Of a stretch of DNA of 64,000 nt, positions 1 to 64,000 are shown piece after piece. Numbering within the stretch: position 1 is the stretch's first letter; the number at the start of each line of letters is the position of its first letter. A model generated the notes under the pieces. The model worked only from the letters and a program-made list of their open reading frames with translations, had not been told where the DNA came from and did not search any database. The DNA lies in assembly GCA_025994075.1 (NCBI GenBank), contig JAMQGV010000044.1, positions 1-64,000 of the forward strand. The letters run 5' to 3'. This DNA is from Vicinamibacteria bacterium (GTDB lineage: Bacteria > Acidobacteriota > Vicinamibacteria > Fen-336). The position numbers were made by a program, and so were the translations under genes.

Positions 1-2321
1 ACCTGTTCGGCACCGCCAACAACCTGTTCATCGAGGACGCGATCGAGGAGACCCAGGTGCTGACGTCCGGCATCTCGGCCGAGTACGGCCGCTTCTCGGG
101 CGGCGTCATCAACGCCATCACCAAGCGCGGCGGCAACACCTTCTCGGGCAGCTTCCGCACCGACTTCACGAACTCCGCCTGGACCGACGAGACGCCCTAC
201 CAGAAGGAGCGCGGCCAGGAGCAGACCGACAAGCTGAACAAGGTCTACCAGGGCACCCTCGGCGGCCCGATCGTCAAGGACAAGCTGTGGTTCTTCGGCG
301 CCACCCGCATCACGCCGGTCGCGACCACCTCGCAGACCTTCGCCGCGACGGGCATCCCGTACGAGACGCTGCTCAAGAACCGCCGCTACGAGGGCAAGCT
401 GACCGGCTCGATCAACCCGAACCACACGGTCACGGTCAACTACGCGAAGAACTCGACCGACCAGACCCAGCCGTCGTTCGGCTTCTCGATCGACCCGCGC
501 ACGATCATCTCCCGCACGCTGCCGAACGATCTGCTGGTGGCCAACTACAACGGCGTGCTGTCGGCCAACCTGTTCTTCGAGGCGCAGTACTCGCAGAAGA
601 AGTTCGGCTTCCGCGACTCGGGCAGCTCGTTCACGGACATCGTGGACTCGCCGTTCCTCGCGCTCGGCTTCGGCAGCGTCGCCGCGGTCAGCCACTACAA
701 CGCGCCGTACTTCGACAACGCCGACCCGGAGAACCGCGACAACAAGCAGATCACCGCGGCGCTGTCCTACTTCCTGTCGACGGCCGACTACGGCCGCCAC
801 GACCTGAAGTTCGGCTTCGAGAACTACAAGTCGACCCGCACCGGCGGCAACAGCCAGTCCTCGACCGGTTACGTCTTCGACGCCGACCCGCTGGAGATCG
901 GCGGCGTCGTCCAGTTCTCCAACGGCCGCCTGATCCCGACGTTCGTGCCGGGCCGCAACCTGCTCGAGCGCTGGGACCCGGTCCGCAACGCGCAGATCGA
1001 CATCACGACCAACAGCTTCTACGTCAACGACCGCTGGACCCTGAACGACCGCTGGAGCTTCAACCTCGGCGCCCGCTTCGAGCAGATCAAGACGGACGCG
1101 ACCCAGGTCCAGGCCGGTGCCGACACCTCCTCGCTCGTGCCGCGCATCGGCGCGACCTGGGACGTCAAGGGTGACGGCAAGCACCGCGTGTTCGCGACCT
1201 ACGCGCACTACGCGGGCAAGGCGTCCGAGACCCAGTTCGCGGACAACTCGAACGTCGGCACGCCGAACTACCGGCTCTACGTGTACACCGGCCCGGCCGG
1301 CCAGGGCCTGAACTTCGCGCCCGGCTTCGACATCCGCAACTACGAGATCATCGACGGCTCGTTCCCGACCGCCAACGTGTTCCTGGCCGAGGGCCTCGGC
1401 ACCCCGCGCACCAAGGAGTGGACGCTGCAGTACGGCGCCCGCCTCGGCAGCAAGGGCGAGTTCAAGGTCATCTACACGAACCGCGTGATGGGCGACCTGC
1501 TCGAGGACTTCATCGACAACCCGACGGCCGCCGGCAAGACCACCGTCATCGTCGACGGCGTCAACTTCGGCACGTTCGACAACGTCGTGGTCCGCAACAG
1601 CGACTTCGCCGAGCGCAAGTTCCAGAGCCTGCAGTTCGAGGCCAGCTACCGCCTGACCGACAACTGGTCGATCGCCGGCCACTACACGAACCAGCTCAAG
1701 AACGAGGGCAACTTCGAGGGCGAGGGCACCAACACCCCGGGCAGCTACTCGATCATCGGCGACCGCCCGGAGATCTACTCCGAGGAGCGTCACTTCCCCT
1801 ACGGCAAGACCAACGACTACCAGCAGCACAAGGCCCGCGTCTGGACGACGTACAACCTGGACCTGGGCAACGCTGGCGACCTGTCGCTGTCCGGCCTGTG
1901 GCGCTTCAACTCCGGCCTGGCCTACAGCCTGACGGCTGGCGGCGGCGGCGCGACGGCGATCCAGCGCGCGCTCAACCCGGGTTACGCGTCGATGCCCGGC
2001 GCGCAGACGATCTTCTTCGGCGGCCGCGGCTCCGAGGAGTTCGCCTCGTTCCACCTGTTCGACTTCGCGATGAACTACGAAGTCAAGGTGTGGAAGACGT
2101 TCCGTCCGTGGTTCAAGGCCGAAGTCCGCAACGCCTTCAACAACGACAAGCTGATCACCTGGAACACCACCATCACGGCGGTGCGGACGGCGGGCGCCCC
2201 GGTCGACAACCTCGGCCTGGCGACCACCTACACCAAGGGCGCGAACTTCGGCAAGGCCACCGGCAACGCGAACTACGCGACGCCGCGGACGTTCCAGGCC
2301 TCCGTCGGCTTCCGCTTCTAG
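1..2321 (+). CDS. TonB-dependent receptor, Oar-like (5' end outside the window)
   Basis: C-terminal part (about 770 residues) of a large outer-membrane receptor. The reading frame is open from base 3. The first visible residues are the end of the plug domain (NNLFIEDAIEETQVLTSG, then SAEYGRFSGGVINAITKRGGN), a signature of TonB-dependent and Oar-like receptors. The rest is alternating beta-strand sequence rich in aromatic residues, as expected for a 22-stranded barrel, and it ends in GFRF with the terminal Phe recognised by the BAM complex. Family knowledge: such proteins import large substrates across the outer membrane using TonB; acidobacterial members often carry an N-terminal carboxypeptidase-like domain, which would lie upstream of this window. 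The substrate cannot be read from the sequence. A strong terminator follows the stop codon. Confidence 0.93.
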   Translation, partial: LFGTANNLFIEDAIEETQVLTSGISAEYGRFSGGVINAITKRGGNTFSGSFRTDFTNSAWTDETPYQKERGQEQTDKLNKVYQGTLGGPIVKDKLWFFGATRITPVATTSQTFAATGIPYETLLKNRRYEGKLTGSINPNHTVTVNYAKNSTDQTQPSFGFSIDPRTIISRTLPNDLLVANYNGVLSANLFFEAQYSQKKFGFRDSGSSFTDIVDSPFLALGFGSVAAVSHYNAPYFDNADPENRDNKQITAALSYFLSTADYGRHDLKFGFENYKSTRTGGNSQSSTGYVFDADPLEIGGVVQFSNGRLIPTFVPGRNLLERWDPVRNAQIDITTNSFYVNDRWTLNDRWSFNLGARFEQIKTDATQVQAGADTSSLVPRIGATWDVKGDGKHRVFATYAHYAGKASETQFADNSNVGTPNYRLYVYTGPAGQGLNFAPGFDIRNYEIIDGSFPTANVFLAEGLGTPRTKEWTLQYGARLGSKGEFKVIYTNRVMGDLLEDFIDNPTAAGKTTVIVDGVNFGTFDNVVVRNSDFAERKFQSLQFEASYRLTDNWSIAGHYTNQLKNEGNFEGEGTNTPGSYSIIGDRPEIYSEERHFPYGKTNDYQQHKARVWTTYNLDLGNAGDLSLSGLWRFNSGLAYSLTAGGGGATAIQRALNPGYASMPGAQTIFFGGRGSEEFASFHLFDFAMNYEVKVWKTFRPWFKAEVRNAFNNDKLITWNTTITAVRTAGAPVDNLGLATTYTKGANFGKATGNANYATPRTFQASVGFRF

Positions 2322-2333
2322 TCGAAACCGGTC

Positions 2334-2400
2334 CCGGCCCGGCGCTGCCGGGCCGGTCCGTCGACGGGCCGGGGCGCCTCGCCCCGGCCCGTTCTTCATT
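2334..2400 (+). terminator. Two tandem hairpins ending the TonB receptor transcript
   Basis: The first hairpin pairs GGCCCGGC (2336-2343) with GCCGGGCC (2347-2354) around a 3-base loop and extends two more pairs outward. The second pairs GGGCCGGGGC (2366-2375) with GCCCCGGCCC (2381-2390) and is followed by the T-rich GTTCTTCATT. This looks like an intrinsic terminator 45 bases after the stop codon. Confidence 0.8.
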
Positions 2401-2409
2401 CCGGCCCGA

Positions 2410-2745
2410 CCGCGTGCCGCTGATGTGCCAGCTCTCGCTCGGCCACTACTTCCTGCAGGCCGGGCTCGACGCGATCGAGGTCTGGCACGACAGCGCGGCC
2501 TTCGCCAGGGGACCGCGACTTCTTCCCGCCCTGGCACTTCGACACGCTGCGGCGGGTGAGAGCCCTGGCCGGCGGCGACGTCTCCGTCCACTCCGAGGTG
2601 TTCTCCCCGTTCTCGCAGTTCCTCGAGCTGCTCGACTACGAGAACGGGCTGCTGGCGCTGATGGACGACCCGGTCAAGGCGAAGGCCTGCGCGAGCGCCA
2701 CGACGTGCCGGCCTACACCCACACCTGCGGCGCCCGCTGCGGCCG
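2410..2745 (+). pseudogene. Decayed fragment of a uroporphyrinogen-decarboxylase-family protein
   Basis: No intact gene lies here, but three segments in two frames read like the URO-D/methyltransferase family. Segment 1 contains GHYFLQAGLDAIEVWHDSAA. Segment 2, one base out of frame, reads DRDFFPPWHFDTLRRVRALA and continues through SVHSEVFSPFSQFLELLDYE and NGLLALMDDPVKAKA. Segment 3, back in the first frame, reads HDVPAYTHTCGA, resembling a conserved 'YTHTCGAIGDRLEL' stretch in the family. Both ends and the linking parts are missing, and the last piece runs into the stop codon of the opposite-strand permease. I infer a gene eroded by internal deletions and a frameshift. Family assignment is by memory of motifs only. 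Confidence 0.6.
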
Positions 2746-2753
2746 TAGCTCGC

Positions 2754-5378
2754 CTATTCGACCCGGAGCGCAGCCGAAGGATCGACGCGAGCGGCCCGGC
2801 GTGCCGTCGGCCAGGCCGCGAGCGCCCCGCCGGAGAGCAGCAGCGCCGCCGCCGCAGCGATCGATGCGGGGTCGAGAGGCGTCACGCCCACGAGCTGCGA
2901 CTCGAGGGACCGGCCCAGCAGGAGCGCGAGCGGCAGCCCGAGGCCGATGCCCGCCGCCACTTGCCGGGCCGACTGCCCGAGGACCGCGGCGGCGAGGCGC
3001 GCCGGCACCGCACCCAGCGCGAGGCGGACTCCGAGTTCGGGGATGCGTCGCGAGACGGTGTGGGCCGTCGTGCCGTAGACGCCGAGCAGTGCGAGTCCCA
3101 GGGCGACCAGGGCCAGGCCCGCCAGGCCTCGCGCCGCGAAGCGCCGCGGCGCGAGATCGCGATCGAGGGCCGCGGCGAGCGTCGCAATGCGGTCGAGCGG
3201 CTGCTGCGGGTCGATCGCCCACACCTCGCGCTGGATGGCGGCGAGCAGCGCCTGCCCTTCCGCCGACCGCACCGCGAGGTCGGCCAGGCGCACGGGGTAG
3301 AGCTGCGTCTGGGCGGCCGCGTAGTACACCTGCGGGGTCGCCGCTTCCGCCGGTCCGTCACGCCGCAGGTCGCGCACGACGCCGACCACGCGCGTCCACG
3401 GCGCGCCGCTGTGACGGCGCACGCGGCGGCCGAGCGGGTCGCGGCCGGCCAGGTGCTGGCGCACGAACGCCTCGTTGACGACGGCGACCGGCTCGCTGGA
3501 GGTGCTGTCGCCGGACTCGAACCCGCGCCCGAGCAGCACCGGGATGCCGAGCGTCCCGAAGTAGGAGGGGCTGACGGCCTGGGCGTCGGCCTCGAGCGGG
3601 TGCGAAACCTCGGGCATGCCGTCGACGTGGATCCCCGTGCCCCAGCCGCCGCGCAGCGGGAAGCGATTGGCGAAGCCCACCGCTTCGACCCCGGGCAGCG
3701 CCGCCACCCGCTCCTGGAGCTGTTCGAAGAAGGCCAGCCGGCGCGCCGCATCGGGATAGCGCGACGGCGGCAGGTCGAGCGACAGGCACAACACGCGATC
3801 GGCGTCGTAGCCCAGCGGCACGGCCTCGAGCGCCGCGAGGCTGCGTACCAGCAGCACGCCGCCCGAACCGAGCGCGAGAGCGAGCGCCGCCTGGGCCGCC
3901 ACCATCCGCGCGCCCCAGGCGCCGCCGGGCACGGTTCGCGCGTCGGCACGCAACACGTCGGCCGCGGGATGGCGCAGCACGCGCAGGGCTGGCAGCAGGC
4001 CCGTCACCAGCGCGCAGGCCGTGCCCAGCGCGGCGGCTGCGGCGACCGAGCGCCAGTCGATCGTGGCGAACGCCAGCAGCGGAGTGCCCACGGGCGCCGT
4101 GGCCTGCAGGAAGGAGAGCAGGGCCGGAGCCAGCGCGCCCCCGGCCCCGGCGCCTCCGGCGGCCAGCAGCAGGGCCTCGGCCAGAGACTCGCGGACCAGC
4201 ACGGCCCGCCGCGCGCCGAGTGCGCTGCGCACCGCCAGCTCGCGCGCCCGCGCCAGGCCGCGGACGACCATCAGGCCCGCCAGGTTGGCGCAGCCGATCA
4301 GCAGCACGGCCGCCGTCGCGGCCTGCAGCAGCAGCAGGCTGCCGCGGGCGCTGCCGACGACCATCTCGCGCAGCGGTCGCGCACTGGCCCGCACCTCGCG
4401 GTTCTCCGGGAACTGCGCCGCGAGCCGCTCGGAGACCGCGGTGAGCTGGGCCCGCGCCTGGTCGAGGGTGGCGTCGCGATCGAGGCGCGCGAACGCGCGG
4501 ACCAGGTGCTCGCTGCGCCGCTCGAGCATCTCGCGCGGCAGCCGCACCGGGACATGCACGTCGAAAGGCCGGGCCTCGCGCAGGTCGCCCGGAGTGCGCA
4601 CACCGGGGGGCAGGATGCCGACCACCTCGTGCATCAGGCCGCCGAGCTGGAGCTGGCGGCCGAGCAGGCCGGGATCGGCCCCGAAGCGCCGCCGCCACAG
4701 CCCGTCGGAGACGAGCGCCACGGGTGGCGCCGTCGGGTCGAAGTCGGCCGCCACGAACGTGCGGCCGAGTGCAGGGCGCACGCGGAGCAGTTCGAAGTAG
4801 CCCTGGCCGACGACCTGGCCCGACAGCGTCTCGGGTTCGCCCGCGCCGGCCAGCTCCATCCGCTGGGCGGCCCAGGCGGCGACGCCCTCGAACGCCGGCA
4901 CGTGCCAGTCGCGCAGGTTGGCCGGCGCCACGGCCATCGACTCGCCGGTCGCGCGGCGCACCTCGTCGACCTGCACCAGCGCCTCCGCCTGGTCCCACGG
5001 CAGAGGCCTCAGCAGCACGGCGTCGATCGCGGCGAACAGGGCGGTGTTGGCGCCGATGCCCAGCGCCAGCGTCGCCAGCGCCACGGCGGCGAAGGCCGGC
5101 GCCCGCCGCAGCCGCCGGCCGGCCAGGCGCAGGTCCCGCGCCCAGTCCTCGAGCCGCGCGAAGGCGAACGCGTCGGTGCTCGCCTCCCGCAGCGACTCCG
5201 GGTTGCCGAAGGCGAGCCGCGCCTTGCGTCGCGCCTGGTCCGGCGCCAGGCCGCCGCGCTCGAGTTCTGCAGCCCGCATCTCGAGGTGGAACTGCAGTTC
5301 TTCGGCGTGCTCCGCGCGCACGTCGTCGCGCGCGAAGAGCGCGCGCAGCCTCGCTCGCCAGCCAGTCGATCCGCCCAT
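2754..5378 (-). CDS. Duplicated FtsX-type permease of the acidobacterial orphan permease family (MacB-like)
   Basis: An 874-residue inner-membrane protein. The first 80 residues form the helical extension typical of the family (EELQFHLEMRAAELERGGLA, then KARLAFGNPE). Then comes one MacB periplasmic core plus FtsX module (ALGIGANTALFAAIDAVLLRPLPW near residue 110; three further membrane helices near 385-500), followed by a second copy (SPSYFGTLGIPVLLGRGFE; last helices near 770-860). It has no ATPase domain, as is usual for these orphan permeases, so its partner, if any, is encoded elsewhere. The ATG at 5378 shares its A with the TGA stop of the padR-type gene, so the two are probably translationally coupled. 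Substrate unknown; roles in efflux or lipoprotein/peptide export are guesses from MacB. Confidence 0.92.
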   Translation of the reverse strand: MGGSTGWRARLRALFARDDVRAEHAEELQFHLEMRAAELERGGLAPDQARRKARLAFGNPESLREASTDAFAFARLEDWARDLRLAGRRLRRAPAFAAVALATLALGIGANTALFAAIDAVLLRPLPWDQAEALVQVDEVRRATGESMAVAPANLRDWHVPAFEGVAAWAAQRMELAGAGEPETLSGQVVGQGYFELLRVRPALGRTFVAADFDPTAPPVALVSDGLWRRRFGADPGLLGRQLQLGGLMHEVVGILPPGVRTPGDLREARPFDVHVPVRLPREMLERRSEHLVRAFARLDRDATLDQARAQLTAVSERLAAQFPENREVRASARPLREMVVGSARGSLLLLQAATAAVLLIGCANLAGLMVVRGLARARELAVRSALGARRAVLVRESLAEALLLAAGGAGAGGALAPALLSFLQATAPVGTPLLAFATIDWRSVAAAAALGTACALVTGLLPALRVLRHPAADVLRADARTVPGGAWGARMVAAQAALALALGSGGVLLVRSLAALEAVPLGYDADRVLCLSLDLPPSRYPDAARRLAFFEQLQERVAALPGVEAVGFANRFPLRGGWGTGIHVDGMPEVSHPLEADAQAVSPSYFGTLGIPVLLGRGFESGDSTSSEPVAVVNEAFVRQHLAGRDPLGRRVRRHSGAPWTRVVGVVRDLRRDGPAEAATPQVYYAAAQTQLYPVRLADLAVRSAEGQALLAAIQREVWAIDPQQPLDRIATLAAALDRDLAPRRFAARGLAGLALVALGLALLGVYGTTAHTVSRRIPELGVRLALGAVPARLAAAVLGQSARQVAAGIGLGLPLALLLGRSLESQLVGVTPLDPASIAAAAALLLSGGALAAWPTARRAARVDPSAALRVE

Positions 5379-5710
5379 CAGGCCTCCTCCAGGACGCGCA
5401 ACACCGCGCCGGCGACGCGGCGGAATTCCGCCTCGCCGCGCGACAGCTCGCGGCGCCCGGCAGCCGTGAGCGCGTAGAAGCGCGCGCGGCGGTTGTTCTC
5501 CGAGAGGCCCCACTCGGCGGCCACCAGGCCCCGCGCCTCCAGCCGGTGCAGCGCGGGGTAGAGCGAGCCCTCCTCGACGCGCAGCACCTCCGACGACAGC
5601 AGGTGGATGGACTGCGCGATGCCAAAGCCGTGGGCGCGGCCGCGCGCGAGCACGCGCAGCACGAGCACCTCGAGAGTGCCGGGCAGCAGGTCGGGGTCGT
5701 TCTTTCCCAT
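5378..5710 (-). CDS. PadR-family transcriptional regulator, acidobacterial type
   Basis: A 110-residue winged-helix protein (DLLPGTLEVLVLRVLARG start; the wing region reads VEEGSLYPALHRLEARGLVAAEW, then NNRRARFYALTAAGRRELS). This is the short PadR type that accompanies duplicated orphan permeases in Acidobacteriota. It lies directly upstream of the permease with a one-base stop/start overlap. A perfect 9-bp inverted repeat covers its start codon, so autorepression is likely. PadR proteins usually release DNA on binding a small hydrophobic compound; the ligand here is unknown. Confidence 0.93.
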   Translation of the reverse strand: MGKNDPDLLPGTLEVLVLRVLARGRAHGFGIAQSIHLLSSEVLRVEEGSLYPALHRLEARGLVAAEWGLSENNRRARFYALTAAGRRELSRGEAEFRRVAGAVLRVLEEA

Positions 5711-5725
5711 AGATGGTCTATGGGA
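5705..5725. promoter_or_regulatory. Palindromic operator candidate over the padR start codon
   Basis: TCCCATAGA (5705-5713) and TCTATGGGA (5717-5725) are perfect inverted repeats with a 3-base spacer. The ATG of the regulator gene (5710-5708) lies inside one arm. A TTGACA hexamer on the minus strand (5753-5748) could be the -35 element; I see no convincing -10. Position and symmetry fit autoregulation by the PadR protein. Confidence 0.6.
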
Positions 5726-5781
5726 AGCTCGGCGCGCGAGGCGCGCCTGTCAAGCTTCAGGTTTCTGGACGATCCGTCTGG

Positions 5782-6720
5782 TCAGTCGCGCGGATTCGGT
5801 CGCGACTCGGAGACGAGGGCCAGCCAGCGGCCGTCGGGGCTGACGGCGACGCGGGAGAGCGCCTGCAGGCCGGGCTCGTCGAAGGCGTGGACGCGCACCC
5901 AGTTCTCGTCGACCCCGGGACGCTGGCGGAACAGTTCGTTGCCCCGCGCCATCAGCAACGAGCCGTCGGGCAGCCACGCGAAGTCCATCGACTTCTCGAG
6001 GCAGCGCGCGAACGAGGTGACGTGGCCCTGCTCGACGTCCACCTCGCGGACCCAGCACTCGCCGCCGCCGAACCCCGTGAAGGCGACGGCGGCGCGCCCC
6101 GGCGACTTCTGGATCGAGCGCCCGGCGCCGCGGAACACGACCTCGGCCTTGCCGCTGCGGCGCGAAGCCAGGCGCAGCGTCGGCTGGTCGGCGTCGTTCT
6201 CGCCCGGCAGCACGAAGAGCGCCGCGCGGTCGGCGTCGCCCCAGGCGTAGTAGCCCACCGGCTTCACCTTCTCGAAGATCGGGTACGGCTCGCCGGCGAA
6301 CGGCAGCGCCCACAGCCGCTGGGTCCCGTCGGCCTCCACTCGCACGACCGACAGTCCCGACCCGTCCGGCAGCACCTGAGGCGAGTACTCCAGCTCGGGT
6401 GTGCGGCGAAACACCTCGTCGCGGCTCGACTGCAGGTCGAAGCGCACGACGTCGGTCTGGTTCCCCTCCTGCGCCACGTAGTACAGCGCGCGGCCGTCCG
6501 GGGCGAACGCCGGCTGGTTGTGGTAGCCCTCGCCGCGGGTGAGGCGCTTCGGGGTCCTCACGCCGACCGTGCCGGCCGCCGTCTCCAGGCGGGCGAGCCA
6601 GACGTCGGACGCCGGCGGCGGTACGGGCGTGGCGGACGGCGCGGGGGCCTGCTCGCCGTGGGCGGTGGAGACGCCCGCGAGCAGCCACGCGAGGAGGGCG
6701 AAGGAGAACCGGAGGCTCAC
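5782..6720 (-). CDS. Exported TolB/PD40-like beta-propeller protein
   Basis: 312 residues with a signal peptide (SLRFSFALLAWLLAGVSTAHG) and repeated PD40-type blades such as HNQPAFAPDGRALYYVAQ, YSPQVLPDGSGLSVV and VAVSPDGRWLALVSES. Such propellers sit in the periplasm and usually bind proteins rather than catalyse. The chosen start is GTG at 6720, whose GTGA overlaps the TGA of the DUF4129 gene, making it the last gene of the MoxR operon. A TAGAAT hexamer on the minus strand 11 bases before the start may give it an extra internal promoter. Partner and exact role unknown. Confidence 0.75.
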   Translation of the reverse strand: MSLRFSFALLAWLLAGVSTAHGEQAPAPSATPVPPPASDVWLARLETAAGTVGVRTPKRLTRGEGYHNQPAFAPDGRALYYVAQEGNQTDVVRFDLQSSRDEVFRRTPELEYSPQVLPDGSGLSVVRVEADGTQRLWALPFAGEPYPIFEKVKPVGYYAWGDADRAALFVLPGENDADQPTLRLASRRSGKAEVVFRGAGRSIQKSPGRAAVAFTGFGGGECWVREVDVEQGHVTSFARCLEKSMDFAWLPDGSLLMARGNELFRQRPGVDENWVRVHAFDEPGLQALSRVAVSPDGRWLALVSESRPNPRD

Positions 6721-7877
6721 TGAATGCGGCGCATTCTAGCGCGCGCCCGAGGCAGGCCGCGCCGGGCGTCTTCCGACGCGCTCTCGGCGGCGCGTGCGTC
6801 GGCTTCGCCCGGGTCGGCCGGGCCGTAGCGGGCGGCCTCGAACAGCCGCGTCAGGGCCTGCACCGCGGCGCGCGCCGCGCCCAGCCGGGGCTCCCGCTCG
6901 CGCGGCGTGTCCGCCGGCCTCCAGCGCAGGCCCCGAGCTGCGGCATCGGCCAGCAGGCGGGCGTAGGCCCGCACGACGCGTCCGCGCGGGCCCGCGAGGC
7001 CGGCCTCGTCGGCGGTCGCCGCCTCCGTCAGCGGCTCGTCCTCGGCGACCGCCGACTCCAGGCCCTCGAACACCGCCTCGCGGCCCGTGTCCTCGCGACG
7101 CAGCAGCCGGGCGAGACCCAGCGTGCCGCCGACCCCGAACAGCGCCAGCAGCACCAGGCGCCGGTAGGCGGCCTCGATCTCGCCGCGCATCGCGCGGAGC
7201 TGCTCGAGCGGCAGCGCCTCGACGGCATACGGCGGCGCCGGCACCAGCAGCGCCGCGACCAGCAGCAGCGCGGCCGTGGGCAACGCGTACTGCGCCGCCC
7301 CGCGCACGGCTGCGAGGGTGACCGGCGCGGGACGTGCCGGATGCGCGAGCAGCCGGGCGGCCGCGTGGTCGAAGGCGAGCACGAAGGGGATCAGGAGCCC
7401 CGCCCCGGCGACCGCCCAGGCCGCGGCACCGCCGCCGCGCAGCGCGGCGATCACCACCAGCAGCAGTGCGTTGGCGAGCGCCAGGAGCCCGCGCCGGTCG
7501 AGTCCCGCGAGCAGCAGCAGCACGCCCTGCGCCGCGGCCCCGGCCAGCGCCACCCGGCGCAGCAGCGCGGGCTGCGGCGCGACGACGGCGAGGCCGAGCC
7601 CGAGGCCGGCCACCAGCGCGTAGAGCAGCGCGCCCAGCAGCGCGGCGCGTTCGCGTTCGCGGCGCTCGATGCGGTCGAAGTCGGCGGCCGCGCGCAGGCC
7701 GAGCCCGGCCGCCACGGCCAGCGCGAGGGCCAGCAGCGCGAGCGCCGGCCCCGAGACGCCGGCCCAGGCGATGCATGCGCCCCCGGCCGCGTGCAGCCCG
7801 AGCAGGTACAGGGCCGCCGTGCGGCCCAGCTCCAGCGGCGCCAGCGCCTCGCCGAGCGTGGTCCGCGGCGCGCTCAC
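6717..7877 (-). CDS. Membrane protein with C-terminal DUF4129 domain
   Basis: 386 residues. The N-terminal 260 or so hold about six to seven hydrophobic helices (for example AALYLLGLHAAGGACIAWAG and LLALANALLLVVIAALRGGG). A further helix follows after residue 270, then a cytoplasmic tail with the DUF4129 pattern (RGRVVRAYARLLADAAARGL, DTPREREPR, LTRLFEAARYGP). The transglutaminase domain often fused to DUF4129 is absent. The GTG start at 7877 overlaps the TGA of the DUF58 gene (GTGA). MoxR-DUF58-DUF4129 sets are widespread and are thought to act in assembly or maturation of envelope proteins; the client here is unknown. Confidence 0.85.
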   Translation of the reverse strand: MSAPRTTLGEALAPLELGRTAALYLLGLHAAGGACIAWAGVSGPALALLALALAVAAGLGLRAAADFDRIERRERERAALLGALLYALVAGLGLGLAVVAPQPALLRRVALAGAAAQGVLLLLAGLDRRGLLALANALLLVVIAALRGGGAAAWAVAGAGLLIPFVLAFDHAAARLLAHPARPAPVTLAAVRGAAQYALPTAALLLVAALLVPAPPYAVEALPLEQLRAMRGEIEAAYRRLVLLALFGVGGTLGLARLLRREDTGREAVFEGLESAVAEDEPLTEAATADEAGLAGPRGRVVRAYARLLADAAARGLRWRPADTPREREPRLGAARAAVQALTRLFEAARYGPADPGEADARAAESASEDARRGLPRARARMRRIQ

Positions 7878-9141
7878 GCGAAACCGGTCCACGCCTCGGC
7901 GCGGCCGAGCACTGCCGCGAGGTCGTCGTCGGCGCCCACCACGCAACCCGCGACGCCCCAGGCCCGGAGCAGCGCCCGCAGTTCGTCGCGGCGGGCCGCC
8001 GCCGCCTCGGGGTGCAGCGCCAGCCGCGACATCGGCGCGAAGCTCTCCGAGTCGACGAACAGCGCGAGCGGGCTCGCCTCGCGCGCCCGCAGCGCGGCGA
8101 ACGCCGCGTGCAGCGCCGCGGGATCGACGCGGATCGTGGCGAACAGCAGCGCGACCACGGCGCCGCGCGGCAGCAGCGGGGCGTGGTCGAGCAGCGCGTC
8201 GAGCAGCTCGCGCGGACCGTCCTGGTTCGTGCGCACGAGCGCCTCCATGCACAGCGCCGCGTGGGCGTCACCGCGCCCCGGCGGCGCGTGCACGCCGCGG
8301 GCGGCGGTGGCGACGAGCTCCACGTCGTCGCCGCGCCGGGCCGCGGCGGCGACGATGCCGCAGGCCGCGCGCAGCACGTACTCGCGCGTCGAGCGGCGGC
8401 CGGTGCCGGCGCGGTGGGCGCGGGCCAGGTCGACCAGCAGCGTGAGCCGCGGCGTCAGGTCGGTCTCGTGCTCGCGCACGACCGGGGTGCCGCGCCGCGC
8501 GGTCGCCGGCCAGTGGATGCGCCGCACGTCGTCGCCGGCGCGGTACTCGCGGGCGCCGAGGTAGGCGAGGCTGGCGCCGGGCCGCGCCAGGCTGCGCTCC
8601 TCGAGCGCGAAGCTGCGGCGGCTGCCGAGGCGTTCGAGGCCCGCCACCGGCGGCACCCGCGGGTAGACGACGAACGGCGCGACGCCGCCGAACGAGCGCT
8701 GGTGGTGGACGAGGCCGAGCGGGTCCGAGAGCTCGAGCGCGAGCGGGCCCAGCGTGAAGGCGCCGAAGCCGCGGCCGCAGTGGGCGCGGTAGCGCAGGCG
8801 GCGCCGCCGCCGGCCGGGCAGCGGCCCCGGCTCGAGCAGGCGCTGGCGGAACGCGACGCCGGGCCCGAAGGCGTCGGCCAGCAGCAGCAGGTGCTCGTCG
8901 CCCGCGCCGCGGTTGTCGACGCAGAGCGCGACCGGCACGTGGTCGTCTTCGACGGCCGAGCCCGGCGCCTCGCGTGCCAGCGACAGGAGCGCCATGCGGC
9001 GCCGGGTGGAGAGCGCCGCGGCCGCGATCCAGGCGACGAAGGCGAGGCCCAGCGCCGCCAGCGCGAAGATCCGGAGCTGGAGCCCGAGCACGAACAGCAG
9101 CCCCGCGGCGAAGGCCAGGAAGCCGCGGTGGCGCGAGCGGG

Positions 9142-9145
<4 letters not shown>
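7874..9145 (-). CDS. DUF58 domain protein
   Basis: 423 residues. It begins with two hydrophobic helices (residues about 7-40). The DUF58 signature follows near residues 195-215 (YLGAREYRAGDDVRRIHWPA, then RRGTPVVREHE). The C-terminal 150 residues have a von Willebrand-A-like fold pattern (LTLLVDLAR with the following Ser/Thr-rich turn degraded). GTG start at 9145 overlapping the TGA of moxR. Family knowledge: DUF58 proteins work with MoxR AAA ATPases. The surrounding order moxR-DUF58-DUF4129 is the standard one. Confidence 0.9.
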
Positions 9146-10082
<937 letters not shown>

Positions 10083-10083
<1 letters not shown>

Positions 10084-10634
10084 CAGCCGCGGAGCCGGGC
10101 GCGGGCCTTGGCCAGCGCCCGGCGCAGGCCGGGGTCGAGGTCGAGCGCGGCCAGCTCGTCCCAGGCGAAGTAGCGCAGGTCCGCCGACTCCTCCTCCTGG
10201 CGCCGCGGCTCCGCCGCGCGCGGCGCGAGCACGAGGTAGCGCAGGTCGAGGTGGAGGTGGGCCGGCTCGTCGCGGCGGGCGGGGATCTCGTGTACGTCGA
10301 CGTCGAGCAGCGGCGGCGGCCCGGGGTGCAGGCGCAGGCCGGCGAGCCCCGTCTCCTCGAGCGCCTCCCGCATCGCGACCGCCGCGCCCGAGCGCTCGCC
10401 CGGCTCGGCGTGCCCGCCAGGTTGCAGCCACCGCTCCAGCTTGCGGTGGTGCAGCAGCAGCACCCGCTCGCCGCTCTCGCACAGCACGACGGCGCTGCCG
10501 GTCAGGTGGCCTTCCACGATGCGGCGGTCGAACGGGTTCGCGTGGCGGGCGACGAAGTCGCGGATCACCGCGAGGTCGCGGGCCTCGGCCGCGTCCACCG
10601 CGGCGTGGCCGCGGAGCTCGTCTTCGAGTGTCAC
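10083..10634 (-). CDS. Nudix hydrolase
   Basis: 183 residues with a recognisable Nudix box, GGHAEPGERSGAAVAMREAL followed by EETGL. Between the GE and the REALEE helix there are eight residues instead of the canonical seven, so the loop is one residue longer. The catalytic RExxEE glutamates are present. Substrate class (NDP-sugar, NTP, coenzyme) cannot be told. The start is GTG at 10634, six bases after a TAGAAT hexamer and without a Shine-Dalgarno sequence, suggesting a leaderless message. It is the first gene of the operon running down to 5782. Confidence 0.85.
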
Positions 10635-10640
10635 GCGGGC

Positions 10641-10646
10641 ATTCTA
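10641..10646 (-). promoter_or_regulatory. -10 hexamer TAGAAT for the Nudix-MoxR operon (leaderless)
   Basis: TAGAAT on the minus strand ends six bases before the GTG start. A transcript initiated seven or so bases downstream would begin at the start codon. No clear -35 box is seen. Confidence 0.5.
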
Positions 10647-10706
10647 CGGGCCGCCGCCGCCGGCTCGCGCCGTGCCAGACTTGGCGCTCGCGAGCGGGAG
10701 GAGCGG

Positions 10707-11177
10707 ATGGAGGCAGTGGCGATCAACGACGAGGGCACGCTCCTCGTCTCGGGCGAGATCGACGACTGGGACCTGGTCAAGCGGCTGCGGGTCGACACCA
10801 TCGTCGACATGGACGGCGACGTCGACGAAGGCGTGCCGGAAGCGCCGAACGCGCTGCTCTACATCTACTTCCCGATCCTCGACGAGGCGCTGCCCGACCT
10901 GCGCAAGCTCGACGCCCTGGGACGCATGGTCGCGGACCTGGTGGCGGCCGGGCACGTCGTGCTCGTGCACTGCCGGATGGGCTTCAACCGCTCGATGCTG
11001 GTCGCCACCACCGCGCTCACCTACCTCGGCTGGAGCGGTCGCCGGGCGCTGCACCGCGCGCGCCAGGCGCGCTCCGGCGCGCTGTTCAACGAGGAGTTCG
11101 CGGCGCACGTGGCGGCGCTGCCCGCGCGCCGGCTGCGGCTCGAGGTGCTGCCGCCGGACCCCGCGGAGACGATGTGA
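10707..11177 (+). CDS. Dual-specificity phosphatase-like protein
   Basis: 156 residues. The phosphate-binding loop VHCRMGFNRS supplies the catalytic Cys89 and Arg95 of the protein tyrosine/dual-specificity phosphatase superfamily. The preceding part has the usual short fold (VDTIVDMDGD; YIYFPILDE). There is no signal peptide, so it is cytoplasmic. The start at ATG 10707 has a good Shine-Dalgarno sequence (GGGAGGAG). Its substrate, protein or small phosphate ester, is unknown. The last bases overlap the GTG start of the TrpF-like gene, so the two are probably co-translated. Confidence 0.85.
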   Translation: MEAVAINDEGTLLVSGEIDDWDLVKRLRVDTIVDMDGDVDEGVPEAPNALLYIYFPILDEALPDLRKLDALGRMVADLVAAGHVVLVHCRMGFNRSMLVATTALTYLGWSGRRALHRARQARSGALFNEEFAAHVAALPARRLRLEVLPPDPAETM

Positions 11178-11833
11178 AACCGGCCGCGCGCCCGCGGGTC
11201 AAGGTCTGCTGCATCGCCAGCCTGGCCGAGGCCGAGCTGGCCGCGGGGCTCGGCGCCGACGCGCTCGGCCTGGTGTCGGCGATGCCGTCCGGCCCCGGCG
11301 TGATCGCGGAGGACGTGATCGCGCAGGTCGCCGCACGGGTGCCGCCGCCGGTCGCCACGTTCCTGCTGACGAGCCTGGTCGAGCCCGGCGCGATCGTGGA
11401 ACAGCAGCGCCGGCTGCGGGCGACGACGCTGCAACTCGTCGACCGCACGACGGCCGCGACCCGGCGCGCCGTGCGCGAGGCGCTGCCCGGCGTCCGCATC
11501 GTGCAGGTCGTGCACGTCACCGGTCCCGCCTCGCTCGACGAGGCGCTGCTGGCCCAGGAGGCGAGCGACGCGCTGCTGCTCGACTCCGGCAACGCGGACC
11601 TCGCGGTGAAGGAACTCGGCGGCACGGGCCGCGTCCACGACTGGGCCACCAGCGCGCGCATCCGCGAGGCCGTCGACGTGCCGCTGTTCCTCGCCGGCGG
11701 CCTGCGCCCGGACAACGTGCGCCAGGCCATCGACGAGGTCGGCCCGTTCGGCCTCGACGTCTGCTCGGGCGTGCGCACCGGCGGCCGGCTCGACGCGGCC
11801 AAGCTTGCGGCGCTGCTGGCCGCCGCGCGCTGA
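11174..11833 (+). CDS. TrpF-like (phosphoribosylanthranilate isomerase family) protein, divergent
   Basis: 219 residues of TIM-barrel sequence. VKVCCIASLAEAELAAGLGA matches the TrpF start (KxCG[IL]) with the catalytic Cys at residue 12, though the following Gly is Cys. DALLLDSG carries the catalytic Asp. FLAGGLRPDNVRQAI and GLDVCSGV match the phosphate-binding loops. The conserved 'SPR' of strand 2 is replaced by SGPG, so the substrate may differ from phosphoribosylanthranilate. No other trp gene is nearby; the partner gene is a phosphatase. GTG start inside the upstream stop (GTGA). Confidence 0.8.
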   Translation: MKPAARPRVKVCCIASLAEAELAAGLGADALGLVSAMPSGPGVIAEDVIAQVAARVPPPVATFLLTSLVEPGAIVEQQRRLRATTLQLVDRTTAATRRAVREALPGVRIVQVVHVTGPASLDEALLAQEASDALLLDSGNADLAVKELGGTGRVHDWATSARIREAVDVPLFLAGGLRPDNVRQAIDEVGPFGLDVCSGVRTGGRLDAAKLAALLAAAR

Positions 11834-11912
11834 GGCGTCGGGATCAAAAGATGTGGCGGGCGGAACCCGGCCCGCGCACCCGCCGTCCATGGCGATGACC
11901 TGGAGGAGCTCG

Positions 11913-12362
11913 ATGAACGTCGCGCCGCTGTCCGCTTTCGCCCTCGCGCTCGCCCTCGCACTGCCCGCCGCCGCGGCCGCCCCGACTCCGGAGGAGGCCG
12001 AGGGCATCCGCCGCGCGGCCCTCGACTACGCCGAGAGCTGGTACGCCGGCGACCCCGCGCAGATGGAGAAGGCCCTGCACCCCGACCTCGCCAAGCGCAT
12101 CGTGCGGCCGGGCCGCGACGGGGCGCGGGCGCGCCTCGACCACATGGGCGCGCTCCAGCTCGTGCAGGGCGTGCGCACCGGCTACGGCAAGAACACGCCG
12201 GCGGACCAGCAGCTCAAGGACGTGACGATCCTGGACGTGACCGGCAACGCCGCCACGGTCAAGCTGGTGATGGCCGGCTGGGTCGACTACCTGCACGTCG
12301 CGCGGCTCGACGGCCAGTGGAAGATCGTCAACGTGTTGTGGGAGCTCACGACTCCGCGCTGA
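11913..12362 (+). CDS. Exported NTF2-like (lumazine-binding-like) protein
   Basis: 149 residues: signal peptide (PLSAFALALALALPAAAAAP) then one NTF2/SnoaL-type cone domain (ALDYAESWYAGDPAQMEKAL at its start; VDYLHVARLDGQWKIVNVLW at its end). Proteins of this type are often annotated as putative lumazine-binding or nuclear-transport-factor-2 family and bind small ligands. An upstream in-frame ATG exists at 11889, but the start at 11913 has GGAGGAG four bases before it and gives the signal peptide. Ligand unknown. Confidence 0.8.
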   Translation: MNVAPLSAFALALALALPAAAAAPTPEEAEGIRRAALDYAESWYAGDPAQMEKALHPDLAKRIVRPGRDGARARLDHMGALQLVQGVRTGYGKNTPADQQLKDVTILDVTGNAATVKLVMAGWVDYLHVARLDGQWKIVNVLWELTTPR

Positions 12363-12397
12363 ACCGCTTATGCTCGCGGGACCAACGAGGAGTCCCG

Positions 12398-13270
12398 ATG
12401 AGATCAGTCCGCTGGATCGCCGTGGCCGCCGTCGTCGCCAGCCTCGCCGCCCATCCCGCTGCCGCCGCGTCCGAGCCGCCGGCCGACCTGAAGGCGAAGG
12501 TCGAGCGCTTCGTCGTCGACCACTTCCGGCTGGCCCCGCCCGACAAGGCCGAGGTGCTCTCCGCGTGGACGGCCGAGCCGCCCGAGCAGTGGCGCTTCCA
12601 GGTCCGCGTCACCCGCGACGGCAAGGCCGAGACCGCGGTCTACGCGGTCACCGCGGACTTCAAGGTCTTCGCGCTGAGCCGCATGTACGCGTTCCGCGAC
12701 GTCCGCGCGGAGAACCGCGACAAGGTCGCCCTCGACGGCGCCCCCGTCCGCGGCGCCGCGAACGCGCCGGTCGCGATCGTCGCCTACTGCGACCTGCAGT
12801 GCCCGGACTGCGCGAACGCCATGGGCAAGCTGAAGAACGTGCTGCCCGCCTACGAGGGCCGCGCCAGGCTCGTCTTCAAGAACTTCCCGCTCAACCACAT
12901 CCACCCGTGGGCCGAAGCGGCGGCGATCGGCGCGCGCTGCGCGTACGAGCAGAAGCCGGAGGCCTTCTGGGCGCTGCACGACCACTTCTTCGAGAAGCAG
13001 GGCGAGGTCAACGCCCGCAACGTGCGCGAGGTGGTCGCGACGGTCGGCGCGAAGGCCGGGGCCGACCGCGCGAAGCTGCTGGCCTGCTTCGACGCCAGGG
13101 CGACGCTGCCGGTCGTCCAGCGCGACGTCTACGAGGCGGGCAAGCTCGGGGTGCGCGGCACGCCGACCTTCCTGATCGACGGCCGCTTCGTCTTCAGCGA
13201 GACGCTCACCGAGGAGCAGTTCAAGGCGTTGATCGACGAGGCTCTGGCAGCGCAGCCCGCCCGCCCGTAA
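12398..13270 (+). CDS. DsbA-family thioredoxin-fold protein
   Basis: 290 residues: signal peptide, an N-terminal domain of about 90 residues (DLKAKVERFVVDHFRLAPPD), then a DsbA-type thioredoxin fold. The active site is CDLQCPDC, with redox pair CPDC, and the cis-Pro loop is RGTPTF. The alpha-helical insertion with NFPLNHIHPWAEAAA is typical of DsbA/BdbD proteins. It should act in the periplasm as a disulfide oxidase or isomerase. Its likely re-oxidant, a DsbB-like protein, is encoded far away at 55291. Shine-Dalgarno CGAGGAG precedes the ATG. Confidence 0.9.
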   Translation: MRSVRWIAVAAVVASLAAHPAAAASEPPADLKAKVERFVVDHFRLAPPDKAEVLSAWTAEPPEQWRFQVRVTRDGKAETAVYAVTADFKVFALSRMYAFRDVRAENRDKVALDGAPVRGAANAPVAIVAYCDLQCPDCANAMGKLKNVLPAYEGRARLVFKNFPLNHIHPWAEAAAIGARCAYEQKPEAFWALHDHFFEKQGEVNARNVREVVATVGAKAGADRAKLLACFDARATLPVVQRDVYEAGKLGVRGTPTFLIDGRFVFSETLTEEQFKALIDEALAAQPARP

Positions 13271-13292
13271 CGGTCGGAGGCGGCGCCCCCGC

Positions 13293-13619
13293 TCAGGCGG
13301 CGGCGGGCGCCGCGCCCGAGCCGCCGAACAGCTTGACGGCGGCCCAGACCACGGCGCCGAAGAACAGGAACGGCAGCAGCGGGATCAGCACCAGCGTCAT
13401 CACCGCCAGCACCACCAGCGCCAGCACGCCGAAGACCGAGAAGGCGAGCTTCACGAGGCCGGCCAGCAGGTTCCAGACCAGGCCGAACGCCAGCCCGATC
13501 AGCTTGAAGGGCAGCCAGAGCGCGAACGCGAGCACGCCGAACACCAGCTTCAGCAGCAGGATCGGCAGCAGCACCAGCAGGCCCACTCCGATCGCGAGCC
13601 CGACCAGCAGCTCCAGCAT
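13293..13619 (-). CDS. Small hydrophobic membrane protein
   Basis: 108 residues, almost entirely hydrophobic, with about three membrane spans (LELLVGLAIGVGLLVLLPIL, KLIGLAFGLVWNLLAGLVKL, LALVVLAVMTLVLIPLLPFL). I do not recognise the family. The ATG at 13619 is preceded by a strong AGGAGGAGG. An inverted repeat with CGTGAC/GTCACG arms lies 43-58 bases upstream. Its 3' end faces the DsbA-type gene. Confidence 0.7.
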   Translation of the reverse strand: MLELLVGLAIGVGLLVLLPILLLKLVFGVLAFALWLPFKLIGLAFGLVWNLLAGLVKLAFSVFGVLALVVLAVMTLVLIPLLPFLFFGAVVWAAVKLFGGSGAAPAAA

Positions 13620-13661
13620 GGCCCTCCTCCTCGCGGGGCGGCGCCGGGACGCCCCCCTCGC

Positions 13662-13677
13662 CGTGACCCGCGTCACG
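13662..13677. promoter_or_regulatory. Inverted repeat upstream of the small membrane protein gene
   Basis: CGTGAC (13662-13667) and GTCACG (13672-13677) are perfect arms around CCGC. The spacing resembles sites of CRP/FNR-type dimers but no regulator can be named. Confidence 0.35.
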
Positions 13678-13727
13678 TTTCTTCACCAGCGAATACGCGA
13701 CAGGGGGGCGGCGGGTTCCGCGAGTCT

Positions 13728-14555
13728 CTAGGGCCGGAGGCCGAAGACGTTGACCTTCTTCGCCCGCAGCTCGTCGAGCACCGCGATCCCGGTGTCGACG
13801 TGGATCGCGGTGTGCTTCTCGAACACCTGGCGCGCGCTCTCCCGGGTCTTGACGCCCCCCTCGCGCAGCGGCAGGTCGGAGACCAGCATCAGGGCGCCGA
13901 GAGCGACCTTCCGTGCGTAGGCGGCGGTGAACAGGGTCGCGCACTCCATGTCGATGGCCTGCGCCCGCTCCTCGCGCAGGCGGGCGCGGAACGGCTCGTC
14001 GAACTCCCAGAAGCGCACGTTGGTCGTGTGGATCACGCCCGTGTGGTAGACGAGGTCACGGCGCTCCAGCTCGCGGCAGACGAAGCGCTGGATCTTGAAC
14101 GAGGCCAGCGCCGGGCACTGCGGCGGCAGGAAGAAGTCGGACGTGCCCTCGTCGCGGATCGCCGCCACCGGGTTGAAGAAGTCGCCGACCGCGTAGCTGT
14201 CGCGCAGGCCGCCGCACATCCCCAGCAGCAGCACCGCGTGCGGCCTGACGAACGCCAGCAGCTCGACGATCAGCGCCGCGGTCGGCGAGCCCACGCCCAT
14301 GTCGACGATCGACAGCCCCCGCCGCGGGCTGTGGGCGGCCATCATCACCGAGCCGCGGCGCACCTCGGCGTCGAAGCGGCGGGCGAACTCGTGGACGTAG
14401 AGCTCGAAGTTGGTGAGCAGCACGTAGCGCTGGAACTCCGCGGCCGCGCTGCCCGTGTAGCGCTCGAGCGTGCCGATGCCGACCCGGTCGCGGGTGAGCT
14501 GCCCGAGGCGCGCGGTGTCGGTCTCGCGGAGCGTGAGCTGGGCCGGTGGCTTCAT
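13728..14555 (-). CDS. AMP nucleosidase (short form)
   Basis: 275 residues, nucleoside phosphorylase superfamily. The start reads RLGQLTRDRVGIGTLERYTG and VLLTNFELYVHEFA, and then SIVDMGVGSPTAALIVELLA, LLLGMCGGLRDSYAVGDFF and AIDMECATLFTAAYA, the last two being the base/ribose-binding parts. This matches the short AMP nucleosidases of Bacteroidota and Acidobacteriota, which hydrolyse AMP to adenine and ribose 5-phosphate in the cytoplasm. Start at ATG 14555, with GAGGGG seven bases upstream. It lies 53 bases after the FAD oxidoreductase gene on the same strand and may be read through from that operon. Confidence 0.88.
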   Translation of the reverse strand: MKPPAQLTLRETDTARLGQLTRDRVGIGTLERYTGSAAAEFQRYVLLTNFELYVHEFARRFDAEVRRGSVMMAAHSPRRGLSIVDMGVGSPTAALIVELLAFVRPHAVLLLGMCGGLRDSYAVGDFFNPVAAIRDEGTSDFFLPPQCPALASFKIQRFVCRELERRDLVYHTGVIHTTNVRFWEFDEPFRARLREERAQAIDMECATLFTAAYARKVALGALMLVSDLPLREGGVKTRESARQVFEKHTAIHVDTGIAVLDELRAKKVNVFGLRP

Positions 14556-14608
14556 GGCGTTCCCCTCGTGGCGGCGATCGTAGCGCCGCCCGGGGCCCGC
14601 CAGGCGCG

Positions 14609-15922
14609 CTACGCCGTGCGCCCGAGGTGGCGCAGGACCGCGTCCGCGGCGCGCCGACCCGAGTGCAGCGCGCCCTGGATCGAGGCCGTCTCGCGGTGGT
14701 CGCCGCAGACGAACAGGCCCTCGCCGAGCGCCACGGGCCGTTCCGCCGGCTGCAGCGCGCCGGGATCCTGGCGCGGCTGTGCGGCGCTCACGCGGTCGAT
14801 CCGCAGCAGCCGCCACTCGCGCACCGGCGAGCCGAACCACGCGCGCATCTGGTCGCGCGCCGCGGCGACGAGCCGGACCGCGGGCTCGGAGCTCGGGTTC
14901 TCGGCGACGAACGCCGGCCCGGCGGCGGCCTCCAGCCCGAACGCCTGCGCGCTCTCCGCGAGCACGGAGGCGGTCACGAGGTGCTGGCCCGAAGGCGCGT
15001 ACTCGGGAGCCACGAGGCTGGTCGGCGCCAGGTTGTTGATCGGGCCGTCGCCGTCGCCGCCCAGCACCAGCATCGGCTCGTCGATCGGCGGCCGCGGCGC
15101 CGCGAAGTGCAGCGCGAACACCGCCCGCGCGCCGGGGTCGGCGACGGCGGTGCCCAGCAGCCGATGAGCGGAGTGCCCCTCGGTGGCGACCACGATCGCG
15201 GGCGCCGCCAGCGTCTCGCCCCCGCGCAGGCCGACCTTGCCGCGCTCCACGCCGGCCACGGCCGTCTCCAGCCGGAGGACGCCAGCCGGCAGCGCCGCGG
15301 CGAGCTGGCGCGGCAGCTCGCCCATGCCGCGCGCCGGCACCGCGACGTCGCCCGCGCCCATCATCTGGAACACGAACTCGAACATGCGGCTGGAGGTGCT
15401 CAGCGAGCGGTCGAGCAGGATGCCGCCCAGCAGCGGGCGGAAGAAGCCGTCGATCATCGCGGCCGAGAAGCCGCGCCGCTGCAGCTCCGCGAGCGTCGAG
15501 CGCTCGGGGCGCGCCAGCACCGCGTCCAGCGGCAGGTCGGCGAGTTCCGCGCGCAGCCCCGCGATGCGGAGCTTGTCGACCAGGCTGCCGACGCCGGCGA
15601 GCAGCGTGCCGAGCGCCGAAGAGGGCTCGCGCCACGGGTCGCCGAGGCGGTGGAAGCGGCCGCCGCGGCGCACGATCGCGCCCGGCCGGAACGCGCGCAG
15701 GTCGAGCCCCGCGTAGTCGAAGACGGTGCGCGCCTCGGGGTAGGCCGTCAGCAGCACCTGGAAGCCGCGGTCGAGGCGGAAGCCCTCGACGACGTCCGTG
15801 CGCACCCGGCCGCCGACGCCGTCCGCCGCCTCGAGCACGCGCACGTCCACGCCGGCGCGGTGCAGCACGCGGGCGCAGGCGAGTCCCGCGAGCCCGGCGC
15901 CGACGACGATCGCCTCGGCCAT
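14609..15922 (-). CDS. FAD-dependent amine-oxidase/desaturase-like oxidoreductase
   Basis: 437 residues. The N-terminal dinucleotide-binding fold has GAGLAG (8-13) and the acidic end of strand 2 with the GG doublet (VLEAADGVGGRVRT). The C-terminal FAD contact is GLFVCGDHRETASIQGALHS. The middle (RRGFSAAMIDGFFRPLLGGI) matches flavoproteins of the amine oxidase/phytoene desaturase class annotated as NAD(P)/FAD-dependent oxidoreductases. Such genes often sit in light- or singlet-oxygen-induced operons with SDR and epimerase-like genes; here it follows exactly those, 19 bases downstream. Substrate unknown. Confidence 0.85.
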   Translation of the reverse strand: MAEAIVVGAGLAGLACARVLHRAGVDVRVLEAADGVGGRVRTDVVEGFRLDRGFQVLLTAYPEARTVFDYAGLDLRAFRPGAIVRRGGRFHRLGDPWREPSSALGTLLAGVGSLVDKLRIAGLRAELADLPLDAVLARPERSTLAELQRRGFSAAMIDGFFRPLLGGILLDRSLSTSSRMFEFVFQMMGAGDVAVPARGMGELPRQLAAALPAGVLRLETAVAGVERGKVGLRGGETLAAPAIVVATEGHSAHRLLGTAVADPGARAVFALHFAAPRPPIDEPMLVLGGDGDGPINNLAPTSLVAPEYAPSGQHLVTASVLAESAQAFGLEAAAGPAFVAENPSSEPAVRLVAAARDQMRAWFGSPVREWRLLRIDRVSAAQPRQDPGALQPAERPVALGEGLFVCGDHRETASIQGALHSGRRAADAVLRHLGRTA

Positions 15923-15941
15923 CGCTCCCTCCTCGACCGCT

Positions 15942-17315
15942 TCAGCGGCCGAGCACGTGGCGCAGGGCCGGCTCCAGCTCCGCGAAGCGGAAACGGTAAC
16001 CGCTCTGCTCCAGCCGCCGCGGCAGCACCCGCTGTCCGCCCAGCAGCAGCGCCTCGGCCATCTCGCCGAAGGCCAGCTTCAGCGCGAAAGCCGGGGCCGG
16101 AAACAGCGTCGGGCGCCCCAGCACGCGGCCCAGTATGCGGGTGAAGACGGCGTTGCGCACGGGGTTCGGCGCGGTCGCGTTGACCGCGCCCGACAGCCCC
16201 GGCGTGACCAGCGCGTGGTGGATCGCGCCGATCGCGTCGTCGATGGCGATCCAGCTCATCCACTGGCGTCCCGAGCCGAGCGGGCCGCCGAGGCCGAGCG
16301 AGAACGGCGTCAGCATCTTGCCGAGCGCGCCGCCGCGCGGCGACAGCACGATCCCTAAGCGCAGGTGGACGACGCGCACGCCGGCGCGGGCGGCCTCGGC
16401 CGAGGCGTCCTCCCAGGCTCGCCCCAGCTCGGCCAGGAAGTCGTCGCCCAGCGCGCTCTGCTCCGTCAGTTCTTCGTCGCCGCGATCGCCGTAGACGCCG
16501 ACCGCGGACGCGCACAGCAGCGTGCGCGGCCCGCCCTCGGCGCGGGCGAGGGCGCGGGCGAGGGTCGCCGTGGGCAGCGTGCGGCTCGCGCGGAGCGCAC
16601 GCTTGCGCGCCTCGTTCCAGCGCCCGTCGGCGACGTTTTCGCCAGCCAGGTGGACGACCGCGTCGAGCCCGCGCAGCGCGTCCGGGTCCAGGCTGCCGGC
16701 GGGGTCCCAGCCGATCTCGCCGGGGCCCGCGGCGCGGCCGCGCACGAAGCGCACCGCCTCGTGGCCGCCCGTCTGCAGGAACGGCGCGAGCGCCGAGCCG
16801 ATCAGCCCGCTCGCCCCGGTGATCCCGATCCGCATGGCCCTTCTCCCCCGGGTCGCCGCGTGCGCGGCGAGGTCGTCGACCAGCACGCGGTGCCGGTAGC
16901 GGAACAGCCGCTCGAGCGTGGCGCGGGCGAAGCCGCCGCCGAGCGCCGCGCCCAGGGCACCGACGGGCAGAGCGTACTCGATGCGGTCCACGAGCCGCGA
17001 GCCGCCCCCGGATCGCTCCTCGATCACGTGCCGGTGGTCCCAGCGCGCGAACGGCCCGGAGACCTGGACGTCGCGGAAGCCGACGGCGCCCGCCACGTCC
17101 AGCGCGCGGTGCTCGGCGATCCAGCGCTGGCGCAGCGGGCCGACCGGGACCGAGAGCGTGACGCGATCGCCCGGGTCGATGCCGCCGCTGCGCGACTCCA
17201 CGCGCACGTCGTCCCACGGCGGCGACAGCCGCTCGAAGGCCCCGGGTGCGCGGTGCCAGCGCAGCACCTCGGTGGCCGGCGCATCGAGTTCGACGGCGCG
17301 CTCGAAGACCGGCAT
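15942..17315 (-). CDS. SRPBCC domain fused to a TIGR01777-type NAD-dependent epimerase
   Basis: 457 residues. Residues 1-150 are a START/SRPBCC ligand-binding domain (MPVFERAVELDAPATEVLRW; ARWDHRHVIEE). Residues 161-457 are a Rossmann-fold epimerase with GASGLIG (167-173), VHLAGENVADGRW, and DFLAELGRAWEDAS, the TIGR01777 pattern, ending with the C-terminal DUF1731-like tail. The bidomain form is common in bacteria. Function is unproven; the SRPBCC part may bind a hydrophobic compound acted on by the Rossmann part. ATG at 17315 overlaps the SDR stop by one base. Confidence 0.9.
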   Translation of the reverse strand: MPVFERAVELDAPATEVLRWHRAPGAFERLSPPWDDVRVESRSGGIDPGDRVTLSVPVGPLRQRWIAEHRALDVAGAVGFRDVQVSGPFARWDHRHVIEERSGGGSRLVDRIEYALPVGALGAALGGGFARATLERLFRYRHRVLVDDLAAHAATRGRRAMRIGITGASGLIGSALAPFLQTGGHEAVRFVRGRAAGPGEIGWDPAGSLDPDALRGLDAVVHLAGENVADGRWNEARKRALRASRTLPTATLARALARAEGGPRTLLCASAVGVYGDRGDEELTEQSALGDDFLAELGRAWEDASAEAARAGVRVVHLRLGIVLSPRGGALGKMLTPFSLGLGGPLGSGRQWMSWIAIDDAIGAIHHALVTPGLSGAVNATAPNPVRNAVFTRILGRVLGRPTLFPAPAFALKLAFGEMAEALLLGGQRVLPRRLEQSGYRFRFAELEPALRHVLGR

Positions 17316-18052
17316 CAGCCGCGCCCGCGCACGACCGCCAGGCCGCCGTCGACACCCACGACCTGGCCGGTGACCCACGACTGCGCCGGATCGAGCAGAA
17401 AGGCGAGCGCGCGCGACACGTCCTCCGCGTCTCCCACGCGGCCCATGGCGTGCAGTGCGACCGAGGCCTTGAGCGCGGGCTCCGACCCGGTGATGCGCCC
17501 GGCGAGCGGCGTGCGCACCAGGCCCGGCGCCACCGCGTTGACGCGCAGCCTCGGTGCGTAGGTCGCGGCGGCCGATCGCACCAGCCCCTCGACCGCTGCC
17601 TTGGACGCCGCGATCGCCTCGTGGTTCGGCAGGCCCAGCCGGGCCGCGGCAGAAGAGCACAGCGCCACGCTGCCTCCCGGAGACAGGGCGCGCGCACCCG
17701 CGCGCACGGCTGCGAACGCGGTGCGCACGTTGGCGGCGAGCGTCTGCTCCAGCTCCTCCTCGCTGGTCAGGTGCGCTGGCTTGAGCAGCAGCGACCCGAC
17801 GCAGCAGGCGATGCCGTCCAGGTGCCCCAGCTCTTCCACCGCCCGCGCGGCGACGGCCTCGACCTCGGCGAAGCGCGTGGCATCGACCACCGCGTGCGCA
17901 GCGCCCAGCTCGGCGCCGAGCGCGGCGAGCGGCTCCGCGCGGCGGCCGGCCAGCATCACCCGCGCGCCGGCGGCGGTCAGTTGCCGCGCGAGCGCGGAGC
18001 CGATCCCGCCCGCGCCGCCCAGGATCAGGTGCACGCTCCCCTCGAGGCTCAC
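17315..18052 (-). CDS. SDR-family protein lacking the catalytic tyrosine
   Basis: 245 residues. The cofactor loop is GGAGGIG, the NAG-type motif is degraded (CCVG), and the C-terminal part (RVNAVAPGLVRTPLA, VTGQVVGVDGGLAV) is classic short-chain dehydrogenase. At the active site, where a SDR has YxxxK, the sequence is IAASK: the Tyr is Ile, read directly from the codon ATC. The Ser (LCSSAAA) and Lys remain. It may therefore be a non-catalytic or altered enzyme. GTG start at 18052 within the stop of the small acidic gene; a second in-frame GTG at 18055 is possible. Confidence 0.85.
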   Translation of the reverse strand: MSLEGSVHLILGGAGGIGSALARQLTAAGARVMLAGRRAEPLAALGAELGAAHAVVDATRFAEVEAVAARAVEELGHLDGIACCVGSLLLKPAHLTSEEELEQTLAANVRTAFAAVRAGARALSPGGSVALCSSAAARLGLPNHEAIAASKAAVEGLVRSAAATYAPRLRVNAVAPGLVRTPLAGRITGSEPALKASVALHAMGRVGDAEDVSRALAFLLDPAQSWVTGQVVGVDGGLAVVRGRG

Positions 18053-18204
18053 CACTCCTCCTCCGGCTCCCACGGGAAGTCGCGGAAGTAGCGCTCCGTG
18101 CTGCACAGCGGCGACAGCAGCTCGTCCTCGGGATCGTAGTCCCACGCCACCTGGTCGAGCGCGTCGGCGGCCGGCGCCTCGGCCGGCGTCGGGGCCGGCT
18201 TCAA
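18049..18204 (-). CDS. 51-residue acidic protein of unknown function
   Basis: A short frame fits exactly between its neighbours: TTG start at 18204 overlapping the TGA of the PYP-like gene (TTGA), and a TGA overlapping the GTG of the SDR gene (GTGA). The product begins KPAPTPAEAPAADALDQV and ends with an acidic, aromatic tail (YDPEDELLSPLCSTERY, then FPWEPEEEW). One Cys. I do not recognise it. The conserved coupling on both sides and the space it fills argue that it is real. It could be a binding partner of one of the adjacent proteins. Confidence 0.55.
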   Translation of the reverse strand: MKPAPTPAEAPAADALDQVAWDYDPEDELLSPLCSTERYFRDFPWEPEEEW

Positions 18205-19184
18205 GCGCCGACCTCCACCCGCGGCCGGACGCCGAGCGCGACCAGCAGGTCGGCGTCGGCCGAGGCCGGCACCGGGTCCTGCAAGCGGGCGAGGCGGGCC
18301 TCCGTTCCGATCGCGAAGCGGCACGGCGCGGGCGGCAGCGTGCCGCACTGCAGTTCGAGGCCGGCCAGCGGCCGGCCCGAGAGGTGGCCGAGCACGCCGG
18401 CGTGGAAGCCGGCGACCAGCGCGCAGCAGCGCTCGCCCGCTTCGCCACCCGGCGCCTGCGGGCTGTCGTGGTGGGTGACGACGAGCAGCCCGCGCCGGCG
18501 CCAGGCGAGGTCGACCTCGGCGCGGCCGAGGCCGATCAGGGCCAGCGAGCCGGTCGCGTACTCCAGCGCGACGTGCAGTTCGACCTCGCGCAGCGCGAGG
18601 CGGTGGTCGCGCTGGACCATCGCCTCCAGCCGCAGCGCGTGGCGCTGGCCCCACTCGACGCCCATGCGGTGCAGGGTCTGCTCGCGCAGCGAGGAGCCGG
18701 CGCCGCCGAGCGCGACGTCCATCGCGCGCAGGAAGTCCGGGCCCAGCGCCAGCACCCGCTCGCCGGCGCCGTCCGCCAGCAGCCGGCGCTCGAGGTCGGG
18801 CGTCACGCCGGGGGTGGCCGCCAGCGCCAGCTCGCGCACGCGGTTGACGGTGACGATGATCTCGTCCTCGAGCGGCGAGCGGACCAGGCCGATGCGGACC
18901 TTCTGCGCGCCGTGGCGGAAGCGGAACTCGAAGTCGAAGGCGAGCGTCGGCTCGGTGACGCGGCCCGCGGCGAAGTCGCGGAAGCGCCCCTCGAACTCCT
19001 GGACCTGGGTGCAGGGCGCGACCTCGCGGAAGAAGTTGCGGCCCAGCACGCGAGCCGGGTCGGTGCGGGCGAGGTCGGCCTCGTAGCGGTTGTACTTGCG
19101 GATCTGGCCGTCGCGGTCGAGCCCGATGAAGCCGAACGGCAGGGCGTCGATCTCGGCGGCGGAAAGGCGCGACAGGTCGGTCAT
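18201..19184 (-). CDS. Photoactive-yellow-protein-like PAS domain fused to a V4R domain
   Basis: 327 residues. Residues 12-116 align along their whole length with photoactive yellow protein (PYP): LPFGFIGLDRDG, KYNRYEAD, ARTDPARVLGRNFFREVAPC. The PYP chromophore-binding Cys69 is present (Cys58 in APCT), as are the two hydrogen-bonding residues Tyr42 (Tyr31) and Glu46 (Glu35), all at the same offset of 11. Thr50 and Arg52 are changed to Ala39 and Thr41. Residues about 160-310 form a V4R domain, the small-molecule-binding fold of 4-vinyl reductase (GVEWGQRHALRLEAM; ending LQCGTLPPAPCRFAIGTEA). It should be a cytoplasmic sensor. No tyrosine ammonia-lyase or coumarate ligase gene is in the window, so chromophore supply is unproven. 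ATG overlaps the upstream stop (ATGA). Confidence 0.85.
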   Translation of the reverse strand: MTDLSRLSAAEIDALPFGFIGLDRDGQIRKYNRYEADLARTDPARVLGRNFFREVAPCTQVQEFEGRFRDFAAGRVTEPTLAFDFEFRFRHGAQKVRIGLVRSPLEDEIIVTVNRVRELALAATPGVTPDLERRLLADGAGERVLALGPDFLRAMDVALGGAGSSLREQTLHRMGVEWGQRHALRLEAMVQRDHRLALREVELHVALEYATGSLALIGLGRAEVDLAWRRRGLLVVTHHDSPQAPGGEAGERCCALVAGFHAGVLGHLSGRPLAGLELQCGTLPPAPCRFAIGTEARLARLQDPVPASADADLLVALGVRPRVEVGA

Positions 19185-20320
19185 CGGGTGGACTCCAGTC
19201 CCAGGGCCTCGTAGAAGCCGAGCGACTCCAGGTCGCCGTGCACGGCCTCCGAGAGCAGCGCGAGGCGCGACAGCGGGAAGCGGCCGGGGAACGCGCGCTC
19301 GAGCCGGGCGAACAGCCGCCGCAGCCAGGCGGCCGTCGCGGCGACGACGCCCGCGTGGTCGTCGACCGCGCGCCCGCCGAAGGCCACCTGGCCGCCTGGG
19401 GTGACGAAGAAGGCGCCGAGCGCCGGGTGCTCGTCGAGCAGGGCCCGGCGCGCCTCGGTCAGGGCGGCCTCGACCAGCGCGGGTGCCGCGTGGTTGGCGG
19501 CGTAGGCCGCGGCCACGTTGAGCAGCGTCAGCGCGCGGTGGGTGGCCAGCACGGCCGGCGGCGGCGGCGGCGGCGGGTCCTCGAGGGCGGCGAAGGTCGG
19601 CCGGTCCGCCTCGCGCAGCGCCTCGTCGTGGCGCCGCGCGGCCTCGAGCAGCAGCCCGGTGGTCGAGGTCGCGATCCGCCGCGGCACGTCGACGGGACCG
19701 AAGCTCATCTCGAAGGCCGCGTCCCGCCAGCCGAACACGGCGACCACGGCGTCTTCGCCGCGCAGCCCCTCGTGGGTCTCGGCGTCGATCACCTGGCCCG
19801 CGGCGATCCACAGCACCGCGCGGCGCTCGCCGTCGCGCAGCAGCAGCACGCCCGTCCGCTTGCTGCCCTCGAGCGTTTGCAGCAGGTCGGGGAGCGACAG
19901 CAGGGCCAGGCTCCCGGCCAGCACGGAGCCGCCGCGCCGGCCCTCGGCCGCGCGCCCGGCCGCCTCGGCCACGGCGGTCAGCACGGCCTCGGCCGTCCAC
20001 GGCGGGTCGACGCGCCGGGTCACGCCCAGGTGCAGCGCGCGCGCCGAGTCCTCCGCGCTGCCCGCCGCCAGCAGCAGGACCGGGATGTCGCGGGTCAGCG
20101 GGTTCTCGCGCAGCCGCCGCAGCAGCGGCGTTCCGCCTTCGCCGCCCAGCCCCAGCAGCACCACGTCGGGCAGCAGGGCCCGGCCGCCACGCAGGTGGGC
20201 GAGCAGCCCCTCCTGCGAGGTGGCCGCCAGCACCTTGTAGCCAGCGGCGTCGAGGGCCGAGCCCAGGCGGGCGGTCACCGCCGGGTCGGGGTGGGTCAGG
20301 AACACGAGCTCGCCGGCCAT
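19181..20320 (-). CDS. Pseudo-receiver plus PATAN (DUF4388) domain protein
   Basis: 379 residues. Residues 1-125 follow the response-regulator receiver pattern (VVLLGLGGEGGTPLLRRLRE, IPVLLLAA) but the phosphoacceptor Asp is Gly57 (PDVVLLG) and the conserved Lys is missing, so it is unlikely to be phosphorylated. Residues about 130-235 are a PATAN/DUF4388 domain (GSLALLSLPDLLQTLEGSKR, TGVLLLRDGERRAVLWIAAG). A proline-rich linker (PPPPPPP) precedes a C-terminal 120-residue domain that I do not recognise. PATAN domains mediate protein-protein signalling. First gene of the operon, with a promoter 8-37 bases before ATG 20320. Confidence 0.82.
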   Translation of the reverse strand: MAGELVFLTHPDPAVTARLGSALDAAGYKVLAATSQEGLLAHLRGGRALLPDVVLLGLGGEGGTPLLRRLRENPLTRDIPVLLLAAGSAEDSARALHLGVTRRVDPPWTAEAVLTAVAEAAGRAAEGRRGGSVLAGSLALLSLPDLLQTLEGSKRTGVLLLRDGERRAVLWIAAGQVIDAETHEGLRGEDAVVAVFGWRDAAFEMSFGPVDVPRRIATSTTGLLLEAARRHDEALREADRPTFAALEDPPPPPPPAVLATHRALTLLNVAAAYAANHAAPALVEAALTEARRALLDEHPALGAFFVTPGGQVAFGGRAVDDHAGVVAATAAWLRRLFARLERAFPGRFPLSRLALLSEAVHGDLESLGFYEALGLESTR

Positions 20321-20328
20321 ACGAAGGC

Positions 20329-20378
20329 AGCCTACGGGGCGGCCCGCCCGATGTCAAGCTATTGAGTAGATTTTGACA
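20329..20378 (-). promoter_or_regulatory. Promoter of the PYP/PATAN operon with an inverted repeat at -35
   Basis: On the minus strand TTGACA (20357-20352) and TAGGCT (20334-20329) are 17 bases apart, the ideal spacing. The start codon is only eight bases after the -10, so the mRNA is probably leaderless. The -35 box is one arm of an inverted repeat: TGTCAA (20352-20357 on the plus strand) and TTGACA (20373-20378), separated by 15 AT-richer bases. This looks like an operator. Confidence 0.6.
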
Positions 20379-20382
20379 AGAA

Positions 20383-20973
20383 TCAGGATTTCGGCCGCTC
20401 GACCGCCCGCGCGAGGTCCGTGGCGAGCGAGGCCAGCGCCTCGTTGAGGCCTGCGACGGTGTCGCGGGCCCCCGGCCCGGCCGGGCGCGCCGTCTTCGCC
20501 GCGCGGTCCCGCGCGAGCAGCGTGCCGTCGGCCTGCGTCAGCTCCCAGCGCGCCTCCAGCCGCACGCTGCCGTCGGGCTGGCGCGAGGCGTCGAGCATGG
20601 TGATTGCCAGCCGCAGGTCCACCGCGTGGCGCGGGGGCACCGGTGTCGTCGCGACGCGATGGCCGGGCAGCAGCGCAGCGAGGTTCTCCGCGATCACCCG
20701 CTGCAGGCCGCGGGCCAGCGGCTCGCCCCAGCGCGCGCGCTCGTCGATCGCGATCGCGCCGGACGCGCCGCGCGCGACGAGTTGCGGGCGATCGAGCCAG
20801 TCGGGCACGGCCACCCGCTCGACGGCCAGCAGCGGGCCCGCCTCCGCGGCGGGATCGGCGGCCGCCTGCACCGCCAGCGGGTCGAGCACCCAGGTCGTGG
20901 CCGCCGGCGAGCGCCCGAGGGCGCAGCCGCCGAGGGCCAGGGTGGCCGCGAGGGCCAGTGCCTGCCGCGTCAT
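20383..20973 (-). CDS. PqiC/DUF330-type lipoprotein of an MCE transporter
   Basis: 196 residues. Lipoprotein signal with lipobox LGGC, then the ABC-type transport auxiliary domain (TWVLDPLAVQAA; LLAVERVAVPDWLDRPQLVA; RWGEPLARGLQRVIAENLAA). PqiC-type lipoproteins bridge MCE proteins to the outer membrane. The ATG overlaps the stop of the MCE gene (ATGA). Last gene of the three-gene operon. Confidence 0.88.
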   Translation of the reverse strand: MTRQALALAATLALGGCALGRSPAATTWVLDPLAVQAAADPAAEAGPLLAVERVAVPDWLDRPQLVARGASGAIAIDERARWGEPLARGLQRVIAENLAALLPGHRVATTPVPPRHAVDLRLAITMLDASRQPDGSVRLEARWELTQADGTLLARDRAAKTARPAGPGARDTVAGLNEALASLATDLARAVERPKS

Positions 20974-21968
20974 CGCTTCTCCTCCGGGAGGGGCTTGCCC
21001 CGCAGCAGCGCCTCGGGGTGGCGCTGCAGGGTGTCCGCGAGCTGGCGCAGCGAGCGCAGCAGCTCGTTCATCTCGTCCAGGTTGCGCGCGGCCTCGTGCT
21101 GGACGTCGCCCGTGCGCTCGAGGCTGCGGTCGACCGTCGACAGCGTGCGGTCGAGCTTCGCGAGCGTGGCGTCGAGGCTCTTCAGCGTGGCGTCCGCGCC
21201 GCCGAGCGTGGCGCCCACCTGGTCGGCCACGCCGTCGAGCTTGTCGAGCGAGCGCTCCGCGCGGGTGAGCAGCTTCTCGGCCGCCGCCAGGCCGCTGCGC
21301 AACTGCTTCATCGAGGCCTCGACGTCCCCCTGGTCGAGCAGGCGCTGGGTGCTGGCCAGCGTCGCCTGCATCTGCAGCAGCACCTCGTCGATCGGCACGT
21401 CGGCGACCTTGCCGATCGCGGCCTCCACCTTCTCGCGAATGATCTCGAGGTCCGTGGGCGCCGTCGGGATCTCGGGGAACGGCAGGTCCTTCAGCCCCGA
21501 GTAGCGGGCGGCGACGCCGGGCTCGAAATCGAGGTCGAGGTACTTCTGTCCCGCCAGCGGGCTGGTGGAGCGCACGGTCGCGCGCAGGCCCAGCAGCGAG
21601 AGGTTGGCCGCCAGGTCGGCGTCGCTGAGGCCGGCCATCGACTCGCCGCCCATGCCGTGCAGCACCCGGCGGCGCACCGCGATCACGACCTGGACCTCGG
21701 ACTGGACACCGAGGCCGGTGAAGACGAGCTCGACGTCCGTGACCTCGCCCAGCGGCGTTTGCCGGAACGTGACCGGCGCGCCCGCGCGCAGGCCGACCGG
21801 GTTGGGGAAGTAGACGACGAACTCCCGGCGGTCCTCGAACCAGGAGACGCCCGTGACGGCGCCCAGCACCAGCACCACCAGCAGCAGCCCGACCAGCGTG
21901 AAGACGCCGACGCGCGTCGAGCGCGGGTCGCGCGGGTTCGCCTCGTCCACCACTCCTCCCGCGGCCAC
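20970..21968 (-). CDS. MlaD-type MCE-domain substrate-binding protein
   Basis: About 332 residues. A single N-terminal membrane helix (STRVGVFTLVGLLLVVLVLG) anchors the protein. One MCE domain follows (FVVYFPNPVGLRAGAPVTFR; LAGQKYLDLDF). The C-terminal 180 residues are a long coiled-coil (LSTVDRSLERTGDVQHEAAR), probably the tunnel-forming helix or needle of MCE rings. It binds and passes lipids between membranes. The GTG at 21968 overlaps the TAG of the permease gene; GTG at 21953 or 21950, nearer a GGAGGA, are alternatives. Confidence 0.9.
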   Translation of the reverse strand: MAAGGVVDEANPRDPRSTRVGVFTLVGLLLVVLVLGAVTGVSWFEDRREFVVYFPNPVGLRAGAPVTFRQTPLGEVTDVELVFTGLGVQSEVQVVIAVRRRVLHGMGGESMAGLSDADLAANLSLLGLRATVRSTSPLAGQKYLDLDFEPGVAARYSGLKDLPFPEIPTAPTDLEIIREKVEAAIGKVADVPIDEVLLQMQATLASTQRLLDQGDVEASMKQLRSGLAAAEKLLTRAERSLDKLDGVADQVGATLGGADATLKSLDATLAKLDRTLSTVDRSLERTGDVQHEAARNLDEMNELLRSLRQLADTLQRHPEALLRGKPLPEEKR

Positions 21969-22801
21969 TACAGCCGCACCCACTTGAACACGAAGGTCAG
22001 CGCGAGGTCGGCCAGCGCGACCGACGCGGCTGCGGCGACGACCGCGCGGCGCACTGCCCGGCCCAGCCCGCGCGGCCCCGGCTCCGCGCGCAACCCGTGC
22101 CAGCTCGCGGCGATGCCGACGACGAAGCCGAACACCGCCCCCTTGATGAGTCCCGCCACCGCGTGGTCCACCGCCAGGGTGGACGTCGTGGTCTCGAGGT
22201 GGGCGCGCAGCGTCAGCTCCGAGAGCCAGGTCAGGTCGGTGACGACGACGCCGGTGATCGTGGCCGCCACCAGCGCGAAGGCGTCGGCATAGGCGACCAG
22301 CAGCGGCCCGGCGAGCGTGAGTGCCAGCACCCGGGGCGCGACCAGCACGTCGTGCGGCGCGTGGCCCGCCGCGCGCAGCGCCGCGGCCTCGCCGGCGGCC
22401 ACGGAGTGGGCCACGTCCACCGCGAATCCGGCCCCCACCCGGCCGGCCAGCGCCAGGCCGGTCATCAGCGCGGCCAGCTCGCGCAGGATCACGATCCCGA
22501 CCAGGCGCGGGGCCAGGCCCGGCAGCCCGACGCGCTCGAGCTGCTGGGTGGCGAGCAGGCTCAGCGCCACCCCCGTGGCCACCGCGAACACCGCCACGAT
22601 CGGCAGCGAGCCGACGCCGACGCGGTCGAACTCGGACGCGAGGCGCACGGCGGGGTGGCGGGTGCGGCGTCGGGCCACGCGCCACAGACCGATCACCGTG
22701 TCGCCGAAGAAGGCCAGCCGGGCCCGCACGTCCTGACCCCGCTCCAGCGTCCAGTCCCCGAGCGCGGCGGTCTGGTCCAGCGGCCGGACGAGGTCGGGCA
22801 T
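21968..22801 (-). CDS. MlaE-type lipid ABC transporter permease
   Basis: 277 residues with five to six membrane helices and the MlaE core (GIVILRELAALMTGLALAGR, VGAGFAVDVAHSVAAGEAAA, the coupling segment). Together with the MCE protein and PqiC-like lipoprotein downstream it should form a lipid transporter between inner and outer membranes. The ATPase (MlaF) normally found beside it is missing; the next gene upstream is on the other strand. ATG start at 22801. Confidence 0.9.
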   Translation of the reverse strand: MPDLVRPLDQTAALGDWTLERGQDVRARLAFFGDTVIGLWRVARRRTRHPAVRLASEFDRVGVGSLPIVAVFAVATGVALSLLATQQLERVGLPGLAPRLVGIVILRELAALMTGLALAGRVGAGFAVDVAHSVAAGEAAALRAAGHAPHDVLVAPRVLALTLAGPLLVAYADAFALVAATITGVVVTDLTWLSELTLRAHLETTTSTLAVDHAVAGLIKGAVFGFVVGIAASWHGLRAEPGPRGLGRAVRRAVVAAAASVALADLALTFVFKWVRL

Positions 22802-22869
22802 GGCCCGTATCTTCCCCGAAGACGACCCGGTTCGTGCCGGCCCGTCGCCGGCCGGGGCATGATTCGGCG

Positions 22870-24366
22870 ATGGGCCGTCGCCTCGTCCTCGCCTTCGCGC
22901 TCGCCGCGGGCCTCGCCGGTTGCGCCGAGGCGCCGCTGCCGACCGGCGATGCGGTCGAGGGCGGAGCCTCGGTGGCGCTCCTCAATGCCGGCGGCCAGTC
23001 CGAGGCCTACACGGGCGTGGGCCGCTTCCGCGCGTCGTCGAGCTGCACCGCGGTGCTCGTGCGCGCGCCCGGCGTCCCGCGCACGGCGCCGGCCCACGTG
23101 CTGACGAACGGCCACTGCGTCGGCAGCCTCGGATCCCAGGAAGTCGTGATCGGCGAGCCGTCGTCGGCGACGGTCACCTTCCACTGGTTCGCCGACACGC
23201 CGGCTGCCTGGCTGGAGGTGAAGGTGACGAGGGTGGCGCATGCCACCATGAAAGGTGCGGACCTCGCGGTGCTCGAGCTCGACGCGACGGTGGCCGAACT
23301 CGAGGCGCGTGGAGTGCGCGCCTGGACCTTGACCGGCGCGCCGCCCGAGCCGGGCGCTGCCGTGGTGGTGGTCGGCGCCCCGCTGGGATTTCCCGAGGGC
23401 CCGTACCTGCGGCTCGCGGCCTGCCGCCTGGGCGCGCGGGCGCCGCTGGTCGTGGAGCGGCAGTGGCACTGGTTCGACCTCTCTCGCGCCGACTGCGCCG
23501 ACATCCGCGGTGGCAGCTCGGGCTCGCCGGTGCTGCAGCGCGACGGCGCGAGACTCGTCGGCCTCGTCAACACCACGACGCTCGGCAGCGAGGGGCTCGC
23601 CGACTGCTGGCTGAACCGGCCCTGCGAGGTCGGCCCGGACGGCGCGCGGTCGCTCCCCGGCACCAGCTACGTCGTGCCGCTGGGCGACCTGTGGCGCTGC
23701 TTCGACGAGGCCGGCGAGCTGGAGCCGACGCTCGCCGGCTGCCCGCTCGACGCGGGGCGCGGGCTGGCCGTCGACCCCGGCTGGCTGGGCGCGCGCCACC
23801 CGGGGCAGCCCGACGTGCTGGGCCGGCCCGCGGCGCGCGAGTGGAACGTCGCCGTCGCCGCGCCCGACTGGGCGTGGTACCGCTACAAGGTCGGCCCGCT
23901 GGGTCGCGTCGACTGCCGCAGCGGCGCGGGTTACGGGCCCGCGCTGCCGCTGGTGCCCGGCGCAACGATCGCCGACCCGCTGCCCGAGGCCGAAGGGCGC
24001 CACGCCCTGTGCGCCGTCGGCGGCCTCGACCGCGACCCCGCAGGCCGCTGGCAGGACCCGCGCACGGCCGCGCTGGTCGCGGTCGACATCGACCGCACGC
24101 CGCCGACGCTCGCGCCGCGGCTCGCGGTCGCGGACTTCGGCGACGCGTGGCGGGTGAGCTGGGAGTACGCGCCGCCGGAGCTCTCGGGCTACCTGGTCAA
24201 GACCGGCCCGCAGGCCGCGACCGACTGCGCCGACGCCGCGGGTTACGCGCCACCCCGTCTCGGCTTCACGACGCTCGCGAAAGCCGAGGCGCCGTGGCGG
24301 GTCTGCGCGATCGGCCTCGACGACGCCGACAACCGCACCCCGCCCCGCGTCCTCGACCTGCCCTGA
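22870..24366 (+). CDS. Trypsin-like serine protease lipoprotein
   Basis: 498 residues. Signal peptide with lipobox LAGC, so a lipid-anchored envelope protein. A chymotrypsin-fold domain follows: His in VLTNGHCVGS, Asp in GADLAVLELD, Ser in RGGSSGSPVL, all three catalytic residues present. Several cysteines suggest disulfides. The C-terminal 200 residues look like two fibronectin-type repeats (WYRYKVGPLGRVDC; SGYLVKTGPQAATDC), each with a similar YKxGP.xxxDC pattern. Start at ATG 22870 without a Shine-Dalgarno sequence; CATGAT lies six bases upstream. Confidence 0.88.
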   Translation: MGRRLVLAFALAAGLAGCAEAPLPTGDAVEGGASVALLNAGGQSEAYTGVGRFRASSSCTAVLVRAPGVPRTAPAHVLTNGHCVGSLGSQEVVIGEPSSATVTFHWFADTPAAWLEVKVTRVAHATMKGADLAVLELDATVAELEARGVRAWTLTGAPPEPGAAVVVVGAPLGFPEGPYLRLAACRLGARAPLVVERQWHWFDLSRADCADIRGGSSGSPVLQRDGARLVGLVNTTTLGSEGLADCWLNRPCEVGPDGARSLPGTSYVVPLGDLWRCFDEAGELEPTLAGCPLDAGRGLAVDPGWLGARHPGQPDVLGRPAAREWNVAVAAPDWAWYRYKVGPLGRVDCRSGAGYGPALPLVPGATIADPLPEAEGRHALCAVGGLDRDPAGRWQDPRTAALVAVDIDRTPPTLAPRLAVADFGDAWRVSWEYAPPELSGYLVKTGPQAATDCADAAGYAPPRLGFTTLAKAEAPWRVCAIGLDDADNRTPPRVLDLP

Positions 24367-24438
24367 ACCGCTCCCGGCGCGGCGTGAGAGAATGCGCTCC
24401 CGCCGCAGTGTCACCGGCGTTTCTTCGAAAGGACGGGC

Positions 24439-26096
<1,658 letters not shown>

Positions 26097-26100
<4 letters not shown>

Positions 26101-28484
26101 CCGGGGAGGCGCACCTCGAACGGGACCCGGGCCACCTGCTCGGGAGCGCGGCCGACCCGCCGCAGGAGTTCCTGCCAGCGCGGGTCGGTCCGCAGGTTGT
26201 CGAACGCCGGGTCGAAGGCGTTGGCCTTGAAGCCCTCGCTCTCGACCGCCCCGGCGTCGTCCAGCCAGCGGAACGCCGCGTCCTTCTCGCCGCGGAAAGC
26301 CAGGGCCTGGGGCCCGTGCACCGTGCTCCCCGCGGCGAGGGTCCGCAGTTCGGCGAGGGCGGCTTCGGCCTCGGGCTTCCGACCGAGGGCGTGGTACGCC
26401 ATCGCCAGCAGCGTCGCGCGTTCCCGTGCCGACGTCAGTTCCGGGGCCAGGGCCAGCACCTCGGCGGGGTTGCCGGCGAGCAGTTGCGCGCGCGCGAGGA
26501 TCCGCAGCGCCGACTGCCGACCCGGCGACAGCCGCAGGACGCCGCGGGCCGCCTCGATCGCGTCGCGGTAGCGCCGATCCTCGTAGTAGGACGTGGCGAG
26601 GTTGACGAGGAACACGGGGTTCGCGGGGTCGAGCGAGACCACGTGCTCGAGCACGCGGACCGAGTCGGCCGTGCGGCCGAGGTAGGCGAGCAGCGTCGTG
26701 GACTCGGCGAGGACGATCAGGTTCGACGGGTCGAGTTCGACGGCACGGCGCAGGTGGCGGGCCGCCGTCTCGAGGTCGCCGCCCTCGGCCGCCATCACGC
26801 CGAGCCGGGCGTGGGCGGGCGCGAACTCCGGGTCGGCGGCGAGCGTGCGCTCGATCGCCTCGCGCGCCAGGCGCTCCGCTTCTTCTCCTCCCATCAGGCC
26901 GCGGTTGGCGCGGGCCAGGAAGTTGTAGGCCCGCTGATCCAGGGCCGGGGCGTACTGCGGGTCGATCGCGAGCGCGCGGTCGACCAGCTCGAGGGCCTGG
27001 TCCAGGCTCTCCTTCGGCGCCATGCGATTGAGTTGCCTCGCCTGCACGAACAGCGCGTGCGCCCGCGGGTCCACCGGTCGCCGCGTCGAACCGCTGCCGA
27101 GCAGCGACACCTTCAGTTGCCGTGCCACCGCCGCGGCGATCTCGTCCTGCACCTGCAGCGCGTCCTCCAGCGGCCGGTCGTAGCTCTCGCTCCACTGCTG
27201 CGAGGCATCCGCGCTGCGCACGAGCTGAGCGCTGATGCGGACTCGATCGCCCGACCGCCGCACCGACCCCTCGACGACGTAAGTGACGTTCAGCCTCTCG
27301 GCGATCGTCTTCACGTCGACCTGCTGACCCTTGAACGAGAACGCCGAGGTGCGGGCGATCACGCGCAGCTCGGGCACCCGGGCCAGCAGGCCCATCAACT
27401 CCTCGGCCAGCCCGTCGGCGAGGAAGGCCTGGTCCTTCTCGGCCGAGAGGTCGAGGAAGGGGAGCACGACGACCGAGTGGGCGGTCGCTCCTCCGCCCGC
27501 GGGCGGCCGACGCTGCCACAGGGCGAACACCCCGGCTCCGACGGCGAGCACGAGCAGGGCCGCGGCCGCGAGCCGCCGCCAGGGGAGCGCCCGACGACGC
27601 CCGGTTCGCGGGGCCGAGAGCTGCCCGGTTCGCCCCGCGCGGAGGCTCCGCAGGTCGGCCAGCAGCTCGGCCATGTGCTGGTACCGGAGCGCAGGATCCT
27701 TCTGAAGCGCCTTGGCAAGAATCCACTCGAGTTCCGGAGGCACGGCCGGGTTGATGCCGGAGGCCGGCGCCGGCTCGCTCTTCAGGATCGCAGCGAAGAA
27801 CTCGGCGGCGCTGCCGCCCTCGAACGGGAGCCTCCCGGTCGCCATCTCGTAGAGCACGATGCCCAGCGAGAAGACGTCGCTGCGGGCGTCGACGGCGGCC
27901 CCGCGCGCCTGTTCGGGGGACATGTAGGCGACCGTGCCCACGGCGGACCCCGCAGCCGTCAGGAACTCGCCGCTGAGGGTCTGCGCTTCGGTCCCGTGGG
28001 CGGCGTCGGCGTGGGCGACGACTTTCGCGAGGCCGAAGTCGAGGACCTTGGCCTCGCCCCGGTCCGTCACCCAGAGGTTTGCGGGCTTGAGGTCGCGGTG
28101 GACGATGCCCGCGCCGTGAGCCGCGACGAGAGCGTCTGCGATCTGTTCCCCGAGCGCGAGGACCCGCTCCAGCGGCATCGGCTGGCCGGCGATGGCGGCC
28201 TTGAGGCTCGTGCCGCTGAGCCGTTCCATCACCAGGAACGGCTGGCCCTCGTGGGTGCCGACGTCGTGCACGACGCAGATGTTGGGGTGCGACAGCGCCG
28301 AGGCCGATCGCGCTTCGCGCCGGAAGCGCTCGAGCGCATCCGCGCTCTGCGTCGAGTCCTGCGGCAGGAATTTCACGGCGACGCGCCGGCCGAGCTCCGC
28401 GTCCTCGGCCTCGTACACGACGCCCATGCCACCGCCGCCGAGCCGGTTCAGGATGCGGTAGCGGCCGACGGTCGAGCCGATCAT
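26097..28484 (-). CDS. Ser/Thr protein kinase with TolB-like and TPR domains
   Basis: 795 residues. N-terminal Hanks-type kinase domain (residues 8-270): glycine loop LGGGGMG, Lys38, catalytic [14 protein letters not shown], activation segment [13 protein letters not shown]. One membrane helix near 310-335 ([20 protein letters not shown]). Then a periplasmic TolB N-terminal-like domain ([40 protein letters not shown]) and about 300 residues of TPR repeats ([20 protein letters not shown]). This architecture is typical of Acidobacteriota. It is presumably a transmembrane sensor kinase. The ATG at 28484 is chosen because the kinase fold starts there. Confidence 0.93.
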
Positions 28485-28574
28485 CGGACACCGCGGTGAG
28501 GGAGCATCCGCGGATTGTAGGTCGCCGGAGTCGGCACGGGCCGACCCGTCGGGGGCGGCGAGCGCCCGCTTTGC

Positions 28575-28580
28575 TAGCAT
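28575..28580 (+). promoter_or_regulatory. -10 hexamer TAGCAT for the MreB-like gene (leaderless)
   Basis: TTTGCTAGCAT has an extended-type TGC before the hexamer, which ends five bases before the ATG at 28586. There is no Shine-Dalgarno sequence. Confidence 0.45.
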
Positions 28581-28585
28581 GGGCA

Positions 28586-29491
28586 ATGCTGCGCCGCCTG
28601 CTCGCTGCTCCCGACGTCGCGATCGACGTCGGCACCGCCACCACGCGGGTGGCCGTGGCCGGCTGCCGGCGGGTCGTCGAGGCGCCGTCGCAGGACCCGC
28701 TCTCCGGCGCCCGCGCGTTGCGGGCGGGCGTCGTCTGCAGCGTGGGCGCCGCGTCGAGGCTGCTGCGGCCGCTGCTCCACGGCCAGCGCGGCCTGCGGCC
28801 GCTGCCGCCGCGGGCGCTGTGCGGCGTGCCCTCCGACGCGAGCGGCGCCGAGCGCGAGGCGCTGCGCGAGGCCGCCCGCGCGGCCGGCGCCGAGCAGGTC
28901 GTGTTGATCCCCGAGCCGGTGGCCGCGGCCGTCGGCGCCGGCTGCGATCTCTCCGAGCCGCGCGCGGTGATGGTGATCGACGTCGGCGAGGGCGTCACGG
29001 ACGTGGCATTGATCCGCGACCGCCGCGTCGTGCGCTCGCACGCCGTGCGGCTGGGCGTGGCCGACCTGCGCGAGACCGCCCACGGCGCTGCGCTCGTGGC
29101 GCTGCGCGCCCCGGTCAGCGCCGAGACCGCGGAACGGCTGCTCGCCCGCGTCGGCGCGACGCGGACCGGCGGCGACGAGCGGCTGGAGGTGCCCGGGTCC
29201 GGCTCGCGCGCGGTCTCCGCCCCGGTTCTTCGCGAGGCGCTGCGGCCGGTGCTGAAGCGGCTCTACGCCGCCGTGCACTCCGCCTTCCTGTCGCTGCCGG
29301 ACCGCGACGCGGTCGAGGTGATCGAGGGCGGCGTGCTGCTCACGGGCGGCGGCGCGCTGCTGCCCGGCCTGCGTGGCGCGCTCGCCGACGTCACCGGCCT
29401 CGACCTGCGGCTCGCTCCCGACCCGCTGCACGCGGTGATCGACGGCGCGCGCGCCATCCTGGAGACCTCGGGCGACCGCCTGTTCGCCTGA
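28586..29491 (+). CDS. MreB-like actin-fold protein
   Basis: 301 residues, shorter than usual MreB (about 335-350). Phosphate-1 loop AIDVGTATTRVAVAG, connecting EPVAAAVGAG, phosphate-2 loop MVIDVGEGVTDVALI, and adenosine motif LLTGGGALLPGL are all present. Typical MreB continues with YRD residues for RodZ/MreC interaction and a membrane-binding N-terminal helix; here the N-terminus is LRRLLAAPDV. There are no mreC/mreD genes alongside, so it may be a diverged paralogue rather than the rod-shape protein itself. ATG at 28586 is the start that gives the actin fold. Confidence 0.82.
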   Translation: MLRRLLAAPDVAIDVGTATTRVAVAGCRRVVEAPSQDPLSGARALRAGVVCSVGAASRLLRPLLHGQRGLRPLPPRALCGVPSDASGAEREALREAARAAGAEQVVLIPEPVAAAVGAGCDLSEPRAVMVIDVGEGVTDVALIRDRRVVRSHAVRLGVADLRETAHGAALVALRAPVSAETAERLLARVGATRTGGDERLEVPGSGSRAVSAPVLREALRPVLKRLYAAVHSAFLSLPDRDAVEVIEGGVLLTGGGALLPGLRGALADVTGLDLRLAPDPLHAVIDGARAILETSGDRLFA

Positions 29492-29508
29492 AGGGATCGG
29501 CGCGGCGT

Positions 29509-30657
29509 TCACCCGCCGCGTTTCGGGCGGGTGGACCTCCTGAGCCTCTCGTAGAGACCGGCGACGTCCGCGTGGACAGCCGGGTTCTCCTGGCCGATCA
29601 CCGACTCGTTGGCCGGGTCGAACCGCCGGTTGGCCTCGACGAGCCTCGGCCCCTCGGCGGTGAAGGCGACGTCCCAGCCGATCACCCGCATCGGAAGGAA
29701 GAGCAGGGCCGCGCGCTGCACGAGGGCGCAGGCCGCCGCCCAATCGGGCAGCCGGAAGCCGCTGAAGCCCTGCCGGGTCAGCGGGTGGTGGGCGAGCCGC
29801 GTCCAGCCGAGGCCGTCCGGAACCTTCCCGAGCGCGAACCCGAGGGTCCCCTCCGCGCGGTCCACGCAGCAGAGGAGGTTGCCGGTGCTCCCGCCCCCGA
29901 AGTTGTCGATCACGCGGTTGGCGGCGACGACCCTGAACACGGCGTAGACGATCCGGCAGTCGCCCCGGTCGTCCACCTCCGTCCAGATGCGTGCGGTCTG
30001 GAGGCTCGCCGTTCCGCTCAACCGCTGGAGCTCCGGATGGGACCTGAGCCGCTCCTGGATCACGAAGCTCGTGTAGCGCTCGTCGGTGAAGAAGGCGAAC
30101 TGCATCTTCTCTGCGGCGTGCCAGCCGCTCGACGAACCCACGAAGCCGCCGTCCTGGCGCCGGAAGAGTTCCACGCCCCTGCCGTAGGCCCCGCGGCCGG
30201 GCTTGACGACGAACTCCTGGGGGAGGCTCGAGGCGAAGGCGCGCCAATCCTCCTCCGTCCTCAGCGGGTTTCCGCCGGCGGCGTACCCGACCGGCCGGGC
30301 TGCGACGCCGAGCAGCCGCGGGATCGGAAGCCCCAGTGCCCCGCAGTAGGCGTAGAAGACCGCCTTGTCCTCCGTCAGGCCGTCGAGGCGTGCCGGGTTG
30401 ACTCGCGCCAGGAGCCCGAACAGGGTCTTCTTCGCGACGGTCGCGGCCAGGGCCGACTCGGGAAGCTGCGGGTCCAGGAGGCCATAGTCGAGCGCTTCCC
30501 GCGGCCCGAACCCGCCCCGCCGCCTCAGGTGGACCAGGCGGCGCAGCATCGGCAGCCAGCCCGTCTCGTGGCGGCGACGGGCCAGCCCCAGGTCGGCCAT
30601 CAGGCGCATCGCGCGGCCGGGAAACGTCGACGAACGAAAGGCATCGCGTCGTGGCAT
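29509..30657 (-). CDS. ATP-grasp enzyme, sugar-transfer-associated type
   Basis: 382 residues. ATP-grasp features: FVVKPGRGAYGRGVELFRRQ (phosphate loop and Lys), FVIQERLRSHPEL (adenine contact), and the metal site WDVAFTAEGPRLVEANRRFD. Resembles the 'sugar-transfer associated ATP-grasp' family found in polysaccharide clusters, which ligates an amino or acid group to a sugar or peptide. The neighbour on the same strand is a family 2 glycosyltransferase, supporting that role. ATG at 30657 is preceded by GAGGA; a TTG at 30711 is possible but lies in the promoter region, where TTGACA occurs (30711-30706). Confidence 0.8.
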   Translation of the reverse strand: MPRRDAFRSSTFPGRAMRLMADLGLARRRHETGWLPMLRRLVHLRRRGGFGPREALDYGLLDPQLPESALAATVAKKTLFGLLARVNPARLDGLTEDKAVFYAYCGALGLPIPRLLGVAARPVGYAAGGNPLRTEEDWRAFASSLPQEFVVKPGRGAYGRGVELFRRQDGGFVGSSSGWHAAEKMQFAFFTDERYTSFVIQERLRSHPELQRLSGTASLQTARIWTEVDDRGDCRIVYAVFRVVAANRVIDNFGGGSTGNLLCCVDRAEGTLGFALGKVPDGLGWTRLAHHPLTRQGFSGFRLPDWAAACALVQRAALLFLPMRVIGWDVAFTAEGPRLVEANRRFDPANESVIGQENPAVHADVAGLYERLRRSTRPKRGG

Positions 30658-30733
30658 CGAGTCCTCGGCGGAAGCGCGTCGAATCCTTGAAAGCGGCGCC
30701 GGGGATGTCAAGCGGACTCGGGTGGCGGACGGC

Positions 30734-31738
30734 TCAGGCCGCGCAGACGAAGTCGCGGCCGTCGACGAAGCCCAGCGCCGCCAGCGCCGCGCGGATCTCG
30801 GCGCGCGGACCGGCGCGGGCGACCGAGACCACGATCCTGCGGCCCGCGAGCGAGGGCAGCGCCTCGAGCGACACCACCGGCGCGCCGTGGATGCGGTTGC
30901 CGATCCGCGAGGGCTTCACCTCCACCACGTGCGACGGCGTCTTGCCGTGGACCGCCAGCGCGCGGCGCAGGGCCCGTCCCGTGCCCCCGTAACCCCAGAG
31001 CACGTAGCGATCGCAGGCGGTGAGGAAGCCGGTCGCGAGGTAGTGCGCCTTGCAGGCCGTGAACTGCGGCAGCGCGTAGCGCGAGTCGCTGCGGGTCAGG
31101 CGCCGGGGGCGATCGCGCCACGCCAGCAGTCGACGCGGCACCACGCCGATCCGCAGCCCCGCTGCAAGGGTGCGCAGCACCAGGTCGTAGTCCTCGGGCC
31201 ACGGGCAGTCCTGGTACCCGAGCTCGCTCATCGCGCGGCGCATCATCAGGGTCGGGTGGGCGACCGGGCACTCGACGAAGGCGTCCCGCGCGACGCTCGC
31301 GGCCGAGTCCTGCCCGTTCAGCCAGGACTCGTACTCGCGCAGGCGCGGCGACAGGCCGGCGCGCGGGAACAGGCGGACGTGGCAGCCGACGCCGGCGAGA
31401 GTCGCGTCCGCTGCCAGCGCCGCCACCTGCGCCGCGAGGCGGTCGCGGCGCATCAGGTCGTCGGCGTCCATGCGGGCCACGAGCGGCGCCCGGCACGCGG
31501 CGAGCCCGTCGTTCAGCGCGGGCACGATCCCGCGATGCGGCCGCGCCAGCACCCGGAACCGCGTGTCCCGGGCGGCGAACGCGCCGGCGATCGCCGCGGT
31601 GTCGTCGGTCGATCCGTCGACGACCACGACGCACTCCCAGTCGCGGAGCGACTGCCGGCGCACGCTCTCGAGGCTCGCGGCGAGCGTCGCCCCCGCGTTC
31701 CACGCCGGCACCAGGACGGAGACGCGGGGTCGCAGCAT
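30734..31738 (-). CDS. Family 2 glycosyltransferase with a C-terminal NAD-binding-like domain
   Basis: 334 residues. The GT-A fold starts at RVSVLVPAWNAGATLAASLE; the metal/nucleotide motif is MDADD; later PEDYDLVLRTL supplies the acidic acceptor region. Residues about 240-334 (YVLWGYGGTGRALRRALAVH; IVVSVARAGPRAEIRAALAA) look like a Rossmann-type domain as seen at the start of sugar acyltransferases (PglD). No membrane segment. It probably adds a sugar to a surface polysaccharide. A TAGGAT hexamer lies nine bases before the ATG, with no Shine-Dalgarno sequence. Confidence 0.85.
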   Translation of the reverse strand: MLRPRVSVLVPAWNAGATLAASLESVRRQSLRDWECVVVVDGSTDDTAAIAGAFAARDTRFRVLARPHRGIVPALNDGLAACRAPLVARMDADDLMRRDRLAAQVAALAADATLAGVGCHVRLFPRAGLSPRLREYESWLNGQDSAASVARDAFVECPVAHPTLMMRRAMSELGYQDCPWPEDYDLVLRTLAAGLRIGVVPRRLLAWRDRPRRLTRSDSRYALPQFTACKAHYLATGFLTACDRYVLWGYGGTGRALRRALAVHGKTPSHVVEVKPSRIGNRIHGAPVVSLEALPSLAGRRIVVSVARAGPRAEIRAALAALGFVDGRDFVCAA

Positions 31739-31825
31739 GGAGGTGGAATCCTATTCTGCAAGAGCCGCGGTGCCGTGGACGCAAGGGGGTGTCCGGCGTG
31801 ATACGTTCCGCGCGCGGAGGTCCTC

Positions 31826-34800
31826 ATGCGCGTTCTCGCTCGCCGCTCCTTCCGTTTCGGTGTCGCCCTCGCCCTCGCCGCGCAGGCCGCTGGCGCAGCG
31901 CCGGCGCCGCGCCCCGCGGCCACGCCGGCGGTCACCGCGGAACAGCTCGCCGGGCTCGAGTTCCGCTCGATCGGGCCCGCGCTCATGGGCGGGCGCATCG
32001 ACGACTTCGCCGTCGTGGAGAGCGACCCCGCCACCTTCTACGTCGCGACCGCGTCCGGCGGCGTGTTCAAGACCGTCAACGGCGGAACGACCTTCGCGCC
32101 CGTCTTCGACGACCAGGCGACGTCCTCGATCGGGGACGTCACCGTGGCGCCGTCCGACCCGCAGGTGGTGTGGGTCGGCACCGGCGAGCCGAACAACCGC
32201 CAGTCGTCGTCGTGGGGCAACGGCGTGTACCGCAGCACCGACGGCGGCGCGACGTGGACCCACGCGGGCCTCGCGGAGACGCACCACGTGGGGCGCATCG
32301 TCGTCCACCCGGGCAACCCCGAGGTCGCGTACGTCGCGGCGCTGGGCCGCCTCTGGGGCCCGAACCCCGAGCGTGGCCTCTACAAGACGACCGACGGCGG
32401 CCGCACCTGGGCGCTGTCGAAGTTCGTCGACGCCGACACCGGCTTCGTCGACGTGGCGATCGACCCGCAGAGCCCGGACACCCTGTACGCGGCGTCCTAT
32501 CAGCGCCGCCGCACGCCGTTCGGCTTCAACGGCGGCGGCCCCGGCAGCGCGATCTGGAAGACGACGGACGGCGGCCGCACCTGGAAGAAGCTGACGAAGG
32601 GCCTGCCGGCGGAAGGCGACGTCGGCCGCATCGGCCTCGCGGTCTTCCGCCAGGACCCGCGGATCGTCTACGCGCTGGTCGAGCACGCGAAGGAGCAGGG
32701 GATCTACCGCTCGGAGGACCGCGGCGAGACGTTCGTGAAGATGTCGGACACCAACCCGAGGCCGAGCTACTACTCGAAGCTGCACGTCGACCCGAACAAC
32801 GACCTGCGGGTGTGGGTGCTCGGCGCGCCGATCTACCACTCCCAGGACGGCGGGAGGACGTTCAAGACCGACCGCGGCGAGAAGATCCACGGCGACTACC
32901 ACGGGATGTGGATCGACCCGCGCGACTCCGACCACATGCTGGTCGGCACCGACGGCGGCATCCACGTGAGCCGCGACGCCGGCCGCAACTGGGACTTCGT
33001 CAACACCATCCCGCTCGCCCAGTTCTACGAGGTGACCGTCGACAACCGCACGCCGTACCGCGTCTGCGGCGGCCTGCAGGACAACGGGAGCTGGTGCGGG
33101 CCGAGCCGCACGTTCACCCGCCAGGGCGTCACCAACGAGGACTGGTTCCGGGTCGGCGGCGGCGACGGCTTCTTCGTGCGCGTGGACCCGAGCGACCCCG
33201 ACACCCTTTACCAGGAGAGCCAGGACGGCAACCTCGGCCGCGTCGACCTGCGGACCGGCGAGCGCCGCAACATCCGGCCCGAGCCGCCCGCGGGCGAGAA
33301 GTACCGCTTCAACTGGAACTCGCCGGTCGAGATCTCGCAGCACGACCCGAAGGTCGTCTACTACGGCGGCAACCGGCTGCTGCGCTCGACGAACCGCGGC
33401 GACGACTGGACGCCGATCAGCCCCGATCTGACGCGGGCGGAGAAACGCGACGAGCTGACGATCTTCGGCAAGGCCGCGAAGGACTTCCTGTCGCGCAACG
33501 ACGGCGTCGTGCACTGGGGCACGATCACGACCTTCGCCGAGTCGCCGCTGGACCCGAAGGTGCTCTGGGCGGGCACCGACGACGGCCGCCTCCACGTCAC
33601 CCGCGACCTCGGCGCGAGCTGGACCGAGCTGTTCGCGCCGGGCGTGCCGAAGGGGACCTACGTGAGCCGCGTCGAAGCCAGCCGCGCCGCAGCCGGCACG
33701 GCGACCGTCGCCTTCGACGGCCATCGCGGCAACGACTTCACGCCGTGGGTGTTCCGCACGGACGACTTCGGCAGGACGTGGACCCGGATCTTCACGTCGA
33801 TCCCCGAGGGCTCGACCGTCAGCGTCGTCCGCGAGCACCCCGCGAACCCGGGCGTGCTCCTGTGCGGCACCGAGCGTGGGCTGTGGATCAGCTTCGACCG
33901 CGGCGCGACCGCGGTGCGGATGACCGGCAAGCTGCCGATGGTCCCGGTCGACGACCTGGTGTTCCACCCCGCGGGGGATCTCGTGGTCGGCACCCACGGC
34001 CGCGGCGTCTACGTGCTCGACGACGCCTCGGTGCTCGCGAAGCTGGCTCCCATCCCGCCGGCGCTGGCCGCGTTCGAGCCGCGTCCGGCGGTGGCCTGGC
34101 GCCTCGCCAACCACAAGGGCGACACCGGGGCCCGCTTCTTCGTCGCCGACAACCCGCCCGAAGGCGCGCTCGTCACCTATTTCCTGAAGGCGAAGCCCGG
34201 CGACAAGGACAAGGTCGAGGTGGCCGTCCGCGACGCCGCGGGCGCCGTCGTGCGCAAGCTCGAGAGCGGCAAGGCCGCGGGCTTCAACCGCGTTTCGTGG
34301 GACCTGCGCGGCGAGCCGCCTGTGAAGCCCGAGCCCGGCGCGGGCGGGTTCGGCGGGCCGCCGCGCGGGCCGCTGGTCGACCCCGGCCGCTACACGCTCG
34401 AACTCGCGGTCGGCTCCGAGAAGGCGTCGGTTGCCGTCGCGGTCGAGGAGGACCCGCGCGTGGCCATCGCCGCGGCCGACCGCGCGGCGTGGTCCGCGGC
34501 GCTGCGCGCCGCCGCCCGGGCCTGGGCCCGCGCCGACGCCGCGGACAAGCGGGTCGCCGCTGCGCAGAAGCAATTGAAGGAGCTGCAGGCGGCGCTCGGC
34601 AAGGCGCCGAAGGCCTCGGACCCGCTGAAGGCGGCGGTCAAGGCCGCCCTGGAAGCGGTGGAGCCGCAGGCGCGGGTGTTGCGCCGCGACGTGCCGATGG
34701 GCTTCGCGGGCGCGCCGCTGGCCAGCGAGCCCGACCCGCTGCTGCCGCGCGCGCGCGGCGTCTACTTCTCGCTCTCGTCCTACACCGCGCCGCCGACGGC

Positions 34801-34951
34801 GCAGCAGGAGCGCGTGGCGGCAGAGGTCGCGCGGCAGGTCGACGCGGCCGTGGTGGCCGCCAACGCGCTGTCGAAGACGCTCGCCGATCTCAATCGGCAA
34901 CTGTTCGAGGAGGGCTTCGGCCGCCTCGATCCCGGCACCCCGATCGAATAG
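31826..34951 (+). CDS. Sortilin/BNR-repeat exported protein
   Basis: 1041 residues. Signal peptide (FGVALALAAQAAGAAPAP). Residues about 40-750 are a beta-propeller of VPS10/BNR type with Asp-box repeats such as YRSTDGGATWTHAG, YKTTDGGRTWALSK, WKTTDGGRTWKKL and YRSEDRGETFVK. The C-terminal 290 residues include a beta-sandwich (VTYFLKAKPGDKDKVEVAVR) and a helical coiled region. Annotated in related genomes as glycosyl hydrolase or WD40/YVTN/BNR proteins, but no glycosidase catalytic residues can be assigned. It sits 18 bases upstream of a sodium symporter gene, so the two likely form an uptake unit for an unknown substrate. Shine-Dalgarno CGGAGG. Confidence 0.88.
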   Translation: MRVLARRSFRFGVALALAAQAAGAAPAPRPAATPAVTAEQLAGLEFRSIGPALMGGRIDDFAVVESDPATFYVATASGGVFKTVNGGTTFAPVFDDQATSSIGDVTVAPSDPQVVWVGTGEPNNRQSSSWGNGVYRSTDGGATWTHAGLAETHHVGRIVVHPGNPEVAYVAALGRLWGPNPERGLYKTTDGGRTWALSKFVDADTGFVDVAIDPQSPDTLYAASYQRRRTPFGFNGGGPGSAIWKTTDGGRTWKKLTKGLPAEGDVGRIGLAVFRQDPRIVYALVEHAKEQGIYRSEDRGETFVKMSDTNPRPSYYSKLHVDPNNDLRVWVLGAPIYHSQDGGRTFKTDRGEKIHGDYHGMWIDPRDSDHMLVGTDGGIHVSRDAGRNWDFVNTIPLAQFYEVTVDNRTPYRVCGGLQDNGSWCGPSRTFTRQGVTNEDWFRVGGGDGFFVRVDPSDPDTLYQESQDGNLGRVDLRTGERRNIRPEPPAGEKYRFNWNSPVEISQHDPKVVYYGGNRLLRSTNRGDDWTPISPDLTRAEKRDELTIFGKAAKDFLSRNDGVVHWGTITTFAESPLDPKVLWAGTDDGRLHVTRDLGASWTELFAPGVPKGTYVSRVEASRAAAGTATVAFDGHRGNDFTPWVFRTDDFGRTWTRIFTSIPEGSTVSVVREHPANPGVLLCGTERGLWISFDRGATAVRMTGKLPMVPVDDLVFHPAGDLVVGTHGRGVYVLDDASVLAKLAPIPPALAAFEPRPAVAWRLANHKGDTGARFFVADNPPEGALVTYFLKAKPGDKDKVEVAVRDAAGAVVRKLESGKAAGFNRVSWDLRGEPPVKPEPGAGGFGGPPRGPLVDPGRYTLELAVGSEKASVAVAVEEDPRVAIAAADRAAWSAALRAAARAWARADAADKRVAAAQKQLKELQAALGKAPKASDPLKAAVKAALEAVEPQARVLRRDVPMGFAGAPLASEPDPLLPRARGVYFSLSSYTAPPTAQQERVAAEVARQVDAAVVAANALSKTLADLNRQLFEEGFGRLDPGTPIE

Positions 34952-34969
34952 CGCGGAGGCTCCTCGTCC

Positions 34970-36724
34970 ATGACGCCGCTCGACTGGTCCGTCGTCGTCG
35001 CCTACTTCGCGTTCTCCGCGTGGATCGGCCTGCGCTACGCGAAACGGGCGGGCGGCTCCACCGAGGAGTTCTTCCTCTCCGGCCGCGACCTGCCGTGGTG
35101 GCTGGCGGGCACCTCGATGGTGGCGACGACGTTCGCGGCCGACACCCCGCTGGCAGTGACGGAACTGGTCGCGCAGAGCGGCGTTGCCGGCAACTGGTTG
35201 TGGTGGAACGCGGTGTGCGGCGGCATGCTGACCGTGTTCTTCTTCGCCCGCCTGTGGCGGCGGGCGGGGATCATGACCGACGTCGAGCTGGTCGAGCTGC
35301 GCTACTCCGGCCGGCCCGCCGCGTTCCTCCGCGGCTTCCGCGCCCTCTACCTCGGCCTGTTCATGAACTGCGTCGTGATGGCCTGGGTCAACCTGGCGAT
35401 GGCTTCCGTGCTCGAGGGCATGTTCGGCATCCCGCGCCAGGACGTGTGGATGTACGTGGCGCTGGCGCTCGTGATCACCGCGATCTACTCGGCGATGTCC
35501 GGCATGTGGGGCGTCGCCGTCACGGATGCCTTCCAGTTCCTGCTGGCGATGACCGGCACCGTGGTGCTCGCCTTCGTCGTGCTGGGACTGCCCGAGATCG
35601 GCGGACTCTCCGGGCTGCAGGCGAAGCTGCCCGAGTGGTCCCTGTGGATGACGCCGACCTTCGGCGACGCCGCCACCGCCGCCCAGGGCTTCGCGCTCTC
35701 GATCACGGCCTTCCTCGCCTACGTCGGCGTGCAGTGGTGGTCGTCGTGGTATCCCGGCGCCGAGCCGGGCGGCGGCGGCTACATCGCGCAGCGCATGATG
35801 TCCGCCCGGGACGAGAAGCACTCGCTGTTCGCGACGCTGTGGTTCACGGTGGCACACTACTGCGTGCGGCCGTGGCCGTGGATCGTGGTCGGCCTGGCGA
35901 CGCTGGTCCTGTACCCCGACCTGCCCGCCGACCAGAAGCGGCTCGGTTACGTCTACGCGATGCGCGACCACCTGCCGGTCGGGCTGAAGGGCATGCTGGT
36001 CGCCTCGTTCTTCGCGGCCTACATGTCGACGATCGCGACCCAGCTCAACTGGGGAGCCTCGTACGTGATCAACGACTTCTGGCGGCGCTTCGTGCGGCCC
36101 GGCGCCGGCGAGCGCGACCTGGTGCGGGTCTCGCGCATCGTCACGCTGATGGTCATGGGCCTGTCGCTGGTGGTGACGCGGCTGATCGAGACCATCTCCG
36201 GCGCCTGGGCCTTCATCCTCGAGGCCAGCGCGGGCCTCGGCCTGGTGCTGATCCTGCGCTGGTTCTGGTGGCGGGTGAACGCGTGGAGCGAGATCGCGGC
36301 GATGGTGGCGCCGATCCTCGCGCTGGTCGCGCTCAAGGCGTGGGCGCCGGGGCTGGTCTTCCCGCAGAACCTGTTCGCGATCGTGGCGATCACCACGGTC
36401 GCCTGGCTGGCGATCACGTTCGCGACGCCGCCCACCGAGCGCGCGACGCTGCGCGCCTTCTACGAACGGGTCCACCCCGGCGGACCCGGCTGGAAGACGA
36501 TCGCGGCGGAGCTGCCGCACGTGAAGTCCGACACGGGATTCGGCGGCCTGTTCGTGGCCTGGATCGCCGGCGTGGTGCTCGTCTACTCGACCCTGTTCGC
36601 GAGCGGCCGGCTGCTGTTCGGCCGCCCCGCCGAGGGCCTCGGTTTCGCAGCCCTGGCCGCGGTCGCCGCGTACGTCATCTACCGCGACCTGGACCGCCGC
36701 GGCTTCGAGACGCTGGCGCGCTGA
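34970..36724 (+). CDS. Sodium:solute symporter (SSS family)
   Basis: 584 residues with about 14 membrane helices. LDWSVVVAYFAFSAWIGLRY is helix 1; the Na+ site region reads STEEFFLSGRDLPWWLAGTS and ATTFAADTPLAVTELV, typical of the family (sodium:solute symporters such as SglT or PutP). ASFFAAYMSTIATQLNWGAS is the conserved helix with the Ser/Thr ligands. Substrate class cannot be told; the upstream BNR protein suggests peptides or glycans. Shine-Dalgarno GGAGG. The 3' end overlaps the opposite methyltransferase gene by 50 bases. Confidence 0.93.
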   Translation: MTPLDWSVVVAYFAFSAWIGLRYAKRAGGSTEEFFLSGRDLPWWLAGTSMVATTFAADTPLAVTELVAQSGVAGNWLWWNAVCGGMLTVFFFARLWRRAGIMTDVELVELRYSGRPAAFLRGFRALYLGLFMNCVVMAWVNLAMASVLEGMFGIPRQDVWMYVALALVITAIYSAMSGMWGVAVTDAFQFLLAMTGTVVLAFVVLGLPEIGGLSGLQAKLPEWSLWMTPTFGDAATAAQGFALSITAFLAYVGVQWWSSWYPGAEPGGGGYIAQRMMSARDEKHSLFATLWFTVAHYCVRPWPWIVVGLATLVLYPDLPADQKRLGYVYAMRDHLPVGLKGMLVASFFAAYMSTIATQLNWGASYVINDFWRRFVRPGAGERDLVRVSRIVTLMVMGLSLVVTRLIETISGAWAFILEASAGLGLVLILRWFWWRVNAWSEIAAMVAPILALVALKAWAPGLVFPQNLFAIVAITTVAWLAITFATPPTERATLRAFYERVHPGGPGWKTIAAELPHVKSDTGFGGLFVAWIAGVVLVYSTLFASGRLLFGRPAEGLGFAALAAVAAYVIYRDLDRRGFETLAR

Positions 36725-37355
36725 GCGGGGCGCTCTCAGCCCGCTTGCGCAGGCGCACCCGGCGGAAGAAGCCGCCGGCGAGCGCGGCCTCGTCGCTCTC
36801 GACCACGAGCGGGGCGCCGCTCGCGGCGAGGATGTCGCCGAGGCGGCGGTCGAGGTGGGTGAAGAAGATCGAGGCCACCCGGCTGGCGGCTCGCCTGGCC
36901 AGGCTCGGCCGCTGGCCGTCGGGCACGAACTTGTCGAGCACCGCGATCGTGCCCCCGGGCCTGAGCACCCGCGCCGCCTCGCGCAGGCAACGCGCCGGGT
37001 CGGGGATCACCGCAACGACCAGGTGCAGCAGCACCGCGTCGAAGCTCTCGTCGGGCAGGTCGAGCGCGTGGCCGTCCATCACCCGCAGCTCGATGCCGGG
37101 GCGCAGCCGCGGGCGCGCCCGGGCCAGCATCGCCGGCGTCAGGTCGGTCGCCAGGACCGAAACGCCCTCGGGGATGAAGGGGAGATCGGCACCGGTGCCG
37201 GCGCCGACGATCAGGACGTGCTGCCCGGGCTGCAGTGCGAGGCCCGCGATCGAGGCCTTCCGCGCCCCGTCGAACGCCCGCACGAACGGGTGGTAGACGG
37301 GCGCCCACAGCGAGTAGCGCCAGCGGTTCCAGCGGTTGTCGTCGAAGAGAGTCAC
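36675..37355 (-). CDS. Class I SAM-dependent methyltransferase
   Basis: 226 residues. SAM-binding motif I is VLIVGAGTGADLPFIP, the acidic end of strand 2 is ATDLTPAML, motif II-like VMDGHALDLPDESFDAVLLH and motif III LRPGGTIAVLDKFVPDGQRP. It resembles PhoR/UbiE-type enzymes that methylate lipids or quinones (WRYSLWAPVYHPFVRAFDGA near the N-terminus is like phosphatidylethanolamine N-methyltransferases of the same class). The target is not certain. The C-terminal 20 residues lie antisense to the symporter gene. Confidence 0.85.
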   Translation of the reverse strand: MTLFDDNRWNRWRYSLWAPVYHPFVRAFDGARKASIAGLALQPGQHVLIVGAGTGADLPFIPEGVSVLATDLTPAMLARARPRLRPGIELRVMDGHALDLPDESFDAVLLHLVVAVIPDPARCLREAARVLRPGGTIAVLDKFVPDGQRPSLARRAASRVASIFFTHLDRRLGDILAASGAPLVVESDEAALAGGFFRRVRLRKRAESAPLSAPASRSRGGPGRGR

Positions 37356-37370
37356 GCGAGCGAGGGGAGA

Positions 37371-37445
37371 TGGTGGGCGCTATAGGATTCGAACCTATGA
37401 CTTCCACCGTGTGAAGGTGGCACTCTACCGCTGAGTTAAGCGCCC
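37371..37445 (-). tRNA. tRNA-Val (anticodon CAC), CCA encoded
   Basis: Reading the minus strand: acceptor stem GGGCGCT pairs with AGCGCCC; D arm ACTCAGCGGTAGAGT; anticodon arm CCACC-TTCACAC-GGTGG with anticodon CAC; T arm ATAGGTTCGAATCCTAT. The discriminator A is followed by a genomically encoded CCA (37373-37371). Confidence 0.97.
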
Positions 37446-37501
37446 GCGTCGCGGGAAGGAGAAATATAGGGCGAGCGCGCCCACGCGGTCAACTCGGCCT
37501 T

Positions 37502-39820
37502 TCAGTGCAGCGGGCAGATCTCCATCGGCTCGGTGCCGGCGACGAAGGCCTCGCCGAAGCGACTCGGGCAGCGCGGGCTGGCGCGGAAGCCGGTCTCCTT
37601 GTCGATCTCCACGAAGATCACGTTCTCGGGCGGGGCTCGCAGCTCGACCGGGTCGCGGCCTGCCGTCGCCGCCTTCATGAAGTCGATCCAGATCGGCAGC
37701 GCCGCCCGCGAGCCCGGCAGGTTGAGCGCGGTGTTGTCGTCGAAGCCCACCCACACGACGGCCAGCAGGTCGCCCGTGTAGCCGATGAACCAGGCGTCGC
37801 GCATGTCGTTGGTGGTGCCGGTCTTGCCCGCGATGTCCCCCTGCAGGCCCTGGGCCCGGATCGCCGCGCCCGAGCCCTCGTTGACCACGCTGCGCAGCAT
37901 GTGGGTGACGAGGTAGGCCGACTCCTCGTGGACGACGCGCCGCGGCGGCGGCGGGTTGTGCTGCTCGATGTTCTCGCCCTTCGCGTCGAGCACGCCCAGG
38001 ATCGTCACCGGGTCCACCTTCAGCCCGCCGTTGGCGAGCACGGTGTAGGCCGACGCCATCTGCAGCGGCGTGACCTCGAAGGAGCCGAGCGCCAGCGCGG
38101 GGTAGGGCTTGACGTCGCCGCCGACCTTCACGCGGTCATTCCAGAGCGCCGCCACCCGCGGGTAGCCGACCATCTCCGCGACCTTCACGGTGGCCACGTT
38201 GAGGCTCTTGGCCAGCGCCCGGCGCAGCGTGACGTGGCCCAGGTACTCGTCCTCGTAGTTCTGCGGGATGTACTCCTTGTCCTCGTAGAAGAACACCCAC
38301 GGCGTGTCCTCGACCACCGTCGCCGGCGTCACCGGCGGCAGCGACGGGTCGTCGAACGTCGCCTCGAACGCCGCCAGGTAGACGAAGGGCTTGAAGGTCG
38401 ACCCGGGCTGGCGCTTCGCCCTCAGCACGCGGTTGTACTGGCTGGCGCCGTACGAGCGGCCGCCGACGAGCGCGAGGATCGCGCCCGAGCGCGGCTCGAG
38501 CACGAGGATCGCGCCCTGGACGGGTTGCGGGCGCGCCTTCCTGAACAGCTTCTCCACGTTCTCCAGGCCGCGGGCGAGCGACTGCTCCGCGAGCGTCTGC
38601 AGGTGCAGGTCGAGCGACGTCCGGATCTCGAGGTTGCCGCCGAGCAGGTCCTGGCTCGCGTAGCGCTCGCCGAGCTGCGAGCGCACCAGGTCGACGTAGT
38701 ACGGCGCGTCGGTGCGCGCCTTGCTGCGTTCGGCCTTGACCGGCTCCTGCTTCGCCGCCGCCGCGGCGGCCGCGTCCAGGTAGCCCGCCTCGACCATCGC
38801 GTCGAGCACCTGGTTGCGGCGGCGCATCGCCCGCTCCGGGTGCCGGAACGGGTTGTACGGGTTCGGCGACTGGATCATGCCGGCCAGCAGCGCGGCTTCG
38901 ACCAGGTTGACGTTGGCGACGTCCTTGTCGAAGTAGAGCCGGGCCGCCTCGCCCACGCCGTTGATCGAGAACGAGCCCACCTGGCCGAGGTAGATCTCGT
39001 TCAGGTACAGCTCCAGGATCTCCTGCTTGGTGGCCCGCCGCTCGAGCACGAACGCGAACAGCGCCTCGTGCAGCTTGCGGGTCAGGCTGCGCTCCCAGGA
39101 GCCGTCGCGCTGGGCGATGAAGAAGTTCTTGGCGAGTTGCTGGGTGATCGTCGAGCCCCCCTGCGGAGGGCCCTCCGTGCGCATGTTGCGGATCGCGGCG
39201 CCGATGATGCGGAACGGGTCGAGCCCGGCGTGGCTGAAGAAGCGGCGGTCCTCGATCGCCAGCACCGCCTGCACGAGGTGCTCGGGGAGCTGCTCGAACT
39301 TGACGCGGCGCCGCTTCTCGCGGTTCTCGTCGAACAGCGCGGTGAGCAGCGCCCGCTCCAGCGTCAGCTCGCGGTAGACCGCGCGCGTCTTCTCGCCGCG
39401 CAGCTCCTTGAGCCGGCCCTTGTCGAAGGTCGCGACCAGCGGCTCGCCGGGGGCGTCGCCGAGCGTGCGCGGCGCGAAGCGCAGGCGGCCTTCGGCCGGC
39501 GGCACGTACTGGCCGGGCCCCGGGCTGCCGTCGCTGCGCTCCTCGTAGCGCAGCGCGTTGAGCAGGCGCAGCAGGTCCGCCTCCTGCAGCGCCATGCCCG
39601 TGCGCACGGTCACCGGCCGCGAGTAGAGCCGCGACGGCGCCAGCCACCGCTCGCCCTGCAGCCGCTGCTCGACCTGCACGCTGTAACGCAGGTAGTAATA
39701 GATGAGGGTGGCGGTGCCGAAGACCAGCGGCAGCGTGACCAGCGTCAGCAGGATCACGACCAGCCGCAGCCGCCGCGGCGAGTAGGTGCGGCCGCGGGGC
39801 GCGGCGGGGAGCGAGGCCAT
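37502..39820 (-). CDS. Class A penicillin-binding protein, PBP1B-like
   Basis: 772 residues. One N-terminal membrane helix (LVVILLTLVTLPLVFGTATL), then a UvrB-like 2 domain, then the glycosyltransferase 51 domain (catalytic Glu in AVLAIEDRRFFSHAGLD; GGSTITQQLAKNFF), then the transpeptidase with SxxK in GSTFKPFVY, SLN and KTGTT. Both activities are intact. It polymerises and cross-links peptidoglycan on the periplasmic side. The UvrB-like domain places it with PBP1B rather than PBP1A. TATCAT lies 11 bases before the ATG and there is no Shine-Dalgarno sequence. The tRNA-Val gene is just downstream. Confidence 0.95.
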   Translation of the reverse strand: MASLPAAPRGRTYSPRRLRLVVILLTLVTLPLVFGTATLIYYYLRYSVQVEQRLQGERWLAPSRLYSRPVTVRTGMALQEADLLRLLNALRYEERSDGSPGPGQYVPPAEGRLRFAPRTLGDAPGEPLVATFDKGRLKELRGEKTRAVYRELTLERALLTALFDENREKRRRVKFEQLPEHLVQAVLAIEDRRFFSHAGLDPFRIIGAAIRNMRTEGPPQGGSTITQQLAKNFFIAQRDGSWERSLTRKLHEALFAFVLERRATKQEILELYLNEIYLGQVGSFSINGVGEAARLYFDKDVANVNLVEAALLAGMIQSPNPYNPFRHPERAMRRRNQVLDAMVEAGYLDAAAAAAAKQEPVKAERSKARTDAPYYVDLVRSQLGERYASQDLLGGNLEIRTSLDLHLQTLAEQSLARGLENVEKLFRKARPQPVQGAILVLEPRSGAILALVGGRSYGASQYNRVLRAKRQPGSTFKPFVYLAAFEATFDDPSLPPVTPATVVEDTPWVFFYEDKEYIPQNYEDEYLGHVTLRRALAKSLNVATVKVAEMVGYPRVAALWNDRVKVGGDVKPYPALALGSFEVTPLQMASAYTVLANGGLKVDPVTILGVLDAKGENIEQHNPPPPRRVVHEESAYLVTHMLRSVVNEGSGAAIRAQGLQGDIAGKTGTTNDMRDAWFIGYTGDLLAVVWVGFDDNTALNLPGSRAALPIWIDFMKAATAGRDPVELRAPPENVIFVEIDKETGFRASPRCPSRFGEAFVAGTEPMEICPLH

Positions 39821-39865
39821 CGTTCGCGGCGATGATACCGCCGCCCGGCGCGCGGGCGGCGTCGT

Positions 39866-40270
39866 TCAGCCGATCACTTCGAGGCGCACGCGGCCGGTGC
39901 CGGGGCCGATCAGCCCGATCGCCGCGGCCGCCGCGCGCGACAGGTCGATCACGCGCTTCTTGTAGGAGGGGAAGCGGTCGTTGACGCGCACGACCACGCT
40001 CTTGCCCGTGCTGAGCAGCGTGACGCGCACCTTCGTCCCGAACTTCCAGCTCGGGTGGGCGGCGGTCAGCGCCTCCTGGTCGAACTTCTCGCCGCTGGCC
40101 GTGGGCTTGCCGTGGAAGCCCGGGCCGTACCACGAGGCAACGCCCTCGCTGACCTGCTTCGGGCCGGGCGCGTCGGCGGGGGGCCGCCAGCCGTAACGGC
40201 CCGCGCAGGCCGCGAGGCCCAGCGCGAGCAGCGGGAAGACGGCGCGGAGCAGCGGGCGGGGCACGCGCAT
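39866..40270 (-). CDS. rlpA: RlpA-family lipoprotein (septal lytic transglycosylase-like)
   Basis: 134 residues. Lipobox LAAC, then a double-psi barrel: VASWYGPGFHGKPTASGEKF, ALTAAHPSWKFGTKVRVTLL and the catalytic Asp loop VRVNDRFPSYKKRVIDLSRA. No SPOR domain, so it is the short form. RlpA cleaves denuded peptidoglycan strands. It lies 45 bases upstream of the penicillin-binding protein gene on the same strand, which fits shared work on the cell wall. Start at ATG 40270, six bases after TATACT. Confidence 0.9.
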   Translation of the reverse strand: MRVPRPLLRAVFPLLALGLAACAGRYGWRPPADAPGPKQVSEGVASWYGPGFHGKPTASGEKFDQEALTAAHPSWKFGTKVRVTLLSTGKSVVVRVNDRFPSYKKRVIDLSRAAAAAIGLIGPGTGRVRLEVIG

Positions 40271-40276
40271 GGCGCG

Positions 40277-40282
40277 AGTATA
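40277..40282 (-). promoter_or_regulatory. -10 hexamer TATACT for rlpA (leaderless)
   Basis: Near-consensus TATACT on the minus strand ends six bases before the rlpA ATG, in the gap after the TonB receptor gene. There is no Shine-Dalgarno sequence between them. Confidence 0.55.
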
Positions 40283-40287
40283 GGCAG

Positions 40288-42459
40288 TCAGAAGCGCGCG
40301 GAGAGCGAGAGGAGCGCGGTCCGGCCCGGGGCCAGCGCCGCGTTCTCGTCGGCGGTCTGACGGTAGGCGGTGTCGAGCAGGTTCTTGAGCGTCAGCCGCG
40401 CGTGCAGCGACTCGCGCAGGCGCCACGAGCCGCCGGCCTCGAGCGTGACCGCGCCGTCGAGGGCGATCTCGGTGGGCCCGAAGTCGGCGTCGTGCGCGCG
40501 CCACACGCCGCGCACGAACGCGTCGCCGCGCTCGCCGAGGCGCCGGCGCAGCGTGAGCCCGAGGCTCTCCGAAGGCACGTCGGCGACGGCGGCGCCGTCT
40601 TCGGTCTCGCCGCGGGCCGCCTGCGCCGCCAGCTCCAGCGTGGTCGCCTCGTCGAGGTTCGCCTGCAGCTCGAGCTCGACGCCGCGCAACAGCGCCTCGC
40701 CGCGGTTCCTGAAGAGGAAGTCGGCCCCCGTGCGGTAGCGCTCGACGAGGTCCTCGATCCTGTAGCGGTAGGCGTAGAGCGACGCCCGCACGCGGCCCGT
40801 GTAGCGCAGCGCGAGGTCGAGCTGGCGCGCCCGCTCGGGCTCGAGTTCCGGGTTGCCGACCACGAAGCCGCGGCCGCCGACGCCGCGGAAGTAGCGGTCG
40901 GACAGCGTGGGATCGCGGAAGCCGCTCGCGGCCTGAACGGTCGCGGTGGTGCCCAGCCAGGGACCGAGCAGCAGCGACGCGAACCCGGAGGCCGCCTCGT
41001 GGGGCTGCTCGCGGTCGCCGAAGAAGCCGCCCGTGTTGCGCGCGCGGACGAAGTCGAGACGGCCGCCGGCGGTGAGGCCGGCGAAGCGGGACAGCCGCCC
41101 GTCGATCGCCACGTAGGCGCCGAGGTCGCGGCGTGCGGCGTCTTCGATCGAGCGCTCGTCGCTGCGGGTCGTGGCCGCGCCCGACAGCGCGTAGCGCTGG
41201 ATCGACCCGTCGGCACGCAGGTCGAAGCGGCCGGCGAAGTCGAGCCCGCCTTCCACCCGGAAGCCGCGCAGCGCCGTGGCGCCGGACGCGCGGAAGCCCC
41301 AGTCGCGGGCCGCGACGTCGGAGCTCGAGACCTCCCGCGGCACGGTCGACGTGGCCAGCCGTTCCCGCTCGGTGACCAGCCGGTACGCGCCGTAGAACGC
41401 CGAAAGCCCCCAGCGCGAGAACGCGCCGCGCGGGTCGCCCTCGTAGACGACGGTGTAGCGCGCGGAGTCCTCGCGCGGATAGGTCGTGGGCTGGGTCAGC
41501 GCGTCCAGCCCCGGCTTGCCGGTGTCGCGCCCGCGGTCGACCTGGACGATCGCGCCGAGCCGTCCGGGGCCGACCTCGTGGTCGACCCGCAGCCGCGCCC
41601 CCCAGTCCTCGAAACCCGAGTTGAACGCGTCGCCCTCGGGGGTGCGGTAGTCGTCCGCGCGGCGCCAGCGCGCCTGCGCGATGACGCCGCCCTGCTCGAA
41701 GCCGCGCGAGAGCTGGCCGGCGAGGGCGCGCTCGGGCACGCCGGCGCCGGCCGCGGCCTCGAGCCGGCCCTCGAGCGGCGCGCCCGGCGCCGCCTGGCGA
41801 GTGCGGGCGTGGATCACGCCGCCGAAGGCGTCGGAGCCGTAGGCGACGGCGCCCGGCCCGCGGCTGACCTCGATGCCCTCCAGGAAGAAGGGGTCGAGGA
41901 ACGTGGCGGAAGGGCCAGCGCGCCGCTCGGCCGTCACCCGCTGGCCGTCGATCAGGATCAAGGTGCGGCCGCGGGCGAGGCCGCGGATCGCAGGCACCGA
42001 GGTGTGGCCCTCGTCGATGCGGCTCACGCCGGGCAGCGACTCGATCGCCTCGGCCAGCGTCTCCGGGCGGCGCTGCTCGAGTTCGCGGCGGCCGACCAGG
42101 GCGCCCGCGTTGGCGGGTGGCGCTTCGGTGAACGGCGTGCTGCCGGAGTCGACCGTCACCGACTCGCTGACCAGGCTGCGCAGGCGGATGGTCAGCGGGC
42201 CGGTCGCCGGCAGCGTTTCGACCAGCACGGGCGCGGCGACCATTCCGCCCTGCAGCACCACGAGCACCTCGAACGGCGGCACCGGCTCCGGCACCAGTCG
42301 AAACTCTCCCGCAGCGCCGGTGCGGGTCGAGCCGGAGCGGCCGAGTACCGAGACGGTGGCGTCGACCGCGGGCGAGCCCTCGGGCAGCAGCACCACGCCG
42401 TCGAGGGCGGCAGCCGCCGGCGCCAGCAACGACAGGGCGACGACGACCGCCAGACGCAT
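40288..42459 (-). CDS. TonB-dependent receptor
   Basis: 723 residues. Signal peptide (LAVVVALSLLAPAAAALDGV), a carboxypeptidase-like beta-sandwich of about 70 residues, plug domain (LAEAIESLPGVSRIDEGHTS; RTLILIDGQRVTAERRAG; GIEVSRGPGAVAYGSDAFGG) and a 22-strand barrel, with the C-terminal Phe (LLSLSARF). Family types with this plug import iron chelates, cobalamin or vitamins. No ferric regulator site or partner uptake gene is visible. ATG 42459 follows the DUF937 stop by five bases. Confidence 0.93.
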   Translation of the reverse strand: MRLAVVVALSLLAPAAAALDGVVLLPEGSPAVDATVSVLGRSGSTRTGAAGEFRLVPEPVPPFEVLVVLQGGMVAAPVLVETLPATGPLTIRLRSLVSESVTVDSGSTPFTEAPPANAGALVGRRELEQRRPETLAEAIESLPGVSRIDEGHTSVPAIRGLARGRTLILIDGQRVTAERRAGPSATFLDPFFLEGIEVSRGPGAVAYGSDAFGGVIHARTRQAAPGAPLEGRLEAAAGAGVPERALAGQLSRGFEQGGVIAQARWRRADDYRTPEGDAFNSGFEDWGARLRVDHEVGPGRLGAIVQVDRGRDTGKPGLDALTQPTTYPREDSARYTVVYEGDPRGAFSRWGLSAFYGAYRLVTERERLATSTVPREVSSSDVAARDWGFRASGATALRGFRVEGGLDFAGRFDLRADGSIQRYALSGAATTRSDERSIEDAARRDLGAYVAIDGRLSRFAGLTAGGRLDFVRARNTGGFFGDREQPHEAASGFASLLLGPWLGTTATVQAASGFRDPTLSDRYFRGVGGRGFVVGNPELEPERARQLDLALRYTGRVRASLYAYRYRIEDLVERYRTGADFLFRNRGEALLRGVELELQANLDEATTLELAAQAARGETEDGAAVADVPSESLGLTLRRRLGERGDAFVRGVWRAHDADFGPTEIALDGAVTLEAGGSWRLRESLHARLTLKNLLDTAYRQTADENAALAPGRTALLSLSARF

Positions 42460-42464
42460 GCGGA

Positions 42465-43067
42465 CTACTTCTTGCCCCCGAACAGCGAGCCGAGCAGGCC
42501 CGCGCCCATCTGCGCGACGTCGTCGGCGACGGAGCCGTCGCCGTCGCGGTCGAGGATGCGGGTCAAGAGGTCGGCGCTCTGCGGCGCCCGCTGCTGCACG
42601 TCGGCCTGGGCGCCGCCGAGCAGCGCGCCGAGGTCGAAGCCGCCGCCCTGCTCTCCGCGGGCGCGGCCCAGCGCCGCCATCACGATCGGCGCCAGCAGCG
42701 CGAGGATCTGCCCGACCTGCGCCTTGTCGAGGCCGGTCGCCTGGCCGATCTGGTTCTCGACGGCGCCCTGCCGGCCGCCCAGGACGTGGCCGAGGATCGC
42801 CGCGCCGGCGCCGGCGTTGCCGCCGCCGCCCAGCAGGCCGCCCAGGTCGTCGAGCAGGCTGCCGTCGTGGTCGCGGCCCAGCGCCTTGTCCAGCGCCGCG
42901 GCGCCTTGCGGGTTCTGGGCGTTGCGGTTGAGCGCGCCGATCAGCACCGGCAGCGCCATCCCGATCGCGCTCTCGGCCTGTGCCGGCTGCACACCCGTCT
43001 GGCGGGCGATGCCCTGCAACGCGCCGCCCCCGAGGACCGGACCGAGGATCTCCATCAAGCTGGACAT
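42465..43067 (-). CDS. DUF937 protein
   Basis: 200 residues: PVLGGGALQGIARQTGVQPA and the repeated LGGLLGGGG and AILGHVLGG patterns are typical of DUF937 (YidB-like) proteins. It contains Gly-rich low-complexity segments and a Ca2+-loop-like sequence, DRDGDGSVADD near the end. Function unknown. It precedes the receptor gene by five bases and may be co-transcribed. Shine-Dalgarno AAAGGGG precedes ATG 43067; TACACT on the minus strand (43108-43103) may be the -10. Confidence 0.85.
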   Translation of the reverse strand: MSSLMEILGPVLGGGALQGIARQTGVQPAQAESAIGMALPVLIGALNRNAQNPQGAAALDKALGRDHDGSLLDDLGGLLGGGGNAGAGAAILGHVLGGRQGAVENQIGQATGLDKAQVGQILALLAPIVMAALGRARGEQGGGFDLGALLGGAQADVQQRAPQSADLLTRILDRDGDGSVADDVAQMGAGLLGSLFGGKK

Positions 43068-43138
43068 GTCGTGCCCCTTTCACTCGAGCGACGCCGCTTC
43101 CGAGTGTAGCCGCATCCGCGAGAGGGGCTTCAGCTCGG

Positions 43139-44095
43139 TCAGAGCAGCCGGCAACTGGTCGCGGGCAGGCGGGCCGCGTTGCGGGCCGCGTGCAGCACGG
43201 CGCCCTCGTAGAGCCGCCACATCGCGTCCGCGGCGGCGGCATCGAGCAGCGGCGAGCGTCGCGAGACGTCCCACGGCGGCACTCGCCCGTGGCCGCTCGC
43301 GTAGACGGTGAGCCAGGCCGAGTCCTCGGCGAAGAAGTCGTTGTCGTGCATCTTGACGCCGACGACGTACGGCGGCCGCGCTCCGCGCACGGTGCGGGCC
43401 TGCGCCGCCGCCGCCTCGATCAGCGCGGCCGGGTCCCCTCCGGCGTGCTCGAAGAGCTTGAGATCGACGTGCTCGGGGCGCACGAGCAGGCCGTTGCGGC
43501 CGTCGCCGAGGTTGGCGGCACGGCCGTGGACGACGGCGAAGCGGGCCCCGAGGTCGCCGAACACCGTGTCGGCCGCGGCCTGCACCGGCGCGTCGCAGTT
43601 CACACCCACGCACGGTGGGGCGTAGCCGAGGCGATCGACGAGCGCGGCGTAGCCGCCGTCGGCCGCCGTCGGCTGGCCGCTGACGAGGTCGAGCCCGTGA
43701 GTTTCGTAGTGGCGCACCAGCGCCTGCTGGTCGCCCGCGCCCAGCCCCGCGACGTCGAGCCAGTCGCACAGCGCGTGATAGGGCACCGGCGGCCGCACGT
43801 GATAGCCGACGCAGGCGACCGGCGACACGCGCAGCCGCTCGAACAGGTCGGGGAAGTCGCGCCAGAAGATGTCCGACTGGGTCGTGGTCAGCGAGACGTC
43901 GACGGGGATGCCCGCCGCCTCGTGGAGGTCCAGCGCGCGAGAGACGAGCGCGGCGGACAGCTCGGGCCAGGCGAAGTCCTGCACGTTGAGCGTGAAGAGC
44001 AGGAAGGTGTCGGCTGCCGCGCGAACTCGCGGCAGCGGCAGCGCCGCGGCCAGAGCGCCGGCCGCAGATGCGAGGAAACGCCGGCGCGAGGTCAC
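43139..44095 (-). CDS. Tat-exported protein with a deacetylase-like barrel (unassigned)
   Basis: 318 residues. It starts with a twin-arginine signal (TSRRRFLASAAGALAAALPL). The rest alternates beta and alpha segments (LLFTLNVQDFAWPELSAALV; HYETHGLDLVSGQPTAADGG; YVVGVKMHDNDFFAEDSAWL), suggesting a TIM or polysaccharide-deacetylase-like barrel with several His and Asp residues that could bind metal. I do not recognise the family. GTG start at 44095 overlaps the stop of the next exported protein's gene, so they are probably translated together. Confidence 0.7.
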   Translation of the reverse strand: MTSRRRFLASAAGALAAALPLPRVRAAADTFLLFTLNVQDFAWPELSAALVSRALDLHEAAGIPVDVSLTTTQSDIFWRDFPDLFERLRVSPVACVGYHVRPPVPYHALCDWLDVAGLGAGDQQALVRHYETHGLDLVSGQPTAADGGYAALVDRLGYAPPCVGVNCDAPVQAAADTVFGDLGARFAVVHGRAANLGDGRNGLLVRPEHVDLKLFEHAGGDPAALIEAAAAQARTVRGARPPYVVGVKMHDNDFFAEDSAWLTVYASGHGRVPPWDVSRRSPLLDAAAADAMWRLYEGAVLHAARNAARLPATSCRLL

Positions 44096-45057
44096 GGCCG
44101 CACCACCACGGGAACCTGCGCGTACTCCTCGCGCCAGGTGCGGAGCACCGTCGGCAGCGTCGCCCACACGAGGTCGCCGGTCGCGACGTCCGGCGCGAAG
44201 CGGTCGAGGATCGCCGCGACCGCCGGCTGCAGCGCGGGGTCGGAGTCCAGGTTGCACTGGGGGATCATGATCGTCGCCGTGTACATGCGCCCCGGCTCCA
44301 GGCGATTCGTGCGAAGCAGGTCGAGCAGCGTCGCGAGGCCGTCGCCGGACGCCACGTCTGCCGTCCAGCCGCCGATGTTGGGCAGCGTCGAGGCGGGGTC
44401 GTCCTCGAAGTAGTGCTCCGCGTCGCGCGGGCGCCACACGCCGGAGGCGCGCGGGTCGTCGCGGTGGCCCGGCGAGGCGCCGCCCCACAGCGCCTGGGCC
44501 TGCCAGACCGGATACGGAGGACGGCGACCCGTCAGCGGCGCGCGCAGCCGCGTCCACGACTCGAGCTCCACGGGGCTCGCGGTGAAGCCGCCCACGATAC
44601 CGGTCGTCGGCACGCCCAGTTGCGCCAGCGCGTGGGCCACGTCCGCGTAGTTCCAGCCGCTGCGCTCGTGGGAGTGGGCGTCGACGGCAATGCGGTCTGG
44701 AGCCAGCTCCGCGAGCCAGCGCACGACGTTCTTGCCGCCGGTGTCGCCCGTCACGGCGGCGTCGTCCCAGCTCGCGACGGCCTGCAGGTACTGCCACTCG
44801 GACTGGAAGTCCCACGCCCCTCCGCGCTCGAGCACCAGGCGCGCGGTGTCGACGACCGCCGCCCGGTTGGCCAGATAGCGCTCGCGGTTCGTGACCACGG
44901 GCGCGCACGGCGGGTTGCTGATCGCTTCCTCGTTGTGGGACACGAGGGTCGCGTAGACACGGGCTCGCGGCCCCTGCTGTGCCGTCGCCCGCGAACCGGC
45001 CACCCCGGGGAGCGCGACCGCGCCGAGCATCGCCCACGTGATCAGTCGTCGTCCCAT
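44092..45057 (-). CDS. Exported protein with a deacetylase-like barrel (unassigned)
   Basis: 321 residues with a Sec signal peptide. Barrel-like sequence (ARVYATLVSHNEEAISNPPC; RIAVDAHSHERSGWNYADVA; HALAQLGVPTTGIVGGFTAS) with HSHE and other His/Asp residues that could form a metal site. I cannot name the family; it resembles polysaccharide deacetylase/glycosidase barrels in general layout. AGGAGG lies five bases before the ATG. With the gene after it this forms a pair divergent from the sulfatase/FGE operon. Confidence 0.65.
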   Translation of the reverse strand: MGRRLITWAMLGAVALPGVAGSRATAQQGPRARVYATLVSHNEEAISNPPCAPVVTNRERYLANRAAVVDTARLVLERGGAWDFQSEWQYLQAVASWDDAAVTGDTGGKNVVRWLAELAPDRIAVDAHSHERSGWNYADVAHALAQLGVPTTGIVGGFTASPVELESWTRLRAPLTGRRPPYPVWQAQALWGGASPGHRDDPRASGVWRPRDAEHYFEDDPASTLPNIGGWTADVASGDGLATLLDLLRTNRLEPGRMYTATIMIPQCNLDSDPALQPAVAAILDRFAPDVATGDLVWATLPTVLRTWREEYAQVPVVVRP

Positions 45058-45128
45058 CGCTGCCTCCTGCCCGGGTTCGACAGGCCCGGGGAGCCGGCGG
45101 TTGAGGCGGACGGCGCGGCGGCGTGTGC

Positions 45129-45134
45129 TAGAAC
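45129..45134 (+). promoter_or_regulatory. -10 hexamer TAGAAC for the FGE-sulfatase operon (leaderless)
   Basis: TGCTAGAAC (extended -10 type) ends seven bases before the GTG at 45142. No Shine-Dalgarno sequence precedes that codon. Confidence 0.45.
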
Positions 45135-45141
45135 ACAGGGC

Positions 45142-46005
45142 GTGACCGCGCTGCTCCTCGCGCTCGCCCTTTCAGCGGCCCCCGCCGCCGAGGCGGCGGA
45201 GCTGCAGCCGCTGCCCGGCGGCACGTTCCGGATGGGCACGGACGAGGGCCTGCCGCACGAGGGCCCGAGCCACCGCGTCACCGTCTCGCCGTTCGCGATC
45301 GACCGCCACGAGGTGACCAACGCGCGCTTCGCGCGCTTCGTGGCCGCGACCGCCTACGTGACCGAGGCGGAGAAGATCGGCTGGGCCGGCGTGTTCCGCC
45401 CCGGAGCGGGATGGCAGCCGGTGAACGGCGCGTCGTGGAAGGCGCCGGGCGGCCCGAACTCGAGCGTGAAGGGCCGCGACGCGTACCCCGTCGTCCACGT
45501 CTCCTGGAACGACGCGCGCGCGTTCTGCGCCTGGGCCGGCAAGCGGCTGCCGACCGAGGCGGAGTTCGAGTTCGCCGCCCGCAGCGGGAAGCAGGGGGAG
45601 CTCTACGCGTGGGGCGGGCGGGAGCTCGCGCCCGGCGGTCGCCACCTCGCCAACACCTGGCAGGGTCCGTTCCCGGAGCGGGACAGCGGCGCCGACGGCT
45701 TCCGGGGCCCGGGGCCGGTGGGTTCGTTCCCGGCCAACGGGTACGGGCTCTTCGACGTGATCGGCAACGTCTGGGAGTGGACGGCCGACGGCTTCGATCC
45801 CCGCGCCTACCGCGGCCGCGACGGGGCCCGCGACCCGCGCGGCCCGGCGCGGGCCGAGCAGCGCGTGATCCGCGGCGGCTCGTGGATCTGCACGCCGCAC
45901 TACTGCTCGGGATACCGCGTGGCGGCGCGGCAGAGTTCGCCGCCCGACTCGGCCCTCGACAACCTCGGCTTCCGTTGCGCGGCGGACGCCGCGCCGAAGA
46001 AGTGA
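45142..46005 (+). CDS. Formylglycine-generating enzyme (aerobic type)
   Basis: 287 residues. Signal peptide, then the FGE-sulfatase domain: GGTFRMGTDEGLPHEGPSHR; AYPVVHVSWNDARAFCAWAG; GNVWEWTADGF; and the active site GGSWICTPHYCSGYRVAARQ. Both catalytic cysteines, Cys250 and Cys255, are present (C-x4-C), which distinguishes true FGE from structural relatives. It oxidises a Cys of a sulfatase to formylglycine using O2 and copper, so the sequence predicts an aerobic life-style. It overlaps its sulfatase gene (GTGA). The start is GTG 45142. Confidence 0.92.
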   Translation: MTALLLALALSAAPAAEAAELQPLPGGTFRMGTDEGLPHEGPSHRVTVSPFAIDRHEVTNARFARFVAATAYVTEAEKIGWAGVFRPGAGWQPVNGASWKAPGGPNSSVKGRDAYPVVHVSWNDARAFCAWAGKRLPTEAEFEFAARSGKQGELYAWGGRELAPGGRHLANTWQGPFPERDSGADGFRGPGPVGSFPANGYGLFDVIGNVWEWTADGFDPRAYRGRDGARDPRGPARAEQRVIRGGSWICTPHYCSGYRVAARQSSPPDSALDNLGFRCAADAAPKK

Positions 46006-47363
46006 ACGCGTTGCGCGCCGCGGCGGTGGCGCTCGCGCTCGCGGCGGCGGCCTGCGGCGGAGGCGGGGCCCCGGCTCCGCAGCCCGGCGCTCCGGGGGCT
46101 GCCCCGTCGCCCACGCCCTTCACCGGCCGCCCGAACGTGATCGTCGTGCTCGCCGACGACCTGGGCTGGGCCGACCTGTCGAGCTACGGGGCGGCGCAGA
46201 TCCGCACGCCGCACCTCGACCGCCTGGCGCAGGAGGGCGCGCGCTTCACCCAGTTCTACGTGGCCGCTCCCGTGTGCACGCCGTCGCGCGGCGCCCTGCT
46301 GACCGGCCTCTATCCGCCGCGCACCGGGATCGTCACCCAGCTCGCCGCGGGCGGAGAGGAGTCCGGCGCCGAAGGCGGGATGCCCGACACCGAGACGACG
46401 CTCGCCGAGGCCCTGCGCGACGCGGGCTACGCGACGGCGATGGTCGGCAAGTGGCACCTCGGGCAGCGCGCGGACTTCCTGCCCACCCGCCACGGCTTCG
46501 AGCGCTACTACGGCATTCCCACCGGCTACGACCTCAACGACATGCTCGACGGCGAGCGACCGGCCGCGGCGCCCGCTCTCGAGGAACTGACGCGGGCCTA
46601 CACCGCGAGAGCGCGGCAGTGGATCGGCGAGCTGAAGGACCGGCCGTTCTTCCTCTACTTCTCGCACCGCGCGCCGCACGTCCCGCTGGCCCCGTCCTCC
46701 AGCTTTGCCGGTCGCTCGGCGGGCGGCACCTACGGCGACGACGTCGAAGAGCTCGACTGGAGCGTGGGCCAGCTCGTCGAGGCGCTGCGCGAGCACGGCC
46801 TCGAGCGCCGCACGCTCGTGTTCTTCCTGTCCGACAACGGGCCGTGGCTCTCGCAGCGCGAGCAGGGCGGCAGCGCGGGCCCGCTCTACTCGGGCAAGGG
46901 CTCGCCGTTCGAAGGCGGCATCCGGGTGCCGGCGATCGCCTGGTGGCCGGGGCGCATTCCCGCGGCGCGCACGATCGCGGAGCCGGCCGGGGCGCTCGAC
47001 CTGCTGCCGACGCTGGTGCCGCTGGCGGGCGGCCGGCTGCGCGCCGACCGCGTCTACTACGGCGCCGACCTGATGCCGCTGCTCGCCGGCGACGTGACGC
47101 GCATCCCGGGCCCCGGGCAGGACGGCGGCCGCGAGTTCCTGTCCTTCTCGCGTGCCGAACCCGTGTCGCTGCGCTCGGGGCGCTACAAGTACGTGCGGCC
47201 CGGCTACTGGTCCGTCGTGCCCACGCTCTTCGACCTCGAAGCGGACCCCGGCGAGCGCAACGACCTCTACGCCGTCCGCCCCGAGCTGGCGGCCACCCTC
47301 CGCCAGCGGCTCATCGTGCTCGAGGACGAACTCTCCCAGGGCGCGCCGCCCCCGGTGCGCTGA
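46002..47363 (+). CDS. Sulfatase lipoprotein (Cys type, matured by FGE)
   Basis: 453 residues. Lipobox AAAC, then an alkaline-phosphatase-fold sulfatase: metal site VVLADDLGWADLS, formylglycine motif CTPSR (Cys92), AMVGKWHLG, FFLYFSHRAPHVPL and LSDNGPW. It resembles arylsulfatases. The upstream gene encodes the enzyme that modifies Cys92. Substrate, such as a sulfated sugar or a sulfated steroid, is unknown. GTG start overlapping the FGE stop. Confidence 0.93.
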   Translation: MNALRAAAVALALAAAACGGGGAPAPQPGAPGAAPSPTPFTGRPNVIVVLADDLGWADLSSYGAAQIRTPHLDRLAQEGARFTQFYVAAPVCTPSRGALLTGLYPPRTGIVTQLAAGGEESGAEGGMPDTETTLAEALRDAGYATAMVGKWHLGQRADFLPTRHGFERYYGIPTGYDLNDMLDGERPAAAPALEELTRAYTARARQWIGELKDRPFFLYFSHRAPHVPLAPSSSFAGRSAGGTYGDDVEELDWSVGQLVEALREHGLERRTLVFFLSDNGPWLSQREQGGSAGPLYSGKGSPFEGGIRVPAIAWWPGRIPAARTIAEPAGALDLLPTLVPLAGGRLRADRVYYGADLMPLLAGDVTRIPGPGQDGGREFLSFSRAEPVSLRSGRYKYVRPGYWSVVPTLFDLEADPGERNDLYAVRPELAATLRQRLIVLEDELSQGAPPPVR

Positions 47364-47369
47364 GCCGCT

Positions 47370-48803
47370 TCAGTCGCGGCAGCCGGCGCCGCGGCAATCG
47401 CGCTTGCGGCGCAGGCGATCGGAGAGGGACTGGAGCAGTTCCGGCGGCGCGTCCCGGTGCCGGCTGTCGAGCTGGTGCGGGTCGCCGCGCATGTCGTAGA
47501 GCTCGCGCTCGCCCGACTCCAGCTCGTGGTACATCCACTCGTCGGTGCGCAGTGCGCTGCTGCGCCCCTCGGGGCTGCTGAAGTACTCGACCATCACGTC
47601 CCGCCGCCACGGCGCGGCCTCGCCCCCGGGTTTCAGCAGCGGCGCCAGCGAGCGGCCGTCCATCGTCTCGGGAACCGGCAGTCCGGCGAGGTCGAGCAGC
47701 GTCGGTGCCAGGTCGACGTTGAGCGCGAAGTGGCGGCGCTCGGCGCCGGCGGGGACGCCCGGGCCGTGGATCACCAGCGGCACACGGATCGCCTCTTCGT
47801 AGTTGTTGGCCTTGCGCAGTGCGAGGCGGTGCTCGCCCATCAGGATCCCGTTGTCGGAGGTGAACATCACGTAGGTCTCGTCCGCGCGCTCCGTGCGGTG
47901 GAGCGCGGCCAGCACGTCGCGCAGCAGGTCCTCCGTGGCCAGCATCGAGGTGAAGCGAAGCCGCTTCTGGCGCAGGGCGCGGTCCTGCTCCGCGGCGTCG
48001 AGCAGCGGCGCGTTGCGCACCCAGGCCGGCTTGTCGCTCACGTCGTCTTCGTTGAACGACGGCGTGACCAGCGCGCGCCCGTCGAACCAGCGCCCGGCGT
48101 GCCGGTCGGGGGCCAGCATCGGGAAGTGGGGAGCGTAGGGCATCACGACCAGCAGGAACGGGTCGCTGCCCTCGGTCGCCTGGCGCAGGAAGCGCAGTGC
48201 CCGTGCCGCGAGCACGTCGTCGAGGTAGTCGCCGTCGGCTTCCCCGAACTCCACCCGTTCTCCGTCGTCGTTGAGCCAGTAGCCGAAATAGCGATCGGGG
48301 CGCAGCGCTTCCAGCGGGGCGACGAAGTAGTCCCAGCCGGCGGGCTTGTAGCTCTCGGCGACGCCCCGCGGGTAGCCGTTCACGTACTTGCCGACGAAGC
48401 CGGTGCGATAGCCCGCCCGCTTCAGGTGGGTGGCCATGGTGTCGGCCTCGAGGCCCGAGGCGACGAAGCCCTCGATGCCCCCGTGCGGCGGGGCCGTCAT
48501 CAGGACGCCGTGGTTGTGGGCGTAGCGGCCGGTCAGGATCGAGGCCCGGGACGGCGCGCACAACGCTGTGGTCACGTAGGCGCGCGGGAACGACACGCCG
48601 CCCTTGCGGAACTCGTCGCCCAGCCACGGCAGGTGCTCGAACAGCCGGACGTCGAGGTCGTCCGAGACCACGACCACGAAGCTGGGGCGCTTCGCCGCGG
48701 CGGGCGGGGTCGGGGCGGACGACGGCGCCGGCGGGGCCGCCGGGTTGCCGCCGCACCCGATCACGAGCACCAGCAGGCCGGCGAGGGCGATTCGGACGTT
48801 CAC
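47370..48803 (-). CDS. Second sulfatase lipoprotein
   Basis: 477 residues. Lipobox VIGC, then the sulfatase fold with metal Asp pair VVVSDDLDVR, formylglycine motif CAPSR (Cys82), FVGKYVNG, LVVMPYAPHFPML and FTSDNGILMGEHRL, the sugar-sulfatase (N-sulfoglucosamine/choline) type. It converges on the first sulfatase with only six bases between stop codons. Probably activated by the same FGE. GTG start at 48803, eight bases after TAGAAT. Confidence 0.92.
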   Translation of the reverse strand: MNVRIALAGLLVLVIGCGGNPAAPPAPSSAPTPPAAAKRPSFVVVVSDDLDVRLFEHLPWLGDEFRKGGVSFPRAYVTTALCAPSRASILTGRYAHNHGVLMTAPPHGGIEGFVASGLEADTMATHLKRAGYRTGFVGKYVNGYPRGVAESYKPAGWDYFVAPLEALRPDRYFGYWLNDDGERVEFGEADGDYLDDVLAARALRFLRQATEGSDPFLLVVMPYAPHFPMLAPDRHAGRWFDGRALVTPSFNEDDVSDKPAWVRNAPLLDAAEQDRALRQKRLRFTSMLATEDLLRDVLAALHRTERADETYVMFTSDNGILMGEHRLALRKANNYEEAIRVPLVIHGPGVPAGAERRHFALNVDLAPTLLDLAGLPVPETMDGRSLAPLLKPGGEAAPWRRDVMVEYFSSPEGRSSALRTDEWMYHELESGERELYDMRGDPHQLDSRHRDAPPELLQSLSDRLRRKRDCRGAGCRD

Positions 48804-48811
48804 AGGGCTGG

Positions 48812-48817
48812 ATTCTA
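48812..48817 (-). promoter_or_regulatory. -10 hexamer TAGAAT for the second sulfatase gene (leaderless)
   Basis: TAGAAT on the minus strand ends eight bases before the GTG at 48803, with no Shine-Dalgarno sequence between. Confidence 0.5.
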
Positions 48818-48904
48818 GGACGGGCAACCGGTCCGCTGCGTGCCGCCGCGGCACTTTCGTCGCACAATCGGCGGCACCGGCCATCCCCGGCCGCAGGAGA
48901 ACTC

Positions 48905-51568
48905 ATGCTCACGACCGCCCTCGCCCTGCTGCTGGCCGCGGCCCCCGCCGCGGCGCCTTTCGAACTCGTGCCCGGCGCCCGCTACGACGCCAGCGTTCCC
49001 GGCCCGCAGCAGGTGCTGGGCCACGACTTCGGCGCCGAGATCACGCCGCCGGACGGCATCGCGCTGTACGTGAAGGCGCTGGCCGCCGCGGCCCCCGATC
49101 GCACCCGGCTCGTCGAGTACGGGCGCTCCTGGCAGGGCCGCCCGCTGCACGTGCTGGCGATCGGCTCGCCGGAGCGGATCGCGCAGCTCGACGCGGTCAA
49201 GGCGAAGCTGGCCCGCTTCGCGGACCCACGGCAGCACACGGCCGGCGAAGGCGAGGCGCTGCTGAAGGAACTGCCGGTCGTCACCTGGCTGCTGCACTCG
49301 GTGCACGGCAACGAGATCAGCTCGTCCGACGCTGCACTCGCGCTGGCCCGCCACCTGCTGGCGGCGCAGGGCGATCCCGACGTCGACGCGGTGCTGCGCG
49401 AGTCGATCGTGCTGATCGACCCGCTGCAGAATCCCGACGGCCGCGCCCGCTACGTCGCCCAGAACCAGCTCGGGCGCGCGGCGGAGCCCGACGCCGAGCC
49501 GGCCTCGGCCGAACACGACGAGGGGTGGCCGGGCGGCCGCTCCAACCACTACCTGTTCGACATGAACCGCGACTGGTTCGCGCTGACCCAGCCCGAGACC
49601 CGCGGCCGCGTGAAGCTGGCCCTCGAGTGGTTCCCGCACGTCAGCGTCGACATGCACGAGATGGGCGGCGACTCCACCTACTACTTCGCGCCGCCGGCCG
49701 ATCCCGACAACCCGTACATCACCGAGGCCCAGCACCGCTGGTTCGACCGCTTCGGCCGCGCCAACGCCGACCGCTTCGACGGCCGCGGCTTCGCCTACTT
49801 CGTGCGCGAGGTGTTCGACTCGTTCTACCCCGGCTACGGCGAGAGCTGGCCGATCTTCCAGGGCGCGGTCGGCATGACCTACGAGCAGGCGTCGGCTCGC
49901 GGCCTGCGCTGGCGCCGCACCGACGACACCGTGCTGACCTATGCGCAGACGGTGCTCCAGCACGCCACCGCGTCGCTGCAGACCGCCGTGACCGCCGCGA
50001 AGAACCGCGAGGCGCTGCTGCGCGACTACCTCGAGTACCGCCGCTCCGCGGTCGCGGCCGCCGGCCCCGGCCCGCGCGAGTACGTCCTCGTGGCCGGCGG
50101 CGACCCGTCGCGCGCCGCGCGGCTGGCGGCGCTGCTCGCGTTCCAGGGCGTCGAGGTGCGGCGCGCCGAGGAGCCGGTCAAGCTCGGCACCCGCACGCTG
50201 CCCGCGGGCTCGTACCTGGTCTCGGCCGCGCAGCCGGCGGGCCGTCTCGTGCGCAACCTGCTCGAGGCCCACGTCCCGCTGCCCGAGGAGTTCGTCAAGC
50301 GCCAGCTCCAGCGCCGCGCCGACCGCCTGCGCGACGAGATCTACGACGTCACGGCCTGGAGCCTGCCGCTGCTGTTCGACGTCGAGGCGGTCGGCTCCGA
50401 CCGCGCGCTCGCGGTGAAGGCGAGCCCGGTCGCCGGCGTGATCGACGACTTCGGCTTGCCCGCGCCCGCCGCGCCCGCGAAGGCGCTGCCCGCGGCGCGC
50501 GTCGGCTACCTGCTGCCGTGGGGTTCGGCCGCCGCCGAGACGGTGGCCGAGGCGCTGCGCGCGGGGCTCAAGGGCCGCGTCGCCGGCGACACGTTCAAGC
50601 TGGCGGGCCGCGACTACGGCGTCGGCGCCGTGCTGTTCCGCGCCTCGGAGAACGGGCCGGGCCTCGCCGCCGCGCTGGGCGCGATCGCCGGCCGCCACGG
50701 CGCCGAGGTCGTCGCCGTCGACAGCGGCTACGTCGACGACGGCATCTCGCTGGGCAGCGGCGAGGTGCAGCCGCTGCGCGCCCCGCGCGTCCTCTTGCTG
50801 TGGGACGCCCCGGCCTCGTCGCTGTCGGCGGGCTGGACGCGCTGGGTGCTGGAGCGCCGCTTCGGCCAGGCGGCGACAGTGGTGCGCACGAACACCCTGC
50901 GCCGGGTCGACCTGCGCCGCTTCGACGTGATCGTGATCCCCTCGGGCGACTACTCCGCGGCCCTCGCCGGCGAAGGGGTGCGACGGCTGAAGGACTGGGT
51001 CCGCACCGGCGGCACGCTGATCACGCTGGGCGAGGCCTCGCGCTGGGCCGCGAAGGAGAAGGTCGGCCTGCTCGCCACCCGCACCGAGCTCAAGGGCGGC
51101 AGCCCCGAGGTCGAGGAGGAGGAGGGCGGCGCCGACAAGGGGAAGAAGCCGGCCGCCGCCAAGGACGACAAGCCCTTCGACTACGACAAGGCGATCACGC
51201 CGGACAAGGAGCGCCCCGACCTGACCCCGGGAGCGCTGCTGCGGGTGATGCTCGAGACTCATCACTGGCTGGCCGCGGGCCACGACGGGGAGACGGCGGC
51301 GCTGGTCGAGAGCCAGCGCGTCTTCACGCCGATCAAGCTCGACGAGGGCCGCAACGTCGGCACCTACGCCGAGGCCGACAAGCTGGTGCTGTCGGGCCTC
51401 GCCTGGGACGAGGCGAAGAAGCAGCTCGCCCGCAAGTCGTACCTGATCCACCAGCCGATGGGCGAGGGGCACGTGGTCGCCTTCGCCGAGGACCCCAACT
51501 ACCGCGGCTACACCGAGGCGACGTCCCTGCTGTTCATGAACGCCGTGCTGTTCGGGCCGGCGTTCTGA
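48905..51568 (+). CDS. M14-family zinc carboxypeptidase, exported
   Basis: 887 residues. Signal peptide. The M14 domain occupies about residues 50-360: zinc ligands HGNE (His134, Glu137) and HEMG (His251), catalytic Glu327 in MTYEQ, NPDGR for substrate recognition. The remaining 500 residues form a Rossmann/amidotransferase-like region (DVIVIPSGDYSAALAGEGVR, LITLGEASRW) and end with FAEDPNYRGYTEATSLLFMN. This long form is typical of Acidobacteriota and Bacteroidota. It acts on peptides in the periplasm. AGGAGA precedes the ATG. Followed two bases later by a nucleotide-carrier-like gene. Confidence 0.93.
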   Translation: MLTTALALLLAAAPAAAPFELVPGARYDASVPGPQQVLGHDFGAEITPPDGIALYVKALAAAAPDRTRLVEYGRSWQGRPLHVLAIGSPERIAQLDAVKAKLARFADPRQHTAGEGEALLKELPVVTWLLHSVHGNEISSSDAALALARHLLAAQGDPDVDAVLRESIVLIDPLQNPDGRARYVAQNQLGRAAEPDAEPASAEHDEGWPGGRSNHYLFDMNRDWFALTQPETRGRVKLALEWFPHVSVDMHEMGGDSTYYFAPPADPDNPYITEAQHRWFDRFGRANADRFDGRGFAYFVREVFDSFYPGYGESWPIFQGAVGMTYEQASARGLRWRRTDDTVLTYAQTVLQHATASLQTAVTAAKNREALLRDYLEYRRSAVAAAGPGPREYVLVAGGDPSRAARLAALLAFQGVEVRRAEEPVKLGTRTLPAGSYLVSAAQPAGRLVRNLLEAHVPLPEEFVKRQLQRRADRLRDEIYDVTAWSLPLLFDVEAVGSDRALAVKASPVAGVIDDFGLPAPAAPAKALPAARVGYLLPWGSAAAETVAEALRAGLKGRVAGDTFKLAGRDYGVGAVLFRASENGPGLAAALGAIAGRHGAEVVAVDSGYVDDGISLGSGEVQPLRAPRVLLLWDAPASSLSAGWTRWVLERRFGQAATVVRTNTLRRVDLRRFDVIVIPSGDYSAALAGEGVRRLKDWVRTGGTLITLGEASRWAAKEKVGLLATRTELKGGSPEVEEEEGGADKGKKPAAAKDDKPFDYDKAITPDKERPDLTPGALLRVMLETHHWLAAGHDGETAALVESQRVFTPIKLDEGRNVGTYAEADKLVLSGLAWDEAKKQLARKSYLIHQPMGEGHVVAFAEDPNYRGYTEATSLLFMNAVLFGPAF

Positions 51569-51570
51569 CC

Positions 51571-52938
51571 GTGGCGACGCCCGCGGGCCCCGAGCGGGAG
51601 CGCCGCCTCGTCGACCGCCTGCTGGCGGCCTTTTCCGAGGTGCGTCCTGGCGAAGGCCCGCGGGCGTTGCTGATGCTCGCCAACATCTTCCTGATCCTGG
51701 TCGCCTACTACGTGATCAAGACGGTGCGCGAGCCGCTGATCCTCAACACCGAGGTGCCGGGCTTCCTGCAGGCGCTCGGCATCCGCGGCCCGGCCGAGGT
51801 CAAGGCCTACGCGGCTGCAGGGCAGGCGCTGGTGCTGATGGTGTTCGTGCCCACCTACTCGTGGTTCGCTTCTCGCGTCGACCACGTCAAGCTGATCGTC
51901 GGCGTGACGCTGTTCTTCTTCGCCAACGTGGTGGGCTTCGCGCTGGCCGTCTCGGCCGGCGTGCCGTTCGTCGGCGTCGCGTTCTACGTGTGGGTCGGCT
52001 TCTTCAGCCTGTCGGTGATCGCCCAGTTCTGGTCGTACGCCAACGACATCTACTCGCGCGAGGTCGGCAACCGGCTGTTTCCCGTGATCGGCATCGGGAT
52101 GACCGCGGGCACCCCGGTCGGGGCCTGGATCGCCGGCGAGCTGTTCGCGGCGCACGTGCCGGTGCCCTACATGCTCTACTTCGCGGCGGCGCTGCTGCTG
52201 TGCAGCCTCGCCCTCTACCGCGTCGTGCACCGCGACGCCCACGCCGCCGGCCACGGGCCGCAGCCGGGCGCCGCGCTGGAGCAGAGCGACGGCTTCGCGC
52301 TCGTGTTCCGCAACCCCTACATCCTGCTGGCCGCCGTGCTGCTGGTCGTGCTCAACGTCGTCAACACGACCGGCGAGTACATCCTGAGCAGCCTGGTGGT
52401 GGAGCAGGCGCGGGCCCTGGCCGCCGCCGACCCGTCGTTCGACCGCAACGGCTTCGTCGGCGCCTTCTACGGCCACTTCTTCTTCTGGGTCAACGTCGGC
52501 TCGGTCGTGCTGCAGGCCTTCGTCGCCTCGCGGATCGTCAAGCGCTGGGGCTTCGCCGGCGTGCTGTTCGCGCTGCCGGTGATCGCGCTGGGCGCCTACG
52601 GCCTGATCGCCGCCGGTGCGACGCTCGCGCTGGTGCGCTGGATGAAGACCGCCGAGAACGCGACCGACTACTCGATCATGAACACCGCGCGCCAGCTCCT
52701 GTGGCTGCCGACCAGCCGCGAGGAGAAGTACAAGGCCAAGCAGGCCGTCGACGCCTTCTTCGTGCGGCTGGGCGACCTGGCGGCGGCGCTCGTCGTCTAC
52801 GCCGGCACCGCCTGGGCGGCGCTGGGACCGAGCGGCTTCGCGCTCGTCAACCTCGTGTTCATCGTGCTCTGGCTGGCCCTGGCCGCCCTGCTCGTGCGGC
52901 GCAACCACGAGCTGTGCGCGAAGGTCGGCTGCGCCTGA
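51571..52938 (+). CDS. Npt1/Npt2-type nucleotide (ATP/ADP translocase-like) transporter
   Basis: 455 residues with about 11-12 membrane helices. ALLMLANIFLILVAYYVIKT and VREPLILNTEVPGFL at the start and VGNRLFPVIGIGMTAGTPVG later match the ATP:ADP antiporter (AAA/NTT) family. Parasites use such carriers to steal ATP; free-living relatives of unknown substrate are also known in Acidobacteriota. The Lys/Glu residues that bind nucleotide cannot be checked here. The start is GTG 51571, two bases after the peptidase stop; a peptide-digestion link is speculative. Confidence 0.85.
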   Translation: MATPAGPERERRLVDRLLAAFSEVRPGEGPRALLMLANIFLILVAYYVIKTVREPLILNTEVPGFLQALGIRGPAEVKAYAAAGQALVLMVFVPTYSWFASRVDHVKLIVGVTLFFFANVVGFALAVSAGVPFVGVAFYVWVGFFSLSVIAQFWSYANDIYSREVGNRLFPVIGIGMTAGTPVGAWIAGELFAAHVPVPYMLYFAAALLLCSLALYRVVHRDAHAAGHGPQPGAALEQSDGFALVFRNPYILLAAVLLVVLNVVNTTGEYILSSLVVEQARALAAADPSFDRNGFVGAFYGHFFFWVNVGSVVLQAFVASRIVKRWGFAGVLFALPVIALGAYGLIAAGATLALVRWMKTAENATDYSIMNTARQLLWLPTSREEKYKAKQAVDAFFVRLGDLAAALVVYAGTAWAALGPSGFALVNLVFIVLWLALAALLVRRNHELCAKVGCA

Positions 52939-52947
52939 AGCACGTCG

Positions 52948-52973
52948 GGGTCCGACGCCCGCGCGCCGGACCC
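52948..52973. terminator. Hairpin between convergent genes
   Basis: GGGTCCG (52948-52954) pairs with CGGACCC (52967-52973). It lies between the stop codons of the carrier (+) and osmC (-), so it may end transcripts from both sides. No T run follows in either direction. Confidence 0.4.
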
Positions 52974-52986
52974 GGGACGCGCCGCG

Positions 52987-53556
52987 CTACGCCTCGAGGG
53001 TGACCTCGACCGGCACGCCGTGGCTGACCACGTCGAACACCGGCGAGCGCTGCTGGGCGACGCGCACCAGCTCCTCGAGCGTCTCGCGCGGGGCGTCGGC
53101 CTCGATCCGGAACTTCACGCGGATGCGCTCGTAGCCGTTGCGCACCTCGTCCGAGAGGCCGAGCAGGCCGCGCACGTCGAGGTCGCCCTCGAAGGTCGAC
53201 TCGACCGCGTCGAGCGCGATGCCGCGGGCCGCCGCGTGCAGCACCATCGAGGTCGTCAGGCAGCCGGCCAGCGCGTGCAGCACGAACTCGACCGGGTTGG
53301 CGCCGCGGTTCTCGCCGAGCAGCACCGGCGGCTCGTCGTTGTCGAACACGAACGCGCTCGCGCGCGACGTGTCCTCCTGCCCCGCGCCGTAGAAGTCGCG
53401 GATCGTCGAGCGGTTGAGGCCGCCGCCGAGCCACTTGTTGCGGTTGCGGAACTGGAACCGGGCCAGGCCCGGCTGGGACCGGATCGCCTTCACGGTCGAG
53501 AAGATCTGCTCCACGCTCAGGCCGTTGCAGGTGGCCGCGGGGGTCGCCGTCGTCAT
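52987..53556 (-). CDS. OsmC-family protein
   Basis: 189 residues. OsmC/Ohr fold: [20 protein letters not shown], then [26 protein letters not shown] with the peroxidatic Cys99, and [20 protein letters not shown]. The resolving Cys of OsmC/Ohr, expected before 'PV' near residue 170, is Ser ([12 protein letters not shown]), so it may work through another thiol or bind rather than reduce a peroxide. Cytoplasmic. A sigma-54 promoter and two palindromes lie upstream, beside the gene for a sigma-54 activator. Shine-Dalgarno GAGGATG with ATG at 53556. Confidence 0.88.
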
Positions 53557-53610
53557 CGCTTCATCCTCCTCGCGCGCTCGCTGGTGGCGCGCTGTCTGGT
53601 CGCAGGAAGA

Positions 53611-53626
53611 GGCGAGGCCCGTGCCA
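53611..53626 (-). promoter_or_regulatory. Sigma-54 promoter for osmC
   Basis: On the minus strand TGGCACG (53626-53620) is identical to the -24 consensus. The -12 element is TCGCC, with the GC dinucleotide exactly 11 bases after the GG pair, as required. Transcription would start near 53600, leaving a leader of about 44 bases with a Shine-Dalgarno sequence. Confidence 0.7.
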
Positions 53627-53703
53627 GGCCGGGTGGGTGGTTCGAAGTGACGGACGCGACGGGAGTTGGGCGAAAGACGCGGGCGCGCCGTACGACGCGG
53701 GAC

Positions 53704-53734
53704 CTCGCGTCCGCGCGAGATCTCGCGCCGGCGA

Positions 53735-53747
<13 letters not shown>
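53704..53747. promoter_or_regulatory. Enhancer-type palindromes for the sigma-54 activator
   Basis: GCGCGAGATCTCGCGC (53713-53728) is a perfect 16-bp palindrome; CGAGATCTCG (53738-53747) is a second, 22 bases away centre to centre. A degenerate third repeat (CTCGCG/CGCGAG) spans 53704-53719. They lie about 110-145 bases upstream of the predicted osmC start site and overlap the end of the activator gene. Confidence 0.65.
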
Positions 53748-55261
<1,514 letters not shown>

Positions 55262-55266
55262 GGGGC

Positions 55267-55272
55267 AGTCTA
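55267..55272 (-). promoter_or_regulatory. -10 hexamer TAGACT for the sigma-54 activator gene (leaderless)
   Basis: TAGACT on the minus strand ends five bases before the ATG at 55261, in a 29-base gap after the DsbB-like gene. Confidence 0.45.
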
Positions 55273-55290
55273 ACGGCGCCCCGCCGCCCT

Positions 55291-56757
55291 TCAGCGCGGG
55301 AAGGCGACGACCGCGCCGTCCTCCTGCAGCACCAGCCACGCGTCGTCGCGCAGGGCGAGGCCCACGGGCCGCGAGAGCCCGTCGAGACCGCGGGCGGCGA
55401 CGACCTCGCGGGTCGCGAGGTCGATCTCGAGCAGGGTGGAGAACGCCGCCGAGAGCGCGTGGAGCCGCCCGTCCGCGATCGCCAGGCCGGTCACGAAGTA
55501 CTCGTCGAGCGAGCGCGCTTCGCCGGCCAGGGCGAGCCCGGGGCCGAGGGCCGGGAGGAACTCCTCGGCGAGCGTCATGTCCGAGCGCTCGAAGCGCGAC
55601 ACCACCAGCCGCCGGTGCCGCGCGTTGGGCACGCTCGCCGTCAGCAGCGACGGCCGCGCGGGGTCGAAGGCGAGGGCGGCGACGTGGTTCATCCGCGCCC
55701 GCACCGTCGCGAAGCGGCCGCGCGCCCGCTCCTCGAAGCGCTCGCCGCCGGCCAGGAAGTGGCGCCAGTTCTTCGCCGCGTCCCCACGCTCGACCTCCGC
55801 GAGCGTGGCGAAGCTCTTGCTCTCGGTCAGCGCGACGAGCGTCGTCGCGTCGACCCAGGCGACGCCGACGAGGCCGCGGCCGAGGTCCACCGAGTAGCCG
55901 GGGTCGAGCCGCGCCGAGTGCTCGATGCGGGCCAGGTCGGCGTCGAGCACGGCCACCTGGTGGCGGCCGGTGACGACGGCGAAGCGGCCGCTCGCCGGGT
56001 CGCGGGCGAAGTCCGCCGGCGTGCCGTCGAGCCCCGCCGCGATCCGGGTCCGCGAGCCGGCCGCGACCCGCGCCAGGCCGCGCAGCGGGCCGCGAGCCGG
56101 GTCCGCGTCGAGGCCGTCGATCGAGGGCGAAGCGAACGCGTAGCGCCCGCGCAGCGAGATCGCGGCAGGCTCCCACTCCTCGAGCGACCAGATCCAGGTC
56201 TTCGGGTCGAACGAGAAGCGCACCGGGTCGCTCTGGCCCATGTACGGGGGCGGCCCGGTCGAGGTGAACGCCTGGGCGACGTTGCCCGCGACCGCGAACA
56301 GGAAGACGACGATCGCCAGGCGGCCGAGCGGCCCGGGGTCGCGCGGCTCGGCGGTGGCCGCGCCGTCGCGCATCGCCATCAGCAGCAGGCCGATCGCCAC
56401 GACGAAGACCCAGAAGATGAACGCGGACCAGGTGTAGGTGTGGGCGCCGAAGAACTCGCCGGCGAAACCCTGGCCGACGTCGCGCGCCCAGTGCAGCGCC
56501 GAGTGGCGCACGCCCATGTAGATGCCGTGTGCCGAGATCAGCAGCGCGAGGCCCACGTAGCGCGGGCGCGGGCCGAAGCGCAGGATGAAGGCGCAGCACA
56601 GCGCCACCAGCGTCATCGCCGTGCGCTGCTGCCAGCACAGCACGCAGGGCGACTCGCCGTGGGCGAAGCCGAGCCACCAGGCGGCGACCCCGATCGGAGC
56701 GATCGAGACGAGGAGCAGCAGCGCCGCGAGCAGGCGGTACAGGGGCTCGTTGCGCAC
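55291..56757 (-). CDS. DsbB-like membrane domain fused to a propeller-like domain
   Basis: 488 residues. Residues 1-190 hold five membrane helices with the DsbB/VKOR-type motif [10 protein letters not shown] in the first periplasmic loop. A second Cys pair expected in the later periplasmic loop is absent, so electron relay to a DsbA partner may be incomplete or use other residues. Residues 200-488 look like a periplasmic beta-propeller ([32 protein letters not shown]-like). I do not know this fusion. It follows a 55-residue membrane protein by three bases. GTG start at 56757. Confidence 0.75.
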
Positions 56758-56760
56758 GGG

Positions 56761-56928
56761 TCAGTAGTTGAAGGGCGGCAGCACGGACGTCCGCGAGCCG
56801 ACGAAGAAGAGGAACACGGTCAGCGCCGCGCAGAAGAGCAGCAGCCGGAAGGCCAGCGCCTCCTTGTCCGGCCGCCGCAGGACCAGCACGCCCGTCACGA
56901 AGATGAGGACGAAGTTGAGGAACTCCAT
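56761..56928 (-). CDS. Small membrane protein
   Basis: 55 residues with two membrane spans ([38 protein letters not shown]) and a C-terminal PPFNY. I do not recognise it. It ends three bases before the GTG of the DsbB-like gene, so the two are probably one operon. A longer in-frame start at 56967 is possible but less likely because it enters the sigma factor gene. Confidence 0.6.
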
Positions 56929-56963
56929 GGCGAGGCCGACGCTACGCCTCGCCGCCGGCGGGT

Positions 56964-58229
56964 TCAACCTTCGCGGGCGCGGTCCCGCTGGCGGGCGAGG
57001 AAGCGGCGCAGCGGCTCGTTGGAGGTCAGCGCCCGCGCTTCCTCCCAGGCCTTCGCGGCCTCGTCACGGCGCCCCAGCCGGTCGAGGAAGAAGCCGCGCG
57101 CAGCGTGACGCGGGGCGTAGGCCCGCAGCGCCCGCTGCGCTCCGAGCGCGTCGACCGCGTCGAGCCCGGCCTGCGCCCCGTCGCGCTGGCCGATCGCGAT
57201 CGCCCGGTTGAGTGCCGCCACGGGCGAGGGCTGGAGCTCGAGCAGCAGGTCGTACAGGTGGACGATCTGCGACTCCGCTCGGCACCCGAACCCGTCGGCC
57301 GCGTGGAGGCCCGCGATCTCCGCCTCGAGGTGGTACGCCGTGAGTTTCTCGCCGCGGGCCGAGGCGCGCAGTCGCGCCACGCCGCGTGCCACGAGGCCGC
57401 GGTCCCACAGGCCGCGGTCCTGGTCGGCGAGCAGCAGCAGCTCGCCCGTCGCGTCGCGTCGCGCGCGCAGGCGCGAGGCCTGGAACAGCAGCAGCGCACA
57501 CAACGCGTCCGCCTCCGGGGCCGCGGTCGCCGGGTGGTCGGCGATCCGTTCGGCGAGCCGGATCGCCTCCCGGCACACGTCTTCCCGCACCACGTCGGCG
57601 CCGGCGTGCGGCGCGTAGCCCTCGTTGAACATCAGGTAGAGGGCGGCCAGCGCCGCGTCGCGCCGCGGCGCCAGCTCCACGCCCGCGGGGATCGCCAGGG
57701 CGACCCCCGCCTCGCCCAGGCGCTGCCGGGCGCGCACCAGACGCTGCGCCATCGCCTCCTCACCGACCAGGAACGCTCGCGCGACCTCCGTCACCGCGAA
57801 GCCGCAGGCCGTCTTCAGCGTCAGCGCCACCTGGGCGGCCGGCGGCAGCGCCGGGTGGCAGCACGCGAACACCAGCGCCAGCGCGTCGTCGCGCAACTCG
57901 CCCGCGAAGGCGGGATCGGCCGCGGCGAACCCGGGCACCGCGACCGCGGCCCGCTCCAGCTCCGCTTCCCGCCGTTGCCAGCGTTTCGCGCGCCGCAGGC
58001 GGTCCAGCAGCCGGTTCTTCGCGACCTGGATCAGCCACGCGCGCGGGTTGTCCGGCCGACCCTGGAACGGCCAGCGTCGCAGCGCCAGCAGCAGCGCGTC
58101 CTGGACCGCGTCCTCGACGGCCTCGAGCTGGTCGAAGCCGAAGATGCGGCACAAGGTGGCGACCATCTGCCCGGCGTGGTGCCGGAACAGATGGTCGAGT
58201 TCCGCCTGCGTTGCGTCTGGCCCCGTCAC
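56964..58229 (-). CDS. ECF42-type RNA polymerase sigma factor
   Basis: 421 residues. The N-terminal sigma2/sigma4 regions (DQLEAVEDAVQDALLLALRR; NPRAWLIQVAKNRLLDRLRR; ALTLKTACGFAVTEVARAFL with the helix-turn-helix) are followed by a C-terminal extension of about 200 residues with TPR-like helices (DUF6596; LYDLLLELQPSPVAALNRAI). This length and tail define group ECF42. Its GTG overlaps the stop of the DGPF (YCII) gene, its usual partner. The likely target promoter is the one in front of that gene. Cytoplasmic. Confidence 0.93.
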   Translation of the reverse strand: MTGPDATQAELDHLFRHHAGQMVATLCRIFGFDQLEAVEDAVQDALLLALRRWPFQGRPDNPRAWLIQVAKNRLLDRLRRAKRWQRREAELERAAVAVPGFAAADPAFAGELRDDALALVFACCHPALPPAAQVALTLKTACGFAVTEVARAFLVGEEAMAQRLVRARQRLGEAGVALAIPAGVELAPRRDAALAALYLMFNEGYAPHAGADVVREDVCREAIRLAERIADHPATAAPEADALCALLLFQASRLRARRDATGELLLLADQDRGLWDRGLVARGVARLRASARGEKLTAYHLEAEIAGLHAADGFGCRAESQIVHLYDLLLELQPSPVAALNRAIAIGQRDGAQAGLDAVDALGAQRALRAYAPRHAARGFFLDRLGRRDEAAKAWEEARALTSNEPLRRFLARQRDRAREG

Positions 58230-58585
58230 TCCGCGCCCGTGGGCTCCACCTGGCGCAGCTCGATTCGGCCGCCGTACTTGAGGTGGGGGCAGCCCTTCGC
58301 GAGTTCGACCGCGTCGTCGTAGTCGCGGGCTTCGACCGTGAAGTAGCCGCCGATCACTTCGGCCGCCTCGGCGAACGGGCCGTCGACGACCTTCAGGTCG
58401 GCACCGAAGCCGCTGAGGTGGCGGCCGCCTTCGTCGCGCAGCTTCTCGCCGCCGGCAAGGCGCCCCTGCTTCTCGAGCGCCTCCCGCCAGGCGACGTATT
58501 CGCCGATCACCTGCTCCATCTGCTCCGGCGTCACGTCCGCGAAGCTCGCCGGGTTCTCGTGCAGCAACAGCATGAACTGGGCCAA
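58226..58585 (-). CDS. DGPF/YCII-domain protein linked to ECF42
   Basis: 119 residues: FMLLLHENPASFADVTPEQM, then the DGPF motif VVDGPFAEAAEVIGGYF and a YCII-like ending (LAKGCPHLKYGGRIELR). DGPF proteins are the conserved co-operon partners and targets of ECF42 sigma factors; their biochemical role is not established. The TTG start at 58585 has AGGAGG five bases upstream. Confidence 0.9.
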   Translation of the reverse strand: MAQFMLLLHENPASFADVTPEQMEQVIGEYVAWREALEKQGRLAGGEKLRDEGGRHLSGFGADLKVVDGPFAEAAEVIGGYFTVEARDYDDAVELAKGCPHLKYGGRIELRQVEPTGAE

Positions 58586-58625
58586 CGTTCCTCCTCGGGG
58601 CCGGATCGGCCCGCTTCGAGCACTA

Positions 58626-58652
58626 GACGCCCGGGGTCGCTCGCGGACGACA
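58626..58652 (-). promoter_or_regulatory. Predicted ECF42 promoter
   Basis: On the minus strand TGTCGT (58652-58647) and CGTC (58629-58626) are 17 bases apart. This matches the TGTCGA / CGTC motif that I remember for ECF42 sigma factors, with one mismatch. It lies about 40 bases upstream of the DGPF gene, so the operon is probably autoregulated. Confidence 0.55.
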
Positions 58653-58730
58653 CGCCGCCGCGATTATTCTTCGACCTTCCCGATGTCGTCTCCGGCCATG
58701 CCCGTTCGTCTACCCCGCGGAGGTGGAGAA

Positions 58731-59246
58731 ATGATTCGACCGACCCCGGCCGCTTTGGCCCTGCTGTTGCTGGCCGCGCCCGCTCTCGCGCAGGCCCCGG
58801 CTCCCGCCACCGCGGCGCCCGCCGCGACGCCCGCAGCGTCCGCCCGCGTCGAGGACATGGCCTGGCTCGCCGGCCACTGGCGTGGCGAAGGCCTCGGCGG
58901 ACAGGTGGAGGAGTTCTGGACCGAGCCCCAGGCCGGCCAGATGATCGGGCTGTTCCGACTCGTCAAGGACGGCAAGCTGGTCTTCAGCGAGCACATGGCG
59001 CTGGTCGTCGAACCGTCCGGCGCGCTGGTGATGAAGGTCAAGCACTTCACCCCCGAGTTCGTCGGCTGGGAGGACAAGGAAGGAGCGGTGCGCTTCGTGT
59101 TCGAAGAAGTGACGCCCGGCTTCGCCCGCTCGAAGGCGCTGACGATCCGGCGCGACGGCGACCGGCTCGACTTCGCCCTGCGCCTGCGCCGCGGCGAAGA
59201 GGTCCGCGAGGAGCCGATCCGCATGACCCGCGTGCGCCAGCCGTGA
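58731..59246 (+). CDS. Exported DUF6265-type protein
   Basis: 171 residues. Signal peptide (PAALALLLLAAPALAQAPAP), an Ala/Pro-rich linker, then a small beta-rich domain (DMAWLAGHWRGEGLGGQVEE; MIGLFRLVKDGKLVFSEHMA; DRLDFALRLRRGEEV). This matches DUF6265, a lipocalin-like exported family of unknown function. GGAGG lies close before the ATG. The divergent sigma factor operon shares its upstream region. Confidence 0.8.
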   Translation: MIRPTPAALALLLLAAPALAQAPAPATAAPAATPAASARVEDMAWLAGHWRGEGLGGQVEEFWTEPQAGQMIGLFRLVKDGKLVFSEHMALVVEPSGALVMKVKHFTPEFVGWEDKEGAVRFVFEEVTPGFARSKALTIRRDGDRLDFALRLRRGEEVREEPIRMTRVRQP

Positions 59247-59250
59247 GGCG

Positions 59251-60489
59251 CTACTCGTAGCGCAGCGACTCGATCGGGTCGAGGGCGGCGGCGCGGGTCG
59301 CCGGGTAGAGGCCGGAGACGAGGCCGACGCCGACCGAGACGAGGGTCGCGAGCAGGATCGAGCCGAGCGTCACCACCGTCTCCCAGCCCGCCCACAGCGC
59401 GACACCTTTCGAGATCGCGACGCCCATCACCACGCCGAGCAGGCCGCCGGTCGCCGCCAGGGTGAAGGCCTCGATCACGAACTGGTTGCGGATGTCCTTG
59501 CGGGTGGCGCCGATCGCGCGGCGGATGCCGATCTCGCGGGTGCGCTCCATCACCGTCGCCAGCATGATGTTCATGATGCCGATGCCGCCGACCAGCAGCG
59601 AGATGCCGGCGATCGAGCCCATCACCAGGTCGAACAGGCGCTGGGTGCGGCGGCTCTGTTCCAGCAGCGCCTCGGGCACCACCAGCGCGAAGTCCTTCGC
59701 GCCGCCGTGCAGGCGCAGCAGCAGCGTCTCGATCGCCGCCGCGGCGAGTTGCGGCGGGTGTCCGGGCTCCATCTCCACGACCAGTTCGTCGAGCGCGCTG
59801 CGCAGCGGCGGCGCCGCGAACTTGCGCTGGGCCGTGGTCACGGGCAGGTAGACGTCGTCGGCGGTGGAGGCGAGCGTCACGCCTTGCACCTCGCGGCCGG
59901 CGCCGCGCGCCTGGCCGAGCACGCCGACGACCGTCAGCCAGCGCTCGTTGACCTTGAGGGCGCGGCCGAGCGCGGGGCCGAAGCCGAACAGCTCGCGGCG
60001 CGCGTTTTCGCCGATCACGCAGACCTGGGCGAACTCGGCCTCGTCGCGCGCGTCGAAGAAGCGGCCCTCGAGCAGCGTGAGCCGTTGCAGATCGAAGTAG
60101 CCGGGCGAGACGCCGAAGACGCGCGGCTTCGCGCGGCCGGCCTCGCCGAGGACCTTGTAGGTCTCCACGACCGACTTCTGGGCGACGCGGGCCACGCCCG
60201 GCACCGCCTCGGCGATCGCGCGGGCGTCGCGCTCGGAGAGGCCCACCGAGGAGCGGCGCAGCTCGAGCAGCTCGTTGTCGCGGGCCGGCTCGCGCACCTG
60301 CACGACGACGTTGCGCACGCCCATCGCGTCGATCAGCAGCATCGCCTGGGCCTCGGCGCCGGCGCCGATCGAGAGCATCGCGATCACGGCGCCGACGCCG
60401 AAGATCATGCCGAGCATGGTCAGGAACGCGCGCAGGCGCTGGGCGCGCAGGCTGTCGATGCCGCTCTGGAGCGCCTCGCGCAGGTCCAT
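59251..60489 (-). CDS. MacB/FtsX-type ABC transporter permease
   Basis: 412 residues. One N-terminal helix (RAFLTMLGMIFGVGAVIAML), a large MacB periplasmic core, and three C-terminal helices (SIAGISLLVGGIGIMNIMLA, EIGIRRAIGATRKDIRNQFV loop). It is the last gene of an operon with three HlyD-type adaptors and overlaps the preceding one by one base (TGATG). No ATPase gene is in the window; one may follow upstream of the window end. Substrate unknown. Confidence 0.93.
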   Translation of the reverse strand: MDLREALQSGIDSLRAQRLRAFLTMLGMIFGVGAVIAMLSIGAGAEAQAMLLIDAMGVRNVVVQVREPARDNELLELRRSSVGLSERDARAIAEAVPGVARVAQKSVVETYKVLGEAGRAKPRVFGVSPGYFDLQRLTLLEGRFFDARDEAEFAQVCVIGENARRELFGFGPALGRALKVNERWLTVVGVLGQARGAGREVQGVTLASTADDVYLPVTTAQRKFAAPPLRSALDELVVEMEPGHPPQLAAAAIETLLLRLHGGAKDFALVVPEALLEQSRRTQRLFDLVMGSIAGISLLVGGIGIMNIMLATVMERTREIGIRRAIGATRKDIRNQFVIEAFTLAATGGLLGVVMGVAISKGVALWAGWETVVTLGSILLATLVSVGVGLVSGLYPATRAAALDPIESLRYE

Positions 60490-61769
60490 CAGCGGCCCCC
60501 GTTGCCGGTGGCGGCCGGGGCCGCGGCGCCGTTCGTGCCTGCAGGCGCCGCGGCGCCGGTGGCCGTGCGGCGCGGATCGGCCAGCGCGACGCGGTCGCCG
60601 GGAGCGAGCCCGATGAGCACCTGGACCCGGCCCAGGCTGCCGCCGCCGAGGGTGACGTCCTGTTCGCGCAGTTCGCCGCCGTCGGCCTTCAGCACGTAAC
60701 GCCGCCCGTCCTTCTGGAACAGCGCCCCGCGCGGCACCCACACCGCGTCGGCGATCTCGGCCAGCAGGATCCGGGCGCGCACCCGCTGGCCCGGCTTGAC
60801 CCGCTGGCCGGCGTCCGCGGGCAGGTCGAGCCAGGTCTCGAAGTACTTGACCGGGGAGCCGCGCTCGCGCGACTTGGCCAGCGCGTCGACGCGCTTGACC
60901 TTCGCCTCGTAGACGAGTCCCGGCTGGCCCTCGACCTCGAGCCGCGCCGAGCGGCCGACCTCGAGGCCCGAGGCGTCGCCCTCCAGCACGAACACCCGCG
61001 CCTCGAGCTGGGAGAGGTCGGGGATCTCGGCGATCGTCTGGCCCGGCCACACGGTGTCGCCGACGCTCAGCGAGTCGCCCCGCCAGTTGGCCGGGAACAC
61101 CAGGATGCCGTCGTGGGGCGCGCCCACGCGCAGCGCGCCGAGACCCTTCTCGGCCAGCCGCAGCTTCATCTCGGCCTTGCGCCGCTCGATCGCGACCAGC
61201 TCCAGGTCGGCGGCGGTCAGCTCGCGGCTGGTCTCCTGGCGCTCGCCGGTGGCGGTCAGCCGCCGCTCGATCAGGTCGCGGTCGAGCTGGCCTTCGACGA
61301 TCTGGTTGCGCGAGAAGATGCGCTCGTCGTCCGGCGCCACGTCGCGGGCCCGCTCGAGTTCGTCCCGCGTCACGCCCAGGTCGAGATCGAGGCCGCGCTG
61401 CTTCTGCTCGGCCTCGGCGCGGGTCTTGTCGCGCTTGCTGTCGGCCGAGCTGCGGTCGGCCCGCGAGTCGAGCGCGTCCTTCTCCAGGTCGGCAGGGTCG
61501 AACGAGAGCACCACGTCGCCCTTCGCCACCGGTCCCGGCGGCGCCAGCCACGACACCCGCATCGACATGTTCAGGTCGGCGGGAACGGAGATCGGCGTCT
61601 TACGCACGGCGTCGAGCCAGCCGCTGGCCAGGATCTCGTTGCGCAGCGTGGAGCGCTCGACGACGTGCAGCACGACGTCCGGCTCGCGCGCGGCGCGGAC
61701 CGCAACCCATCCCGCGAGACCGAGGGCCAGGGCTGCCGCCAACCCGAGCGTCAGCCGCCGCCGCCTCAC
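60489..61769 (-). CDS. HlyD-type periplasmic adaptor (1)
   Basis: 426 residues. N-terminal membrane anchor (LTLGLAAALALGLAGWVAVR), barrel-sandwich half-motif (LVVERSTLRNE-like), long coiled-coil hairpin (residues about 110-220), lipoyl-like return (GILVFPANWRGDSLSVGDTV) and a beta-barrel (GQRVKPGQRVRARILLAEIA). It should bridge the permease to an outer-membrane channel. The GTG overlaps the stop of the next adaptor gene (GTGA). The tail is Ala/Pro/Gly-rich. Confidence 0.9.
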   Translation of the reverse strand: MRRRRLTLGLAAALALGLAGWVAVRAAREPDVVLHVVERSTLRNEILASGWLDAVRKTPISVPADLNMSMRVSWLAPPGPVAKGDVVLSFDPADLEKDALDSRADRSSADSKRDKTRAEAEQKQRGLDLDLGVTRDELERARDVAPDDERIFSRNQIVEGQLDRDLIERRLTATGERQETSRELTAADLELVAIERRKAEMKLRLAEKGLGALRVGAPHDGILVFPANWRGDSLSVGDTVWPGQTIAEIPDLSQLEARVFVLEGDASGLEVGRSARLEVEGQPGLVYEAKVKRVDALAKSRERGSPVKYFETWLDLPADAGQRVKPGQRVRARILLAEIADAVWVPRGALFQKDGRRYVLKADGGELREQDVTLGGGSLGRVQVLIGLAPGDRVALADPRRTATGAAAPAGTNGAAAPAATGNGGR

Positions 61770-63007
61770 GCCCCGGCCTCCGGCTCGGCGAGGGCCACGA
61801 CATCGCCTTCGTCGAGGCCGGCCCGGACCTCGACCCGACCGCGCCCGATGCGGCCGAGTTCCACGGGCTCGGCGCGGAAGCCGCGCCAGCCGCGGACGTG
61901 GACGACGGGGCCCGTGGCGCGGAAGAACACGGCCTCGCGCGGGATCTGGAGCACGGCCGGGTGGCGCGCGATCTCGATCTCGCCCCGGAAGCGCATCGCG
62001 GGCCGCAGCGCGGGGTCGGGCTTCGCCATCGCCAGCTCGACGCGGAAGACCTTGGAGGGAACCCGCGGCGACTTGCGGCGCACCGCGCGGCCGATGCGGG
62101 CGACCGTCGCCTCGAAATCGCGGTCGGGCAGCGCCTCCAGGCGCAGCGTGACGCGCTGGCCGGGAGCGATCGCGCCGCCGTCGGCCTCGTCGACGTCGCC
62201 TTCACCGCGCAGCCGCGTCAGGTCGGGCAGCGCGATCAGCTTCTCGCCCCACCACACGGTGTCGCCGACCTTCTTCTTCTCGTCGCGCCAGCCCGTCTTG
62301 TAGACGACGATGCCGTCCTGCGGCGCGCGCACGGTCATCCGCTCGATCGACTCGCGCAAGCTCGCCACCCGGCCGGCCGCGCGGTCGCGCTGGCTGCCCA
62401 GCGACCGCAGCGAGGCCTCTTCGGCCGCGTCCACCGCCGCGCGCCGACCCTCGAGGCTCGCCACCTCCTTCTCTGCGAGTTCGAGCTCGAGGGCCGCGTC
62501 CTTCGCCTCGTTGCGCGAGCGAAGCTCGTCGGGGATCTCGGCCTTCATCCGCGCCTTCTGCAGCCGTGAACGCGCCTCGGCGAGCTGCAGGTCCAGCTCG
62601 CGGCGTTTCTCGTCGGCCTCGATCCGGCCGCGCTCGATCTTCTGGGTGGCCTCCTCGAACTCGGCCTGCTTCTCCTCCAGCCGTCGCTGCAGCGACGAGG
62701 GGTCGAAGCGCACGACCGGCTGGCCGGGCTTCACGGAGGCGCCTTCGTCGGCGAGGAAGGCGATCTTGTAGTCCCACAGGTCGGGCACGCCGGGCGGGCC
62801 GAGTTCGAGGCTGGCGGCCGAGGCGATCTCGCCCTCGATGTCGACGGTCTGGACGAGCTCGCCGCGGCTGGCTTCCGCGGTGGGCACCTCGGCGCCGCTG
62901 CCGCCGCCCCGGGCGCCTGCGGCGACGAGCACGACGGCGAGGCCGGCGAGGAGCGCCGCCCGGGGCCGGGCGCGCACGCGGGCGACGAGGTCAGCGAAGC
63001 GCGACAC
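61766..63007 (-). CDS. HlyD-type periplasmic adaptor (2)
   Basis: 413 residues of the same plan: anchor (RAALLAGLAVVLVAAGARGG), lipoyl half (PDLWDYKIAFLADEGASVKP), coiled coil (about 100-210), return RAPQDGIVVYKTGWRDEKKK, and barrel (ALRPAMRFRGEIEIARHPAV). It overlaps the adaptor gene upstream by 17 bases. GTG start at 63007. It differs from adaptor 1 enough to suggest hetero-oligomeric assembly rather than simple duplication. Confidence 0.9.
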   Translation of the reverse strand: MSRFADLVARVRARPRAALLAGLAVVLVAAGARGGGSGAEVPTAEASRGELVQTVDIEGEIASAASLELGPPGVPDLWDYKIAFLADEGASVKPGQPVVRFDPSSLQRRLEEKQAEFEEATQKIERGRIEADEKRRELDLQLAEARSRLQKARMKAEIPDELRSRNEAKDAALELELAEKEVASLEGRRAAVDAAEEASLRSLGSQRDRAAGRVASLRESIERMTVRAPQDGIVVYKTGWRDEKKKVGDTVWWGEKLIALPDLTRLRGEGDVDEADGGAIAPGQRVTLRLEALPDRDFEATVARIGRAVRRKSPRVPSKVFRVELAMAKPDPALRPAMRFRGEIEIARHPAVLQIPREAVFFRATGPVVHVRGWRGFRAEPVELGRIGRGRVEVRAGLDEGDVVALAEPEAGA

Positions 63008-64000
63008 GGTCGCCCTCCTGCAGTCCCTCGCGAACGACGCACTCCAGGGCCAGGCAGGTGGCGAGCGTCACGTCCGTCGTGCCGCCGCCCGGCCGCCGTG
63101 CCTGTGCCTGGTCTCCCTTCCAGGTGACCGCGCTGCGCGGCACGACCAGCACGTCCGCGAACACCTGGCGCACGACCTCGACCCGCGCCGACAGGCCCGG
63201 GCGCATCGAGCCCGGGTCGGTGCGCTGCAGCGAGACGCGGACCTTGAAGCCGCCGGCGTAGCGCGCGTCCTGGGCGACGGCGGCGACGTCTTCGACGCGG
63301 CCCGCGTGGACGCGGTCGAGCGCGGAGTCGAGGATCACGCGCGCGACTTGGCCCGGGCGGACGCGGCCGTCGTCGACCTCGGGCAGGTAACCCGCGACCT
63401 CGAGCAGGGAGAGGTCGGGCAGCGATGCGGCGCGCAGGCCGGGCCACAGCGTGTCGCCCACCTGCACGGGCCGGTCGTCGCGCGGGCTGCGCCCGAGCAG
63501 CACGACGCCGGGCCGCGGCGCCCGCAACTGCAGGCTGCGCAGCGACTCCTCGGCCTGGATCACCTCGCGCCGCGCCTTGTCGAGGGCGATGCGCTGCACG
63601 CTCAGCTCGGCCGCGCCGCCGCGATCGTGGGCCGCCAGCGCGAGGCGCGCCTTCTCGTGGGCGGCCTCGGCCGCGACCAGCGCCTGCTGCTTCTCGTGCC
63701 ACTCCTTGCGCGAGCGCAGCTCCTGGGGGATCGCGGCCTCGACCCGGGCCTGCTCCAGCTCGACCGCGGTGCGCTCCAGCTCGAAGAGCTTGCTCGCGCG
63801 CTCGGCCTGGAGCGCGGACTCGCGCTGCTCGAGCGCGATCGCGGCCTGCACCGCCCGGGTGCGGTGCTCTTCCAGCGTGCTGCTGATGCGGCTGTTGTCG
63901 AGCTCGACCACCACGTCGCCGGCCGCGACCTCCGCGCCGTCTTCGGCGATCCACTGCACCTGCAGGCCGCCGCCCATGCCGGGAATGCGCGGCACGGCCA
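62991..64000 (-). CDS. HlyD-type periplasmic adaptor (3), N-terminus outside the window
   Basis: Third adaptor, open to the window edge. About 335 residues are visible: lipoyl half (GGGLQVQWIAEDGAEVAAGD), coiled coil (ALEQRESALQAERASKLFEL), return LRAPRPGVVLLGRSPRDDRP, and barrel (LLEVAGYLPEVDDGRVRPGQ; MRPGLSARVEVVRQVFADVL). The anchor lies beyond the window end. It is the most upstream visible gene of the operon, overlapping adaptor 2. Confidence 0.88.
   Translation of the reverse strand, partial: AVPRIPGMGGGLQVQWIAEDGAEVAAGDVVVELDNSRISSTLEEHRTRAVQAAIALEQRESALQAERASKLFELERTAVELEQARVEAAIPQELRSRKEWHEKQQALVAAEAAHEKARLALAAHDRGGAAELSVQRIALDKARREVIQAEESLRSLQLRAPRPGVVLLGRSPRDDRPVQVGDTLWPGLRAASLPDLSLLEVAGYLPEVDDGRVRPGQVARVILDSALDRVHAGRVEDVAAVAQDARYAGGFKVRVSLQRTDPGSMRPGLSARVEVVRQVFADVLVVPRSAVTWKGDQAQARRPGGGTTDVTLATCLALECVVREGLQEGDRVALR

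Follow-up and report, generated by a model that had tools for sequence, protein, structure and literature searches.

A dba-dsbI gene pair from an Acidobacteriota genome encodes a DsbB-like membrane protein fused to a beta-propeller

The DsbI family of membrane proteins was reportedly described in 2005 by Raczko et al. Its members are related to DsbB of Escherichia coli, in which we take C41, C44, R48, and H91 to serve the chemistry with quinone and C104-C130 to be the shuttle pair in the second periplasmic loop. E. coli DsbB lacks a propeller; it has four transmembrane helices (TMs), and its second cysteine pair is in loop 2 (PMC4460558). (We cite papers by their PMC identifiers.) DsbI from Campylobacter jejuni has five TMs, a CXXC motif, and a C-terminal propeller (PMC4460558, PMC4152235; PMC3167755 also gives the TMs and the propeller). 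The second cysteine pair is absent from it (PMC4460558, PMC7089426), and HP0595 from Helicobacter pylori was assigned the same topology (PMC4460558). The dba and dsbI genes of C. jejuni are 11 bp apart in one operon and are strongly coupled in translation; when Dba is missing, DsbI is degraded in E. coli (PMC3167755). A DsbI cluster in some Gammaproteobacteria is implied by PMC4152235 (the legend of its Figure 1 and its section 5). Our literature searches for DsbI together with Acidobacteria or with Gemmatimonad- found no paper.

We analyzed a stretch of 64,000 nucleotides, which we will call the window, from an uncultured member of the Acidobacteriota of the Vicinamibacteria type. A preliminary description of this DNA reported a DsbB-like domain fused to a propeller-like domain and did not recognize the architecture. 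But this architecture is known: it is that of DsbI from C. jejuni and H. pylori (PMC4460558, PMC4152235). DsbI has been studied most in Campylobacter and Helicobacter, and here it is found in a different phylum. The protein is a five-TM membrane enzyme fused to a propeller, and we have hardly any doubt about its identity as DsbI or about its architecture. The preliminary description also overlooked the dba gene just upstream. The gene pair and the parts of DsbI are:

56761..56928, minus strand: dba gene, 55 amino acids, two hydrophobic stretches (NCBIfam NF050061)
55291..56757, minus strand: dsbI gene, 488 amino acids, GTG start (NCBIfam NF050065 and Pfam DsbB)
56257..56757, minus strand: membrane domain, residues 1-167, five predicted TM helices, DsbB-like (AlphaFold2, VIA-align, profile)
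56635..56646, minus strand: CVLC active-site pair C38-C41, predicted first periplasmic loop, invariant in 57/57 proteins
56428..56505, minus strand: second periplasmic loop (predicted), residues 85-110, with conserved H85, D93, G97, G104, H106, Y108, and W110 and no cysteine
56218..56256, minus strand: linker after TM5, residues 168-180, aligns with the ECGx(3)C...NP tail of DUF5993-linked relatives (see below)
55294..56085, minus strand: beta-propeller, residues 225-488, predicted periplasmic (VIA-align to solved propellers)

The gene is a single open frame from 56757 to 55291, without internal stops. Pfam's DsbB model matches residues 8-91 (43.6 bits, cut-off 22.1, E = 5.1e-11), which places the protein in the DsbB superfamily. 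Its best match is to NCBIfam's DsbI model (NF050065, DisulBndDsbICampy), with residues 6-476 aligned to positions 7-487 of 498 (276.4 bits, E = 3.6e-82). Since this score is under the curated cut-off of 800 bits, the protein is not an equivalog of Campylobacter DsbI by NCBI's rule. Nevertheless, it has the three features by which PMC4152235 defines DsbI, namely five TMs, a CXXC in a periplasmic loop, and a C-terminal propeller. As in the DsbI proteins discussed in PMC4460558, there is no second cysteine pair. Besides C38 and C41, the only cysteines are C54 and C55. Because these lie within the predicted second helix, and because residues 85-109 contain no cysteine, the second redox pair that classical DsbB carries in loop 2 is absent, as the preliminary description had stated.

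AlphaFold2, run on the whole protein with 46 sequences, gave a model with a mean pLDDT of 84.4 and a pTM of 0.78. The model has five long helices (residues 4-32, 39-61, 65-95, 108-128, and 142-167) and a beta part (229-487), and when the membrane half was predicted alone, five corresponding long helices were again obtained. When the membrane half was compared to known structures with VIA-align, entries for E. coli DsbB took the top three rows (Z = 9.5, 9.4, and 9.3) and an unrelated chain came next (Z = 7.8). Still, the support from structure is modest: another DsbB chain (2hi7_B) appeared among unrelated rows with Z = 7.2, the tool warns that Z below about 13 can reflect a common arrangement of helical bundles, and Foldseek found DsbB only weakly (E = 0.49, rank 2, beneath an unrelated receptor). 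A phmmer search with the single sequence reached DsbB from the PDB only at E = 6.1, while a profile of 47 membrane halves matched DsbB (2hi7) with E = 0.0012 across residues 12-89. In the profile alignment, C38, C41, and R45 face the PCVLC..ER motif of DsbB, and H85 faces a histidine; presumably, these four are the counterparts of C41, C44, R48, and H91. This puts the CVLC pair between helices 1 and 2, in the loop where the preliminary description had placed it, and by homology to DsbB, this loop would be periplasmic. Given the Pfam and profile evidence, we reject the idea that the membrane half is not DsbB-like. So DsbI shares with E. coli DsbB the PCVLC..(E/Q)R motif and the histidine, and DsbB entries are the best structural rows for its membrane half, but DsbI differs from DsbB by having five TMs and a propeller and by lacking the second cysteine pair.

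We also considered that the two halves might have been joined artificially by a frameshift. We reject this explanation because the full-length fusion is found in relatives: it is intact in genomes of the same genus (92% and 77% identity), and 56 of the 63 loci described below have a frame of at least 470 amino acids.

The best structural matches for the propeller are glutaminyl cyclases (2iwa and 3mbr, both with Z = 21.8 and with 214 and 212 residues aligned) and YjiK (3qqz, Z = 21.0), followed by the NHL group at Z = 16.5. We take the propellers of glutaminyl cyclase and YjiK to have five blades, and from these matches, the propeller of DsbI is predicted to be five-bladed as well. The best rows have just 11-19% identity. 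The predicted fold in common with glutaminyl cyclase does not imply cyclase activity, and Pfam found no cyclase family in the protein. The propeller half that was noticed in the preliminary description is real, but 264 of its residues (225-488) can be aligned to solved propellers, somewhat fewer than the 290 given there. Propellers are commonly binding platforms. In DsbI, four charged residues of the propeller (K314, R353, D393, and E399) are invariant across the 57 aligned proteins, which suggests a common binding or docking site. It is plausible, as the preliminary description proposed, that disulfide chemistry is tied to a putative binding surface on the propeller.

To collect other DsbI proteins, we scanned a collection of 84,980 species, each represented by one genome, with two peptide patterns derived from an alignment of nine relatives. 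Within the limits of these two patterns and of this one-genome-per-species collection, we found 63 loci, from Acidobacteriota, Gemmatimonadota, Shewanella, Ferrimonas, one record labeled as Marinobacter, Pasteurellaceae, Cardiobacteriaceae, and Campylobacteraceae. Among 60 relatives of the window's genome (itself included), eight have a DsbI-type match, one of which is cut by the end of a contig, and in another two, a short classical DsbB is the only match. An even sample of 297 genomes from the phylum (again including the window's own) contains 6 with DsbI and 4 with only classical DsbB. One metagenome-assembled genome (MAG) of Campylobacter has three DsbI genes, and their scores against NF050065 are 939 bits (over the cut-off), 297 bits, and 290 bits. 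The latter two are about as far from the model as is the window's protein, which, unlike the Campylobacter and Helicobacter proteins, comes from another phylum and scores 276 bits against the cut-off of 800.

For conservation, we compared 57 proteins, which are the window's DsbI and those from 56 of the loci (the 7 loci that lack a frame of at least 470 amino acids were left out). C38, C41, R45, H85, D93, G97, G104, H106, Y108, and W110 are invariant in all 57, and so are G168, P171, G174, P178, and R180 in the linker. The CXXC provides the sole conserved cysteines. No sequence has a cysteine within residues 85-109 or 167-225, and just 2 of the 57 have a cysteine anywhere in the propeller. The lack of a second pair is a trait of the family.

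The stop codon of dba lies 3 nt before the start of dsbI, as compared to a gap of 11 bp in C. jejuni (PMC3167755). Residues 1-54 of the window's Dba align to positions 1-54 of 55 in NCBIfam's model for Campylobacter Dba (NF050061; 50.3 bits, E = 1.6e-13). This score is under the cut-off of 90 bits, so Dba is not an equivalog of the Campylobacter protein, although nearly all of the profile is covered and the gene has the same place, directly upstream of dsbI. A dba-like open reading frame (ORF) is present upstream of dsbI at 62 of the 63 loci, from four phyla. Of the 62, 60 end no more than 62 nt from the start of dsbI or overlap it slightly, one lies at a distance of 205 nt, and one has an overlap of 70 nt; these distances rest on assumed starts for dsbI, and the start sites are uncertain. 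At the one locus without a dba-like ORF (L071), the N-terminal part of DsbI does not share a frame with the remainder. Two loci (L063 and L075) have short dba-like ORFs only. A dba-like ORF is also upstream at all eight DsbI loci found among the 60 relatives (one of them in the window), at L012-L014, and before all three copies in the Campylobacter MAG. Our dba-like profile was seeded with seven proteins, and because at least two of these (L023 and L024) recur among the 63 loci, we consider the NCBIfam match to be the independent support. Within about 3 kb of classical DsbB, we found no dba-like ORF at any of four loci from the same phylum (best E = 1.4). As a whole, the locus is probably best explained as a dba-dsbI operon whose DsbI is a quinone-linked thiol oxidoreductase of the inner membrane with a single CXXC.

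Other neighbors of dba-dsbI vary. (We judged the identities of Shewanella and Ferrimonas neighbors from one representative per cluster.) In a clade from Shewanella and Ferrimonas (L061, L062, L064, L065, L068, L070, L077, and L078), the gene pair is followed by an operon for a molybdoenzyme and preceded by a LysR-type regulator. The gamma subunit from this operon scores above the cut-off for formate dehydrogenase, while the alpha subunit lies between the models for DMSO reductase and formate dehydrogenase and is under both cut-offs. In Campylobacter, L072 has FdhD, TusA, and an AIRS-domain (SelD-like) gene nearby. A single gammaproteobacterial clade, and to some extent Campylobacter, shows linkage to a molybdoenzyme cluster. 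A conjugative plasmid from Salmonella (L012, CP074271.1, positions 554-2005) encodes a full-length DsbI with a dba-like ORF, adjoining pflB and acetate kinase. A record labeled as Marinobacter nauticus has two DsbI (L059 and L061) that are very close to those of a record labeled as Ferrimonas balearica (L046 and L062), which reflects either transfer or a mislabeled assembly. In Acidobacteriota and Gemmatimonadota, we found only small clusters of conserved neighbors, none of which is common to more than a few loci; the ORF caller used for this was crude and, at some loci, put even dsbI in the wrong place. Downstream of dsbI in the window are:

53738-55261, minus strand: GAF/sigma-54 activator
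52987-53556, minus strand: OsmC-family protein, 1.7 kb from dsbI

With tblastn, we found no homolog of the OsmC-family protein at the 63 loci, 48 of which extend at least 2.5 kb past dsbI, so we reject it as a part of the system. The sigma-54 activator has a partial homolog at one of the 63 loci (L034), 5.6 kb from dsbI.

No gene for a redox partner adjoins dsbI in the window. Other genes for thiol redox in the window or elsewhere in this genome are:

12398..13270, plus strand: DsbA-type thioredoxin, 290 amino acids, candidate periplasmic partner (Pfam Thioredoxin_4, E = 9.8e-32; DSBA, E = 2.6e-14), about 42 kb from dsbI
C28, about 29.9-31.2 kb, and C31, about 19.0-20.2 kb: two frames of 470 and 554 amino acids in the window's own genome, both matching VKOR and DsbA-type models

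The two frames probably encode fusion oxidases and could be the main oxidases of this bacterium. We did not find another DsbB in the genome, which is 85% complete, by searching with PF02600. Because the genome has the VKOR/DsbA frames and a separate DsbA-type thioredoxin, DsbI is probably auxiliary rather than the main oxidase.

Pfam's DUF5993 matched two of three dba-like proteins weakly and below the cut-off (E = 0.13 for the window's Dba and 0.02 for another). Among 274 genomes from the class of a Shewanella genome, 11 have a DUF5993 match above the cut-off. At all 11 loci, the small hydrophobic DUF5993 ORF lies directly upstream of a five-TM relative of DsbB that has no propeller, an extension that seems to be new. 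To find these relatives, we first searched beside DUF5993 with a profile of three classical DsbB proteins, which gave weak matches at 4 of the 11 loci (E = 0.003-0.006). A profile built from those four proteins found all 11, of which 7 are independent of it. These DsbB relatives have a CPLC motif, a second loop without cysteines, and a YTW-type motif in 11/11 (HxYTW in 9/11). They also have a further hydrophobic stretch like TM5, followed by a cysteine pair (ECGx(3)C), in 11/11. They resemble DsbI in the cysteine-free loop, the YTW-type motif, the TM5-like stretch, and the small upstream gene, but they are only about 180-200 amino acids, with a cysteine pair after TM5 where DsbI runs into its linker and propeller.

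In RefSeq, DUF5993 is paired with "disulfide bond formation protein B" on plasmids from Serratia, Pantoea, and Pandoraea, and a Vibrio record has two unannotated copies of the enzyme with a DUF5993-like small ORF that we saw by eye. (The loci with DUF5993 pairs are L093-L103; L104, L106, and L107; and L105.) In the Pantoea record (L106, NZ_CP017591.1), a gene for phytochelatin synthase comes after the pair. Copper shock induces a DUF5993 gene in Erwinia amylovora, according to a report that does not mention DsbB (PMC12542790). Together, the phytochelatin synthase neighbor and the copper-induced gene make a link to metals and thiols possible. In the window's phylum, DUF5993 gave weak matches, below the cut-off and inside longer frames, in 2 of 247 genomes.

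When compared as profiles with hhalign, the membrane half of DsbI and the DUF5993-linked proteins align over 154 columns (E = 1.5e-23), through TM5 and into the linker, with the tail cysteines facing T167 and Y172 of DsbI and the "NP" facing D177-P178. With classical DsbB, the alignment covers only 68 columns (E = 2.7e-8), and since just four sequences were available, the lower score is partly due to thin sampling. When we compared two of the 11 DUF5993-linked proteins to NCBIfam, the DsbI model beat any DsbB model (E = 3.7e-8 and 1.9e-16). In a tree of 75 membrane halves, from which the 7 loci without a frame of at least 470 amino acids were left out, classical DsbB, the DUF5993-linked proteins, and DsbI are separate (supports of 100/99, 94/94, and 94/94); the tree is midpoint-rooted with long branches and cannot show which two groups are sisters. 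As for the small proteins, hhalign of Dba to DUF5993 gave a probability of 15.8% and E = 0.0016 over 40 columns, and our Dba profile found the small ORF at 3 of the 11 DUF5993 loci, with E up to 0.1. Any relationship of Dba to DUF5993 is weak by sequence, and it is mainly gene order that argues for it.

From the computed identity, architecture, gene pair, and conservation, we infer a mechanism for DsbI that involves quinone, direct exchange, docking by the propeller, and net oxidation. We give this mechanism as a whole about an even chance of being correct. As in DsbB, electrons would pass between C38-C41 in the first periplasmic loop and a quinone of the membrane that is bound close to R45 and H85; it is the conservation of these residues that points to quinone-linked thiol oxidase activity. 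Because the shuttle pair of DsbB is absent from loop 2, a periplasmic partner or substrate with a thioredoxin fold would react directly with C38-C41. The propeller, which would lie in the periplasm after TM5, may dock the partner and give the specificity that the shuttle pair supplies in DsbB. Dba is predicted to be a small hairpin-like membrane protein, and it may act with the membrane domain of DsbI in synthesis or stability.

The direction of electron flow is uncertain. In H. pylori, HP0231 is partly more reduced without HpDsbI, although the effect is slight and motility is retained (PMC4597128), and in C. jejuni, AstA activity falls to 73% in the dsbI mutant and to 8% in the dsbB mutant (PMC4152235). 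Both results fit oxidation. On the other hand, the dsbI mutant of C. jejuni was the most sensitive to peroxide, and the authors proposed a separate reductive pathway (PMC7089426), which PMC12428200 also suggests. DsbI might therefore run in reverse, as a reductase driven by quinol or by a partner or as a component of peroxide defense, keeping a periplasmic thiol protein reduced. A single cysteine pair would suit such a one-step exchange, and C8J_1298, which is mainly in the reduced state, loses that state without dsbI (but also without dsbD, dsbB, or dsbA1; PMC7089426). The OsmC-family gene in the window might seem to point the same way, but it has no counterpart at the other loci (see above). 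Reversal is also disfavored by the alignment of R45 and H85 to those of DsbB, which is an oxidase, and by HP0231 becoming partly more reduced, rather than more oxidized, without HpDsbI. Overall, we consider a reductive role to be unlikely, if the most credible of the alternatives.

We also considered that a partner docked on the propeller might provide the second cysteine pair in trans. Electrons would then flow from a DsbA-like protein to this shuttle pair, to the CXXC, and on to quinone. The cysteine pair in the tail of the DUF5993-linked relatives lends some weight to this idea. However, Dba can be rejected as the carrier of the missing pair, as no alignment column has cysteine in more than 27 of the 62 dba-like proteins, and we found no other gene cluster at more than a few of the Acidobacteriota and Gemmatimonadota loci (as far as the crude ORF caller could tell). 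Supply in trans is accordingly improbable. It is even harder to believe that the protein has lost its redox function and has become a receptor or scaffold that acts via its propeller; the preliminary description had raised a loss of oxidase function. The absence of the second pair and the general role of propellers as binding platforms would fit, but the CXXC, R45, and H85 are invariant in 57/57 proteins from several phyla, which would not be expected of a redundant active site and which therefore makes loss of redox function unlikely. Nor does such a loss fit the reduced AstA activity of the C. jejuni mutant.

Returning to our preferred reading of DsbI as an oxidase with a single CXXC, the DUF5993-linked relatives suggest a possible former position for the cysteine pair that it lacks. 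We tentatively propose that Dba and DUF5993 form a single family of small membrane partners, characteristic of a distinct branch of the DsbB superfamily, that the second pair moved from loop 2 to a tail after TM5 in this branch, and that DsbI then lost the pair and gained the propeller in its place. We put this at somewhat below an even chance, having lowered our estimate because the tree of membrane halves cannot show which groups are sisters. If this is true, then the cysteines that DsbI lacks were lost by domain replacement, and the choice of partner depends on the propeller. Also, Dba or DUF5993 would serve the membrane half that is common to both groups, and not the propeller. The role of the propeller and the mode of action of DsbI are described as open questions in PMC4460558 and PMC7089426. 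Gene order links DUF5993, an unnamed Pfam family, to disulfide chemistry. The strict linkage of dba to dsbI across four phyla, and the propeller-less relative with its relocated cysteine pair, are worth following, and the dba-dsbI pairs from outside the Campylobacterota, together with the relative that has the tail pair, open the way to direct experiments.
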